Shown piece after piece: positions 1-64,000 of a stretch of DNA of 64,000 nt. Both the position numbers and the translations under genes were made by a program. The DNA lies in contig NC_088645.1 in NCBI RefSeq assembly GCF_964019385.1, positions 9,744,266-9,808,265 of the forward strand, in the 5' to 3' direction. Position 1 is the stretch's first letter. The number at the start of each line of letters is the position of its first letter. The notes under the pieces are model-generated. The model saw nothing but the letters and a program-made list of their open reading frames with translations. It made no database searches and was not told where the DNA came from. This DNA comes from Sycon ciliatum. Taxonomy: Eukaryota > Porifera > Calcarea > Leucosolenida > Sycettidae.

Positions 1-1329
1 ATAGATGTACATGTAATTGAAGAGGCTATTGTACAATTCAGTATCTGCCTGCCAGTTTCCTGCAGCTTTATACCTAAAGTATCAGTTTCTGATGACTGTC
101 CAGATCAGAAACATCGAAGTATATACTTTTCTATCTTGGATTATAATGTCTAACAGCAGGAGTGGGAGTTGCGGTAGCCTGACCGAAAACAATCCACTGC
201 CAAATATGCCAATAGGTGTTAAAGACACACCAGCTAAGTCTTTATAGCGGAATATATTATATGCCTCCCCACACATTGCCTCTGCCCTGGAAATTTCTAT
301 GCGACAAGATGTTCTACCTCGTTCACTGCCATTATGGGTTTGCACTTTGCGCATGTCGTTGCATGGCTAGTGATATTCGGAATAGCATGTTGATACATTA
401 TTCGAACTGATGGAAGCGTTTTGCAATACAAAACCCGTGGGGCAAGTCATTGCACAGCTTGATGGCAGCAACTAAGGGGCGACAGTCACCTGAGTGATCG
501 TGTGCCGCAGGGACACCACATGCGAGTTGGTCGTTGACAAGGGTGGTGCGCACAGTTAGACGAAACAATCGCTGGTGGATCAGTACGCTTCCCATGAGCG
601 GCTAAGGGTATGAATATGGCTCAGCGCCTTCCAGCGCGGGGATCTGTCCGTTGCAGGTGTACAAAGGGGCGGTGTGAGTACCCCGGCTGTTTGGCCACTG
701 TACGAATGTACCTTTTATCTAGTACAGGCAGCAGATGTCTTTAGGCTGATCTTAGGGAGGAGAATTATGCGTTAGAAATGTAGAGGAGGGCAGGTAAAAT
801 GAGAGCGAGTCACATAATCTGCCAGAGACGGCGTGCCGTCTGGGCCTGATTCATCTTCGCCCTCGAACATCGATATCCACGGATCGGTCTGCTTGACAAA
901 CTCCTGGGCGCCTGATTGAATCTGGATATAAAACTCTCGCTGGAAGCAAACATCTGGCCTACTGATAACTCCAGCTTCTGGAAAAGCTCCAGCGAAACGA
1001 ATCTTGGTCTTCTGACCGATCTGCGGTCCGACTTTCTAATAACACTTGACGTCCATCCGATATCCGACGCGGCTATACTCACCTCGTTGTCCGTCACCAG
1101 CACAGGATCAGCTCCCTCAAAACCGGAAAGAGAACCTGAAGGCATCTCGACGCTGAAGGAAGACACGCCCGGAACGACAACACAGACTGAAAAGTACTAG
1201 CGCCAAGAAAAAAACTGACACTACATGTACTAGAATTTTTTCGTGATATCTCATTAGCCCCATCCCTCACACAAACAAGTCAACAAAGAGGCATCTTTGG
1301 ATTGAGGAGTGCTGGTTTCGAAACAACTG

Positions 1330-1800
1330 GTTTGAAGCTCAAAGTAGAGCTGCTGTTAGTTCAGAGCAGAGCTGCACGTCGCTCACGGCAGAGCTGCTGT
1401 TAGCTCAGAGCAGAGCTGGTGTTAGCTCAAAGTAGAGCTGTGGTTAGCTCAAAGTAGAGCTGCTGTTAGCTCAAAGTAGAGCAGCGGTTAGCTCAAAGTA
1501 GAGCTCCGGTTAGCTCAAAGTAGAGCTGCTGTTAGCTCAAAGTGGAGCTGCGATTAGCTCAAAGTAGAGCTGCTGTTAGCTAAAAGTAGAGCTGCTGTTA
1601 GCTCAAAGTAGAGCTGCTGTTAGCTCAAGGTAGAGCTGCTGTTAGCTCAAGGTAGAGCTGCTGTTAGCTCGAAGTAGAGCTGCTGTTAGCTCAAAGTAGA
1701 GCTGTTGTTAGCTCAAAGTAGAGCTGCGGTTAGCTCAAAGTAGAGCTGCTGGTAGCTTAAAGTAGAGCTGGTGTTAGCTCAACGTAGAGCTGCAATGCTA
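1330..1800. repeat. 22-bp minisatellite, about 20 units
   Basis: A tandem array with the 22-base unit GAGCTGCTGTTAGCTC followed by AAAGTA. Most units differ by one or two bases (CTG/CGG/GTG, AAAG/AAGG/AACG). The unit contains the inverted pair AGCTC/GAGCT, so transcripts could form short hairpins. There are no spacers between units, so it is not a CRISPR array. Confidence 0.93.
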
Positions 1801-1991
1801 AATGGATGTAATATAGCGCAAGGCAGAGCCGCAGCAAATAGCTAGATTACACCAGTTGTGAGAGTGGACCCATGAAACCAGCACTCCGTTAGCTAAGCAC
1901 TATTGACGCACAACAAGGGTCAATTAATGTCAGCAAAGGCAAGCATTGCGCAGTTAGAGTTCTGTAGCTTATTACTCACCCAAGTCGGGGA

Positions 1992-2724
1992 TCATGACAT
2001 CCATGACACGGCAGCAAGCCAGGACGATAGCTGGCGTTTAGCGCTTGTTTTATTCCGGATGTAGCATAGGCACGCATCGCTCTTTCCACCGAAGGAGTCG
2101 GGGGCACCAGCCATAGCAGCGGTGGTGGCTGCACCAATGTGGACTGAATGCCCGGAGTAGTTCGACTGGGATGGTACACCGGCCACAACGACAAGAGACT
2201 GTACTGTTACTGTGAATGACTGTCTGGTCAGCTGCTGTCCGTTCGAGGGTACGAACAAGAGTTGTTCCGGTCCCTCGCGACGAGTGACAAATGAGTAGCT
2301 AACCCTGGCATGGACCGGGCAGTACGGCGGTACAGACGGGCCAATGTCACTAGTAACGCCTTTACCGAATGCTTCCGTCTTGGATGAAAGCAGGAAGAGT
2401 TGCAGGCGTCCGTCACCAGGGGAGCTAGTACAGCCCCGTGTGATGCCATTTCTGCATTCGGCACATCGAAGAAATCCAAAGGAGCAGCATGGCGGCTTGG
2501 TAGAGCAACTTGTCATGGCCATTCAGGATACTACTTTTCCGGCGTGCATCCGTCAGGTGTCGCAGGATTGGCATAGTGATAGGAAGGAGAGGGGTGAGTA
2601 CAGCCGTTCCATGGCATCGCTGGATGCCCTTCAACACCCTCTTCAGAAGCCATGCATCTATTAAGGGGCCGGCAAACCCATTCTCAATGTGGGCTTTACG
2701 CACCGCACTCACATACACAGACAC
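1992..2724 (-). pseudogene. DIRS-like tyrosine recombinase, frameshifted
   Basis: Two overlapping frames (2724-2425 and 2522-1992) make up one recombinase. The first has the core-binding part with YVSAVRKAHIENG and the LLPITMPILRHL stretch. The second has the catalytic C-terminus with SGHSVHIGAATTAAMAG followed by CYIR. In active relatives the HxxR box reads HSFRIGAATTAA; here the arginine is replaced by histidine. The enzyme would normally join circular cDNA to the genome using a tyrosine. Loss of the box arginine plus the frameshift near 2450 indicates no activity. Confidence 0.75.
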
Positions 2725-2748
2725 AGTTCAGGGCACACTGATCATAGT

Positions 2749-3434
2749 TCACGCATGAATGTGCGTCCAGGAATGATGACTCGGGCAGCAAAAGCGAGCT
2801 TGCCCAGGAGGGACTCGAGTTAACGTTGGCCGATGCTGCACTCGCTGATAGTAGCCATGAGTGGCGCACGCATCTCGAACAGCTTGTCCTCTCGTAGCCG
2901 AGCTTCGCGGCGCTCGCAGTCTATACCAAGGAAGGTCAATGATGGTGATGACCCTTCGAGCTGGGATGGAGCAAAGAGGAATGCCGAGATACGTGAATGC
3001 CCGGAGAGGGATGGTGAGTTGCTGGTTGGCTGCAGGCAAACCAGTGGAGATATCGAGAAAGCCATCGCGGTAATGAAGCCGGTGATCTATAGCAAACTCG
3101 TGCTGTATGATCCAGTTGACTGCTTTGGCTACTGAGTCAAAGACAGCTGGGCTGGAGCGGAGGCCGAAAGGCAGAAAGCGCTCGTAGTAGTAGGAGCCTT
3201 CCCAGCGAAGTCCTGACGGCGGACTGGGATCTGCTGAAATGCACTGCGTACATCGAGCTTGGACAAATACACAGGCTGTGGGCATGACATGATGATGTTG
3301 ATCGCGTTGTCAATGCTCGCGTAGTGCAGAGAGAGCGGCTCGGCAGGAATGCTGTCGTCCGCGCCGGTGCCTTCCCGACTAGACAGATGGTGGATCATTC
3401 GCAGCTTGCCGTTCTTTTTTGGGGACGGCACCAA
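2749..3434 (-). pseudogene. DIRS-like reverse transcriptase, frameshifted
   Basis: The frame 3434-3129 starts VPSPKKNGKLRMIHHLSSRE and continues to YLSKLDVRSAFQQIPV, the RT motif A region. The frame 3285-2749 continues with YYYERFLPFGLRSSPAVFDS and then LHYRDGFLDIS. The last motif corresponds to the YLDDFL catalytic box of DIRS RTs; here both L and the second D are changed (YRDGF), so polymerase activity must be lost. The two frames overlap at about 3210, which marks a frameshift. Confidence 0.8.
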
Positions 3435-4891
3435 TACCAGAGCGGCGCATGAACTGAAATGGAGGTGACGGGAATGGGTCTGTGGTCTCGCTGCGGGCGC
3501 AGGAAGCAGCTAATTGCTCAGATATAAATGCCGAGTGAGTGAAAGCCGACGGCAGATTATTAGAGCAAATCGAAATGTCGTGTTGGCCGGCAGATCCAAG
3601 AGTAAAGCCATGGCGCAGGCCATGGAGAACATACGCAACGTATGATTGATCTGAGTGGTTACGTAACAGGCAGGCAAAGTGGTCAGCTAGCAGTGTGGTG
3701 TCTGCAGAGTGTATAGGAAAGGAGCTACGTACCGAGTCAAGCGATTCAGTAGCCATTCTGCTAGGAGCGGCCGATTGGCTCCGCACTGCTGCCGGTTGCA
3801 CCTGATGCATGGTTGGTCCTTGCCACACTGGCTGCAGGTGTGGGAGAAGCGGCACGACGACAAATAACAGCGACCTCCATTGAAGTTGTGGCAGATTTCT
3901 TGGCCGTCGCTGGTTTGGATGCGACCACTGGAGGTAAATGCTGCTGGCTTGGAGAATTGAGATTGGGGACGAAAAGGACACAAACCGCCCCTGGATGGAC
4001 CGTCTTACATTGAGCGCATTTTGAGTGTGCATGGCCTGTGAAAGCTATCTGCCATAGGTTCACGTCGATGGTTTCCAACCTCTTCGTGCCTGGTTACTGG
4101 GCCGCGAGCATCCGCAGCTGGCGGTCGTACTCTAGCCACGAGCTTGGGAAGAACTGGCGGTTAGCAGTCACGATCAACTGCTGGTAAGCAATCAGTTCAG
4201 CAGTGTGGTGTGGGGCAACAGCCGTGATAACAGACATGTATGTGGTCCATGCCTCTAGCCGGGTAGCTACATGTATATCGTGAACCTTGCGACGCACCTG
4301 CTTTGCGTCATCCGACTCAACGATATTTAGCTGGCTATCGTTATTCGGGCTGTACACCAGCCGGAATGCTGGGCCGGAAGTGTGCAAGAATTTCAGGCAA
4401 CAAACTTGAAAAATCTACGAACTCCCCTTGAAAGATACGTTCTTGCACAGCCTTGGGCACTGCTGGTGCAGGTGGCTGATCAGGTGGGTTACAGGAGCTT
4501 GGCCTGGCGTAGTGGCGGCAGCAGCCGCATTGCCTTGGTCTTGGGTGAAGAGCGGCACAATGCTCTCCGATAATAATATAATGGCAGCCGACAAAGCCGA
4601 CTACACCTCATCTCGTACGAGAGCGCAGAGATAGTTGAGCCCGCATCACCTGAGCTGGCGGGGGAAGCATTGGTGCCAGTCGGGCTTCTGGGCTCGCGAG
4701 CCGTGTCCGCACTGTCATGTTGCTGGTTCTCCTGGCCAGAGCAGACCTCACTACCAAGGGGTAGCTGTGCCAGCAAACGGTCATGTAAAATACTTTTACT
4801 AAGTTTCCTTTCGGATTCAAGCCGCGCTGAGAAAGCTCGCCGCGGGCTTGGCAAGGCCTTGCCTTCAAAGTGTCGACAGTTAGGTCAGACA
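3379..4891 (-). pseudogene. DIRS-like Gag region, frameshifted
   Basis: Several minus-strand frames upstream of the RT give a Gag-like protein. At 3983-3761 there is a cysteine/histidine cluster (CHNFNGGRCYLSSCRFSH, then CSQCGKDQPCIRC) that resembles a CCCH/CCHC nucleic-acid-binding finger. Upstream, a methionine at about 4891 begins MSDLTVDTLK, and the adjoining frames contain ELSQRGLNPKGN and SILHDRLLAQL. Joined across a frameshift these resemble a SAP-type DNA-binding motif. The SAP call is tentative; the finger is clear. Confidence 0.55.
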
Positions 4892-5229
4892 TACTGAAGA
4901 AATACAGTGTCGAGGTGACACTCCGACTCGGGTTGGCAGCAAAGCTACGAAAGGAAAAGAAAAGAAACACTGCTGAAGCACGATCTGTTGTCTGGAAGAG
5001 CACAACAGGGCAAGCAAGATTTGTTTTTCTTTTCAGCAAAACGGGCTGGTGCCATTTGTGATTACGCAGCAAAACAAAGCGCATGACGTCCGTCTTGAAT
5101 GCAGTACAAAGCAATGCAGTGCAGTGTGTGGGCTAGTTCGGATTGTTGCTAACAAGTACTAGCACAGCTAGTACACCAATAAAACCTTCGTGAAATTACG
5201 GTTCTTTTCCATTTCTCCTATTTTTTTCA

Positions 5230-6180
5230 GACAGAACATGGGATTCGTAAACGCACTATTGCCCTGCATGCATTCCCCCGATACACTTCGTATACATACA
5301 CATTATTGGTATAATTATATAGAAGCCTTGCTTGATAGTATGACATGTTTTCGATTTCGACAGCATGTTACAAGGCGAGGACGCATAGTGATCCTGGCTA
5401 CAACCATAATCCGGTTGGCAGAGTCCCGGTCTTGCGACCATTTGAACCGTATTGGGAAAACCCCGGTTCGGACCATCTTTACTCTAGGGTGGTTGAATTT
5501 AAAATGTTATCTTTTTTTCAGTAAGAAGAGATTAAATTCTAAATTCAACCTTTCCCTACAGTCCATTCATCGGAAACTGCCCCGCTGGCCTTTGAAAGTC
5601 CAATTGGGGCCGAATTGAGGATCAAAAACCCACTTTAAATCTCAAAAATTTGGGTTTGGGATCTGCTTCTCCATACATTTTGCCATGGCATACCTGTCCC
5701 AATTTAGTAAAACTTGGCTGAATTTCTATTTCCCTGTTCTTTCACTTTTCTGGCCTCAAATGTGGCTAGGAGTAATTGCACGGGTCACGCAAGGCATGAT
5801 GTACTGCTGTTTTCACGATATCTACAACTATGTGAGGGAGACACTAAAAAGTTAGGGTGCCAGTTTTCAATAAATAGACTGTAGAGTAAAGAGGGTCCGA
5901 ACCGGGGTTTTCCCAATACGGTTCAAATGATGGCAAGACCGGGACCCTGCCAACCCGACTATGGTTTAGGTCAGAAGCATTATGCGTCCTCACCTTGTAA
6001 CATGTGTCGAAATTGAAAACATACACATTCTTTCAAGTTACTTCACGTTATAATCTTACATTTGCCCTATTTGAATATAGTGCCCACTTTGAAACTTGTA
6101 GGTGCCCTATATTTGAAAGACCTATTTGAATATTTCAAATAAGGTGGTCAGCTGTCTATTAAGGTACGACATGGCATAGC
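5230..6180 (-). mobile_element. SINE family 2 copy, split by a foldback insertion
   Basis: The block around 5236-5304 (ATGGGATTCG, GCCCTGCATGCATTCCCCC) and the block from 6021 (TTCAAGTTACTTCACG, CCTATTTGAATA, GGTCAGCTGTCT) are the two halves of a repeat that is contiguous at 22885, 36835, 37110 and 38530. Read on the minus strand the family carries a GGTTCGAATCC-type B box, so it is probably a tRNA-derived SINE. The halves are separated by the inverted-repeat element at 5346-6020. An 11-base direct repeat (ACATACACATT at 5294-5304 and 6019-6029) flanks the insertion. Confidence 0.7.
5346..6020. mobile_element. Foldback element with ~145-bp inverted termini
   Basis: The segment 5346-5492 and the reverse complement of 5880-6020 share long identical blocks (CCCGGTCTTGC, TTTGAACCGTATTGGGAAAA, CCCCGGTTCGGACC). 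The ~390 bp between them are AT-rich and non-coding. Long terminal inverted repeats and a 9-11-bp flanking direct repeat recall non-autonomous Mutator-like elements. However, about 40 bp on the left side lie between the direct repeat and the inverted arm, so the superfamily is only a suggestion. Confidence 0.72.
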
Positions 6181-6234
6181 TGCGGGAATTACTTATGTTA
6201 TACACCATGTACTGTCTGTTTATGTTGATCTCAG

Positions 6235-6684
6235 GATAAATCTTTGGACGCATTCTATTCCGCACATAATAGCCATACGCAGTTGAACAGCTGGTACATG
6301 GACGGTGTCTCTATCACACATGGTTCTCCAAGGCATCACCTATGGACATACACAGGTAGTTTTGATGACAATGACAAGGCTGCTCACTGTCCATGTAGTC
6401 CCAGAGCTGGGCCACAACCTCCATCGTTTGTTGGTAGCCACTACTATTGCGCTGACCATGGACCTGCTTGGAGACCTTGGACATTCACTCCAGCCAACCA
6501 TGCATGGAGCAACACCAGTCAATGTACTGCTGGCGGGACTTGTTGTGACAACACAGATATGCCGTGGTTTCATCGTCAACTCGACACCAGTACCTCTGAT
6601 CCAGTGGAAATTCGTATTTGCACAAGTGAGGGATATTCGAATGAGAATGTTGGCATTTATGAGGCCGCTATCTTTGTAAAATAA
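6235..6684 (+). CDS. Gene 1: last exon of EGF/fibrinogen-like secreted protein
   Basis: This is a 150-codon terminal exon after a TCTCAG acceptor, in phase 0, beginning DKSLDAFYSAHN and ending in TAA at 6682-6684. It aligns end to end with the last exon of gene A (39123-39572), without gaps in most blocks. Motifs shared with the family are SWYMDG, SITHGSP, CPC, PPSFVGSHYYC, WTFTPANHAWSNTSQC, CCDNTDMPWFHRQL and the final AAIFV. It encodes the C-terminal half of the fibrinogen-like domain. Upstream exons lie before position 1. The stop codon overlaps AAATAAAG, a possible poly(A) signal. No frameshift or stop is seen, so gene 1 may be functional. Confidence 0.85.
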   Translation, partial: DKSLDAFYSAHNSHTQLNSWYMDGVSITHGSPRHHLWTYTGSFDDNDKAAHCPCSPRAGPQPPSFVGSHYYCADHGPAWRPWTFTPANHAWSNTSQCTAGGTCCDNTDMPWFHRQLDTSTSDPVEIRICTSEGYSNENVGIYEAAIFVK

Positions 6685-7476
6685 AGTCCTCCACTGCTCT
6701 TCCATCGCAATTGCCAGATGCTTTTAAAACATATTTGCCAGCCATGCACTATGAACGAAAAATTCGTTGTATTTACTAGCAAGCACTATTGCGTTCTGTT
6801 TTCCTAGTTCCATTTTCCTACTAATAGATGGATTTGGTGGCTGCTACGATTTACAAAAGCTCATACTTACTTTTCAAAAGGTTTTTTGAGTATACAACAA
6901 GGAGATGGACCCAATATTCTAAAGTAGGGTGAGTTGCACATTCAACACCCCCACACACCATCGGCTACGGTTCAGTACTAGTATTAGATATTCCAATACT
7001 AGTACAGTACTAGCACTAGATAAACCTTGTTATAGTTCGGACCAGGGCTCTACCAGCCGTGGATGGTTGTAGTAAGGTCACTGATTCCGAACACTGTGTC
7101 CTCCACCTTGTTTCATGCTGTCAAACCAACAACATGTGGTTCAGTACAAGTACTAGTATCCTTTTTTTAAACGTTTTCATAATTTTTTTCAAAGTGTAGA
7201 ATTTACAATAAATTTACAAGGCAACAAAATGTTATCTCTGCTCTGCACCTAGATGCCACTCTAATAATATGCACTTTTTCAATTTTATCGCAGTTCACGG
7301 CATTTCATGCTACATGCCCCCAGGTGTATCGTTATGTATGTTCAAGTAATCGCATGCTTACTCAACATGTCCATCTAATGATATCGCGCTTGCCTTTCAT
7401 TTATAGTCCTTAGTCTTCGTCAACTTCTTCATGGCAATATAGTAATTTGAAGTTTTCACTTCTCTGAGTAGTTATC
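6685..7476. other. Intergenic, no gene seen
   Basis: The 3' flank of gene 1 is AT-rich with short palindromic words such as CAGTACTAGTATT. I see no coding frame with conserved motifs and no RNA gene. Confidence 0.6.
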
Positions 7477-7479
7477 TTA

Positions 7480-8097
7480 AGGCCGCGGTCACACCAAACA
7501 AGCCGTTTCCCGCTTGCGCTGAAAGAGGCTTGTGCTGAATGGGGCGGTTGGTCACACCACTTCGCGAAATCGGCTGGATTTTTTTGTGTGCTAGAGTTTT
7601 TTTTCTTCCCGCTCATTTTTGAATATGATTTTCTCTTGTCTTCCCGTCCGCCTTCTCCAGCACACTTTTTCAGTTCGTCCAAGATCCACGCTCTCTTTCT
7701 GGTATTTTTTTCATAGTGGTCTCATACTTGGTTTTTGTTTCAAACCAAAGCTCCAGTAGTCGCCGCTCCAGTGCTACTGTCCAGGATTCCATGATGACCG
7801 ACAAAAAGGCAAGGAGAGAAGTTTTACCAACAACGAAAGCCGGAAGGTGGCAGAACACGATGCAAGCGCTGCAAGATCATGCCAAGATGCGCTTTGAACG
7901 AATTTATTTTTCCCGCCACTGCGCCAGAATGGCTGAAAGTGGCTGAATCCATTCAGCGCTCCCATTCAGCGCTTTGAAAACGGCTGACTGCTGAAAAAGG
8001 CTGAAGCCGAAAATTCAGCCGTTTCCGTAGCGACGATGACGTCAAAAAGCGCTTTTTTCCGCTGAATGGCTGAATCGCGCTTGGTGTGACCGCGGCC
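7480..8097. mobile_element. MITE with GGCCGCGGTCACACCAA termini
   Basis: GGCCGCGGTCACACCAA at 7481-7497 is matched by its exact reverse complement at 8081-8097. TTA stands on both outer sides (7477-7479 and 8098-8100), a 3-bp target duplication as in PIF/Harbinger elements. Inside, the minus frame 7858-7670 reads ALERRLLELWFETKTKYE, which resembles the start of a MADF/Myb-like accessory protein of Harbinger transposons. It is a non-autonomous or deleted copy, with no transposase. The superfamily call rests on the TSD and this short similarity. Confidence 0.7.
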
Positions 8098-8586
8098 TTA
8101 GAGTGGTCTACACATGTCGGGAACATAGCACGTCGGCATAGTAGCTTCTAAGCGCTACCTTAGCAAAGCTCATGCACTGACGGCCCTGAATCTTTTATCC
8201 AATGTACAATGTGCCTAAGCATACTACGAGTAACTAGAAATACTATAATTATAGGTAACGTTTCACGTGCTAAACTTCTTGCGTTCGTGCACTTTTACTT
8301 GTACGTGAAAAATTCAAAACAATTCACGAAGAATGTGATGTGTTTTACGTAAGTTGACTATGCCGCATGAGGCTCAAGCTGTTTGTTATAAAAAACTGCC
8401 ACGCATGTAGTTTCTTGACGTGGGTTTTTTGGAAGTTACGTATGGTCATCCCGATGGCATTTGTGTGAGTATCCGTAGTTTTATCGAGTTTGTTGGAAGA
8501 CTTTATATTTGTGCGTTGAAAATGTTCTGCTGTTATAACTCAACTCGAATCTTGCCACGGCAATATTTCACGTCACGTGGCACGTG

Positions 8587-8774
8587 TACCGTATTTTCCG
8601 GAGTATACTGGTGCGCACTTTAAATGTGCTATTTTAGGCCCTAAATCGCAGGTGCGCACCATGCTCCGAATATGAAATGCATGTACTTTAATGACGATTG
8701 AAGTGCGCACCCCCAATGAAGATTGGGGGTGCGCGTTATACAAAGGTGCGCACTATACTCCGAAAAATATGGTA
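8587..8774. mobile_element. Short MITE, CCGTATTTTCCGGAGTATA termini
   Basis: TACCGTATTTTCCGGAGTAT at 8587 is mirrored by the reverse complement of ATACTCCGAAAAATATGGTA ending at 8774. A TA lies at each end. Internal GTGCGCAC motifs are also inverted, and an internal hairpin (CCCCCAAT...ATTGGGGG) lies at about 8710-8729. The element is non-coding; I do not assign a superfamily. Confidence 0.75.
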
Positions 8775-8776
8775 TC

Positions 8777-9391
8777 TTAATCACTAAAATTGATAGCTCT
8801 GTGGCACAGCACGGATGTCTTGCTTGCTGAGAATTCACCTCCATTGTTCCTGCCCCATGTTTGACATGCATCTAGATCAGACTGCATGTTCGCTCTACTG
8901 GCGAGGGTGTCTTCAGGTTTGTAAGCCAGTAGGAGGGTGACATCATCTGCAAATAGATATTGCGTGCAATGTTGCATAGCGGTGGGCAGGTCATTTATAT
9001 AGAGTAGGAATAGGAGTGGTGAAAGGTGGGAACCTTGAGGCACTCCGCAGTTGATGCTCCGCTTCTTCGATTTAGTGCTATGTACCTTCACTTCAATTTG
9101 TCGATCCCCTAAGAAGCTCTTCAGCTATTTTACTGACAAAGCTGTAGCAATCTTACCGAATTTCTTTAGGAGTATAGAGTGGTCGACCCGGTCGAAAGCT
9201 TTCCTGAAATCTAGAGATATCAGGTCAAAATTAGTGCCATTATCAATATTTACAGCCATTGATTGGGTTAGCAAGATAAGTTGGTCCGTTACAGACTTGT
9301 TGCGTACATATGCGAATTGACCTTTACAAATTACACCATGGGTCATCAAGTATCGAAGTAGACGTGGTGCATGCACCGATGGTACCACCAC
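8777..9391 (-). mobile_element. LINE reverse transcriptase fragment
   Basis: Two minus-strand frames give the middle of a non-LTR reverse transcriptase. Frame 9391-9125 has GQFAYVRNKSVTDQLILL and SLDFRKAFDRVDHSILL (motif A region). Frame 9091-8777 has CGVPQGSHLSPLLFLLYIND (motif B) and YLFADDVTLLL (motif C with the catalytic FADD). A frameshift separates them near 9100. The endonuclease and the C-terminal end are missing, so this is a truncated relic. It lies immediately next to the MITE at 8587-8774. Confidence 0.85.
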
Positions 9392-9553
9392 TTCGTCTAC
9401 TGTCTCACGTTCATTTCTGTGCTCCTGTCTTTATTCTCGTCAGCTGTGTACTTCAGCAGTTCAATTCTGTGCTCCAGTTCTCTTAATAATATAATAATCT
9501 TCATTTCAGGTCAGGATTACCCAAAGGCTAACGCCTATCTGGGGGATCTCCTA

Positions 9554-12132
9554 GTTTAGAAAAGCGATCCTGTCAGCTTTTCTATTATTGTGTTCACATG
9601 GCAGAAAAAACGACACCGCTATGCTACGTAAGTTTCTACGTAAGGTGCTCGGTACTTCACTTAGGCTACGTAAGTTTCTACGTAAGGTGCTCGGTATTAG
9701 ATCTACCAACGGGTGGTAGCCGCGTGCTGTGCACGTGCACGGCAGACATTGTGTTGCATGCAATGCAGTCCGTTTTCGGATGTGCATGCGCGAGGAACTT
9801 CCTTCTTTGGAACTGCTTCTTGCATGAGCTGTTTCGGATATTTCGTGTCCTGGCTTATTTCGCTTCGGCTCTGCTGAGACCTCTTTTCACGGAATATTAC
9901 TCAATGACAGGTGAGTTGACCAGTTCCCTTTGATTCATTTGCTTGTGTTGACTCTTTCATTTACGAAAAGTGTGCTGATTTTAGGTGGAATACAATAAAT
10001 AATGGAAAAGCTGACAGGATCTCTTTTCTAAATTTAGCTTTTCTGCTGTCGAGGCCTCCTTTTACGGAATACTCAATGACAAGTGATCTCTGAGTTGACC
10101 AGTTTCCTTCGATTCATTTGCTTATGCTCACCCTTTCATTTACGGAAACGTGTGCTGATTTTATTCGGATTTAGATCCATTCGTATCTCTTTGCCCTTGC
10201 CAACAGTGTGCGAAGAACGCGAGTTCACCTTCTTGACGGTAAGGCTTACATTGTATGTTGCTGCTGAGGCTTAGATGTGTTGTCGAAATACTCATGTTCA
10301 TTGTACATTGGTACGTTACAAGTAAGGCACTGGTCATGATTGCTTCCGGCATTCCGTGCCCCGATCATAGGGTAGAATCTGAATTTTGCAGTGGCATAGC
10401 ATCGTTGGCAGTTCCCAATCTGTAGGGGAAGGTTCAAGGACGCATTGGCCCAGGACTAGTATGCAAGATAAATTCGCATATCAGGGAAAATCTCCATTAT
10501 GGAGAGGTTCATGCATTCAGTGACTTGTTTGCTTCATACGAAACAAGCCAATAGGGAGGTTCTGCTATACGTGAAACGTAGAGAAATCACGTAGAGAGCA
10601 GGTGTCTGGGTTAGAGTCTACGGCTTCGCGTGTTTTGGCTCCAGATTTCTACGCGGAGATGGGGTTCTCTACGTTGTGGCACACGCAGAGAAAATTTGCT
10701 GGGTATCGATCAACTGCATGCAGAAAACTGCCAAATATGGAAGGGAAAATTCCCAGTACACATTCCACGTGACTTCTCTAGGTGAAACGTAGAGCAGAAC
10801 AGCATTTCTTTACGTTACGGGAACGCGAAGAAAGTTCGCGTGATTCTTTGCGTCGCGTTCCCAAAACGTAGAGCAGAACCTCCCTACTGGGTGCAGTCTC
10901 GTCTCGTGAAAATCTCGTACGATTGGATTTGTTTACTCGAGTCTGGGCTGTTTGATTTGTGAGTAGCGCTGAGATTGCACTGCCCCAAATAAAGTTGCGT
11001 GCCGGTAGAGCAAGAATTACGATCTGCAATCTGTTTGTTGTACCTGCAAGAATGTGCTGTACATGTATCGTATTTTCTCTGTTGTTGTTTCAGTTGCCGT
11101 CATGTTCCTAAAGAAAGGTTCAGTGACTCATTTGTTTCATAAAAGACGAGTCAATGGTTTGGTCTGGCTTAGAATCTTTCGCTTTAGAAGAAATCTATTC
11201 GTGTCTCTATTGGAGAAATAATTGTATTCACTCGTTATAAAATAGGGTTAAGACAAACTCACAGAGCAAATGCCATCGGTCCCTTCATGTTCGTCCTAAG
11301 GGGGTTTGACTGGATATCATTCATACTCCCCCAAAGTCGTGTAACATTTTATTATTATGGAGTGCCTTGTTTATCTCTCAGTACCTCCAACCATATATCC
11401 TTGCCCCTTATATCCTCAGGATCAGTGTAGTTGTTGGAACAAGGTGTCGGACTCAGCAATGTATTTGTTTACATTTTAATACATGTTTATTGTTCCTACT
11501 TTGCTGTGTTGTTTTAGACAATCGTGGACTTGTAACACTTTGAAGTCATTGAACTGCTTCCAAAAGTGTTATCGACATCAACAGGATTACGATTTCACTA
11601 CAATATGATGCCGGATGACCTTATCACGACAACCCATGACTACAATTATAAACACAGAATCAACAAAAACATCTGCGGCACGCACCTGGTTACAATTCTC
11701 ATGTAAATGTGATTTAGGGTGTGGACATCTGAATTTTCTGAAAGACAAGACAATTTTATGACAGAGTCATGAAATTCTGCAACATCCACAGAATGACCTG
11801 CGTATAAAAAAGGTATCGGGTCATCCTAATAAAGATATTATTATTATTATTATTATTATTATTATCACCGCCACTGCACTACCCATATGATTCCCCGGCA
11901 GAAGAACCTGAATACAGTGTACATCTGTCATCATACGCAAGACTAGTTCCATTTTCCGCAAGAAAAGGCTTGCACATCAATGCGTATAATACGGTATTGA
12001 ATTTGATATGATACACGTACATGTAGTACATAGGGGCTCCCGTAAGAAGACCATAGGTCTGTGGGAAACACCCTAGTAAAATAAATAAAATAATAATAAT
12101 AATAATATCCTTGAGCCAAAAAAACAAAAGAA
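9554..12132 (-). mobile_element. Unclassified interspersed element, inverted copy
   Basis: This block is the diverged reverse complement of 24658-27141 and 29847-32370. Matching landmarks are GAAAAGCGATCCTGTCAGC at 9560, the paired ACGTAAGGTGCTCGGTA repeats at 9630-9700, CACGTGCACGGCA at 9734, the GTATTCCGT/GAGTTGACC block, and TGACAGAGTCATGAAATTCTG at 11760. The outer end has a small inverted repeat (GAAAAGC...GCTTTTC). No transposase or RT motif is visible in any frame. It is interrupted by a separate MITE at 10553-10885 that is absent from the other copies. A (TTA)n run lies at about 11837-11864. Confidence 0.7.
10553..10885. mobile_element. MITE with AGGGAGGTTCTGC termini
   Basis: AGGGAGGTTCTGC at 10553 is the reverse complement of GCAGAACCTCCCT ending at 10885; TA is found at both outer edges. 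The related copies of the host element (near 26260 and 31460) lack this insertion, so they act as empty sites. The interior contains repeated ACGTAGAG words and is non-coding. A relative with the termini AGAGAGGTTCTGC is inserted elsewhere in the same host element at 25758-26015. Confidence 0.78.
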
Positions 12133-12552
12133 ATTATAGCAATAAAAACTGCTTTATGGCAGTTTTCTAAAAAAAGTTATTGTGTTCTAGTCCATGGACC
12201 CCGTCTAAAAAGTAAGAAATTAACGAAATGTGATAGCCGAAAATTAAAATTTCACACAAAACCTCACAATAATCACACACAGGATGCGAGACGACCTTTT
12301 CCCCTCGTGGTCCTCTTTCACATGCAAGCATGTTGGCGCAGTCCATGTACTTGTACAAGTACAAGTGTCGGAATAAACAAGTGCCGTACTATAGGATCTT
12401 CAAGTGTCGTGATTATTGTGAGGTTTTGTGTGAAATTTTAATTTTCGGCTATCACATTTCGTTAATTTCTTACTTTTTAGACGGGGTCCATGGACTAGAA
12501 CACAATAACTTTTTTTAGAAAACTGCCATAAAGCAGTTTTTATTGCTATAAT
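12133..12552. mobile_element. Foldback element with ~145-bp inverted arms
   Basis: 12133-12276 and 12408-12552 are nearly perfect reverse complements (TTATGGCAGTTTTCTAAAAA, CATGGACCCCGTCTAAAAAG, TCACACAAAACCTCACAATA). Because of this, the same peptide appears in frames on both strands, which is an artefact and not a gene. Two more copies lie at 24238-24657 and 29448-29846. An internal CTTGTACAAGTACAAG motif occupies the loop. No coding capacity. Confidence 0.85.
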
Positions 12553-12689
12553 TGTATATGTACTAGTAACACAGTTAAGGATGCGAAAGAAAGTGCGCAA
12601 GGTGAGTGTGAAATGTTGGTTTTAAAAAGGAATAATAAGAAACACAAGGAAAGAAAGTAAGACAGAGAAGAAAAGAACAAGCATGTAAA

Positions 12690-13211
12690 TCAATGATTGC
12701 ACATCAAAGGTGTACCAGTGCAGTCGAAGTGATACTTAGCAATGTGAATACGTAAATGACGCTTGAATTCAGATAGGGAATCTAAAGTTGTCAATCGGGG
12801 TGGAAGACAATTCCAAAGAGAACCAGTTTTCTGTAGGAAAAGGGATGAAAAAATACGACCATGTGAGTTAAAAATTAGCTTTTTGGGCCTACGGGCACTA
12901 CGTGATATGGTTATCGCAATGCGAGAGACATATTCTTGGTGGAAATTGAAGTACTTAAATATCACAACAAGAGAAATAAAGATACGGCGAAATTGCAGAG
13001 ATTCTAAGTGACACAATCTATTCAAATTGGATTTTGATTCGTAGATATCAAAGGTCCTTTTTGCAGACTTCAGGAGTCGCCGGCAAACCTTAGCCTGGAG
13101 TACATCAAGGGACTCTAACTGAGCGGATGTGATCCTAAATGACCAGTCTTTATTCTCGTGAATTTGTGTACTCGTTTTTGCTGTTTGGTTTATTTGAATT
13201 CGCACAGTCAA
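12690..13211 (-). pseudogene. LINE 3'-terminal ORF fragment
   Basis: This 173-codon minus-strand frame begins TVRIQINQTAK and contains SAQLESLDVLQAKVCRRLL and, near the end, LFLQKTGSLWNCLPPRL followed by SLSEFKRHLR. A tryptophan-asparagine-x-LPP motif just before a short basic tail is characteristic of the extreme C-terminus of many LINE ORF2 proteins. No RT motifs are present, so it is a 5'-truncated insertion or a decayed tail. Identification is by motif style only. Confidence 0.55.
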
Positions 13212-13784
13212 CGTGTACTTCAGCTATTCTCTTCTCCCTCTTCTGAGTTTGACTCTCCGCTGGCCTTCTCTCCTCCCATCCCCGGCCTTACATTGTTTTG
13301 GGCCTCCGCAGGCCCCTCCCCCCCCCCCCTCCACCACCACAACCCCACGCACCCACTACATTGTCACATAGCACAACTCAACCATACGCCACCCTGTTAT
13401 TGAGCACTCCTGCTCGTTTGGTCTCGCGAATCCAAATAGAATCAATCAAGGCGAGTCGTACTTCAATGTACTGGATTCGAGTCCTGGTTGTGCCAGTCAA
13501 GTTTTTTATATAGACTTTTCCCGTATGCATCTTTCATTTCAAACCAATGATTAATTCGTTGCTGCTATACACTCATCCTGTCCGTTTATTCACAGTACCA
13601 AGATTTTCTTCATTTGAAAAGAAGAAAGAGCCCACACAGGGTATGTACACAACAGTACGTGCACTGTTCATGCTGTTATCTGCAAGCATCGTGTTGTATC
13701 ATAATGGTCAAATTACGAACTTACCACTGCAGTCATCTCCTGGAATTACCAGTACATGTATTATTATTTAGAACACTACAGGAA

Positions 13785-14040
13785 ACGTGAAACGTTTTGG
13801 TCCTGGGTGGCAGGCATTGTAGGAAGACTATAGCTGGAAAGCAGAGGGTACCAGGTTCAAATCCTGTAAGTTAGTTCATGGATTTGGCGAACTTATGAGC
13901 AAAGTGTACGTGACAGGGCAATGGGATCTACTGGTAACACAATTTACATTTTTGCATCGGGCTCACTGCCCTTCATGGCTACTTCTCCTTGTCTAACCCC
14001 CAAGACGAAAAAGAGGTATAGTAGCCGACTAGCCAAATTA
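13785..14040 (+). mobile_element. SINE family 4 copy
   Basis: The segment contains AGGTTCAAATCCTG at 13851, a good RNA polymerase III B box, preceded by GACTATAGCTGGAAAGCAGA. It ends near AGTAGCCGACTAGCC. A second copy is at 47085-47340. A further B-box-like stretch (AAGTTCGAGTCCTGGACTCC) follows at 14107. It is best explained as a tRNA-derived SINE present before the segmental duplication. Confidence 0.55.
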
Positions 14041-15450
14041 TAAAATAAAATTTAACTACTAGCTAATGAAAAGATATTTCATTGCTGGCTTCACGCGCAG
14101 GTCCCAAGTTCGAGTCCTGGACTCCTGGTTGTGAAAGTCAATTTTTACTTTATTCCGTTTGTATCTTTTCCTGCAACCAATGACCATTTTTCTTGCTTCG
14201 GAGTTGTTGAGTATTAGAGTAACGTTAATTATCATCATTATCCACCTGCGCCCTGGTCTTCATTGCTTACGCTCAACACGGTACACGTACATGTACATGA
14301 TTGTATGCTGTTGCTGTTGCTGATGTCCGTAGATTGTGCATGCTGTTGTGTAATCTATTTGGAGCAAACCTGCAACGGATTGCTATGGTACATCTACAAT
14401 TCTACATGACATTGTAACTCTGATGTGTTGATTGTTCCTTTCAGCGACTAGTACATCTAGGGTACTGGAGGGTTGACGAGACTTACCACCTCGATCTCGG
14501 CCCAAAGGACTAAATCTGCCACCTTGGGATGATCAGGCACTGTGGTGGCCTGGAAAAAGCGAAACTTAATTATATCCGTGAAATGCACAACATGTATGTC
14601 CTGTATATGAAGCAGTTGATGTCAGTACATGTCCATAATTATGCTTGATTTGCGCTGGTCTCAGAGCTGCTCTCGAATCAGCACTACTGACTAACCGGCT
14701 CGTTACTGACTACTATTTCATCTCGTTTCCTCTGTTTGGCATGATACCACCTCTCCTGTTGATGTAGTCCTTCAGCAGTACGGCATCATGCGCAGAGGTA
14801 TTCAGCACGATTGTGAACGAGACTTCCTGAACTAAGCAAGACCTCCCGAAGTAAGTTCAGCTGGGTTGCTCCAACGCACGAGTAACTCAGGAACCGTACT
14901 ATTATTACCGGTCTATTTTTGACCTTTTGGCAGCACTAGTTTTGAGCTGACACGTTTTCTCATTGCTAGTACGAACATTTACTACATACTATGCAGAACA
15001 GAACAACAAGGACAATCAAGGCTTGCTTGCTGCGAAGTTTCATGCTCTCGCGATCATCAGGCAACATCTGCAAACAAGCCTTGATTGTCCTTGTTGTTCT
15101 GTTCTGTATTACGCTCTGCCTCCGCCATGGTGTTGAGCACTGTCAGCACACTGGGAACACCACCCTGTGTATAAGTGCATGTATTTGGGTATTATCAGGT
15201 TACTGCAGTATAGATGTTCTTCTACCCAACACTTAGTGCCAGCGACTTGGGGGGTAATAGGAAACGGCTCCGCTAGTTTGGGCGTGCCAGCACATTCAAA
15301 CCAATGCGATGGTCATTATAAAGTTGCTCGTCTTTGCCGCAAACCAAGTTAGTTGTTACTTACATGTTCAGAGTCACATTGTCTGCGCCAACTTCTTAAA
15401 AGGGTAAAGCATAGCTGTCCTTTATATCGGCTGCAAACAGTGGGTAGAAT
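14041..15450. other. Upstream region of gene A
   Basis: There is no convincing coding frame here. The region is conserved in paralogue B (about 47340-48702), including the block CGACTAGTACATCTAGGG, the palindrome at 14993-15107 and the stretch immediately before the ATG. A CTTTATATCGG motif lies only 24-31 bases before the ATG, too close to serve as a TATA box for a transcript that includes this start. The true promoter or an untranslated first exon cannot be fixed from sequence. Confidence 0.45.
14993..15107. repeat. Palindrome with decayed hammerhead-like core
   Basis: GCAGAACAGAACAACAAGGA at 14993 pairs with the reverse complement ending at 15107; the stem is about 35 bp. On the minus strand the apex reads CCTGATGATCGCGAGAGCAT followed by GAAACT. 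This resembles the hammerhead core CUGAUGA...GAAA, but stem II pairs poorly and stem III is not formed. The copy in paralogue B is at 48243-48357. Confidence 0.6.
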
Positions 15451-18400
15451 ATGAGGCAAAGTGTTCAATGGATGATATTGGCAGTGGCCACAGTGGTGTC
15501 TACGGCAGTGGCGGTGGCTGGGAGCGGGGGACAGACTCCTGCCATGCCTGACCGGTATACGAATCTTCCATCCGAGCTACCTATCAATAGTAAGTCTTAC
15601 AGTTGAGTTCCTATCATGACTGCTGTAAACGATCAGGTGCAGCATATGCAAATTCTCACTGATGATGGTGATGACGAGTCTGAAATTTGTAGTGCTTCTT
15701 CCGTACTTGAAGTATTAGTTTGCGTGGTTGCAGAGCGTCTTATCGCTCAAAGCGGTACACAAGTTTTGTTCATGAATGTCGTGTACTGTCGCGTGACTAG
15801 TTGTCCTGCTCAGTTTGCAGAAGATCTCCAGTTTTTTGTTTTCTCTTGTAAAAGAACTACTTCACGAATGCCCTCTAAAATTGTGTCTTCTTGCTAATTC
15901 GCTGGTTTTTTGATTATTGATTTGGAATTGCCTTCTCCATTGCTTTTCTTTGCATCCTCTCACGGTTTATCTTCGGGTTTTGTAAAATAAAGACTTTGAG
16001 TAGTAACTGAAGAAGAGGTTAGAGTAGTAATTACACGCTAGTATTGTGACACTTTGGCTACAACGCTTCAAAATTTCACTGCAGGTACATGTATGGGACA
16101 GTGGCTGCGTCATTCATTCCCCAGTGACTCCGATGACAAGCTGATGAATTACGAAAATTTACTGCAAGCATTTGAAACGCCAGTTGATGAAGTATCTCTG
16201 CCACAGACTAATCCTCTATTGCTGTCTGCTATTCTTGGTGGAAAAGAAAGGTCGGCCAGGTTTACGCAATGTGGAAGTAAGTTCAAGTTAAATTCTCCAC
16301 TATATCAATAGTTATTGTGATCCAGCTGTTCCAGACATACACGCATAGCATGTCACCATGCTGGTACTACAATGTGAGATTTCATAGTTTGCATTTCCAA
16401 CTAATTCACACAGCTACACCATAGCCCAGTGTGGCTTTCAAACTCAAACAGTGAGACATTTCATTATTTGACTCTATAATTATAGTGCACGAAATCGTAT
16501 AAGATTGCATGCTTCACACTCTCATGTAAGATTTCTTTCCTTTCTTCGTCTTTTGTGAGAGCTTGGACAATCCACTTGTCCAGGCAAGACGGCAGCAATG
16601 CCTGTTCATTCTGGGTGGCGACACAAATACGCCCTGAAGTTGCTTGCCCCTTTCACATCCACCCTTTCAAATTCAGGAAAACGTTTTGGAATTGGTTTTT
16701 ATCTAGTTATGGTGTTTTAGTACTTGGACTGCTTACAGGGGATTCGACTGGTTGCGCAAGCGCATGGGAACACCGTCCGACTGTTTGCAGGATTTGGAAT
16801 GGATTATGGTCTCCCGATTGCGTCCAGTGCTCGGATTGCCTGTTGAGTTCAACTTTATGTACATGTAGCGGTACATCCTGTATGTGTCTAAACCTTCTGT
16901 ATCCTGATCCAGAAGATCAGTGCGAACACCCGTCTCCATGCCAACATGGTGGTAAATGTGTGTACGCTAGTGTTGATGGTAACACTCCTCAGCTGAAGCA
17001 GTACAAGTGTCAATGTAGACCTGGATATGCCGGACGACAGTGTGAAAAGGGTAAGCCGTAACACAGGCATAATACAGGCATTCATTGTTTGGGAACCTGG
17101 CCTGCAATTGAACATTATTGACCTTTTAAGTATGTCTGTTTTTTCTATCCAGCTGTGTCAGCTTGTATCACGCATCGTCCATGTCAAAATGGTGGACATT
17201 GTCACAGTCGCGGCCCACATACCTACGAGTGCCAGTGTAAACCATTGTTTCATGGCAAGAACTGCGACATCAGTAAGTTGCGTCCGTCCTGCATTTAGGA
17301 ATTTGATTTTGATTAAAGTCCCTCCAGTCGTTCAAGGGCAAGGTGCATCAGCACCTACGACAAAGCCGCTGGTATTGGGCTACAGACTCGCTGTAACACC
17401 CCATACACCCACAATCAACTCCCTCCCCCTCACTTATCTATTTACATGTGTTTCGTAATCCCGTCCATGGTGCGCTGGATAGCGCTAACGCCAAGACCCT
17501 AGGTCGGCGTTGCTAGTCCCGACTCACCGGCACAGGCTCCCTGAGAGCCCCTACTAGTACATTGTCTGTCTTTCTCCTTTGTTGTCTCGATCATTATTTT
17601 CTTTTGTCTTCTTCTTCTCCTCTCTTTGTTATGGTCTATCAGTAGGAGGTGCATTCTGTAAAACATAAATAAATAAAAGCTTCCCTTCCCTAGATACCTG
17701 TATAAAGAAGAACAGAAACACTGTGTGATGACCAGCAGCCTGGGCATAATGGCGGTTATACTTTCGTTCACTAACAGTTAAGAGTAGAGCCCACACGCTC
17801 TCTTCCATAAACCTGCAATTGTCAAAACGTTGTAATATTGTGAAATGAGTTGAATTATTGCAGTGTTAATGGAAGAGAGCGTGTGGGCTCTACTCTAAAC
17901 CTTTTATGAAACTGCAGAAAGCCTCCCCGCGTTTACTTAAAATGCACCAAGGTAGCCTGGTGTAGGTAAACACGATCTCTCTCCTTGTCCCCATAGCACA
18001 TAATTAAAGCCTGATGATCGTAGTAATAATGTGAAACTCAGAGTTGTGACAAAAGCTTCCAATCTCTCTTGGGTAGGCTGTTTGAAACACAAGTCTCTTT
18101 ACGGGCAAAAAAGGTAGGCTTGTGTCTTGCTGAATGCAATGATGTCAATAACTACGCACGCCATGCCAACTACGTAACACTGTACAAGCACATGTTATTA
18201 CGGCAAGGTATTCCGTGTGATTCGAAGTACTATGCCTAACGTCACCTGCAAACGGCACCAACAATCATGCCAGCTTTCCACCTTTGACGGGAATTTCTTG
18301 TGATCGCTTTGTTGGTGAACAACATTAATTAATGCACTGTGCTGTATTTACAAGATTACGAACTAAGTTAGTTTATCGGGGGACGAGCAGAAAGAGTCAA

Positions 18401-21400
18401 ACATCATGAATTGCCCGGCAAGCAATGCACCAGCCTAGGTCGTTTCGACTAATACATGAAGAAACCTTGGAGTCAGTAATATTGCTGTTGGCTTTTTAAG
18501 ATTTGCACTGGAGCTGTTAGTACCCACACGTTGGTTGCTCTCACTCTCATCGTTACAAGTAACAACTTTACTTTTATTTTTCAGTGTGTTTTTCAGTGCT
18601 GTAATTGCGTGTTGTTTTCCTTACTTTTGTTCCTGTTCATTTACATGTATGTAGGTTTGCCCATTGGTGCACCGAAGATTCCTGATGAAAATAACTAGAT
18701 AGTTATCCATTTTCACTCTTATACACGACTAGGCACCGGCAGATTTTGCTCGAAAAGCAGTGAAATTGGCAGAACCATACAAACCTTATAGCGGGCAATT
18801 CCTCGAATTCTGCTCCATTTCTTTATCCACATACCAAACATGCATGAAACATACCAGAAAAAGTACCGAATTCTGCCAATTTTTCTGCCGGCATAATCCG
18901 CCGGTGCCTATACACACGTGGCTCCATACACACTCGAATGAATTCATTCTTTTCTCCTAGGTGATTTGGCCAACATCACCTCATCGCTTGCTGACCTTGC
19001 TCTACGCATGGATTCAATAGAGACCAAATCTGCTCAGTCAGCTAGTAGAACGGCTGACACTGTGTCCCGTGTACTCAAGCAAATGCAGCACACGTTGGAT
19101 CGGCGACTCGATGACCAAGCATCCGTCTTACAAAGTGAAATTCAAGATATCAGAGCTGAGGTATGCACTATAATCCTTGGAAAAATCTAGTGTCGAGTAA
19201 AAATGGCATCCAGATCTTCTTTCGATTTTCTGGTATTCCTCCTGGATCTTCTTCGTGTTGGAAATCCGAATACTTCACGTATCTATTCGGTCTAAATGGG
19301 CATGCGTGTGGTGCCACCCCTCCCCCTCCCCCCCCCCCCCCGCCCCTACCCCGCAGATACACGTCAATTCTTGGTCAGTTCTCCTGGCTTTCCTTATCAA
19401 GGAGCTCAGAATACTTGCTCCACTGTGCTTACTATGGTACTTAAATGAATTTTCACCAGTAAGTGCATAGTGGTAGGGGTGAGGGGTGAATAAAATCATC
19501 TGCCAGGTTTTATAATACTATGACTGTTCCATCATGATCGACATTTTATCACGAATTCTTAACATCAATCCGCATGGCTGAGACTTTCAGCTCGTACTTG
19601 TCTTGGTTGCACTCACCTTCTCCTCCTATGTTATTATAAATTACTATAACTTAGAACCTTCCAAGTTGGAATGCTGTTGGTGTGCGCATCCAAGATGTGC
19701 TAGAGCTGATAGCCAGTTAGTTGTAGCACGTCAATGCTGTCGGTCAGTGTCGTGCAATGTTATCGCATGAGCTGATTGTTTAGGACCTGGTGGTGTTAGT
19801 GGACACCATAGCGTAAGGTGTAGTTCCTTGGTCCTTTTTAATTTCTATAAATCAATCCGTATCATCCACAATCTTTGCGGCAAAATTTCACACAAATGTC
19901 ATTATAATCTGGTTGTATAAAATACTTACAATAAATGAAACATGTACAATGTGTGACTGGGGCTCCAGAATAATCTCATTGTTTCTTTCTCGCAGGTTAA
20001 CATGAATTCCCTGAAACTCACTGATTCCTGTAGAGAAGTCCAGCATCGATCCAATTACTCAGCACCTTCAGGTCAGCCACCTTGTCCGAAAGTCTCAAAA
20101 CTTCTCACGGGTTTAAAGTGAAACCCATGTTGGTGAGATGGTGTTCAGTCAGACCGGGTTTATGAGAATTATTCAATTTTGTTTCTAGTGTTACTCGTTC
20201 TCGGGGTGCATCAGCTATTATTTGTTGTTCAACGTGAAAATAGTCAGCATGGTATTGTTTCAATCCACTTACTAGGTGAAATGAAAAAGAACAAATCTTT
20301 CTTTCATTGTTTGAATTGTAAGTACCTGGTACTATTCAAGCCAGTATCCTGAGAATTAAGTTCATGCAACTACAATGTACGCAAAAGAGAGAGAGACGAA
20401 GGAACTACAAGTTACGCTATACTGTCCACTAACACCACCAGTTACTAAACAATCAGCTCATGCGATAACATTGCACGGCACTGACCGACGGTACTGACGT
20501 TCAACAACTAACTGGCTAACAGCTCTAGCACATCTTGGATGCGCACTCCAACAGCCTTCCAACTTGGAAGGGTCTCAGTTATAGAAATAACATAAGGAGG
20601 GGAAGGGGAAGTATAGCGTAACTTGTAGTTCCTTGGTCTCTCTCTTTTGAATAAATTAAACCTTGTCTCGCCATCTGAGTCCATAACTACAATGTAGTTT
20701 ACAATATGCCCCCCCCCCCCCCAGCCCTCCCCTCTTTTGAGTTTCCCTCAGGTAGATTAAGTGATGGCTTTGGATAGCCCCTTTGAAAGTCCTGTGCAAC
20801 TGCATATCCGTGTACAGTTCCCCGCCATTCCAGAATGGGAACGCATATGAGTGTTTCCAATAGTGCAGCGTAATGCTCATACCGGTAATACCATGGTATC
20901 GTCTTGTAGATGACAGTTCTATTTTGAATCAACCAGACCTGGAATTGCACTCTACCATTATGTCTCTCCTGACTGTTACAGGTTTCTACAACATCTATGG
21001 GCTGACGGGAGGAAGAAAACTCATCCATGAGGTAACGCACTACTACAGCGAGTTATCTATATAGAGCTTGAAACGGTGTTCATGTACAACTCTGGAAACG
21101 TTTGAGGATGTTCAAGGGTTTCATGTTCAAGGATGTAATTGCAATAGCCTAGGATTGTTTCAGCAACAGAACCTCTACGGAGCTTAATGGAATTATCTTT
21201 TCTACTGGCGTTTTGTTCGCTCTCTAGGTCTACTGTGATATGGATCACTACGGTGGTGGTTGGACAAGAATTGCCTACATCAATCCCACGCAGCAGGGTG
21301 GTTGTCCTGGTAACATGAGATTTCAAAACCTACAAGTCAAGCTGTGTACTAGACGAGTCAGCAGTGCTGGTGGATGTGATGGTGCAACGTTCCAGTCACC

Positions 21401-24400
21401 TATTGCCGAGTACAGTGAAGTGATGGGATTTGTCACTGGGTACAAGGTGAGTGGAAGAGCATGTCAATTTGCAGTACTTGTACATATTTCGGAAGTTACT
21501 TTATCTTGGTGGAATCATCTAGAACGCCCTCAAGAAGAAACCCATAGTGATAATACAAAGAAAACCAGAATGACTAAGATGTTTTTGGAAAGATGTAATT
21601 GAAGACCTGACAGTACAATTTAGAATCTGCCTGGATACTTCCTGCAATTTTATTCTTGATAATATATTATGTTCCTGAAGAGGGTCCAAGTCAAAACTTG
21701 TGAAGATGAAACTTGTCTATCTTTATGCTTCGTTGTTCCGCTGAGAGCGCGTGGTTGTGACGAGTGACGAGTGTGGTGGCCTTACGAAAATAAATCAACC
21801 ACTGCCAATAATGCCTATAGGCGGTAAATATACACAAGCCAAGCCAAAATTGGGGAGAGTATATGCATTTCTAGACATGCTCGCTGGCCTGGAAATCTCT
21901 ATGTGGCAAAGTGCTCTACCTCTCTCACTGCCATCATGGGTTTGCGCCTTGCACATGTCGATGCATGAGTAGAGATATCCAGAATAGCATGTTGGTATAT
22001 AATGAAGCCCTTCAAGTACAGACAATGAAACAACAGTTACTATAGACTCGAATGGAAGATGTGTTGGGTCAAGGCAGTACTTATTACAAACAATCACTTT
22101 GCTCTTCAGCTGAGTCTATAAAATACTTTACCTTAGTGCTTTCTTTGCTCCATCATCCTTGTTCCAAAATTGCGATCAATTTACATTGTTCTGTTCTTAA
22201 TTAAATAATGCATTCGTGATATTGTCTAATCAGTTGGTGCTGTTGGTTGACATTCTAATTATTGTCTAATTATTGTCGCCTAGCCGCCTCTCTAATTAAT
22301 TCGTTGGAAGTAGGATTGTTAAAAATAAATATAAAGTAAGTGGATGTAGATACAACAAGAGAGCTTGAAAGCTTAGGGACCTCGCTATGCTTTTTGCCTG
22401 GGTTATCATACATGTTATTCGAACTGATTGAAACGTTTTTGCAATACAATGATATAATAGCCGTGGTTGGCTATAAAAACCCTGCAATCTCCACGCAAAG
22501 TGGTCATTGGCTACCCCAGCCATGTAACGGAATTGCTTGGAATAAAATAAAATAAATAAAATCGTAAGTTAGAGAAATAACACTAAGAGCAACAGCAGTG
22601 AAATTTACAAGTGTGAATTTGAACAATCAAAGCGAAAAATGAACAAAGGAGAAAGGAAGGAAAGACAACGTGATAACACATAACAGCAGTACATTACACC
22701 TAGAACATTAACGGCCGAGCTTGGCCGCACTAAACACGACACTGTCATTTATTGCTATTATAAAATTGTCGTCTCCGCGTCGGTTATTTGCAATACAATG
22801 ATAAAAAATATAAATCCGCCCGCCATCCCCATTTTTCTGAAAACAGGACGATCATGACATACATGTACATGTATTCCCTGGCTTGGCCCAACATGGGATT
22901 CGAACTCGCACTATCGCCCTGCATGCATTTCCCCGATACTTTTCGCATATACACACTTTCTTCCAAGTTGCTTCACGTGTCTTGCTGATGAATCCTCTAT
23001 ATGAATAAGGACGGTGGCCAGCTGTCTTTTACGAAATTAGAGGCACCATGCCATGCACTGCTCTTTTCTCTCCGAAACTCAACACTTGCAAGCCAGATAT
23101 GAAAGAAAGAAAAAGCATCAGTCCCACCACCGGGACTCGAACCAGGGACCTTGCTATTCGTGAGCAATGCTCTAACCAACTGAGCTACAGTATGACTCTT
23201 ATCCACAGTGATGGTAAATCTTTCCTTCTTCCATTCTTCTTCGAAGAAGGATATATTTACCAACACTGTGGATAGCAGTGGATAAGATTCATACTGTAGC
23301 TCAGTTGGTTAGAGCATTGCTCGAAGAAGAATAGATAGGAGTCATACTGTAGCTCAGTTGGTCGGAGCATTGCGCGCGAATAGCAAAGTCCCTGGTTCGA
23401 GTCCCGGTGGTGGGACTGATGATTTTTTCTTTCTTTCATATCTGGCTTGCAAGTGTTGAGTTTCGGAGAGAAAAGAGCAGTACGTGGCATGTGGCCTCTA
23501 ATTTCCTAATACTTTGAAATTCTCCGTGAAGTTCAAATTGGAAAATGAAATTTGCATTAATTGATTTGCTCACAGTGGACATAGTTTAATGCGCTCCCCA
23601 TGATATCAAGCGAATGGCCGAGGGCCCTCTTGATTGGTGTGAGTTGCCAGTATAATGCAAGCCAGATATGTATTGATCGAAGAAGGATAGATTTCCCATC
23701 ACTGTGGATAAGAGTCATACTGTAGCTCAGTTGGTTAGAGCATTGCTCGCGAATAGCAAGGTCCCTGGTTTGAGTCCCGGTGTTGGGACTGATGATTTTT
23801 TCTTTCTTTCATATCTGGCTTGCAAGTGTTCAGTTTCGGAGAGAAAAGAGCAGTACGTGGCATGTGGCCTCTAATTTCCTAATACTTTGAAATTCTCCGT
23901 GAAGTCCAAATTGGAAATTGCAATTTGCATTTGCTCGCAGTGGACATAGTTTGATGCACTCCCCATGATATCAAGCAAATGGCCGAGGGCCCTCTTGATT
24001 GGTGTGAGTTTCCAGTATGATGCAAGCCAGATATGGATTGATGGAAGAAGGATTATTTACCATCACTGTGGATAAGAGTCATACTGTGGCTCAGTTGGTT
24101 AGAGCATTGTTCGCGAATAACAAGGTCCCTGGTTCGAATCCCGGTGGTGTGGCTGATGATTTTTTTCTTTCTTTCATATCTGGCTTGCAAGTGTTGAGTT
24201 TCGGAGAGAAAAGAGCAGTACGTGGCATCAAGAGTACATTATAGCAATAAAAACTGCTTTATGGCAGTTTTCTAAAAAAGGTTATTGTGTTCTAGTCCAT
24301 GGACCCCGTCTAAAAAGTAAGAATGTAACGAAATGTGATAGCCGAAAATTAAAATTTCACACAAAACCTCACAATAATCACAACACTTGAAATGCTGCTT

Positions 24401-27400
24401 TCAACACTAAACTTGTACTGCACCAACAATTGGCAACATGCATGTCATGCATGCATAGGAAAGAGGATCACGAGGGGAAAAGGTCTTCTACATGTAGCTT
24501 TTCATTCTGTGTGTGATTATTGTGAGGTTTTGTGTGAAATTTTTAATTTTCGGCTATCACATTTCATTAATTTCTTACTTTTTAGACGGGTTCCATGGAC
24601 TAGAACACAATAACTTTTTTTAGAAAACTGCCATAAAGCAGTTTCAATTGCTATAATTTCTTTTGTTTTTTTCTGTCACCAATCAATGGAATGCCCTACA
24701 GTAGAGTCGCGCGCTGAAGAAGTTAGAACGTGGAGCCCAAGAACGTCCAGCTTGAAATTCTAAGAACGCCTCAGCCTAAATCTAAGAACGGCGGTGTTGG
24801 TTTTCTGGCAGCTTATGGGATACATATCATCCAGGACGAATTGTTTCTAAGATTGCTGACAAAATAAGAACATCCCAGTCTAACCCCTTGGAAACAACCT
24901 TCTTGGGCACGCGACTACAGTGTACATGTATATCAATATGTAAATGATGGCCTTCACATCATATCAATACCGTATTATACGCATTGATGTGCAAGCCTTT
25001 TCTTGCAGAAAATGGCACTAGCATGTTCTTCTGCGGGGAAACATGTGAGTAGTGGTGGACCGTGGTGATACTTTTTTTATACGGAGGTCATTCTGTGCAT
25101 ATTGCTGTAGCAGAATTTCATGACTCTGTCATAAAATTGTCTTGCCTTTCAGATATTTCAGATTTCCCCACCCTCGATCAGATTTATTTGAGAAATGTAA
25201 CCAGGTGCTTGTCGCAGATGTTTTTGTTGATTCTGTGTTTATAATGGTTTATAATCATGGGTTTTGGGTGCATCATATTGCACTGAAATCGTAATCCTGT
25301 TGATGTCGATACAACTTTTGGAAGTAGTTCAATGACTTCAAACTGTTAGTCCACGATTTTCTAAAACAACAAAGCAAAGGAGGAACAATAAACATGTATT
25401 AAAATGTAAAAGAATACATTGCTGAGTCGGACACCTCGTTCCAACAACTCCACTGATCCTGAGGATAAAAGGGGCAAGGCTATGGTTGGAGGTATTGAGA
25501 GATGAACAAGACACTCCATAATAATAAAATCTTAACACAACATCTTTTGGTGAGTATGAATGATATCCAGTCGAACCTCTTTAGGACGAACACCAAGGGA
25601 CCGATGGTATTTATTCTGTGAGTTTGTCTTAACCTATTTTATAACCAGCGAATACAATTATTTCTCGAACGGACATACGAATAGATTTCTTCTACAGCAA
25701 AAGATTCTAAGCCACACCAACTCATTGACTCGTCTCATATGAAACAAATGGGTCACAAGAGAGGTTCTGCAAAACGAAAATGCGTACAAACTTTCGCCCT
25801 ACATCATGAAGTGCGAAACTTCGCACGAACTTTCGCAACTTTGGACGCGAAACTTGCAGGGAACGCGAAATGAACTGTCGTAGGAAATTTCGTGAGATCG
25901 GGTCGCGAAAACTACGAAAATGTGCAGAACGCAAAGTTCGTGCAAAAATTCGTACACACTTTCGCAAGGACAGTCGCGAAACTTCGTTCGAATTTTCGTT
26001 TTGCAGAACCTCTCTACTGAACCTTTCTTTAGCAACATGGCGGCAACTGAAACAGCAACAGAGAAAGTACGATACATGTACAGCACATTCTTGCAGGTAC
26101 TACAAACAGATTGCAGATCGTATTTCTTGCTTTGGCGGCACGAAACTTTATTTGGGGCAGTGCAATCTCGGCGGTACTCACAAATAATAAATCAAACAGC
26201 CCAGACTCGAGTAAACAAATCCAATCATACAAGTACTAGATCTTCACGAGACGAGACTGCACCCATTGGCTAGTTTCGTATGAAGCAAACAAGTTTACTG
26301 AACCTCTCCACAATGGAGATTTTCCCTGATATGCGAATTTATTTTGCAAACTCGGTCAATGGGTCCTTGAACCTTTCCCTCCAGATTGGGAACTGCCAAC
26401 GATAGTATGCCACTGACCAGTGCCTTACTTGTAACGTACCAATGTACAATGAATACGAGTATTTCGACAACACATCTAACATTATGTCCTACCGTCAAGA
26501 AGTTGAACTCGCGTTCTTCGCACACTGTAGACAAGGGCAAAGAGATAAAAATGGATCTAAATCCGAATAAAATCAGCACACGTTTCCGTAAATGAAAGGG
26601 TGAGCATAAGCAAATGAATCGAAGGAAACCGGTCAGCTCAGAGATCACCTGTCATCGAGTATTCCGTAAAAGGAGGCCTCGGCAGCGGAAAAGCTAAATT
26701 TAGAAAAGAGATCCTGTCAGCTTTTCCATTATTTATTGCATTCCGCCAACAATCAGCACACTTTTCGTAAATGAAAGAGTCAACACAAGCAAATGAATCA
26801 AAGGGAACTGGTCAACTCACCTGTCATTGAGTAACCGCGAAAGGAGGTCTCAGCAGCGCCGAAACGAAATAAGCCAGGCCAGGAGACGAAATATCCGAAA
26901 CAGCTCAAACAAGAAGCAGTTCCAAAGAAGGAAGTTCCTCACGCATGCACATCCGAACACGGACTGTACTGCAACACAATGCCTGCCGTGCACGTGCACA
27001 GCACGCGGCTACCACTCGTTGGTAGATCTAATACTGAGCACCTTACGTAGAGACTTACGTAGCCTAAGTGAAATACCGAGCACCTTACGTAGAAACATAC
27101 GTAGCATAGCGGTGTCCTTTTTCTTGCCATGTGAACACAATAATGACTAAGATGTTTTTGGAAAGATGTAATTGAAGACCTGACAGTACAATTTAGAATC
27201 TGCCTGGATACTTCCTGCAATTTTATTCTTGATAATATATTATGTTCCTGAAGAGGGTCCAAGTCAAAACTTGTGAAGATGAAACTTGTCTATCTTTATG
27301 CTTCGTTGTTCCGCTGAGAGCGCGTGGTTGTGACGAGTGACGAGTGTGGTGGCCTTACGAAAATAAATCAACCACTGCCAATAATGCCTATAGGCGGTAA

Positions 27401-30400
27401 ATACACACAAGCCAAGCCAAAATTGGGGAGAGAATATGCATTTCTAGACATGCTCTCTGGCCTGGAAATCTCTATGTGGCAAAGTGCTCTACCTCTCTCA
27501 GTACCATCATGGGTTCGCGCCTTGCACATGTTGATGCATGACTAGAGATATCCAGAATAGCATGTTGGTACACAATGAAGACCTTCACGTATAGACAATG
27601 AAACAACAGTTACTATAGACCCGAATGGAAGATGTGTTGGGTCAAGGCAGTACTTATTACAAACAATCACTTTGCTCTTCAGCTGAGTCTATAAAATACT
27701 TTACCTTAGTGCTTTCTTTGCTCCATCATCCTTGTTCCAAAATTGCGATCAATTTCCATTGTTCTGTTCTTAATTAAATAATGCATTCGTGATATTGTCT
27801 AATCAGTTGGTGCTGTTGGTTGACATTCTAATTATTGTCTAATTATTGTCGCCTAGCCGCCTCTCTAATTAATTCGTTGGAAGTAGGATTGTTAAAAATA
27901 AATATAAAGTAAGTGGATGTAGATACAACAAGAGAGCTTGAAAGCTTAGGGACCTCGCTATGCTTTTTGCCTGGGTTATCATACATGTTATTCGAACTGA
28001 TTGAAACGTTTTTGCAATACAATGATATAATAGCCGTGGTTGGCTATAAAAACCCTGCAATCGCCACGCAAAGTGGTCATTGGCTACCCCAGCCATGTAA
28101 TGGAATTGCTTGGAATAAAATAAAATAAATAAAATCCTAAGTTAGAGAAATAACACTAAGAGCAACAGCAGTGAAATTTACAAGTGTGAATTTTAACAAT
28201 CAAAGCGAAAAATGAACAAAGGAGAAAGGAAGGAAAGACAACGTGATAACACATAACAGCAGTACATTACACCTAGAACATTAACGGCCGAGCTTGGCCG
28301 CACTAAACACGACACTGTCATTTATTGCTATTATAAAATTGTCGTCTCCGCGTCGGTTATTTGCAATACAATGATAAAAAATATAAATCCGCCCGCCATC
28401 CCCATTTTTTCTGAAAACAGGACGATCATGACATACATGTACATGTATTCCCTGGCTTGGCCCAACATGGGATTCGAACTCGCACTATCGCCCTGCATGC
28501 ATTCCCCCGATACTTTTCGCATATACACACTTTCTTCCAAGTTGCTTCACGTGTCTTGCTGATGAATCCTCTATATGAATAAGGACGGTGGCCAGCTGTC
28601 TTTTACGAAATTAGAGGCACCATGCCATGCACTGCTCTTTTCTCTCCGAAACTCAACACTTGCAAGCCAGATATGAAAGAAAGAAAAAGCATCAGTCCCA
28701 CCACCGGGACTCGAACCAGGGACCTTGCTATTCGTGAGCAATGCTCTAACCAACTGAGCTACAGTATGACTCTTATCCACAGTGACGGTAAATCTATCCT
28801 TCTTCCATTCTTCTTCGAAGAAGGATATATTTACCAACACTGTGGATAGCAGTGGATAAGATTCATACTGTAGCTCAGTTGGTTAGAGCATTGCTCGAAG
28901 AAGAATAGATAGGAGTCATACTGTAGCTCAGTTGGTCGGAGCATTGCGCGCGAATAGCAAAGTCCCTGGTTCGAGTCCCGGTGGTGGGACTGATGATTTT
29001 TTCTTTCTTTCATATCTGGCTTGCAAGTGTTGAGTTTCGGAGAGAAAAGAGCAGTACGTGGCATGTGGCCTCTAATTTCCTAATACTTTGAAATTCTCCG
29101 TGAAGTTCAAATTGGAAAATGAAATTTGCATTAATTGACTTGCTCACAGTGGACATAGTTTAATGCGCTCCCCATGATATCAAGCAAATGGCCGAGGGCC
29201 CTCTTGATTGGTGTGAGTTGCCAGTATGATGCAAGCCAGATATGGATTGATGGAAGAAGGATAGATTTCCCATCACTGTGGATAAGAGTCATACTGTGGC
29301 TCAGTTTGTTAGAGCATTGTTCGCGAATAGCAAGGTCCCTGGTTCGAATCCCGGTGGTGTGGCTGATGATTTTTTTCTTTCTTTCATATCTGGCTTGCAA
29401 GTGTTGAGTTTCGGAGAGAAAAGAGCAGTACGTGGCATCAAGAGTACATTATAGCAATAAAAACTGCTTTATGGCAGTTTTCTAAAAAAGGTTATTGTGT
29501 TCTAGTCCATGGACCCCGTCTTAAAAATAAGAATTTAACGAAATGTGACACAAAACCTCACAATAATCACAACACTTGAAATGCTGCTTTCAACACTAAA
29601 CTTGTACTGCACCAACAATTGGCAACATGCATGTCATGCATGCATAGGAAAGAGGATCACGAGGGGAAAAGGTCTTCTACATGTAGCTTTTCATTCTGTG
29701 TGTGATTATTGTGAGGTTTTGTGTGAAATTTTTAATTTTCGGCTATCACATTTCATTAATTTCTTACTTTTTAGACGGGTTCCATGGACTAGAACACAAT
29801 AACTTTTTTTAGAAAACTGCCATAAAGCAGTTTCAATTGCTATAATTTCTTTTGTTTTTTTTCTGTCACCAATCAATGGAATGCCCTACAGTAGAGTCGC
29901 GCGCTGAAGAAGTTAGAACGTGGAGCCCAAGAACGTCCAGCTTGAAATTCTAAGAATGCCTCAGCCTAAATCTAAGAACGGCGGTGTTGGTTTTCTGGCA
30001 GCTTATGGGATACATACATGTATCATCCAGGACGAATTGTTTCTAAGATTGCTGACAAAATAAGAACATCCCAGTCTAACCCCTTGGAAACAACCTTCTT
30101 GGGCACGCGACTACAGTGTACATGTATATCAATATGTAAATGATGGCCTTCACATCATATCAATACCGTATTATACGCATTGATGTGCAAGCCTTTTCTT
30201 GCAGAAAATGGCACTAGCATGTTCTTCTGCGGGGAAACATGTGAGTAGTGGTGGACCGTGGTGATACTTTTTTTATACGGAGGTCATTCTGTGCATATTG
30301 CTGTAGCAGAATTTCATGACTCTGTCATAAAATTGTCTTGCCTTTCAGATATTTCAGATTTCCCCACCCTCGATCAGATTTATTTGAGAAATGTAACCAG

Positions 30401-33400
30401 GTGCTTGTCGCAGATGTTTTTGTTGATTCTGTGTTTATAATGGTTTATAATCATGGGTTTTGGGTGCATCATATTGCACTGAAATCGTAATCCTGTTGAT
30501 GTCGATACAACTTTTGGAAGTAGTTCAATGACTTCAAACTGTTAGTCCACGATTTTCTAAAACAACAAAGCAAAGGAGGAACAATAAACATGTATTAAAA
30601 TGTAAAAGAATACATTGCTGAGTCGGACACCTCGTTCCAACAACTCCACTGATCCTGAGGATAAAAGGGGCAAGGCTATGGTTGGAGGTACTGAGAGATG
30701 AACAAGACACTCCATAATAATAAAATCTTAACACAACATCTTTTGGTGAGTATGAATGATATCCAGTCGAACCTCTTTAGGGCGAACACCAAGGGACCGA
30801 TGGTATTTATTCTGTGAGTTTGTCTTAACCTATTTTATAACCAGCGAATACAATTATTTCTCGAACGGACATACGAATAGATTTCTTCTACAGCAAAAGA
30901 TTCTAAGCCACACCAACTCATTGACTCGTCTCATATGAAACAAATGGGTCACAAGAGAGGTTCTGCGAAACGAAAATGCGTACAAACTTTCGCCCTACAT
31001 CATGAAGTGCGAAACTTCGCACGAACTTTCGCAACTTTGAACGCGAAACTTGCAGGGAACGCGAAATGAACTGTCGTAGGAAATTTCGTGAGATCGGGTC
31101 GCGAAAACTACGAAAATGTGCAGAACGCAAAGTTCGTGCAAAAATTCGTACACACTTTCGCAAGGACAGTCGCGAAACTTCGTTCGAATTTTCGTTTTGC
31201 AGAACCTCTCTACTGAACCTTTCTTTAGCAACATGACGGCAACTGAAACAGCAACAGAGAAAGTACGATACATGTACAGCACATTCTTGCAGGTACTACA
31301 AACAGATTGCAGATCGTATTTCTTGCTTTGGCGGCACGAAACTTTATTTGGGGCAGTGCAATCTCGGCGGTACTCACAAATAATAAATCAAACAGCCCAG
31401 ACTCGAGTAAACAAATCCAATCATACAAGTACTAGATCTTCACGAGACGAGACTGCACCCATTGGCTAGTTTCGTATGAAGCAAACAAGTTTACTGAACC
31501 TCTCCACAATGGAGATTTTCCCTGATATGCGAATTTATTTTGCAAACTCGGTCAATGGGTCCTTGAACCTTTCCCTCCAGATTGGGAACTGCCAACGATA
31601 GTATGCCACTGACCAGTGCCTTACTTGTAACGTACCAATGTACAATGAATACGAGTATTTCGACAACACATCTAACATTATGTCCTACCGTCAAGAAGTT
31701 GAACTCGCGTTCTTCGCACACTGTAGACAAGGGCAAAGAGATAAAAATGGATCTAAATCCGAATAAAATCAGCACACGTTTCCGTAAATGAAAGGGTGAG
31801 CATAAGCAAATGAATCGAAGGAAACCGGTCAGCTCAGAGATCACCTGTCATCGAGTATTCCGTAAAAGGAGGCCTCGGCAGCGGAAAAGCTAAATTTAGA
31901 AAAGAGATCCTGTCAGCTTTTCCATTATTTATTGCATTCCGCCAACAATCAGCACACTTTTCGTAAATGAAAGAGTCAACACAAGCAAATGAATCAAAGG
32001 GAACTGGTCAACTCACCTGTCATTGAGTAACCGCGAAAGGAGGTCTCAGCAGCGCCGAAACGAAATAAGCCAGGCCAGGAGACGAAATATCCGAAACAGC
32101 TCAAACAAGAAGCAGTTCCAAAGAAGGAAGTTCCTCACGCATGCACATCCGAACACGGACTGTACTGCAACACAATGCCTGCCGTGCACGTGCACAGCAC
32201 GCGGCTACCACTCGTTGGTAGATCTAATACTGAGCACCTTACGTAGAGACTTACGTAGCCTAAGTGAAATACCGAGCACCTTACGTAGAAACATACGTAG
32301 CATAGCGGTGTCCTTTTTCTTGCCATGTGAACACAATAATAGAAAAGCTGACAGGATCGCTTTTCTAAATAACCCCAAGAGTGTGCAACTCCAGCTATGG
32401 GGTCGGCGACGGCAGAAGTTCACATCACGTGATGAACCCGTACACATTATTTGCACTCTGTGCATGATAGATACTGGGTTGTACGCAGCCCAGCTTTGGG
32501 GTACAACCAGGGAGTCGTAAAATACCGGGAGGCGACACGCCACACATTTCACGATCCGAGGATTGCTGCACTCGACCCGCGAAATTTGATGCGTGATTGA
32601 AACGTCGTCGTCATCTTCTTTTTCTCAATTGTTTTTGCTATGCTTCGAGGCCTATTCTGGATCTCCAGAGCGAAAGCTGGTTGTTTCTGATACGTACCAC
32701 GCATTACCTTAGGTTGAGCCGTGGCTTTTAATTTTTTGGGAAGTTCACTGCTTTGGAGACGACGGAATGTCAAGGTAAGTTATTCACGAAATGTACTCAA
32801 ATTTGAATTGAGTAAGTGCGAATGACACCCTGTTTTCGGAATAGTTCTCCACTAAACACACCATGCCCATGACCCCTTCATGTTGTCCAAGTTCCATTCT
32901 CGGTTTGTGTGAAGTTTCGAGATGAAGATCGATGATGTACTCACCTTTCCATGGAAGGGAAAAAAATAGCATATCAAACAGAATGCAGCATTTGATGCCA
33001 CTATCCTCATTTTTCTGCATTCAAAGTGTTTCACATTATGGTCCATGAACTACACACAATATTTGTCATTTCTTAACTGTTCATAGCTGTTCATACTTGA
33101 AGTAACTGTGTTCTGAACACATTGCCTTCAGGAAACGTAAGGCCGAGTCGCCTGACCGACTGAGCAAAGTTCTCTGCGACGAATGTCACACTATCGGCAA
33201 ATGCACTCAAGGCGAATACCCGTGAATACCCTGTATACTGCTTGATCCACTTATCACAGAAGCATACACACACACGCACGCACACACATACCATGCATAC
33301 GCCCGTCGCAAGAGAAGAACGCAAGTCTGCAAATGCACTGGATGTGCACCCACAGATTTTCTCTTATAGCAACGATAGCGAACAAGATTTGAATGAGACA

Positions 33401-36400
33401 GATCAAGACTTGCACCAGATAACTGTATAATCCACACAACTGGCAAAGCCATGTGAATCGACCACCGATGCACAACACAAACATACACCTTTGGATGCCC
33501 ATTGCTCCGTGCAATGACAGCGTTAGGAGTTGCAGTATTTCCTGTGGCGAGTTAGATCATTGGGCCGACGGAAGTCCCTGCCACAGCCGCAAATGAACAC
33601 TCTAGGCTTTGGCACAGCCGCACACATATACACACACACACACACATACACACACACACACACACACACATACACACACACGCATGCTCGTGCAACATTC
33701 ACATGTCACTGCCTCAGTTGTTTTTAGCTTTGTCATATTGTGTCTTATACAGAGCTTCACTTTGGGAAAAGCTGTTGAGATGCTGGAGAGCACTTGTTGC
33801 CATGCTTGCGAAATGCCAGCACCATTGCATGCCTTCAGCTGGCACACTTCCTGGCGTAGCAGGTTTCCAAAACCTGATGCCTTGTGTAACTGTGTCCTAA
33901 TAACATGCAGGAATGACTCCATCGCATCAGTAACACTCGCCTGTCTCATTGTCAGCAGTTCGCAAATTCCATGGATTATTTCACCTTCCATAGGCCTGTA
34001 CACCGTGGTGGCACTGCCACTCTTACATGGATCTGCACATAGGCAAAGCAAGGGTTGAGGGCGGAGGTTTACATATAATGTCAACAATTTACATACTAGG
34101 TACACACGTAATATTCAGGACATGAATAAAATAATATCCTGTCACAGTTTCAACACTGTCACATGTCATAGTGAACAGACAATGCACCGTGGGCAGACTC
34201 CCATTTTTCGGGTGAGTTTGGGGCGCTTAGTATGCTACAGATTATACATTCGTGTTCACAAGGACAAGACGAGACCAAAAAATGACGAGAGAATCTCACC
34301 AGTAGTCCACAGCTGAACATCTCCACAACTCAGGTCACCAAGTGGATACGTGGCGTCATCTACATCTTCCACGGTGGACTCATCACTTTGGCAGGCATCT
34401 CTGTCAAGCTCCATCATCCTTTACTCCGTCAAGGCACAAACTTAGAATCACCAAATCAACTGCTGACACTCGGACGATTCCTTGGGAGCAGGATTATTTT
34501 TTGGATTTCTCATCAGATGCATTGGGAGATGTTGGGAGATGAGACTGAGGACGAGGTTGCGGTTGTTGGAGACGAGGAATCAGATGGTGATTGTGATCGT
34601 AAGAAGTCTGCCGTTTTTCTTCACTTGTTGTCTCACCCGAAGTGTCTGCAGGTGCATCTGCCGGTGTATGATGATTTTAGTTTTTCTGTTCTTTGTCGTG
34701 CACGGTATGCTAGTCAGTTGAAAGTACTTGAGGCTGTTTGTATTCGTTTGCATAAGCCTGATCTTTGTAAGCAGAAGAAACATGTAGTTGCGTTAAAATT
34801 GTTTTCGTAGGTGTACAGCATGATTGTTGGTCTCACTACACAGTTTTAGCGTTATAATTATTAGTTTCTCACCCGCCGTTGCACTTAGCTCGTACTTCAC
34901 TTCTATTGTCTCACCTTCCCTCATTATTATTATTTTTTTTTACAAGAAGTCGGAGGCGGATAATACTTTAATAACGAAGGTACGTGTTGGGTCGTAAGTA
35001 TCCACGCAAACACACATCCAGTCAAAATAAGGCACTGCGTCGGGAAGGGTTACGCGAAGCCAAGTAAAAATACGGACTGGTGAGGACGCACGTACAACGA
35101 CAACGGAAGTGACAACAACAGTCAATATTCGAAAACGTGGTAGACCGCGAAAACGAACCTCAATATCGAACACCGGACAAGTTGGAGTAAGAAGATCAAT
35201 AGAAATCCGCAATGGAGGAGACGTAGCTGAAAGGACACTGGGCATCGCGCACACAACGGCTAGTGTCAGAAAACGTGGAAGGCCGCGGAAAAGCAAAGAG
35301 ACGGATAGTGGTGATGCCGCGAAGAGGCGAGATGACGGGACATTGGAGGAGACAACACCCAACGGAGCTAAGAATCGCACTTCGTCCATCAAGCAACATC
35401 TGTCAGCCCGTACCAATTGTCGTGAGTTGTACAGTGATAATGTGTTCTCAATAGTGTCACGTGGTAGATGTGCGTTGCATCTGGCTGTGTTAGAAGCTTT
35501 GTATATCCGTAAGTTAGATCCTGAACTTTGCGTATCGAAAGAAAATGTGTTTTCGCTACAATTGTTTGGTGTTACTCCTCGTCGAGGTGTTAACAATGTA
35601 ACTTAATTTGTTCACTATGTTCTTGTCACTATTATTATTTCCTTCGAGTTTTGTGTCGTGCTGAACTTGATAATTTTCCACCTTGTCACGAGTGTTGTTA
35701 TCTCATATTTTTACGCTATATAAGTTTTAGTCTTTCCAACTTGAGCCATTCCCTGTATAATCCTTGATGAGAAGGGACCGAAAACGTTCGGATACTTTGA
35801 CAAGTGCTTTATTTTGACTCTCCTCCTCACTTGCATCGACCTGCGTTGCCTTCACGTCAGTCGTCGTCCTTTCCGATTGTTTCCTTTGTATTTTTATTTT
35901 TACCGTGAATTCATAGGTCCGGTTGTAATCTGCTGTAGATCTCCGTGGTCTGTCATTTGCTGCTTTGTTTTGTGGATTAGTTGTTGTTGTTGTTGGATGT
36001 GAACCTGGGCGACGACTGACGTGAAGGCAACGGCATTCAGGGTTGACGTGGGTGGTGAAGGTGAGACGCAGGACGATGCAAGTGAGGAGGAGAGTCAAAC
36101 CGCGGTGGATGACGGAGCAGGTTCTGATTCCGACAGTGAGGGAGAAGGTGAGCTGAGTGAGGGTGAGAGTGAGTGTGAGGGTGTGCGCGTGAGTCGAGAT
36201 TGTGTGCGTCCGTCTCGTAATAACAAGTCTTCAGTATACAATCATTTGGTTTCTAGTACTGACTGTTGTCGTACTTATTCTGATTCCTGTTTTTCTGTTT
36301 TGTGCCGTGCTCGTCATGGTTATCTTTTGCAATTACAAGTTTTGGAAGCTGTTTGTCAGCGCATTCATAAGCCGAATTTGTGTGTCCAGAAAGATAGTGT

Positions 36401-39400
36401 TATTACCCTAAAATTGTTCAAATAATGTTCTGTTGTGTAGTGTGGCAACGTTGTTGCCACTTGTGCCTAAATGTGTATTATTATTATTATTATTACGAAG
36501 TCTGAAGAAAACGTTGAACGGTCTCTGCTTGGTTGACGACTACACCATAGCTCAGCGGTTAGAGCATCGCTGGCTACAAGCGAGGGTCCCTGGTTCGAGT
36601 CCTGGTGGTGACAGTCAATTTTTTCTTCAGACTTTTCCCGTTTGTCTCTTTCCCTCAAAAGCAGTCAATATTATTATTATTATTATTATTATTATTGTGG
36701 ACTATGGCTAGTGCCAGACGTTACTGAAACGAGAGAGCTTGGAAGCTCAGGGCCCTAAGCTATGCTTTTTTGCCTTGATGACCTAGACAAAAAAGCATAG
36801 GGATGTTAATAAGTTTATACTTTTTGTTTTTTAGACATAACCTGGGATTCGAACCCGCACTATCGCCCTGCATGCATCCCCCGATACACTTCGCATACAT
36901 ACTAATTCTTCCAAGTTGCTTAACGTTATGATCTTGTATTTGAAAGCCCTATTTGAATATGCATTGTGGCCAGCCGCCTTTGATTGTACGGTACGGAACG
37001 GGACAGGTACGGGACAGGTACGGTCGAGGGTAATACGACACCGTCTACCACCTTGATGACGACAAAAAAAAGAAAAGGGATGTTATACATTTTTCAATTG
37101 TCCTATTTTTTTCAGGCATTACCTTGAATCCGAACCCGCGCTATCGCCCTACATGCATTCCCTCATACCCTTTGCATTCATACTCATTCTTCCAAGTTGC
37201 TTCACGTTATGATCTTGCGTTTGAAAGCCCTATTTGAATATTGCGGCCAGCTGTATGTGTCCAGCTGTGTTTGATGGTACGGTACGGTACGGGACACATA
37301 CAGGATAGCGCCAGGCGTGACACAAACACACAAACAAACAAACAAACACCAAATTAAAGCTGTGTGGACCCTGGCTAGCGCCAGACGCTACTGAAGTAAC
37401 GTCTTCTGCATAGCTACGGGAATAAAGCCCTTTGCATATTGGCATAGGTTGCATACATTACGGCCGTATGCCTAAGGACCGCAGTAATCGCACACCGAAC
37501 AAGTTCGGGCATGATCACGTCTTTTCTCCTGCAGACTGAATGCCTATTCAAGAATATCTTGCTGTCGACGCATCTTTTCACGAAGTCGGCGAGTCTGCGA
37601 ATGAGCATTACATTTGCTCTGTTTTTTTTTCTTGCTGTTGGCGTAGCCTTTCGCAAGCACGGAGACTCTCGAGGCGGTGGGACCTCTCTTCTCCCATCGT
37701 CGACTCTCTGTGTAGGCACTCCTGCCGACACCGTCTGCTCAGAGTTTCAACACTGTCACCTCTGGTATTTTGCTCTTTCTCATAGTCCTCTGGTAGTGAT
37801 CTCAGCACTCTACTATACAACAAACGCGCTTATTAAAACACTGCAATCTACCCGATCCTTACATTCCCAGCCCATTAGCAGCATACACAAAAACATTCCA
37901 ACGATAATGCGATAATGCGACACTGTAACCTTGATAACCCAAGCAAAAAAAGCATAGCGATGTTGGTAATTCACTTGTCCAGGCAATAAAGCAGTCTCTC
38001 TCTCTTTCTCTCGCTCTCTCTCTCTCTGGCGCTCTCTCTTTATCCGTCTCAATCTATCTATCTCTACCCTCTCATGATGCATGCGTCACACTCTCATGAA
38101 ATATTTCTCTTCTATTAAAGATTGCATGCTTCACACTCTCATGTTCTATTTCTTTCCTGTCTTCGTCTTTTTGTGAGAGCCTGGACAATCCACTTGCCCA
38201 GGCAAGAAGGCCCCAATGCCTGTGCATTTTGGCGATGTAGAATAAAATATACTAGCCAACCAACCATAGCAGACTCAGCGGAGGACATTTCGGTTGGTTG
38301 AAACTCTGAGTTTCATGCCGTTCGGCAATCATCAGACAACATCAGTTGTCTGATGATTGCCTAACGGCATGAAACTCAGAGTTACAACCAACCTGAACGT
38401 CCTCCGCTGAGTCTGCTATGTACTAAGCTCTGTCACTGACATTGAGCACTCTCTGCAGCTCGGGGATGAACGGATTTGTTCTAACCAACCAACCACGTAA
38501 TACTTTTTTATTTCTTCAATTTATTTTCATAACATTACATGGGATTTGAACCCGCACTATCGCCTTGCATGCATTCCCCAAAATACACTTCGCATACATT
38601 GTACATGCATATTCTTCCAAGTTGCTTCACGTTATGAATTTGCTGTTGAAAGCCGTATTTGAATAAGGTGGCCAGCTGTCTTTGATGACGACCTTGCGGT
38701 ACATGTACGGGGTAGCGCCCCTAGCTGTGTCACCTCACTCTCACCTGTGTGCACCCTGGGTAGCGCCAGACGTTCTTGAAGTAACGTCTTTTGCATAGCT
38801 ACGGGAATGAAAGAGCTTGGAAGCTCAGGGCCCTACGCTATGCTAGCGAGAGTCAACTTTCTCTTTGCATTCGAGGGTAATACGACGGCGCCGTCCACCA
38901 CCTTGATGACCTAGGAAAAAAAGCCTAGGATTCGAACCCGCACCATCGCCCTGCATGCATTCCTCCGATACACTTCGATGGCACAAACAAACAAACAAAC
39001 ACGAATTTAAAGCTGTGTGGACCCTGGCTAGCGCCAGACGTTACTGAAGTAACGTCTTTCGCATACCTAAGGGAATTAAATCATGCTGTGCACCATGTAC
39101 TCTTTGTTTATGTTGATCTCAGGATAAAACTATGGACGCATTCTTTTTCGCACGTCATGGCAATGCACAGTTGAATAGCTGGTACATGGACGGTATCTCT
39201 ATCACACATGGTTCTCCCATGCATCATGTATGGACCTACGCAGCTAGTTTCGATGACTATAAAGCAGTGTATCACTGTCCATGCAGTGCCCGACCCGGTC
39301 CATCACCTCCATCGTTTGTTGGTAGCCACTACTATTGCGCTGACAATGGCCATGCTCTGAGACGTTGGACTTTCACTCCAGCCAACCATGCATGGAGCAA

Positions 39401-39572
39401 CACCAGTCAATGTACTGCTGGTGGGACATGTTGCGACAACACAGATATGCCATGGTTTCATCGTCAACTGAAAGCTAGTACCTCTGACCAAGTACAGATA
39501 CGCATTTGTACAGATGGCGGGAATGGTGATGAAAATGTTGGTGTTGATGAAGCTGCGCTCTTTGTGAGATAG
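15451..39572 (+). CDS. Gene A: secreted EGF/coiled-coil/fibrinogen-like protein, 9 exons
   Basis: Exons, all GT-AG: 15451-15589, 16085-16276, 16913-17050, 17153-17272, 18961-19160, 19996-20071, 20982-21031, 21228-21446 and 39123-39572. They sum to 1584 nt (527 aa plus stop), with intron phases 1,1,1,1,0,1,0,0 that all join in frame. Residues 1-23 form a signal peptide (MRQSVQWMILAVATVVSTAV). Residues 47-110 are an unknown module. Residues 111-156 and 157-196 are two EGF domains (CEHPSPCQHGGKC; CITHRPCQNGGHC). Residues 197-263 are a predicted coiled coil. Residues from about 275 to 527 are a fibrinogen-like domain (SCREVQHRSNYSAPSGFYNI, YCDMDHYGGGWTRIAYIN, SITHG, PPSFVGSHYYC). This architecture suggests an oligomeric extracellular recognition or matrix protein, like ficolin- or FREP-type proteins. 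The last exon lies 17.7 kb downstream; it fits by phase and by alignment, but this long join is an inference. Confidence 0.82.
16490..16630. repeat. Interspersed repeat in intron 2, shared with 49700 and 38100
   Basis: The block ATTGCATGCTTCACACTCTC ... TTCTTCGTCTTTTGTGAGAG ... GACAATCCACTTGTCCAGGC recurs in paralogue B at about 49710-49830 and independently at about 38100-38230 in the last intron of gene A. The independent copy shows that it is a dispersed repeat and not an exon, although an open frame runs through it. Confidence 0.6.
17781..17896. repeat. Intronic palindrome (28-bp perfect stem)
   Basis: AGAGTAGAGCCCACACGCTC at 17781 and onward pairs with the reverse complement ending at 17896 across a ~60-base AT-rich loop. 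Downstream at about 18013 the + strand reads CCTGATGATCG, then GTGAAACTCAGAGTT. These share the apex words of the hammerhead palindromes at 38.3 and 44.5 kb but lack a good stem II. The element is conserved in paralogue B at 50992-51107 with one stem mismatch. Confidence 0.7.
19630..20600. repeat. ~200-bp inverted repeats flanking exon 6 of gene A
   Basis: The left arm (about 19630-19850) and the right arm (about 20382-20600) are reverse complements of roughly 90% identity by eye. Shared words include CCTTCCAAGTTGGAA, GCGCATCCAAGATGTGCTAG, TGCAATGTTATCGCATGAGC and TGGTGGTGTTAGTGGACA. Between them lies only exon 6 (19996-20071) with its flanking intron. The arrangement is conserved around exon 6 of gene B. 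A single arm recurs at about 63695-63900, so the arms are a dispersed repeat. In pre-mRNA they could form a long duplex across the exon. Confidence 0.85.
22885..23035 (-). mobile_element. SINE family 2 copy (unit I)
   Basis: It carries GGGATTCGAACTCGCACTAT (on the minus strand a GAGTTCGAATCC B box), GCCCTGCATGCATT, CTTCCAAGTTGCTTCACG and GGTGGCCAGCTGTC, the landmarks of the family seen at 36835, 37110 and 38530. The duplicate in unit II is at about 28459-28610. Confidence 0.65.
23040..24235. mobile_element. Cluster of tRNA-derived SINE copies (unit I)
   Basis: Five copies of a pol III-like head occur here, one on the minus strand (about 23120-23200) and four on the plus strand (about 23293, 23346, 23718 and 24086). 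Each has TAGCTCAGTTGGT (A box) and most have CTGGTTCGAGTCCCGG (B box), followed by a pyrimidine-rich tail and GGCTTGCAAGTGTTGAGTTTC. The cloverleaf is not intact: the acceptor ends do not pair and the anticodon loop lacks T at position 33. These are SINEs or tRNA pseudogenes, not working tRNA genes. The plus and minus copies form an inverted arrangement around 23240. Confidence 0.75.
24238..24657. mobile_element. Foldback element, second copy
   Basis: This is the same ~145-bp inverted arms as at 12133-12552, with the loop in the opposite orientation. It borders the SINE cluster on the left and the unclassified element on the right. Confidence 0.83.
24658..27141 (+). mobile_element. Unclassified interspersed element, unit I copy (end missing)
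   Basis: This is the homologue of 29847-32370 and, reversed, of 9554-12132. It contains the MITE at 25758-26015. Several frames of 60-117 codons are open, but none shows a known domain, and the frames are not better conserved than the spacers between them. The terminal GAAAAGC inverted end is cut off by the unit boundary at 27141. Confidence 0.6.
25758..26015. mobile_element. MITE with AGAGAGGTTCTGC termini (unit I)
   Basis: AGAGAGGTTCTGCAAAACGA at 25758 is mirrored by TCGTTTTGCAGAACCTCTCT-type sequence ending at 26015. The interior is made of repeated TTCGCAA/TTGCGAA words in both orientations. The inverted paralogue at about 11125 lacks it (GAGTCACTGAACC continuous on the minus strand). 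The copy in unit II is at 30954-31211. Confidence 0.8.
28459..28610 (-). mobile_element. SINE family 2 copy (unit II)
   Basis: Duplicate of the copy at 22885-23035, differing by single bases. Confidence 0.65.
28615..29440. mobile_element. Cluster of tRNA-derived SINE copies (unit II)
   Basis: Duplicate of 23040-24235 with one SINE block fewer: one minus-strand head near 28735 and plus-strand heads at about 28870, 28923 and 29300. A and B boxes are as in unit I. Confidence 0.75.
29448..29846. mobile_element. Foldback element, third copy
   Basis: Third copy of the element at 12133 and 24238. About 20 bases of the left arm are deleted (after TTAACGAAATGTGA) relative to unit I, so the arms pair less completely. 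Confidence 0.82.
29847..32370 (+). mobile_element. Unclassified interspersed element, unit II copy
   Basis: As at 24658-27141, but this copy reaches the terminal inverted-repeat end (AGAAAAGCTGACAGGATCGC then TTTTCTAAA) near 32341-32368. No recognised coding domain. Confidence 0.6.
30954..31211. mobile_element. MITE with AGAGAGGTTCTGC termini (unit II)
   Basis: Duplicate of the MITE at 25758-26015 with one to three base changes. Confidence 0.8.
32371..34387. other. Intron stretch with CA microsatellites, no gene assigned
   Basis: A short (CA)n run lies at about 33262-33290 and a longer one at about 33625-33685. A 167-codon minus-strand frame (34105-33602) has an ordinary-looking protein composition in its first 130 codons (GEIIHGICELLTMRQASVTD, then LRQEVCQLKACNGAGISQAW) before running into the CA repeat. 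I recognise no family; it could be an exon or part of an element. Confidence 0.4.
34540..34810 (+). pseudogene. Penelope-like/GIY-YIG element 3' tail, copy 1
   Basis: The frame ends FSFSVLCRARYASQLKVLEA, then CIRLHKPDLCKQKKHVVALK, LFS and stop. The pattern (hydrophobic FSVL, then LQVLEA, then KP-LC-QK, then LKLF) is the usual extreme C-terminus that follows the GIY-YIG domain of Penelope-like and related retroelement proteins. An acidic stretch (DETEDEVAVVGDEESDGD) precedes it. No RT or complete GIY-YIG is present. Confidence 0.5.
35109..35606 (+). pseudogene. Penelope-like element 3' tail with two AT-hooks, copy 2
   Basis: A 165-codon frame. It contains two RKRGRPRK AT-hook motifs (near residues 8 and 53), which bind the minor groove of AT-rich DNA. 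It then has KNRTSSIKQHLSARTNCREL, VLEALYIRKLDPELCVSKEN and VFSLQLF, the same tail as copies 1 and 3. The AT-hooks in front of the tail are unusual and may help target the element. Upstream enzyme domains are missing. Confidence 0.5.
35717..35800 (+). ncRNA. Degenerate hammerhead-like motif
   Basis: Between Penelope-like tails 2 and 3 the + strand reads AATCC, TTGATGA, then nine bases, then GAAAACGTTC and GGAT. Stem I (AUCC/GGAU) and stem III (AAC/GUU with C at the cleavage position) can form. The core has U instead of C at position 3, and stem II is almost absent. It is probably a decayed ribozyme of a Penelope-like terminal repeat. Confidence 0.35.
36010..36425 (+). pseudogene. Penelope-like element 3' tail, copy 3
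   Basis: The frame has an acidic stretch (DSDSEGEGELSEGESECEG), then NKSSVYNHLVSSTDCCRTYS, FSVLCRARHG, LQVLEAVCQRIHKPNLCVQK, ITLKLFK and stop. It is the third copy of the tail within 2 kb. The stretch 36004-36098 is inverted relative to 35813-35870 (TCACGTCAGTCGTCG versus its complement), so the insertions are nested or rearranged. Confidence 0.5.
36537..36625 (+). mobile_element. tRNA-like SINE head
   Basis: CATAGCTCAGCGGTTAGAGC (A box) and CTGGTTCGAGTCCTGG (B box) are spaced as in a tRNA, and followed by TTTTTTCTTCAG. The anticodon loop and acceptor stem are not tRNA-like. (TTA)n microsatellites lie on each side (about 36477-36494 and 36669-36696). Confidence 0.6.
36835..37330 (-). mobile_element. 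Two SINE family 2 copies in direct repeat
   Basis: Both copies carry GATTCGAACCCGC or a close variant, CTATCGCCCT, CTTCCAAGTTGCTT, GAAAGCCCTATTTGAATA and GGCCAGC, starting at about 36835 and 37110. A GGTACGGTACGG tail is shared. On the minus strand the B box is GGGTTCGAATCC. Confidence 0.65.
37447..37960 (-). mobile_element. Element fragment with Helitron-like arginine-rich ORF
   Basis: This segment is paralogous to 59618-60018 plus 62657-62780. On the minus strand one frame (37823-37608) reads LSRRCRQECLHRES, then EERSHRLESLRACERLRQQQ, a basic/acidic coiled stretch similar to the N-terminal part of some Helitron-type proteins. In the 59.7-kb copy the same frame is preserved. No helicase or Rep motif is visible, so the class is uncertain. 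At 37833-37836 it contains TTAA, the intact site into which the 2.6-kb element at 60023 is inserted in the other copy. Confidence 0.4.
37998..38040. repeat. (CT)n microsatellite
   Basis: Imperfect CT repeat, TCTCTCTCTCTTTCTCTCGC and onward, next to the repeat block at 38100-38230. Confidence 0.85.
38296..38340 (-). ncRNA. Hammerhead ribozyme motif, minus strand
   Basis: Minus strand, 5' to 3': GTTGT, CTGATGA, TTGCC-GAAC-GGCAT, GAA, ACTC-A-GAGT, T, TCAAC. The invariant CUGAUGA and GAAA are present; stem II has four pairs (UGCC/GGCA). Stem III is ACUC/GAGU with a one-base loop, so folding as a dimer is more likely. Stem I is GUUG/CAAC with one U-U mismatch. The predicted cut is after the U following GAGU. 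Confidence 0.65.
38345..38388 (+). ncRNA. Hammerhead ribozyme motif, plus strand
   Basis: Plus strand: GTTGT (38345-38349), CTGATGA (38350-38356), stem II TGCC-TAAC-GGCA, GAA (38371-38373), stem III ACTC-A-GAGT, U at 38383, then ACAAC (38384-38388). Stem I GUUGU/ACAAC pairs perfectly. All conserved core bases are present. The tiny stem III is typical of the type I hammerheads known from Penelope-like elements and retrozymes, which act best as dimers. Confidence 0.72.
38530..39080 (-). mobile_element. SINE family 2 copies near the last exon of gene A
   Basis: One full copy starts at about 38535 (GGGATTTGAACCCGCACTAT, CTTCCAAGTTGCTTCACG, GGTGGCCAGCTGTC). A partial one is at about 38928-38975 (GGATTCGAACCCGCACCATC). 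A shared flank GTGTGGACCCTGGCTAGCGC also occurs at 37360. They end about 50 bases before the acceptor of exon 9. Confidence 0.6.
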
Positions 39573-40014
39573 AATCCTTTTTTTTAAATCCTTTCCAAGA
39601 GTACATTCATGTACTCTCGATTCTATGTTGTGAGGTATACATGTAGAAGGAAGCTATGTTCCTTATCCCCTGGCCTGGTGTGTGCTTGTGCATGCCACTT
39701 TCATGCTTATCGCTCTACTGCTCAATTTAGTGCTATTGTTATTTTAGTTTCGCGCCGCTTTTGGTTCCATTATTAGATTGTTCACTGAGTATTACACCCA
39801 TTGCTACGTACGTTCACTCATGACCGTAACGAGAAACTGTTTTGTACATCTTTTACCTGTATTTCAGCCTGTAATTTCACTTCATAAGTATGAAGACTAC
39901 TATATCAACAGGAGTCGAAAGACCAGAGTATCTACATGTTATGTTCGTTATGGGCCAGTGCTCATCTATATTACATCTACATGTATAATGTGTAAAATGC
40001 CTCGTGGAGAAAGG
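39573..40014. other. 3' flank of gene A
   Basis: This stretch is AT-rich with no ORF of interest. No AATAAA lies within 150 bases after the stop codon at 39570-39572; the true polyadenylation site is not visible. Confidence 0.5.
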
Positions 40015-42480
40015 CTTACCAAGGGGTATGATCGAACAAGCCCAGGATCTCGCTGACTGGCGACTGAGCAGCATTTCGGACTTTTCGGATTCTCCCGTGC
40101 ATGAGTCCACCAGGGGCCTTAACCCACTCGACTTAATAATGATTGACCTACCGTGAGATGCGATAGTCAATACTTTAGCACCTCTGGGAAACTCGGACCA
40201 TGCCTGTGTCCTAGCTGACTTTCATGTAAGCACGGCAGAGGAACCACCAGTGACCAGAACTATCTGGCGTTACCAACGCGCAGACTGGGACAGACTCCGC
40301 CACTTCTTTAGAACAACAGATTGGCAGTCCACTGTCAGTGATGATCCTGATGCAATGTGTATGCACTTGACCCAGAATATTCTGGAAGGAAAGCGCCGAT
40401 ACATACCGTCTAAGCAGTTGTGCATGAAACCATCTAACCCCTCTTGGTGGGCACCGGAATGCACTGAGGCTGTAGCACAGAAACAAATAGCATGGAGGAG
40501 ACTCTGCGCCGACCGATCAAGTGCCCAGCTGGAAGCCCGTTACAATGTCGCCAAGCATTCAGCTAACCATTGCCTGGCAACTGCCAAGCAGGCATTCACA
40601 GCAAGCCTGGCGCAGAAGTTAGCCTCTGGGTGTGTGGCGTCTGGTGAATGGTGGCGAGCCATCAAGAAGGCCTCTGGCCACCGAAACAGCCCATCCATAC
40701 CTACTCTCCGCAGCACCGATTGTACGGAGCACGACACCAACCGCAGCAAAGCAGAGTGCATGGCCGCACATTTCGCCAACAAATGCAGTCTCGGGGCAGA
40801 CGAACTATCCGCTCCATTTCCTTACGTCCGACCACGTACAGACCACAACCTCTGCAGCGTCCGGTTTCGCGAGACCACAGTCGAGCGAACTCTCCGCCAG
40901 CTCAACCCCACCAAGGCCACTGGTCCAGATGGGATACCTGCCCGCGGCTTAAAAGCTTGCTCTGCAGAATTGGCACGGCCGCTTTCAGAACTATTTACTT
41001 GAAGTACATGCTGTCTTCACTCCGGCATCCAGCCACAACAGTAGAAGGTTGCAAACGTAGTTCCAGTCCACAAGCGCAAGTCTAAAACATCGCCATCAAA
41101 CTATCGACCAGTGTCGTTACTGAGCATCCTCTCCAAGGTCATGGAGACCATAGTCAACAGGGCAATGAGCAACTTCATGGAGACGAATCACGTCCTGTCA
41201 GAACGGCAATTTGGCTTCCGTCGCGGCCACAGTGCAGCAGACCTGCTGACTGCTCTCCACCACCAGTGGGTGCACACCGCAGGAGATAAAGAAGCTTCTC
41301 GAGTGCTGGCCATCGACATTGCTGGAGCATTTGACCGGGTGTCTCACACTGGTGTATTGCACAAGGCTAGAGTGTATGGCATCTCGGGAGACCTGCATCG
41401 GTGGCTCCAAGACTAGCTCTGCAACCGCACACTTCAAGTCCTCATCTCCGGCCAGACATCAGCCAGACGCCCAGTTAAGGCTAGGGTGCCACAGGGCAGT
41501 ATCCTGGGCCCCACTTTATTCTTGGTCTACGTCAACGACCTTGAAGACCACCTCCCAATCGGCTCCAACCTTGCCTCATTCGCCGACGACACAACCCTAT
41601 ACGCCGAAATTGCAACTCTCGCGGCTGTTCCTGACAACGCTAGAGTACTCCAGGCTGCTGTTGACCTAGTATCCAGTTGGGGCTCGGATTGGAACGTGCA
41701 GTTCAAGCCAGCCAAACCTCAGGCCCTTAAAATTTCCCACCATCGTCTTCAATGGAACTCCTGTCGAGGAGCAGCCCTCCATCAAAGTACTTGGCGTCAC
41801 GTTTGACCATCAGGAAAAATTCAGCCGGCATATCCGAACTGTTTTAGTCCGAGCAACGCAGAGACTCGGAGCCTTGCGCAAGGCATTTCACTTGCTGGCT
41901 ATTCCTGCCCGGATTCGAGCCTACAAAGCCTTTGTCCTCCGGTTATGGAGTACTGCCCAATCGTCTGCATGGGGGCAGCTCCTTCCCACTTGAATCGGCT
42001 GGACCGGGTGCAGGAGCGAGCCATCAAGGCAATACATCCGCAATGCTGGCTTCCTAGCTTCATAATTCGCCGCACGATCGCTGCCCTCTGCCTCCTGTAT
42101 AAAGCCCTTTGCGATAATTCTGCCTCTCTTCTGTCGAGAATGGCTCCACCCCCCGACACACCAACCCAGGACCACACACCTCACCCGCCAGGCTGTACGA
42201 CTGTCCACCGCGCATCCCCATCAGTTACAGAATGTTCTTCCTGCCAATTCCCGAAACAATGTGAGCCGAGCCTTTCCCCTCTCCGTCATCCCAATTTGGA
42301 ACCAGCTGCTTTCCTCTATTATTCCCCACCCATTTCCCCCAAAGAACATCCAAAAGTTCAAGACAGCAGCTTATCACCACCATCTCCTCAGAACGAACTG
42401 GCACTGGGCCACTCCTAGCATACGCGAGTAAGAGGGTACAGTGTCCTACCCTGCTTGTACATACATGTAATCTATCCTCA
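40015..42480 (+). mobile_element. LINE, 5'-truncated, with frameshifts
   Basis: The plus strand carries, in order: the end of an AP-type endonuclease (NPLDLIMIDLP, then LGNSDHACVLADF with the catalytic SDH); a long frame 40250-41002 ending NPTKATGPDGIPARGLK (RT motif 1 region); SNYRPVSLLSILSKVMETIV; FGFRRGHSAADLL; VLAIDIAGAFDRVSH (motif A); MPQGSILGPTLFLVYVNDLE (motif B); LASFADDTTLYAE (motif C, catalytic DD intact); then KVLGVTFD, MEYCPIVCMGAA and a terminal IWNQL. Frame changes occur near 41000, 41415 and 41800-41930, and an in-frame TAG follows WLQD. The copy is inactive. A relative lies at 58246-59617. Confidence 0.9.
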
Positions 42481-42596
42481 CAGTCTCCTCTTGAATTTAA
42501 AAGTCTAACAGCGTTCACATCAATACTTAACTTATTCTTTTGCTCACTGAGCAATACAATATTTCCATTTTTTTCTTCTGTTTTCTTTTTCAATTT

Positions 42597-43124
42597 AAGG
42601 CCACCCTTTGTTAATTCATTGTTTAACGTCCTTTTTTTCGCGAAAAGGTACGCGGGAGGGCGAAAAAAAACAAAAGCCCATTCCAAAAACTGGAAACCCC
42701 AATCAAACATTTTGACCAGTAAAGCATGTGATATATACAATATTTCTGGGTCTAACGGCACTTGCAGGCATAGAACAACACCCTTTGATGGTACATTGGA
42801 GCACATGCCTGATGAATCCAACAAAACAGGTACGTAGCATGAAGTTAGCATGTCATGAATTCATTACATCTGGATTTTTACTAGGACACACATCGTACGA
42901 TATTTAAAAGCCAACAAAAAAAGAAAAAGAACACAAGACAAAGGCATGCCCGGGAGGAAAGATTATAAGTTTAAGGTCATGATCGGCACACTGTGAAACA
43001 ACACAATCATGTATTTACAACTTCGCATATTATTGGTACTACTACTTTCTTGGGTTTTTTCGGTCGGAGGCAAAAAGGTACGCGGGCGCGGACGTTACAC
43101 AACGAAAAAATAAAGGGTGGCCTA
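42597..43124. mobile_element. MITE with TAAGGCCACCCTTT termini
   Basis: AAGGCCACCCTTTGTTAATTC at the left is matched by AAAGGGTGGCCTAA at the right. The word AAAGGTACGCGGG occurs near each end in the same orientation. Frames inside have no recognisable domain. Confidence 0.65.
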
Positions 43125-43734
43125 ATCCTCCCTACCCAATCTCCCTTTGGTGCGTCCATGGAGCTATGAAGCTGAGATCTTAATGGGCCCACCACCACAC
43201 TCCATCATTCACCCCAGTGTCTGGAGATATGTGGATTTTGTAGATAAAAAAAAATCGTATCGAAATTCTGCATCAACGTACATACCCGTATGTCCTCACT
43301 TTTAAGGCGGTACATTCTATTGTAAAGTCAGTCTCAGTCATGAAGCCGTGCTTTCTGAAATGAGAAAAACATTTGAAGTGTGGTTTGTAAAAATGAAGGA
43401 ATAGTATTTGAAGAAAGAGAGAGAAAAGAAACACATGAGAAAGAGTTGTGCAGCAGCTAAAAAATAGCACAACTATTCTCATTGGCGCCTATCTCCGTAC
43501 CATTGAGCACCTACCATTACGGCATCACGATGATTATTCATGTGCCCTTTCTCGCCAAAGGTCAAGAGACATCATCGCATTCATGAGAGGATATACATTT
43601 ACTAGTAGTCACGGCACACTGAGTTTTAAGACTTGGACGCATCTATTAAACCGGCTCATTCAATTGATGTCTCACTAGACAATAAGACATCGACTCATCC
43701 AGTCCTTCCGAGCTCCGCTGATGTTGATTTTCCC

Positions 43735-43800
43735 ATCAAAACCCGCGCAGGCGGGTTTTGATTTTACGATCAAAGCCCGCTCCACTAGGGCTTTGATTTA
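43735..43800. repeat. Two adjacent strong hairpins
   Basis: ATCAAAACCCGC-GCA-GGCGGGTTTTGAT (43735-43761) is followed by GATCAAAGCCCG...GGGCTTTGATT (43768-43797). Each stem has 10-12 pairs and is followed by T-rich sequence. They look like intrinsic terminators, but the context is eukaryotic and intergenic; a role is unknown. Confidence 0.6.
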
Positions 43801-44354
43801 CTGATCAAGCTCCATGTTTTTACACGATTCGGGCTAGAGAAGGTTGAGTCGTGCTTTCAAGCGCGATAGGAAGACCGAAGTGCGTGTTCATGTCAGAAAG
43901 CCAATCAAAACAGTCGTGTTCATGTTCTACCAGCCAATCACAGCCCTTAACGATGTATTTACAAGTTCAATTTGATTTTCAAGCGTTGGTGCATGGTTAG
44001 TAGTTTACCGTTCACGCTAAACTCAACGGTACTCGTACCCAACACCCAATATACTGTCGGTTGTTTCGACGATAGAAAGCTCTGTTCAGCGGAAGATCGG
44101 AACGGTACGATTCCGACTAGGGTTACATCACAAGTCGATCGTTGTGTCAAAAACCGAAATGCTAACCATGTCTTGAAAACACACCAAAAGCGGTACACGC
44201 CGCCGGTTGAAGTTACTTGTAGTGTGAACGGTATAATAAGCATGTCTATCGTAATCAAAACACTCGTACTCGTGTTCGATCAGCCTACATCATAGCCCTT
44301 CGCTCGGTGGGCTGTGATTAGGCGATCTCACGCTCGTACTCTTGCTTGATTCCA

Positions 44355-44928
44355 TAATTCATGCGTCATATATGGACATACGCAGCTTGTTGTAATAATC
44401 TTAGCACATAGGCTGTGCGCCTAAACCTGCAATAGTGCTCAAATACCCGGAATGGGCAGAGCGTAGTACGCAAGAGGTACACAAAAGGAAGTAAATAGGG
44501 CTGCTTTTTGTTGTAAATCAGAGTTTCATGGCAAAAACCAATCATCAGACAATCATCTGATGATTGGTTTTTGTCATGAAACTCTGAGTTACAACAAAAA
44601 ATAGCCCTATTTACTTCCTTTTGTGTACCTCTTGCGTAATGATCTTAGTACAGCGCCTCGCTGCCATGGCGACCACAATCTTCATCATTTGTTGGTACTA
44701 GTAGTCATTACAGGCCCTGGACATTCAGCCCAGCCCCAGGTACATGGAGCAACACCAGTCAATGTACTGTTGGTGGTACATGTCGTGACAACACAGACAT
44801 GCCATGGTTTCATCGCCAACTCGACACTAGTACATTAATTTTGATCAAGTACAGATACGTATTTCTACAGATCAGGGCAATTCGGATGAAAATGTTGCCG
44901 TAGACGAAGCAGAGGTCTTTGTGAAATA
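44355..44928 (+). pseudogene. Broken extra copy of the family's last exon
   Basis: The piece at 44355-44393 (CATGCGTCATATATGGACAT ACGCAGCT) and the piece at about 44655-44928 align with the last exons of genes 1 and A (ATGGAGCAACACCAGTCAAT, ACACAGACATGCCATGG, GAAAATGTTGCCGTAGACGA, ending GTGAAATAA). The frame is broken by deletions in the FVGSHYYC region, and by a TAA after the GACACTAGTACAT stretch. A hairpin element (about 44467-44640) lies between the two pieces. It shows a fourth family member existed between A and B or that the duplication breakpoint lies here. Confidence 0.82.
44467..44640. mobile_element. Palindromic insertion with hammerhead-like apex
   Basis: The arms, TACGCAAGAGGTACACAAAA GGAAGTAAATAGGGCT and their complement, pair over about 80 bases. 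At the apex the plus strand reads CTGATGATTGGTTTTTGTCATGAAACTC-T-GAGT, and the minus strand reads nearly the same. Core words CUGAUGA and GAAA are intact on both strands. On the plus strand stem I is poor; on the minus strand stem III carries a mismatch. It interrupts the exon pseudogene. Confidence 0.72.
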
Positions 44929-45082
44929 AACAAATGTTCTTATCCTCCCCCCTAGCATTTCTATCAACGTACAGCATTCTATTTATGTGTCCATGCTCAG
45001 GTTTGCTTGTATTTTGTACATTCATTAAAAAGAGACTACGAAAATTCTCATTTTTGGGGAATGTTGTTGCCAAAAAAGGCAG

Positions 45083-45290
45083 GCCCAGTGGGTTGGTCTA
45101 AGACCATGATTGAGAACTTGGAAGCTGAAGGATTTTTTCCAACCGTCCTGCGACCCACAGTTAATTGGGAACTCGTGGCCTGGCATGAGTAAAACATGGA
45201 TGTGGCAAATGGGATTTAGGCCTTTGGCCTCTGGTTGGTGGATCTGATCTATCCTCCCCCACCGTTTAGGAGCAGCATCTGACGCTTGAT
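45083..45290 (+). mobile_element. SINE family 3 copy, diverged
   Basis: It shares GTGGGTTGGTC, AAGACCATGATTGAGA, the ACCCACAGTYAAYTGGGAAC block and CCCCCACCGTT with the copy at 45810-46110. The B box is lost here. Confidence 0.55.
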
Positions 45291-45809
45291 CACGGGGAGG
45301 TGGCGTCCCACGTAAGCGGAAAGGCGGTTCTTGACCAGGGAGTTGTACGACTCCTTGTTCTTGACCTGCCCGGTACGCGAACCCATCGACTTTTTTGTTT
45401 TGTTGGCAAAACAATTTGACACACTTAACATCTAAACTGTTTGAGCGCTAGGTCTACAGGTTTACTACATTCTATCTTCATCCCTTTCTCCAATTATCCT
45501 TCACACAATATTTCCTGAATGTCTAACAATTAGCCTTGCAAACAATTTATATTAGCATTCAGTCTATGTTCTTAGAATTGTCTTGGGTGCAATGAAACGA
45601 CAATACCATTTATGGGCGCTTGCATTGCAAATTTATCTCAGCATTTTCTCACGCTTCCAGTCTATCCGTATGGCGCGCAGCGTCTTTGGTTGGTCAATCA
45701 CCAGCCCCTCTCCCCCAACTACCTCTCACCTCCTTGAAATGTTGAAGGATGCGGCCGAAGGCGAAAGGCACAGTAGGTGACTTTTACACAAACGACACAA
45801 ACTAGCAGG

Positions 45810-46110
45810 CAGGCACAGTGGGTTGGTCAAAGACCATGATTGAGATACGAGAGGTACCTGGTTCAAGTCCTGCCTGGGAGCGGTTTTTCCAGCCGTGCTG
45901 CTACCCACAGTCAACTGGGAACTTGTGGCCAGGCACAAGGGGTACATGGATGCAGCTAATGGGGTCGCTTTCGGCACTTGTGCCAGTGGTTGTGAGACTT
46001 ACCCACTCACCCCCACCGTTAGGCGCTGCATCTGCCGCTAGGGTTTATCGGGTGTTAGCGGCCGTCGTGAGTTCCCTTCGGGAACGGATACGATAATTTA
46101 CTTTTTTTTT
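45810..46110 (+). mobile_element. SINE family 3 copy
   Basis: GTGGGTTGGTCAAAGACCAT is followed at 45856 by CTGGTTCAAGTCCTGCC, a good pol III B box. The copy ends in GATACGATAATTTAC and a run of T at 46100-46114. Confidence 0.6.
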
Positions 46111-46739
46111 TTTTTTACACAAACTAGCTTGTTTCCCTTTTCGCGGTTTTGCCAGGTCATAACTTTAGTTGTACTCACTCGATTTTAATAATCTTGGGCT
46201 CGTTGGAAAGCTCTGGACGAGACCAGCACGATGATACCACATTCTTTGCCTCAGCAGTCACACAACCAGCGCTGGAACGCAGCGACGTCGTCTCAACGCC
46301 GGGCATGCAAATGACAAATTCAAAACTCCGCCATGGCCGTCTCCTTCATCGTAGATTGTTCAATTTTTTTTTGAGAGATCGAGCATTTCGTGAGGAAGAC
46401 GTTGGTTGCGAGCAACAGTCACAGAGCGCGTGATGAAACGGGGAAATCCCGTGACGACGTCAGCCGCGCGCCCAGCGCAGCGGAAGTGACAAGCGTGCAG
46501 TACTCAGCGCTTGATAACTCTGCTCCACTACATCGAAGCTCAACGCGGATTTCTGCAACAGAAAGCGTGGAAAAATCGCAACCGAATCGATAGTAAATTT
46601 TCTATCGTGGGTAAAAAATCATTCCAGTGCGAGTATTTCAAATGATGGGTCGAATTCGACCCACAAATGTATGGTCTGACGGTTAAAGGGTTAAAGTGCA
46701 TGTATATTGCAATTTTGGTATATTTACAATTAATGGTGT
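46111..46739. other. Intergenic, no gene seen
   Basis: It contains an open 94-codon plus frame (46149-46433) with no recognisable domain, and no RNA gene that I can support. Confidence 0.45.
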
Positions 46740-47084
46740 GAGAGACCTTTCAGTCATACTTCAATTTACTGCATTCGAGTCCTGTTGGGGCCAGTCACCT
46801 TTTTTCTTTAGACTTTTCCTGTATGCAGATATCTTTCCTGTGAAACCAATGAGTAGTTCGTTGCTGTTATACACTCATTCTGTCCGTTCATTCACAGTTC
46901 CAAGACATTCTTCATTTGACAAGCAGAATGATCCCACACAAGGCATGTAGATACTAAGATCTACACAACATTACGTGCATTGTTCCTGCTGTTATCTGCA
47001 AGCATCGTGTGGTATCATATGGTCAACTCACGAACCTATCACTGCAGTCATCTGCTGCAAATACCAGTATTATTATTTAGAGCA

Positions 47085-47340
47085 CTACAGAAAGCGTGTA
47101 ATCCTCTGGTCCTGGGTGCCAGGCATTGGAGGAAGACTATAGCTGGAAAACAGAGGGTAACAGGTTCAAATCCTGCAAGTTGGTTTGTGGATTTGGCAAA
47201 CTTACCATCAACGTGTACGTAACAGGGCAATGGGATCTACGGGTAACACAATATTTATTTTTCATCGGGCTCACGCCCCTACATGGCTACTTCTCCTTGT
47301 CTAACCCCCAAAACGAAAAAGAGTTATAGTAGCCGACTCG
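47085..47340 (+). mobile_element. SINE family 4 copy
   Basis: Duplicate of 13785-14040 with the B box AGGTTCAAATCCTGCAAG at about 47162. Confidence 0.55.
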
Positions 47341-48242
47341 CCAAATTATAAATATTTAATGAAAAGATCTTTCTTTCATTGCTGGCTTGAAGCGCACGTC
47401 CCTAGTTCGAGTCCTGGACTCCTGGTGGTGAAAGACAATTGTTCCTTAAATTCCCTTGGTAGCTTTCCCTGCAACCAAAGAACAGTTTTTGTGCTTAAGA
47501 GTTGTTGTCTATTAGAGTCATTATCATCATTATCCACCTGCCCCCTGGTCTTCATTGCTTATGTTCACCACGGTACACGTACATGACATCGTGCATGATT
47601 GCTGTTGTGTAATCTATTTGGAGTAAATCTGCAGCGGATTGCTAGGGTACCTCTACAATTCTACATGACATTGTAACTCTGACGTGTTGATTGTTCCTTT
47701 CAGCGACTAGTACATCTAGGGGACTGGACTCACCACCTCGATCTCAGCACAAAGCACTAAATCTGCCACCTTGGGATGATCAGGCACTGTGGTAGCCTGG
47801 AAAACGCGAAACTTAATTATGTGAGCGAAAGGCTCAACATGTATGTGCTGTATATGAAGCAGTTGATGTCAGTACATGTCCATATGCTTGATTTGCGCTG
47901 GTCTCAGAGCTGCTCTCGCATCAGCACTACTGACTAACCGGCTCGTTACTGACTACTATTTCAACTCGTTTCCTCTGTTTGGCATGATACCACCGCTCCT
48001 GTTGATGTAGTCCTTCAACAGTATGGCATCGTGCACAGAGGTATTCAGCACGATTGTGAACGAGACTTCCTGAACCAAGCAAGACCTCCCGAGGTAAGTA
48101 ATTAGTTCAGCTGGGTTGCTCCAACGCACGAGTTACTCAGGAACCGTACTATTATTACCGTTCTATTTTTGACCTTTTGGCAGCACTAGTTTTGAGCTGA
48201 CACGTTTTCTCTTTGCTAGTACGAACATTTACTACATACTAT

Positions 48243-48357
48243 GCAGAACAGAACAACAAGGACAATCAAGGCTTGCTTGCTGCAAAGTTTCATGCTCTCG
48301 CGATCATCAGGCAACATCTGCAAACAAGCCTTGATTGTCCTTGTTGTTCTGTTCTGT
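48243..48357. repeat. Palindrome with decayed hammerhead-like core (copy B)
   Basis: Counterpart of 14993-15107. The stem is identical; the apex on the minus strand reads CCTGATGATCGCGAGAGCAT then GAAACT. Confidence 0.6.
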
Positions 48358-48702
48358 ATTACGCTCTGCCTCCGCCATGGTGTTGAGCACTGTCAGCACA
48401 CTGGGTACACCCTCCGGTGTATGTGTGCATTTATTTGGGTATTATCAGGTTACTGCAGTATAGATGTTCTTCTACACAACACTTAGTGCCAGCGTCTTGG
48501 GTGGTAATAGGGAACGGCTCCGCTAGTTGGGGCGTGCCAGCACATTCAAAAACAACGCGATGGTCATTATAAAGTTGTTCGTCTTTGCCACAAACCAAGT
48601 TAGTTGCTACTTACATGTTCAGAGTCGCATTGTCTGCCGCCAACTTCTTAAAAGGGTAAAGCATAGCTGTCCTTTATATCGGCTGCAAACAGTGGGTAGA
48701 AT

Positions 48703-51700
48703 ATGAGGCAAAGTGTTCAATGGATGATATTGGCAGTGGCCACAGTGGTGTCTACGGCAGTGGCGGTGGCTGGGAGCGGGGGACAGACTCCTGCCATGCC
48801 TGACCGGAATTCGAATCTTCCATCCGAGCTACCTATCAATAGTAAGTTTTACAGTTGAGTTCCTATCCTGAATGCTGTAAACGAGCAGGTGCAACATATG
48901 CAAATTCTCACTGATGACGGTGATGACGAGTCTGAAATTTGTAGTGCTTCCTCCGCACTTGAAGTAGTAGTTTGCGTGGTTTCAGAGCGTCTTATCGCAC
49001 TAAGCGGTACGCAAGTTTTGTTCGTTAATGTCGTGTACTGTCGCGTGACTAGTTGTCCTGCTCAGTTTGCAGAAGATCTCCATTTTTTTGTTTTCTCTTG
49101 TAAAAGAACTACTTCACGAATACCCTCTTCGATGTAATCCTGGCTTCGAGTACTGTTGCTTGGAGATAAAATTGTGTCTTCTTGTTAATTCGCTGGATTT
49201 TTGATTATTGATTTGGAATTGCCTTCTCCATTGCTTTGCTTTGCATCCTCTCACGGTTTATCTTCGGGTTCTGTCAAATAAAGACTTTGAGTAGTTACTG
49301 AAGAAGAGGTTAGAGTAGTAACTGAAGAAGAGGTTAGAGTAGTAATTTCACGCTATAATTGTGACACTTTGGCTGCAACGCTTCAAATTTTCACTGCAGG
49401 TACATGTATGGGACAGTGGTTGCGTCATTCATTCCCCAGTGACTTCGATGACAAGCTGATGAATTACGAAAATTTGCTGCGAGCATTTGAAACGCCAGTT
49501 GATGAAGTATCTCTGCCAAAGACTAATCCACTATTGCTGTCTGCTATTCTTGATGGAAAAGAAAGGTCGGCCAGGTTTACGCAATGTGGAAGTAAGTTCA
49601 AGTTAAATTCTCCACTAGATCAATTGTTATTGTGATCCAGCTGTTCCAGACATACACCCAAACAGTGAGACATGTCTTGATTTGACTCTCTGTAGTGCAC
49701 GAAGTCGTATAAGATTGCATGCTTCACACTCTCATGTAATATTTCTCTCCTTTCTTCGTCTTTTGTGAGAGCTCGGACAATCCACTTGTCCAGGCAAGAA
49801 GGCAACAATGCCTGTTCATTCTCTCTGGCGAAGCAATTGCGCTCTGAAGTTGCTTGCTCCTTTCACATCCACCCTTTCAAATTCAGGAAAACGTTTTGGA
49901 ATTGGTTTTTATCTAGTTATGGTGTTTTAGTACTTGGACTGCTTACAGGGTATTCGACTGGTCGCGCAAGCGCATGGGAACACCGTCCGACTGTTTGCAG
50001 GATTTGGAATGGATTAAAGTCTCCCGATTGCCTCCAGTGATCGGATTTCCTGTTGAGTTCAACTTTATGTACATGTACCCGTACATGCTGTATGTGTCTA
50101 AACCTTCTGTATCCTGATCCAGAAGATCAGTGTGAACACCCGTCGCCATGCCAACACGGTGGTAAATGTTTGTACGCTAGTGTTGATGGTAACACTCCTC
50201 AGCTGAAGCAGTACAAGTGTCAATGTAAACCTGGATATGCCGGACGACAGTGTGAAAAGGGTAAGCCGTAACACAGGCATAATACAGGCATTCATTGTTT
50301 GGGAACCTGGCCTGCAATTGAACATTATTGACCTTTTAAGTATGTCTGTTTTTTTCTATCCAGCTGTGTCAGCTTGTATCACGCATCGTCCATGTCAAAA
50401 TGGTGGACATTGTCGCAGTCGCGGCCCACATACCTACGAGTGCCAGTGTAAACCATTGTTTCATGGCAAGAACTGCGACATCAGTAAGTTGCGTCCGTCT
50501 TGCATTTAGGAATTTGATTTTGATTAAAGTCCCTCCAGTCGTTCAAGGGCAAGGTGCATCAGCACCTACGACAAAGCCGCTGGTATTGGGCTACAGACTC
50601 GCTGTAACACCCCATACACCCACAATCAACTCCCTCCCCCTCACTTATCTATTTACATGTGTTTCGTAATCCCGTCCATGGTGCGCTGGATAGCGCTAAC
50701 GCCGAGACCCTAGGTCGGCGTTGCTAGTCCCGACTCACCGGCACAGGCTCCCTGAGAGCCCCTACTAGTACATTGTCTGTCTTTCTCCTTTGTTGTCTCG
50801 ATCATTATTTTCTTTTGTCTTCTTCTTCTCCTCTCTTTGTTATGGTCTATCAGTAGGAGGTGCATTCTGTAAAAAATAAATAAATAAAAGCTTCCCTTCC
50901 CTAGATACCTGTATAAAAAAGAACAGAAACACTGTGTGATGACCAGCAGCCTGGGCATAATGGCGGTTATACTTTCGTTCACTAACAGTTAAGAGTAGAG
51001 CCCACACGCTCTCTTCCATAAACCTGCAATTGTCAAAACGTTGTAATATTGTGAAATGAGTTGAATTATTGCAGTGTTAATGGAAGAGAGCGTGTGGGCT
51101 CTGCTCTAAACTTTTTATGAAACTGCAGAAAGCCTCCCCGCGTTTACTTAAAATGCACTAAGGTAGCCTGGTGTAGGTAAACACGATCTCTCTCCTTGTC
51201 CCCATAGCACATAATTAAAGCCTGATGATCGTAGTAATAATGTGAAACTCAGAGTTGTGACAAAAGCTTCCAATCTCTCTTGGGTAGGCTGTTTGAAACA
51301 CAAGTCTCTTTACGGGCAAAAAAGGTAGGCTTGTGTCTTGCTGAATGCAATGATGTCAATAACTACGCACGCCATGCCAACTACGTAACACCGTACAAGC
51401 ACATGTTATTACGGCAAGGTATTCCGTGTGATTCGAAGTACTATGCCTAACGTCACCTGCAAACGGCACCAACAATCATGCCATTTTCCACCTTTGACGG
51501 GAATTTCTTGTGATCGCTTTGTTGGTGAACAACGTTAATTAATGCACTGTGCTGTATTTACAAGATTACGAACTAAGTTAGTTTATCGGGGGACGAGCAG
51601 AAAGAGTCAAACATCATGAATTGCCCGCCAAGCAATGCACCAGCCTACGTCGTTTCGACTAATACATGAAGAAACCTTGGAGTCATAATATTGCTGTTGG

Positions 51701-54661
51701 CTTTTTAAGCTTTGCACTGTAGCTGTTAGTACCCACAAGTTGGTTGCTCTCACTCTAATCGTTACAAGTAACTACTTTATTTATATTTTTTAGTGTGTTT
51801 TTCAGTGCTGTAATTGCGTGTTGTTTTCCTTACTTTTGTTCCTGTTCATTTGCATGTATGTTGGTTTGTCCATTAGCCGACGATTCCTGATGATAGTAAC
51901 TATATAGTTATCCATTTTCATTCTTATACACGACTAGGCACCAACGGATTCTGCTCGAAAAGCAGTGAAACCGGCAGAACCATACAAACCTTATGGCGGG
52001 CAATTCCTCGAATTCTGCTCCATTTCTTTATCCACATACCAAACACACATGAAACGTACCAGAAAAAGTACCGAATTCTGCCAATTTTTCTGCCGGCATA
52101 ATCCGCCGGTGCCTATACACACATGACTCCATACACACTCGAATGAATTCTTCCTTTTCTCCTAGGTGATTTGGCCAACATCACCTCATCGCTTGCTGAC
52201 CTTGCTCTACGCATGGATTCAATAGAGACCAAATCTGCTCAGTCAGCTAGTAGAACGGCTGACACTGTGTCCCGTGTACTCAAGCAAATACAGCACACGT
52301 TGGATCGGCGACTCGATGACCAAGCATCAGTCTTACAAAGTGAGGTTCAAGATATCAGTGATGAGGTATGGACTATAATCCTTGGAAAAATCTAGTGTCG
52401 AGTAAAAAATGGCATCCAGATCTTCTTTCGACCTTCTGGTATTCCTCCTGGATCGTCTTCGTTTACTTCACGAATCTATTCGGTCTAAATGTGCATGCGT
52501 GTGGTGCCACCCCTCCCCCTCCCCCCCCCCCCCGCCCCTACCCCGCAGACACACGTCAATTCTTGGTCAGTTCTCCTGGCTTTCCTTATATCAAGGAGCT
52601 CAGAATACTTGCTCCACTGTGCTTACTATGGTACTTCAATGAATTCCCACCAGTAAGTGTCTAGTGGTAGGGGTGAGGGGTGAATGAAATCATCTGCCAA
52701 GTTTTATATTACTATGACTGTTCCATCATGATCGACATTTTATCACGAATTCTTAACATCAATCCGCATGGCTGAGACTTTCAGCTCGTACTTGTCTTGG
52801 TTGCACTCACCTTCTCCTCCTATGTTATCATAAATTACTATAACTTAGAACCTTCCAAGTTGGAATGCTGTTGGTGTGCGCATCCAAGATGTGCTAGAGC
52901 TGATAGCCAGTTAGTTGTAGAACGTCAATACTGTCGGTCAGTGTCGTGCAATGTTATCGCATGAGCTGATTGTTTAGTAACTGGTGGTGTTAGTGGCCAG
53001 TATAGCGTAACTTGTAGTTCCTTGGTCCTTTTTAATTTCTATAAATCAATCCGCATCATCCATAATTATTACGGCAAAATTTCATGCAAAGTTCTTTGTA
53101 ATCTGGATGTATAAAAATAATTACAATAAATGAAACATGTACAATGTGTGACTGGGGCTCCAGAATAATCTACGATGTTTCTTTCTCACAGGTTATGAGG
53201 AATTCTCTGCAACACACTGGTTCCTGTAGAGAAGTCCAGCATCGATCCAATTACTCAGCACCTTCAGGTCAGCCACCTTGTCCGAAAGTCTCAAAACTTC
53301 TCTCGGGTTTAAAGTGAAACCCATCTTGGTGAGATGGTGTTCAGCCGGACAGGTTTTATGAGAATTATTCAATTTTGTTTCTAGTGTTATTCGTTCTCGG
53401 GGTGCATCAGTTGTGATCATATTAATTATTTTGTTGTTCAACGTGAAAATAGTCAGCATGGTATTGTTTCAATCCATTTACTAGGTGAAATGAAAATGAA
53501 CAAATCTTTCTTTCATTGTTTGAATTGTGAGTACCTGGTACTATTCAAGCCAGTATCCTGAGAATTAAGTTCAGCAACTACAATGTATGCAAAAGAGAGA
53601 GACGAAGGAACTACAAGTTACGCTATACTGTCCACTAACACCACCAGTTACTAAACAATCAGCTGATGCGATAACATTGCACGACACTGACCGACGGTAC
53701 TGACGTTCTACAAGTACAACTAACTGGCTAACAGCTCTAGCACATCTTGGATGCGCACTCCAAAAGCCTTCCAACTTGGAAGGGTCTAAGTTACAGAAAT
53801 AACATAAGGAGGGGGGGGAAGTATAGCGTAACTTGTAGTTCCTTGGTCTCTCTCTTTTGTATAAATTATACCTTGGTTCTCCATCTGAGTCCATAACTAC
53901 GATGTAGTTTACAATATGACCCCCCCCCCCCTCCCCTCTTTTGTATTCGCCTCAGGTAGAGTAAATGGTGACTTTGGCTGGCCCCTTTGAAGTTCCTGTT
54001 CAATTGCAAATCCATGTACAGGTCCCTGCGAATCCAGAATGAGACAGCATGTGAGTGTTTCCAGTAGTGAAGCGTAATGCTCATAACGGTAATACCTTGG
54101 TATCGTCTTGTAGATGACAGTTCTATTTTTCAACCAGACCTGGAATCGTACTCTACCATTATGTCTTTCCTGACTGTAACAGGTTTCTACCACATCATCT
54201 CTGGGCTGACGGGAGGAAGAAAACTCATCCAAGAGGTAACGTACTACGACAGCGAGTTATCTAAAGAGCGTAAAACGGTGTCCATGTACAACTCTGCAAA
54301 TGCTGGAGGATGTTCAAGGGTTTCATGTTCAAGGATGTGTTGGCATGATTTTCAGTATACCCAACTCGCAACCCACAAACAGTCCTTGGCTACACCACGT
54401 ACAGTTGAAATTGTCCACATTTTCACCCAGAAGGGCATCATCAGGGATTATAGGAGAAGAATGATACAAAGTTGGCTTATATAAGGCAGAACAGGAACAG
54501 TCACATAATTCACACTACTACATAATTATAACCTGAAACACGTTATAAGCTAGCACTAAGACATAACAATGTAAGTGAGCATTTCATCAAGTGCAAAGTG
54601 GGCGTGAGACAGCCATGGTTGAGTTGATGAGTGTGTGTGTGTGTGGGGGGGGGGGTATAAT

Positions 54662-54722
<61 letters not shown>

Positions 54723-55707
54723 GTGTGTGTTTGTATGGTTAGAGGGGAGGGGGTTACCAGTCAAGTATGGAGTGTGTTAATCTTCTCAAGCTCTCAAGTC
54801 GGTGTGGCTATCCATTCGAGATGTCGAATCTGAGATCCCGCACTCGTTGTGATAACAACAAGGTGTGGGATGCCCAGTCGGTAGATCAGCCATGTGCTGG
54901 GAAGTTTGATTCATGCCAGTAGGCGCCAACCCTTGTCACTGTTCACCTTTGGTCGTCGATTTCTGATCTCTGTTGCCTCAAGGCACTTGCGTCATGGAAG
55001 AGAAGGCTCCCTGCCGAGAATCTTCGCCTGGTGGAAGGGCTGAAATTTTGAAGATGATCATATGTTAGATTCTCGGTGGTGGGTTTTGTGGTGGTTGCCC
55101 CAGGGAGCTTTCTCCGCCATCGTCCGCGCTTCCCGGTAGTGCTCCTGAAACCGCTCCCGCACTGGCCGCTCGGTTTCCCCGACGTACTGCTTTTGACAAA
55201 GCGTGCACATCATACTGCAGACAACATGCTTCACCACACATTCACGATCAGACATACCCGTATCCCATGCATCGATGCACCACGACCAAGCTTCACCTTT
55301 GCTCTCTGCCCCTCACGGGGACATACACGGGCAGACAATGATGACTGATCAAGTTTCCTCTTCAGTGATGGACCAGATGTGAACACAATTCGGACATCAT
55401 TAGCCTAAGATTGTTTCAGCAATATAACCTCTACGGTGCTTAATGGAATTGCTTTTCTACTGGCGTTTTGTCCGCTCTCTAGGTCTACTGTGATATGGAT
55501 CACTATGGTGGTGGTTGGACAAGAATTGCCTACATCAACCCCACACAGCAGGGTGGTTGTCCTGGTGACATGAGTGTTCAAAACCTTCAAGTCAAGCTGT
55601 GCAATAGACGACACAGCAAGAGGCCGAGGCATGGATGTGATGGTGCAACATTCCAGTCACCTATTGCCGAGTACAATGAAGTGATGGGATTTGTCACTGG
55701 GTACAGG
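48703..55707 (+). CDS. Gene B: EGF/coiled-coil/fibrinogen-like protein, exons 1-8 (3' end outside window)
   Basis: Exons: 48703-48841, 49400-49591, 50123-50260, 50364-50483, 52166-52365, 53192-53267, 54183-54235 and 55483-55707. All splice sites are GT-AG and phases equal those of gene A, giving 381 codons before the missing last exon. The domains match gene A: signal peptide, unknown module, two EGF domains (CEHPSPCQHGGKC; CITHRPCQNGGHC), coiled coil, start of the fibrinogen-like domain (GSCREVQHRSNYSAPSGFYH, YCDMDHYGGGWTRIAYINPT). Differences include one extra codon in exon 7 and two extra codons in exon 8 (CNRRHSKRPRHGCDG versus CTRRVSSAGGCDG). No stop or frameshift is seen. The donor AGG|GTGAGT at 55708 shows transcription continues to a last exon beyond 64000. 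Confidence 0.85.
50992..51107. repeat. Intronic palindrome (copy B)
   Basis: Counterpart of 17781-17896. One stem base differs (CTCTGCTCT for CTCTACTCT). Confidence 0.7.
52820..53805. repeat. ~200-bp inverted repeats flanking exon 6 of gene B
   Basis: The left arm at about 52830-53045 and the right arm at about 53590-53800 are reverse complements, as around exon 6 of gene A, and enclose exon 6 (53192-53267). Both arms persisted through the duplication. Confidence 0.85.
54340..55397 (-). mobile_element. Penelope-like element 3' fragment in intron 7 of gene B
   Basis: Gene A has only 196 bases in intron 7 and aligns directly across this block, so about 1.06 kb was inserted in B. On the minus strand, 55255-55058 reads CVVKHVVCSMMCTLCQKQYV, GETERPVRERFQEHYREA, the GIY-YIG endonuclease signature (C..C...YVGET..P...R..EH) of Penelope-like elements. 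Further along the minus strand at about 54455 lies CCTGATGATGCCC...GGGTGAAAATG, a hammerhead-like core with imperfect stem II. A (GT)n run at 54632-54735 lies inside. No RT remains. Confidence 0.75.
54632..54735. repeat. (GT)n microsatellite with a G run
   Basis: Long GT repeat interrupted by a G run at about 54646 and by TATAATTATG. Open frames across it are artefacts. Confidence 0.95.
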
Positions 55708-56022
55708 GTGAGTGAAAGATAAAGTCAAGTTCTAGTACTTGTACACAATTTGGAAGTTACTTTATCTTGGTGATATCATCTGGCACGCCCTAAAGAAGAA
55801 ACCCATAATGATAGGACAAAGAAGACTAGAATGAATAAGATGTTTTTGGAAAGATTGAATTGAAGACCTGACAGTACAATTCAGAATCGGCCTGGATGCT
55901 GCCTGCAATTTTATTCTTGATATATTATGTTCCTGAAGAGGGCCCAAGTCAAAAATGTTGACGATTAAACCTGTCTATCTTTATGCTTCGTTGCTCCGCT
56001 GAGAGCGAGTGGTTGTGACGAG

Positions 56023-56870
56023 TTGAGAATGCAGTAAAATATCTTAAAGTGAATTGAAATGACAAACGTTTCTAATTGTCCGCAAACTCCAACGCAGCCA
56101 CTTACACACTTAAACTTCACTTCTCAACTCCAAAAACGGTCTCTTCACTGCGATTCAAACCAAAATTAAAATAAATATTACACAAAATTTTCGGACCTGG
56201 CCCATCATGAGGGTAATGAATGACAAACAAAATATCCATTGCATAGGTATTTATTGAACTACATGTATGAAGACAAAAACTATTGACACTGAGAAAGTTA
56301 ACATGATATTGGTGTGAATATGTTAGTTGAAGAATAGGAAGTAAGTAAGTGTAGGTGGTGTATGTGTCAGCCGTAGGGTGTGTTTGTGTTGGGGGGGGGG
56401 CGGGCTTCAATAGAATCTCAGTGGACAGATGTGAAGACAGAGTGATACATTATCTACCTGGTACCTACCTACAGTGAGTCACAACAGGTCATGGCGACTG
56501 AGAATTACATGTACTGAAGTACATGTGTAGAATAACACCTACATGTACATCCAGCCTGCGCACCAAGCACTGACACAAACAGGCTTACATATGTAGGGGA
56601 GAACGCAACACATACACTACACTTCATATACTGTACAATCATACCAGTAACAGTTTCACACCTTGTCCAGAAGCCTCCAGCCATAATCCCTGTTCACAGA
56701 CGGACACTATCACAAATAAACATAGCTTCACGAATACGACGATTGACAAGGGATGACTGCGTGGCGAGAATTGAAGCGTTGGTGATGGGTGCTGCAACGT
56801 CGGTGTGATGTTCGTGGTGATGTTCGTAATGCTATCCCCGTGGTGTCGCCATTGCCTGTGCGCTTGCCTC
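56023..56870. other. Gene B last intron, no gene seen
   Basis: After similarity to the gene A intron ends at about 56022 I see no coding frame with motifs and no repeat shared with other parts of the window. A run of G lies at about 56391-56400. Confidence 0.5.
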
Positions 56871-56874
56871 TCTA

Positions 56875-56909
56875 CAGAGAGAGAAAGAGAGGGAGAGAGA
56901 GAGAAACAT

Positions 56910-56958
<49 letters not shown>

Positions 56959-57010
56959 GATAGAAAGAGATAGAAAGAGATAGAAAGCGATAGAGAGAGA
57001 GAGGAGAGAG

Positions 57011-57077
<67 letters not shown>

Positions 57078-57080
57078 GGG
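56875..57080. repeat. (GA)n microsatellite
   Basis: About 200 bases of GA repeat with GATAGAAA interruptions. Minus-strand serine-leucine frames here are artefacts. A shorter GA tract occurs beyond the hammerhead repeat at about 58146-58172. Confidence 0.95.
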
Positions 57081-57363
57081 AGGGTTGGGGAGCAAGAGAA
57101 CTAAATAAGAGAACTAAATAAAGTATGGTTGATAAATATGGTGGTAAAGACACACCTGGCAATATGGCTGTAAACACACGCCTGCCCACACACGCTCTCT
57201 AGGCTGCAAAGTTCTGGCACAGAGCTCTCCTCACCACCACCACCACCACCATCAGTTCGCGCCTGGCACCTGGTCGATGCATGGCTGGCGGTATCCGGCA
57301 TAGCAGGCTGGTACATCAAGTAGCGCATGGCACATAGATGATGACACAGCAACGACATAGCTC

Positions 57364-57407
57364 GATTGCGACGTACGTTTCGTCCCCGCTGGACTCATCA
57401 GGCAATC
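57364..57407 (-). ncRNA. Hammerhead ribozyme, unit 1
   Basis: Minus strand, 5' to 3': GATTGC (stem I), CTGATGA, GTCC-AGCGG-GGAC (stem II, four pairs), GAA, ACGT-ACGT (self-complementary stem III, no loop), C at the cleavage position, GCAATC (stem I partner, six perfect pairs). Every conserved core base is present, and the cleavage triplet is GUC. With a loopless stem III the ribozyme should act as a dimer, for instance in the tandem transcript. Confidence 0.88.
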
Positions 57408-57715
57408 TTCTTCTTGGATGTCTTCATACGGAGCTTGACTCGGGAGAATGAAGTCGAAGACACCACTGCAGCTGTACTTATGGTTGATAAATATGGTGGT
57501 AAAGACACACCTGGCAATATGGCGGTAAACACACGCCTGCCCACACACGCTCTCTAGGCTGCAAAGTTCTGGCACAGAGCTCTCCTCCCCACCACCACCA
57601 CCATCAGTTCGCGCCTGGCGCCTGGTCGATGCATGGCTGGCGGTATCCGGCATAGCAGGCTGGTACATCAAGTAGCGCATGGCACATAGATGATGACACA
57701 GCAACGACATAGCTC

Positions 57716-57759
57716 GATTGCGACGTACGTTTCGTCCCCGCTGGACTCATCAGGCAATC
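57716..57759 (-). ncRNA. Hammerhead ribozyme, unit 2
   Basis: Identical in sequence to the motif at 57364-57407, 352 bases downstream. Cleavage at both sites of a minus-strand transcript would release a 352-nt RNA. Confidence 0.88.
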
Positions 57760-58005
57760 TTCTTCTTGGATGTCTTCATACGGAGCTTGACTCGGGAGAA
57801 TGAAGTCGAAGACACCACTGCAGCTGTACTTATGGTTGATTATGGTGGTAAAGACACACCTGGCAATATCGCGGTAAACACACGCCTGCCCACACACGCT
57901 CTCTAGGCTGCAAAGTTCTGGTACAGAGCTCTCCTCACCACCACCACCACCATCAGTTCGCGCCTGGCGCCTGGTCGATGCATGGCTGGCGGTATCCGGC
58001 ATAGC

Positions 58006-58128
58006 TTTGCAGCCTAGAGAGCGTGTGTGGGCAGGCGTGTGTTTACTGCCATATTGCCAGGTGTGTCTTTACCACCATATTTATCAACCATAAGTACAGC
58101 TGCAGTGGTGTCTTCGACTTCATTCTAA
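58006..58128 (+). repeat. Inverted partial copy of the hammerhead repeat
   Basis: TTTGCAGCCTAGAGAGCGTG and following are the reverse complement of the unit's middle (for example 57831-57915), reaching the CTTCGACTTCATTCT block. It therefore sits head to head with unit 3 and lacks the ribozyme. Confidence 0.85.
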
Positions 58129-58245
58129 ATAAAGTATAATAAAAAATGAGAGAGAGGGAGAGAGAGCGAGCGGGGAGGGTTGGGGGCAAGAGAGGGGGAG
58201 AGAACTAAATAAAGTATAATTATATAATGCGTAAGGGGTGCACAT

Positions 58246-59617
58246 TCAGATCCAGAGAAAAGAGTAAGCAGGGCACGAGGCGTATGGCAATATGCAACAG
58301 TGTGTGAGCAGATGTGCATACATCTTACAAAGTGTCAGTGGCCCAGTGCCATTGCTTGGCACGGAGGTGCCGGAAGACAGACACTTTGAAACTTTGCAGC
58401 CGTTTCCGGTCAGGTGGCTGGCTGAGGACGGCGGGTGGCAGGGCATTTCATACAGGGACAGCACAGGCGGGGAAAGCTCTACGGCAACTTTCCCGGCTAT
58501 TGACAGGTAGCCCTGTCTCAAGCTGGTAGTTATGCATGTCGAGACGGACGAGAGAGAGACGAGTGGGTCGAACATGGGCTGGTCGGGGGCTTGAGAGGGA
58601 GGCAAGAGCTGACGAAGTGGGCTGGTAGGATTGGAGCACAGTAGCTTGTAAATGTAGGTACATGCAGCTACCATGCGACGGATAGACAGGCTTTGCAGCA
58701 TTGCGGCGGGGCCAATCAAGTGGAGGGCTGAGCGTTGCGTCTGGTCAAGTCGCTGCAAGTGACAATCTGCTGCGCCCATCCAGACCAATGGGCAGTACTC
58801 CATTACTGGGCGTACAAACCCACGGTACACTGTAGCTCGGCTGCGAGAATCCAGGAGAGGCGAGGCCTTCCGCAGGAGCCCGAGACGCTGGCGTGCTCTG
58901 ATGGCGATGGTATGGAGGTGGTTGCGGTGGGAAAGTTGGCTGTCCAAGGTTACCCCAAGAAGCTTGAGGTTACTCTCTCCATTCAGGGGGACACCCGCAA
59001 ACTGTACTGCTGGGAGGTCCAACGCTGATGGTCAATAGTCATGGCCTGGGACTTGGCTGGCTCGAACGCAATTCTCCAGCTGGTGCCCCAGTTCACAAGG
59101 GCATCGAGAGCATTTTGCAGGACTGTCGAGCTGTGGTCAATGGTATCCATGGTGGACATGCACTGAAACAGCGTTGTGTCGTCGGCATAAGCGGCCAGAT
59201 CTACACCTGGTGGAAGGTGGTCATCGGCATCGTTCGTGTAGAGGAGGAACAGTGTCGATCCCAACAAGCTACCTTCCGGAACACCGGCTGTGATGCGGTG
59301 TGGGCTGGACGACTGCACCTGGGTGGGAGACTCGATCGAACGCTCCAGCAATATCCACAGTAACAACCCGCACAGCTCTGCCCCCTGCAGCCACGGTACT
59401 CCAACGATGGTGTAGTAGGGTAAGGAGGTCCTGCGTTCCCAGGCCGGAGCGGAAGCCGTACTGCTTAGCGGTGAGGATGTGCCGGCGTTCAAGGAATCCC
59501 ATAAGGCTACGATTGATGATAGCTTCCATGATCTTTGACAGTAATGACAGCAGGGATATGGGTCGGTAGTTCTTTGTTGCGGACTTCGAACCCTTCTTGT
59601 GCACAGGTACAGGTAAC
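58246..59617 (-). mobile_element. LINE, 5'-truncated, related to 40015-42480
   Basis: Minus-strand frames give VPVHKKGSKSATKNYRPISL, SLLSKIMEAIINRSL, YGFRSGLGTQDLLTLLHHRW, VVTVDIAGAFDRVSHPGAVV (motif A), then AGVPEGSLLGSTLFLLYTND (motif B with changes), LAAYADDTTLFQC (motif C intact), KLLGVTLDSQLSHRNHL and RPVMEYCPLVWMGAADCHLQ. A 258-codon frame (59022-58246) covers the C-terminal part. Frames shift near 59320 and 59000. The 5' end joins the Helitron-like fragment at about 59617, where the paralogue at 37447 continues without a LINE. Confidence 0.9.
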
Positions 59618-60018
59618 GGCTGCATACATTACGGCCCTACGCCTAAGGACCGCAGTCACCGCACACCGAACAGTATCGGGCATGATCACGTCTTTTCTCC
59701 TGCCGACTGGATGCCTGTTCAGCGGTACTTTGCTGTCGATGCGTCTTTTCACGAAGTCGGCGAGTCTCCGAACGACGGGACATTTGCTCTGGTTTTTTCT
59801 TCTTGTTGTTGGCCTAGTCTTTCGCAAGCACGGCGACGCTCGAGGCGGCGGGACCTCTCTTCTTCCATCTTCGACTCTCTGTGAAGGCACTCCTGCCGAC
59901 ACCGTCTGCTCAGAGCTTCAACAGTGTTACCCCTGTCGTTTTTTCTCTTTCTCATAATCCTCTGAAATAGAGATTATTAGAATGATCTCAGCATTCTACT
60001 GTGCAACGACCACGCGCA
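59618..60018 (-). mobile_element. Helitron-like fragment, second copy (left part)
   Basis: Paralogous to 37447-37830. The minus frame 59955-59749 reads LSRRCRQECLHRESKMEEER, then RLERRRACERLGQQQEEKTR, preserved relative to the first copy. The right part continues at 62657 after the TTAA-flanked element. Confidence 0.42.
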
Positions 60019-60022
60019 TTAA

Positions 60023-62652
60023 AGGGAAACTGAACGCCAAAAATAAGTATGGCTTTTCCGAAGGAGAATTGGGCACTGATTCCGATTAGCTATGTCTCGA
60101 GCCGATCAGAGAAGAGGAACCGTGTCAAATTTCAAAAATAACACCTTCCATATTGGGAAATTGGGCTTGATGACGTGCGTACTGCTTAGCTGTCACCAGG
60201 CTGTGCATGCTCAGCAGTGTAATTGAATGGAAGAAAACAATTACTTTGGTGTTTTGCAGCTCTATTCCGTTCCCTGAAGGTAACCAAATCTAGATGTAGG
60301 AATCTGTTGAGCAGGAGAGTGACACATGTCTTCCCGAAGGCTGTCCAGGCTGCAGTGGCGATGAAGAAGACACGATCATCACCCCGAGATCGATTGTAGC
60401 GAACTGGAAAACTCATGGTGAATTTGCTTCCACTCTAAGGCAATATCGAGGTATGAAGGGTGCTTGTACTGCCTTCCAAAGTGAAGAGGAGATGAACATG
60501 GCTTTGCATAGCTGTTTGTTCTATGCCAACCTACATACTTTAATCTGGTACCGTTGTGGTACAGGATATGTAAATTTCGTGGACGAACATCTCGAGTCAC
60601 TAGTGACAAGTGAGCAACACTAACAGGTGAGATTTTCGATTTGAAAACATTGCTTTTGTTTGAGAACTGACAGTGGCAGTCATTAGACTCAGTAGGTGTC
60701 TCTCTGCTGCTTCTTTCCCTTCATTGGTAGGGTTGTGCTTGAAGTAAAAATAAATAGAACATGTGGAACAAATATCTGATCATGTAACTCGAATTTCAAC
60801 TTCAAAGTATGTGGACATCAAATCACAAAAATTTCAAGGTGGTGCTGTGCATTGAATAAGACTGGGAGCTGGCAGCAATGGAAAGGGTAGAAACGAAACC
60901 AGTAAAGTAGATAATTCATAAGGTAGATGGAGTTGAAAACGGGACAAGAGTAGTGAGCATTTCAGTTTGAAGTAGTGTCAATAGTCAGCATAGTGCTACA
61001 CACGTTGTGAATGATTGTACGAATCTAATAATTGGCGGAGGGTAGTGATTAGGCAGAGTATTTTTTACAACACAAGGCACTTTGTGAGCAGATAGCAATC
61101 AATAGCACGGCATGGTTTAGACAGGAACTCATAAATGTCACGAAATTGATAGGCCGAAATTATACTATTATCCCCTGGGTAGTATACTATTATTGTGTTC
61201 CCCTGTGTTTACATGCAGAGCCTTGACGTTGTTGGACGAGCGACAATATAAATTACACAAACATGTAGCTCATAATGTGGAATGACTGCCGTGGCGCATT
61301 GCTAACGCAAACCCATCCTGTGTTAGTGCTACCATCCAGCAACTTGTACTCCCCGGACCATATGCGTCTGCAGCTGAACACCATGCCGATGGAAAGCCAG
61401 GAGTTGATGGCGAAGCATTCTGGTCTGCACAGTATAAGTCAAAGAACAATTATTAGAAAGCATTTTAATCCTTCCCACACTTCTTTGTAAAACAAACAAA
61501 CAGTGCCATTATCACAACACTTGATCAAGCATCTTGATGGAAGTACATGTATTTCCATTCTATAACATTGTGCTGGCCCAGCATCTGCACCAGGAAGACC
61601 ATGTACACGTATCTTGTGTGTGTGTTTGCGTATCCCTCTGTGCACACGTGTGTGTGCGGGGGGGGGGGGGGGTACACGCGCATGTGTATGGGTAGGAGTG
61701 TGTGTGGGGGGGGGGGAGTAAACGCACACGTGTATGGATGTGCGCGCTGCATGCGTGTGTCTGTGGGATGGGGTGGGGGTGCACGCACATGTGTATAATT
61801 ATGTGTGTTCGCAATAATTATAGCATGTGTATGTGTTCGTCAGGGAGTCCTCCTGATTCCATAAACTTTGTGATCATTGCGATTTCATGTGCTTTGAAGT
61901 TGAAACTCGCACTACATGTACTGACGCTTGATTAGATTTATGTTCCACATGTTCTGTTTATTTTACTTCGAGCACGTGTACTATCAAGCACAACCCTACC
62001 AATGAAGGGAAAGAAGCAGCAGAGAGACACCTACTGAGTCGAATGACTGCCACTGTCAGTTCTCAAACAAAAACAATTGTTGTCAAATTGAAAATCTCAC
62101 CTGTTAGTGCTCACTTGTCACTAGTGACTCGAGATGTTTGTCCACGAAATTTACATATCCTGTACCACTACGGTACCAGCAAGAGTAGGTACGTTGGCAT
62201 AGAACAACAGCAATGCAAAGCCATGTTCATCTCCGCTTCACTTTGGAAGGCAGTACAAGCACCCTTCATACCTCGACATTGCCTTGGAATGGAAGCAAAT
62301 TCACCATGAGTTTTCCAGTTCGCTACAATCGATCTCGGGGTGATGATCGTGTCTTCTTCATCGCCACTGCAGCCTGGACAGCCTTCGGGAAGACACTTCA
62401 GGGAACGGAATAGAGCTGCAAAACACGAAAGTAATTGTTGTCTTCCATTCAATTACACTGCTGAGCATGCACAGCATGGTGACAGCTAAACAGTGCGCAC
62501 GTCATCAAGCCCAATGTCCAAATATGGAAAGTGTTATTTATGAAATTTGACACGGTTCCTCTTCTCTGATCGGCTCCAGACATAGCTCATAGGAATCAGT
62601 GCCCAATTCTCCTTCGGATATGCCATATTTATTTTTGGCGTTCAGTTTCCCT
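60023..62652. mobile_element. 2.63-kb TIR element with TTAA target duplication
   Basis: The termini are AGGGAAACTGAACGCCAAAA (60023) and its exact reverse complement ending at 62652. TTAA is present on both sides (60019-60022 and 62653-62656), and a single TTAA stands at the paralogous empty site 37833-37836. TTAA duplication is typical of piggyBac and Kolobok superfamilies; the AGGG terminus fits Kolobok better, which is an inference. The inverted repeats are about 650-700 bp long (60023-60760 and 61935-62652). Both arms encode the same frame (LPEGCPGCSGDEEDTIITPR, SIVANWKTHGEF). The centre has AT-rich sequence and G/T runs at 61620-61800. No transposase seen. Confidence 0.82.
61615..61800. 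repeat. GT-rich low-complexity stretch with G runs
   Basis: Repeated GTGTGTG, CACGCGCATGTGTATG-like words and three runs of nine or more G. Frames in this stretch are not genes. Confidence 0.85.
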
Positions 62653-62656
62653 TTAA

Positions 62657-62790
62657 AACACTGCAATCTACCCGATCCTTACATTCCCAGCCCATTAGCA
62701 GCACACCCAAAAACATTCGAACGACAATGTGATAATTCGATACCGTAATCTTGATGACTTAATTGCCAGTCTTGTCCAGCAATGGAAAAC
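62657..62790 (-). mobile_element. Helitron-like fragment, second copy (right part)
   Basis: AACACTGCAATCTACCCGAT through GTAATCTTGATGACTTAAT matches 37837-37960, completing the copy that starts at 59618. Confidence 0.6.
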
Positions 62791-63120
62791 ACACGTTGTA
62801 CACAGTAGAGCATTTTACTCTTTTTTCTTTTTCTTTTTTGAGGATTTCCCAAAGACATGGTCGAAATTGAAGGGAGTTCCATGTTTATAATTTTTTTTAA
62901 AGCCTCTTCTTATACGGGCAATCACGTGACATGATTTCACTGGCCTGACCGCGGCAACAACTGCAAAGCAAACAAAACAAAAAATTAAATAAAAAGAAAA
63001 TGAAACTTTACAATTTGCACATAATGGGAGGCTGTAGGGTTCAGATAGCTGACAGTGCATGGCTGATGAAAAGCCTAGCTAAAAATACATAGTATAGGCT
63101 GAATATTCCAGAATGGTCCT

Positions 63121-63501
63121 CTACTCAATGATCATAATACCTATAGCCTGGAGGTATGCCTTAAAATACGAAATATACAGAAACACGAAATCAGAATAAC
63201 CGCAGAGCTCAAAGAAGGACGACAGAGGCATGTCCGTGAGGAGTGGCATTGTGCTTGGTGTCAGAGAAGTGCGTGCAAATGTGACTGCGAAACAGGAACT
63301 GCGACTCTGCGAGGCTGTTGCTCTCAGGTCTGCGGGCAGGGCATTCCAGACGATAGTGGTACGGAAGAGAAATGACCTCCTGGCGTGCTTCTCAACCCGT
63401 GGCAGAGTGAATGCGAGTTGCCGGCGGCGACTACGCGTGGGGCAGTATCCTGCTGCTTCAAGAAGTTTTGGTTGGGCGGGGACCAGATGGAAGAATTCCA
63501 T
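63121..63501 (-). pseudogene. LINE 3'-terminal ORF fragment
   Basis: A 126-codon minus frame. It has SRRRQLAFTLPRVEKHARRS, then FLFRTTIVWNALPADLRATA and SRSSCFAVTFART. The pattern of basic residues, R-S-F-L-F-R, WN-LP and a short tail is that of the extreme C-terminus of LINE ORF2 proteins. No RT domain is attached. Confidence 0.55.
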
Positions 63502-63694
63502 AAGGCAGGCGATATTCCTGCGCCAGGAAAGACTTGAAATGCTTGCATTGAGGGAAATCGAATTGAAGGATTGGAGATGTGGACAATACCGGGTATGGAT
63601 TGACTAACTTTCCTAGAATTAAAAACTCGGATGTTGAGGGCCAATAGTAATATGGAAAGAGAAAAGGACCTCTCGTCATCATCATTCCTCATCT

Positions 63695-63900
63695 GAGCCT
63701 TCCAAGTTGGAAGGTTGTTGGTTTGCGCTTCGTAGATGTATTGGAGCTAGGTGTCAGGTCGTCGAATGTCTCAATATCCTTGTCAGTTTTGAGCCTCGTT
63801 GTCGCACTATCTGACTGTATATTATCTCGTTACCTTGGTTACCTTGGTGGACTGTTAGTCATAACTAGTAACTTATAGGTCCTTTTCTCTTTCCTAGAAT
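63695..63900 (+). repeat. Single arm of the exon-6 inverted repeat family
   Basis: CCTTCCAAGTTGGAAGGTTG, TTTGCGCTTCGTAGATG and the distal AGTAACTTATAGGTCC block resemble the arms around exon 6 (19630 and 52830), at lower similarity. It shows these arms are a dispersed repeat. Confidence 0.6.
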
Positions 63901-64000
63901 TCACGGTTGTATGTCGATCTACCGCACCTGCTCACGCTTCACAATGTCTATTGGTAGACGACAGTGACCAGCTATGCTACTGAGCTACACGCATGTCACT

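What the first reader, a model, noticed from the sequence alone, without database searches (positions are those of the whole stretch)
57124..58128. Retrozyme-like tandem repeat with consensus hammerhead ribozymes
Two ~352-bp tandem units each hold a minus-strand hammerhead with all core bases, a six-pair stem I, a four-pair stem II, a self-complementary stem III (ACGU/ACGU) and a GUC cleavage triplet. Such loopless stem III ribozymes are known to work as dimers, as in Penelope-like elements and retrozymes that spread via small circular RNAs. A third unit and an inverted part flank them. The unit itself has no similarity that I recognise, so it may be a new family.
Basis: partly seen in the sequence, partly recalled or inferred. 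Interest (0 to 1): 0.9.

Follow-up and report, generated by a model that had tools for sequence, protein, structure and literature searches.

The report
Retrozyme with Penelope-like insertion footprint
A small repeated DNA element that encodes a self-cutting RNA has spread through this genome, and its copies look as if one small circular RNA was copied into DNA from both sides of a chromosome break, in the manner of Penelope-type jumping genes.

Summary
Two 352-nt units each carry a minus-strand type I hammerhead above Rfam's cut-off. The family is dispersed: 1261 ribozyme cores with up to 2 mismatches in the 538-Mb genome, 0 for the reversed pattern. It works like an animal retrozyme.

The flanking "inverted part" is the more telling feature. 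In 41 loci (40 fetched plus the window), 28 of 43 insertions are head-to-head and 0 tail-to-tail. Outer ends cluster at two RNA sites, A and B, 32-46 nt apart. In 20 of the 28 (two after allowing for later inserts) one end is A and the other B; none is A/A or B/B; 8 have one non-canonical end. All 20 have target duplications of at least 10 bp, against 0 of 380 mixed controls. Arms of one insertion share variants in 212 of 215 comparisons; two haplotypes occur in one insertion only, in both arms.

Best reading: one RNA circle, reverse-transcribed from both target strands by Penelope-like machinery. A young Penelope-like element with head-to-head copies lives in this genome. No RNA evidence was available.

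The parts
57114..57126 (.). Left copy of the 13-bp target-site duplication CTAAATAAAGTAT (its last 3 bases can also be aligned to the element)
57124..58126 (-). Whole retrozyme insertion: head-to-head array, outer end at site A (unit position 349) on the left and at site B (unit position 31) on the right
57124..57999 (-). Long arm: about 2.5 tandem 352-nt units, RNA sense on the minus strand, unit positions 349 down to 172 after two turns
57364..57407 (-). Type I hammerhead ribozyme, copy 1; predicted cleavage between 57370 and 57369
   Evidence: RF00163, 35.4 bits; cleavage position by the recalled GUC rule
57716..57759 (-). Type I hammerhead ribozyme, copy 2; predicted cleavage between 57722 and 57721, 352 nt from the first
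   Evidence: RF00163, 35.4 bits; cleavage position by the recalled GUC rule
58000..58126 (+). Short opposite arm, RNA sense on the plus strand, unit positions 262-352 then 1-31, with the roughly 31-nt tail beyond site A; no hammerhead in it
58125..58137 (.). Right copy of the 13-bp target-site duplication (its first 2 bases can also be aligned to the element)

Best explanation
This is a non-autonomous retroelement that works like an animal retrozyme. Inferred from known retrozymes, not shown here: a minus-strand transcript of an array cuts itself at each hammerhead and the 352-nt monomer is closed into a circle. Supported here by the anatomy of many insertions: the circle is reverse-transcribed at a staggered break in AT-rich DNA. 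The 3' end of one target strand primes at site A (unit 340-352), that of the other strand at site B (unit 26-40), 32-46 nt further 3' on the RNA. Both cDNAs run round the same circle, giving anything from a fraction of a unit to many units, and stop at unrelated points; their ends are then joined. The product is a head-to-head array between target duplications of mostly 11-15 bp. The enzyme is most likely that of a resident endonuclease-bearing Penelope-like element. Because one circle offers each start site once, one end is A and the other B (inference).
For: Two hammerheads above cut-off in a dispersed family (1261 cores, 0 control). 28 of 43 insertions head-to-head, 0 tail-to-tail. 20 of 28 A/B, 0 A/A, 0 B/B (18 as first scored; L015 and L024 after allowing for later inserts). 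If the two ends chose independently, at most half would be A/B, so 20 of 20 has a chance of at most about 1e-6 (windows for A and B set after seeing the data). Target duplications of 10 bp or more in 20 of 20 against 0 of 380 mixed flank pairs. Same variants in both arms: 212 agree, 3 disagree; arms of different insertions 3931 and 1750; 0 of 20000 arm permutations as concordant. Haplotypes found genome-wide only in one insertion, in both arms: L028 17 exact matches (3 and 14 per strand), L030 9 (8 and 1). Inner ends of the two arms never within 18 nt in 27 of 27 and 1 of 62 inner ends near the cleavage site, 1.9 expected. In vitro a Penelope-like protein extends both target strands and starts at two adjacent internal RNA sites that define the optional tail (PMC11167929). 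A resident young Penelope-like element forms head-to-head pairs too.
Against: No RNA data: transcription, cutting and circles are unseen. In the Anolis Penelope study hammerhead mutants still inserted, unprocessed RNA was the main substrate, and no reads ended at the cleavage site (PMC11167929), so a circle is not needed by that enzyme. That study found no difference in start site between the two strands. 8 of 28 head-to-head insertions have a non-canonical outer end and 15 of 43 insertions have one orientation only. Some insertions differ more between arms than most (L043 6.9%, L009 4.3%, L015 3.0%). The genome-wide haplotype searches used exact patterns of 34 and 39 bases, so copies with a neighbouring change would be missed, and L038's haplotype had one match elsewhere. 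No sequence shared with Penelope-like elements beyond the ribozyme core was found, and both domain matches of the Penelope-like frame are below Pfam's cut-offs. The A-site stem-loop is no more stable than shuffles.
Confidence: 0.6

Rival explanations
1. Same Penelope-like machinery, but the template is an uncut linear multimer transcribed from a homogeneous array; the ribozyme plays no part in insertion.
For: In vitro, uncut RNA is the main substrate of the Anolis Penelope protein and hammerhead mutants still insert (PMC11167929). Many arrays are homogeneous, so their transcripts would be too.
Against: L028's deletion and L030's haplotype are in every unit that could be matched (17 and 9, both arms) and nowhere else in the assembly by exact pattern; a multimer would need a lost or unassembled homogeneous source for each. 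119 of 142 units that span the hammerhead keep it intact, though loci were partly chosen by that motif.
Confidence: 0.18
2. Two separate RNA circles, one per target strand, both from the same source unit.
For: Penelope protein is predicted to act as a dimer (PMC11167929); identical circles from one source would give matching arms.
Against: Free choice of start site on two RNAs predicts A/A and B/B insertions; 0 of 20 seen. Arms match even for haplotypes found in no other insertion.
Confidence: 0.1
3. A LINE moves the element and the inverted part is a twin-priming 5' inversion.
For: LINE reverse-transcriptase fragments are common around the copies and next to the window's copy (RVT_1 in 58983-59636). 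Retrozyme authors allow LINEs as an alternative (PMC7229834).
Against: As recalled, twin priming leaves the outer 5' end at varying sites; here both outer ends are at fixed sites (20 of 28). Transcripts would be expected to start at their 3' end, not at an internal fixed pair of sites.
Confidence: 0.05
4. Snap-back self-priming on one cDNA or on an antisense RNA makes the inverted arms, as was suggested for Adineta Penelope elements.
For: Proposed from palindromes at inverted junctions of Penelope elements (PMC3846280 discussion).
Against: A snap-back joins the arms at the same unit position; here the inner ends differ by 19-162 nt in 27 of 27, and by 17 nt in the partly held L002/L005 locus.
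Confidence: 0.03
5. Ordinary satellite DNA homogenised by recombination, or an assembly fold-back artefact.
For: Tandem arrays with lower divergence within an arm (0.8%) than between loci (2.7%).
Against: Dispersed short arrays, each between target duplications and with fixed ends; later unit-specific mutations were not homogenised. Artefacts would not give exact target duplications at 20 different sites.
Confidence: 0.03

Closest known systems
Metazoan non-LTR retrozymes (Cervera and de la Pena 2020, PMC7229834; parts 1-4 of 6 read)
   Same: Type I hammerhead in each unit of short tandem repeats (published range 150-450 bp, here 352), dispersed copies, target duplications longer than 4 bp, coexistence with Penelope-like elements; the authors already proposed target-primed reverse transcription of a circle by a LINE or Penelope-like enzyme.
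   Different: Unit G+C is 52.8% against their below 50%. The parts that I read do not mention head-to-head inverted arrays, paired A/B ends or a shared template for two arms. Expression as circles is not known here.
Endonuclease-bearing Penelope-like elements (PMC11167929 parts 1-2 of 4; PMC3846280 passages and discussion)
   Same: Head-to-head inverted copies, a short optional tail on one inverted end, two adjacent internal start sites, AT-rich targets, a hammerhead with an ATG in its CUGAUGAG core.
   Different: The element here encodes no reverse transcriptase or endonuclease and shares no detected sequence with the Penelope-like regions at hand beyond the core.
Plant LTR retrozymes (PMC4918200, search listing only; features as summarised in PMC7229834)
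   Same: Ribozyme-made circular RNA as the proposed intermediate.
   Different: Type III hammerheads in LTRs and 4-bp target duplications.
Schistosoma W-elements and amphibian hammerhead satellites (PMC8490949 passages; PMC7229834)
   Same: Tandem repeats with type I hammerheads.
   Different: No head-to-head layout is mentioned in the passages that I saw.

Membership tests
Metazoan non-LTR retrozyme | Type I hammerhead in the repeat unit | tested here: met
   RF00163 above cut-off in both full units
Metazoan non-LTR retrozyme | Short tandem repeats of 150-450 bp in multiple copies | tested here: met
   Period 352; dispersed arrays
Metazoan non-LTR retrozyme | Target duplications longer than 4 bp when present | tested here: met
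   10 bp or more in 20 of 20 A/B insertions; 0 of 380 mixed controls
Metazoan non-LTR retrozyme | G+C below 50% (descriptive trait in PMC7229834) | tested here: not met
   Unit 52.8%, window array 54.0%, window 44.8%
Metazoan non-LTR retrozyme | Contacts between loops of stems I and II | tested here: inconclusive
   A distal GACAT/ATGTC helix could make an internal loop; no covariation test was made
Metazoan non-LTR retrozyme | Expressed as linear and circular monomers | not testable with these tools
   No RNA data
Metazoan non-LTR retrozyme | No LTRs, primer-binding site or polypurine tract | not tested
   None noticed; not searched for
Penelope-like element | Encodes reverse transcriptase and GIY-YIG endonuclease | tested here: not met
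   The unit holds only short frames; not a Penelope-like element itself
Penelope-type insertion footprint | Head-to-head arms with a tail on one arm only | tested here: met
   20 of 28 head-to-head insertions A/B, 0 A/A, 0 B/B, 8 non-canonical at one end
Penelope-type insertion footprint | Start site in an AC-rich stem-loop | tested here: inconclusive
   Site A lies in an AC-rich loop of a predicted hairpin, but the fold is no better than shuffles (z -0.49 and -0.08)

The most novel reading that the evidence does not exclude
A single ribozyme-born RNA circle serves as template for both 3' ends of one chromosome break: one primes at site A, the other at site B, and two cDNAs run round the same circle. 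Retrozymes of this kind would be satellites of Penelope-like elements, and the Penelope rule of a tail on one side only would mean that both strands prime on one RNA molecule.
Probability: 0.55. Interest if true: 0.87.

Novelty: new variant of a known kind. Interest (0 to 1): 0.74.

Why it matters
Which enzyme moves animal retrozymes is open: in 2020 Penelope-like elements were named as a strong candidate (PMC7229834), and a review said that the repeats show no motif from which the partner could be deduced (PMC7761336 passages). Here the insertion anatomy points to Penelope-type priming of both target strands, and variants shared by both arms point to one template molecule. It also offers a testable reason for the one-sided tail of Penelope elements. 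In my literature searches (in an open-access library only) I saw no paper that joins retrozymes with head-to-head insertions; beyond the papers named I saw listings only.

Tried and rejected
LINE twin priming, snap-back priming, linear cut monomers and satellite homogenisation were weighed and judged less likely (see the rivals). Folding of the whole unit (z +1.24) and of the A/B region showed no excess stability, so no structural claim is made. The 5' side of one endonuclease-bearing frame (L049, C1:2906200-2907400) held no hammerhead of this type and no similarity to the unit; the 3' region of the Penelope-like element in L040 likewise. The exact core gave 0 matches in viral contigs, and with a free loop 0 in prokaryote genome contigs; both tools may leave out the window's own genome. 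Seven further hammerhead-like candidates in L013 (three), L016, L019, L021 and L024 did not reach Rfam's threshold. The pattern for L040's variant held a base private to one unit and found only that unit; it is not used. A protein search in solved structures gave only weak reverse-transcriptase matches, best E 0.11. Two papers on Penelope hammerheads are not held. The organism was not identified.

Full report
Check of the observation. Rfam's Hammerhead_1 model matches the minus strand at 57407-57364 and 57759-57716, both 35.4 bits against a cut-off of 34. The array has period 352 over 57124-58005, with an inverted stretch at 58000-58126. A 13-bp direct repeat, CTAAATAAAGTAT, bounds the whole at 57114-57126 and 58125-58137, so array and inverted part most likely entered as one insertion.

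Genome-wide. The window lies in a 538-Mb genome of 313 contigs. A search with the 1005-bp region gave 357 matches from 40 scored of 1396 candidates. The ribozyme core with up to 2 mismatches occurs 645+616 times and the reversed control 0+0. The repeat is a large dispersed family.

Sample. I analysed 40 fetched loci (L009-L048), chosen from the best matches and from the places listed on one chromosome, so not at random. With the window this gave 43 insertions of at least 300 bp of unit. L017 and L046 have the same flanks and are probably one event copied by duplication; both are in the 43 and 28, and only L017 in the variant and junction counts.

Architecture. 28 of 43 are head-to-head, 0 tail-to-tail, 15 of one orientation. 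In one search's printed places outside these loci I count by eye ten more head-to-head places and no tail-to-tail; that list is truncated. One of the ten is held in part as L002/L005: its left end is at B (unit 33) and its right end lies beyond the held DNA. Outer ends fall mostly at unit positions 340-352 (site A) or 26-40 (site B); these windows were set after looking. 18 of 28 head-to-head insertions are A/B as first scored. L015 was first scored A/A and L024 A/other, but in both an arm carries a later insert, beyond which it continues to site B and a matching target duplication. That makes 20 A/B, 0 A/A, 0 B/B, and 8 with one non-canonical end (L010, L017, L019, L020, L025, L031, L046, L048). 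Two of the 8, L019 and L025, pair B with a start near unit 322 and have target duplications; L048 pairs A with unit 137 at a target that matches the RNA over about 8 nt. Among one-orientation insertions, A ends outnumber B ends by my count (8 to 2), so equal use of the sites is not implied; the A/B excess holds all the more.

Target sites. All 20 A/B insertions have a direct repeat of at least 10 bp at the ends, 17 of them exact and three (L024, L033, L043) with one mismatch; 0 of 380 mixed pairs of flanks reach 10 bp. An earlier control with exact repeats from all insertions reached 10 bp in 2 of 399. Apart from L038 (25 bp, in a repetitive flank and ambiguous) they measure 10-18 bp. Targets with their flanks average 72% A+T over 27 insertions, against 52% in the DNA at hand.

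One template. For this test 31 loci were used; nine decayed or rearranged ones (L010, L012, L017, L018, L020, L022, L026, L027, L047) and the duplicate L046 were left out, and unit positions 210-249 were masked. At 13 sites that vary between insertions, the two arms of one insertion agree in 212 comparisons and disagree in 3; arms of different insertions agree in 3931 and disagree in 1750. Sites are linked, so the fair test is to permute whole arms: 0 of 20000 permutations were as concordant. Mean divergence is 0.8% within an arm, 1.3% between arms of one insertion and 2.7% between insertions. Insertion-specific variants were then sought in the whole genome by exact pattern: L028's deletion has 17 matches, all in that insertion, 3 on one strand and 14 on the other; L030's haplotype 9, all in that insertion, 8 and 1; L038's 5 in one arm of its own insertion and 1 elsewhere. 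The simplest account is that the units of both arms were copied from one monomer. As the arrays run through the ribozyme's cleavage site, that monomer was probably closed into a circle. Inner ends do not gather at the cleavage site: 1 of 62 within 5 nt, 1.9 expected (seven one-orientation ends of decayed copies were left out). The two inner ends of an insertion are 19-162 nt apart in 27 of 27, and 17 nt in L002/L005, which argues against snap-back priming. No circle has been seen.

Ribozyme upkeep. 119 of 142 units spanning the hammerhead keep core and stems, but loci were partly chosen by the motif. Among per-insertion majority sequences 2 of 44 hammerhead positions vary, against 22 of 99 at 113-211 (seven of those are one deletion) and 1 of 28 at 41-68. 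Later mutations are also fewer in the hammerhead (0.26% against 0.42%), so this is weak evidence of selection.

Partner. A 703-aa stretch of open frame in L040 matches RVT_1 (E 3.4e-06) and GIY-YIG (E 0.003), both below Pfam's cut-offs; the pairing, and motifs that I recall, make it a Penelope-like element. Its relatives give 69 matches from 63 scored of 12959 candidates; 12 of them, the query's own place included, are at least 97% identical over query positions 6-703 with no stop inside. Head-to-head pairs are visible in that list on C9, C2 (two), C98 and C8, with no tail-to-tail pair within 5 kb among the places listed, and in L040 itself. In the window, 34923-35036 is inverted against 35037-35819 relative to L042; that this is Penelope-like rests on a weak GIY-YIG match in L042 and a recalled C-terminal motif. 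A separate GIY-YIG search gave 13 matches in the genome. In vitro, the Anolis Penelope protein cuts and extends both strands and starts at two adjacent internal sites that define the optional tail (PMC11167929, parts 1-2 of 4). In Adineta the tail is described on one of the inverted repeats and head-to-head as the commonest layout (PMC3846280, passages and discussion). The retrozyme's footprint is the same, so a Penelope-like enzyme is the most likely mover. Against this: no shared sequence beyond the core was found, and in the Anolis study cutting by the hammerhead was not needed for insertion.

Why always A with B. If each strand primed on its own RNA, A/A and B/B should occur. If both prime on one circle, each site can be used once, which gives A/B. 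The end rule and the genotype result support each other; this step is inference.

Filing. It works like a metazoan retrozyme. It departs from the published description in G+C (52.8%) and in the head-to-head A/B layout, so I rate it a new variant of a known kind. It is not itself a Penelope-like element.

Noticed in passing
window 34923-36479: Two nested or adjacent Penelope-like relics with inverted halves: 34923-35036 against 35037-35819 (compared with L042) and 35844-36008 against 36007-36479 (compared with L013).
   Followed up: partly
L040 1435-1874 and 6918-7354; L042 2375-4794; L029 3371-4501: Retrozyme arrays sit inside or beside Penelope-like elements in three of the fetched loci; in L040 and L042 the Penelope-like host copy is itself inverted.
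   Followed up: partly
G000 C10:3712499-3712562: The one exact copy elsewhere of the haplotype that marks the L038 insertion; a possible source unit that could not be fetched.
   Followed up: no
L013:218(+), L016, L019, L021, L024 (minus strand): Hammerhead-like motifs of other sequence, some downstream of TATA-like boxes, L019 and L021 alike; below Rfam's threshold.
   Followed up: partly
G000 C1:69381583-69457005 (L026, L027): Hammerhead cores, mostly in pairs about 345-352 bp apart, recur every 6-25 kb on one strand, beside a 988-aa frame in L026; older retrozyme copies seem to be carried in a larger amplified unit.
   Followed up: no
window 23122-36610: Five tRNA-model hits with nearly the same sequence, one inside a 373-bp tandem repeat at 23334-24228; probably tRNA-derived SINEs.
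   Followed up: no
window 58246-59636(-): Two frames of a LINE-like reverse transcriptase directly beside the retrozyme; RVT_1 in 58983-59636.
   Followed up: no
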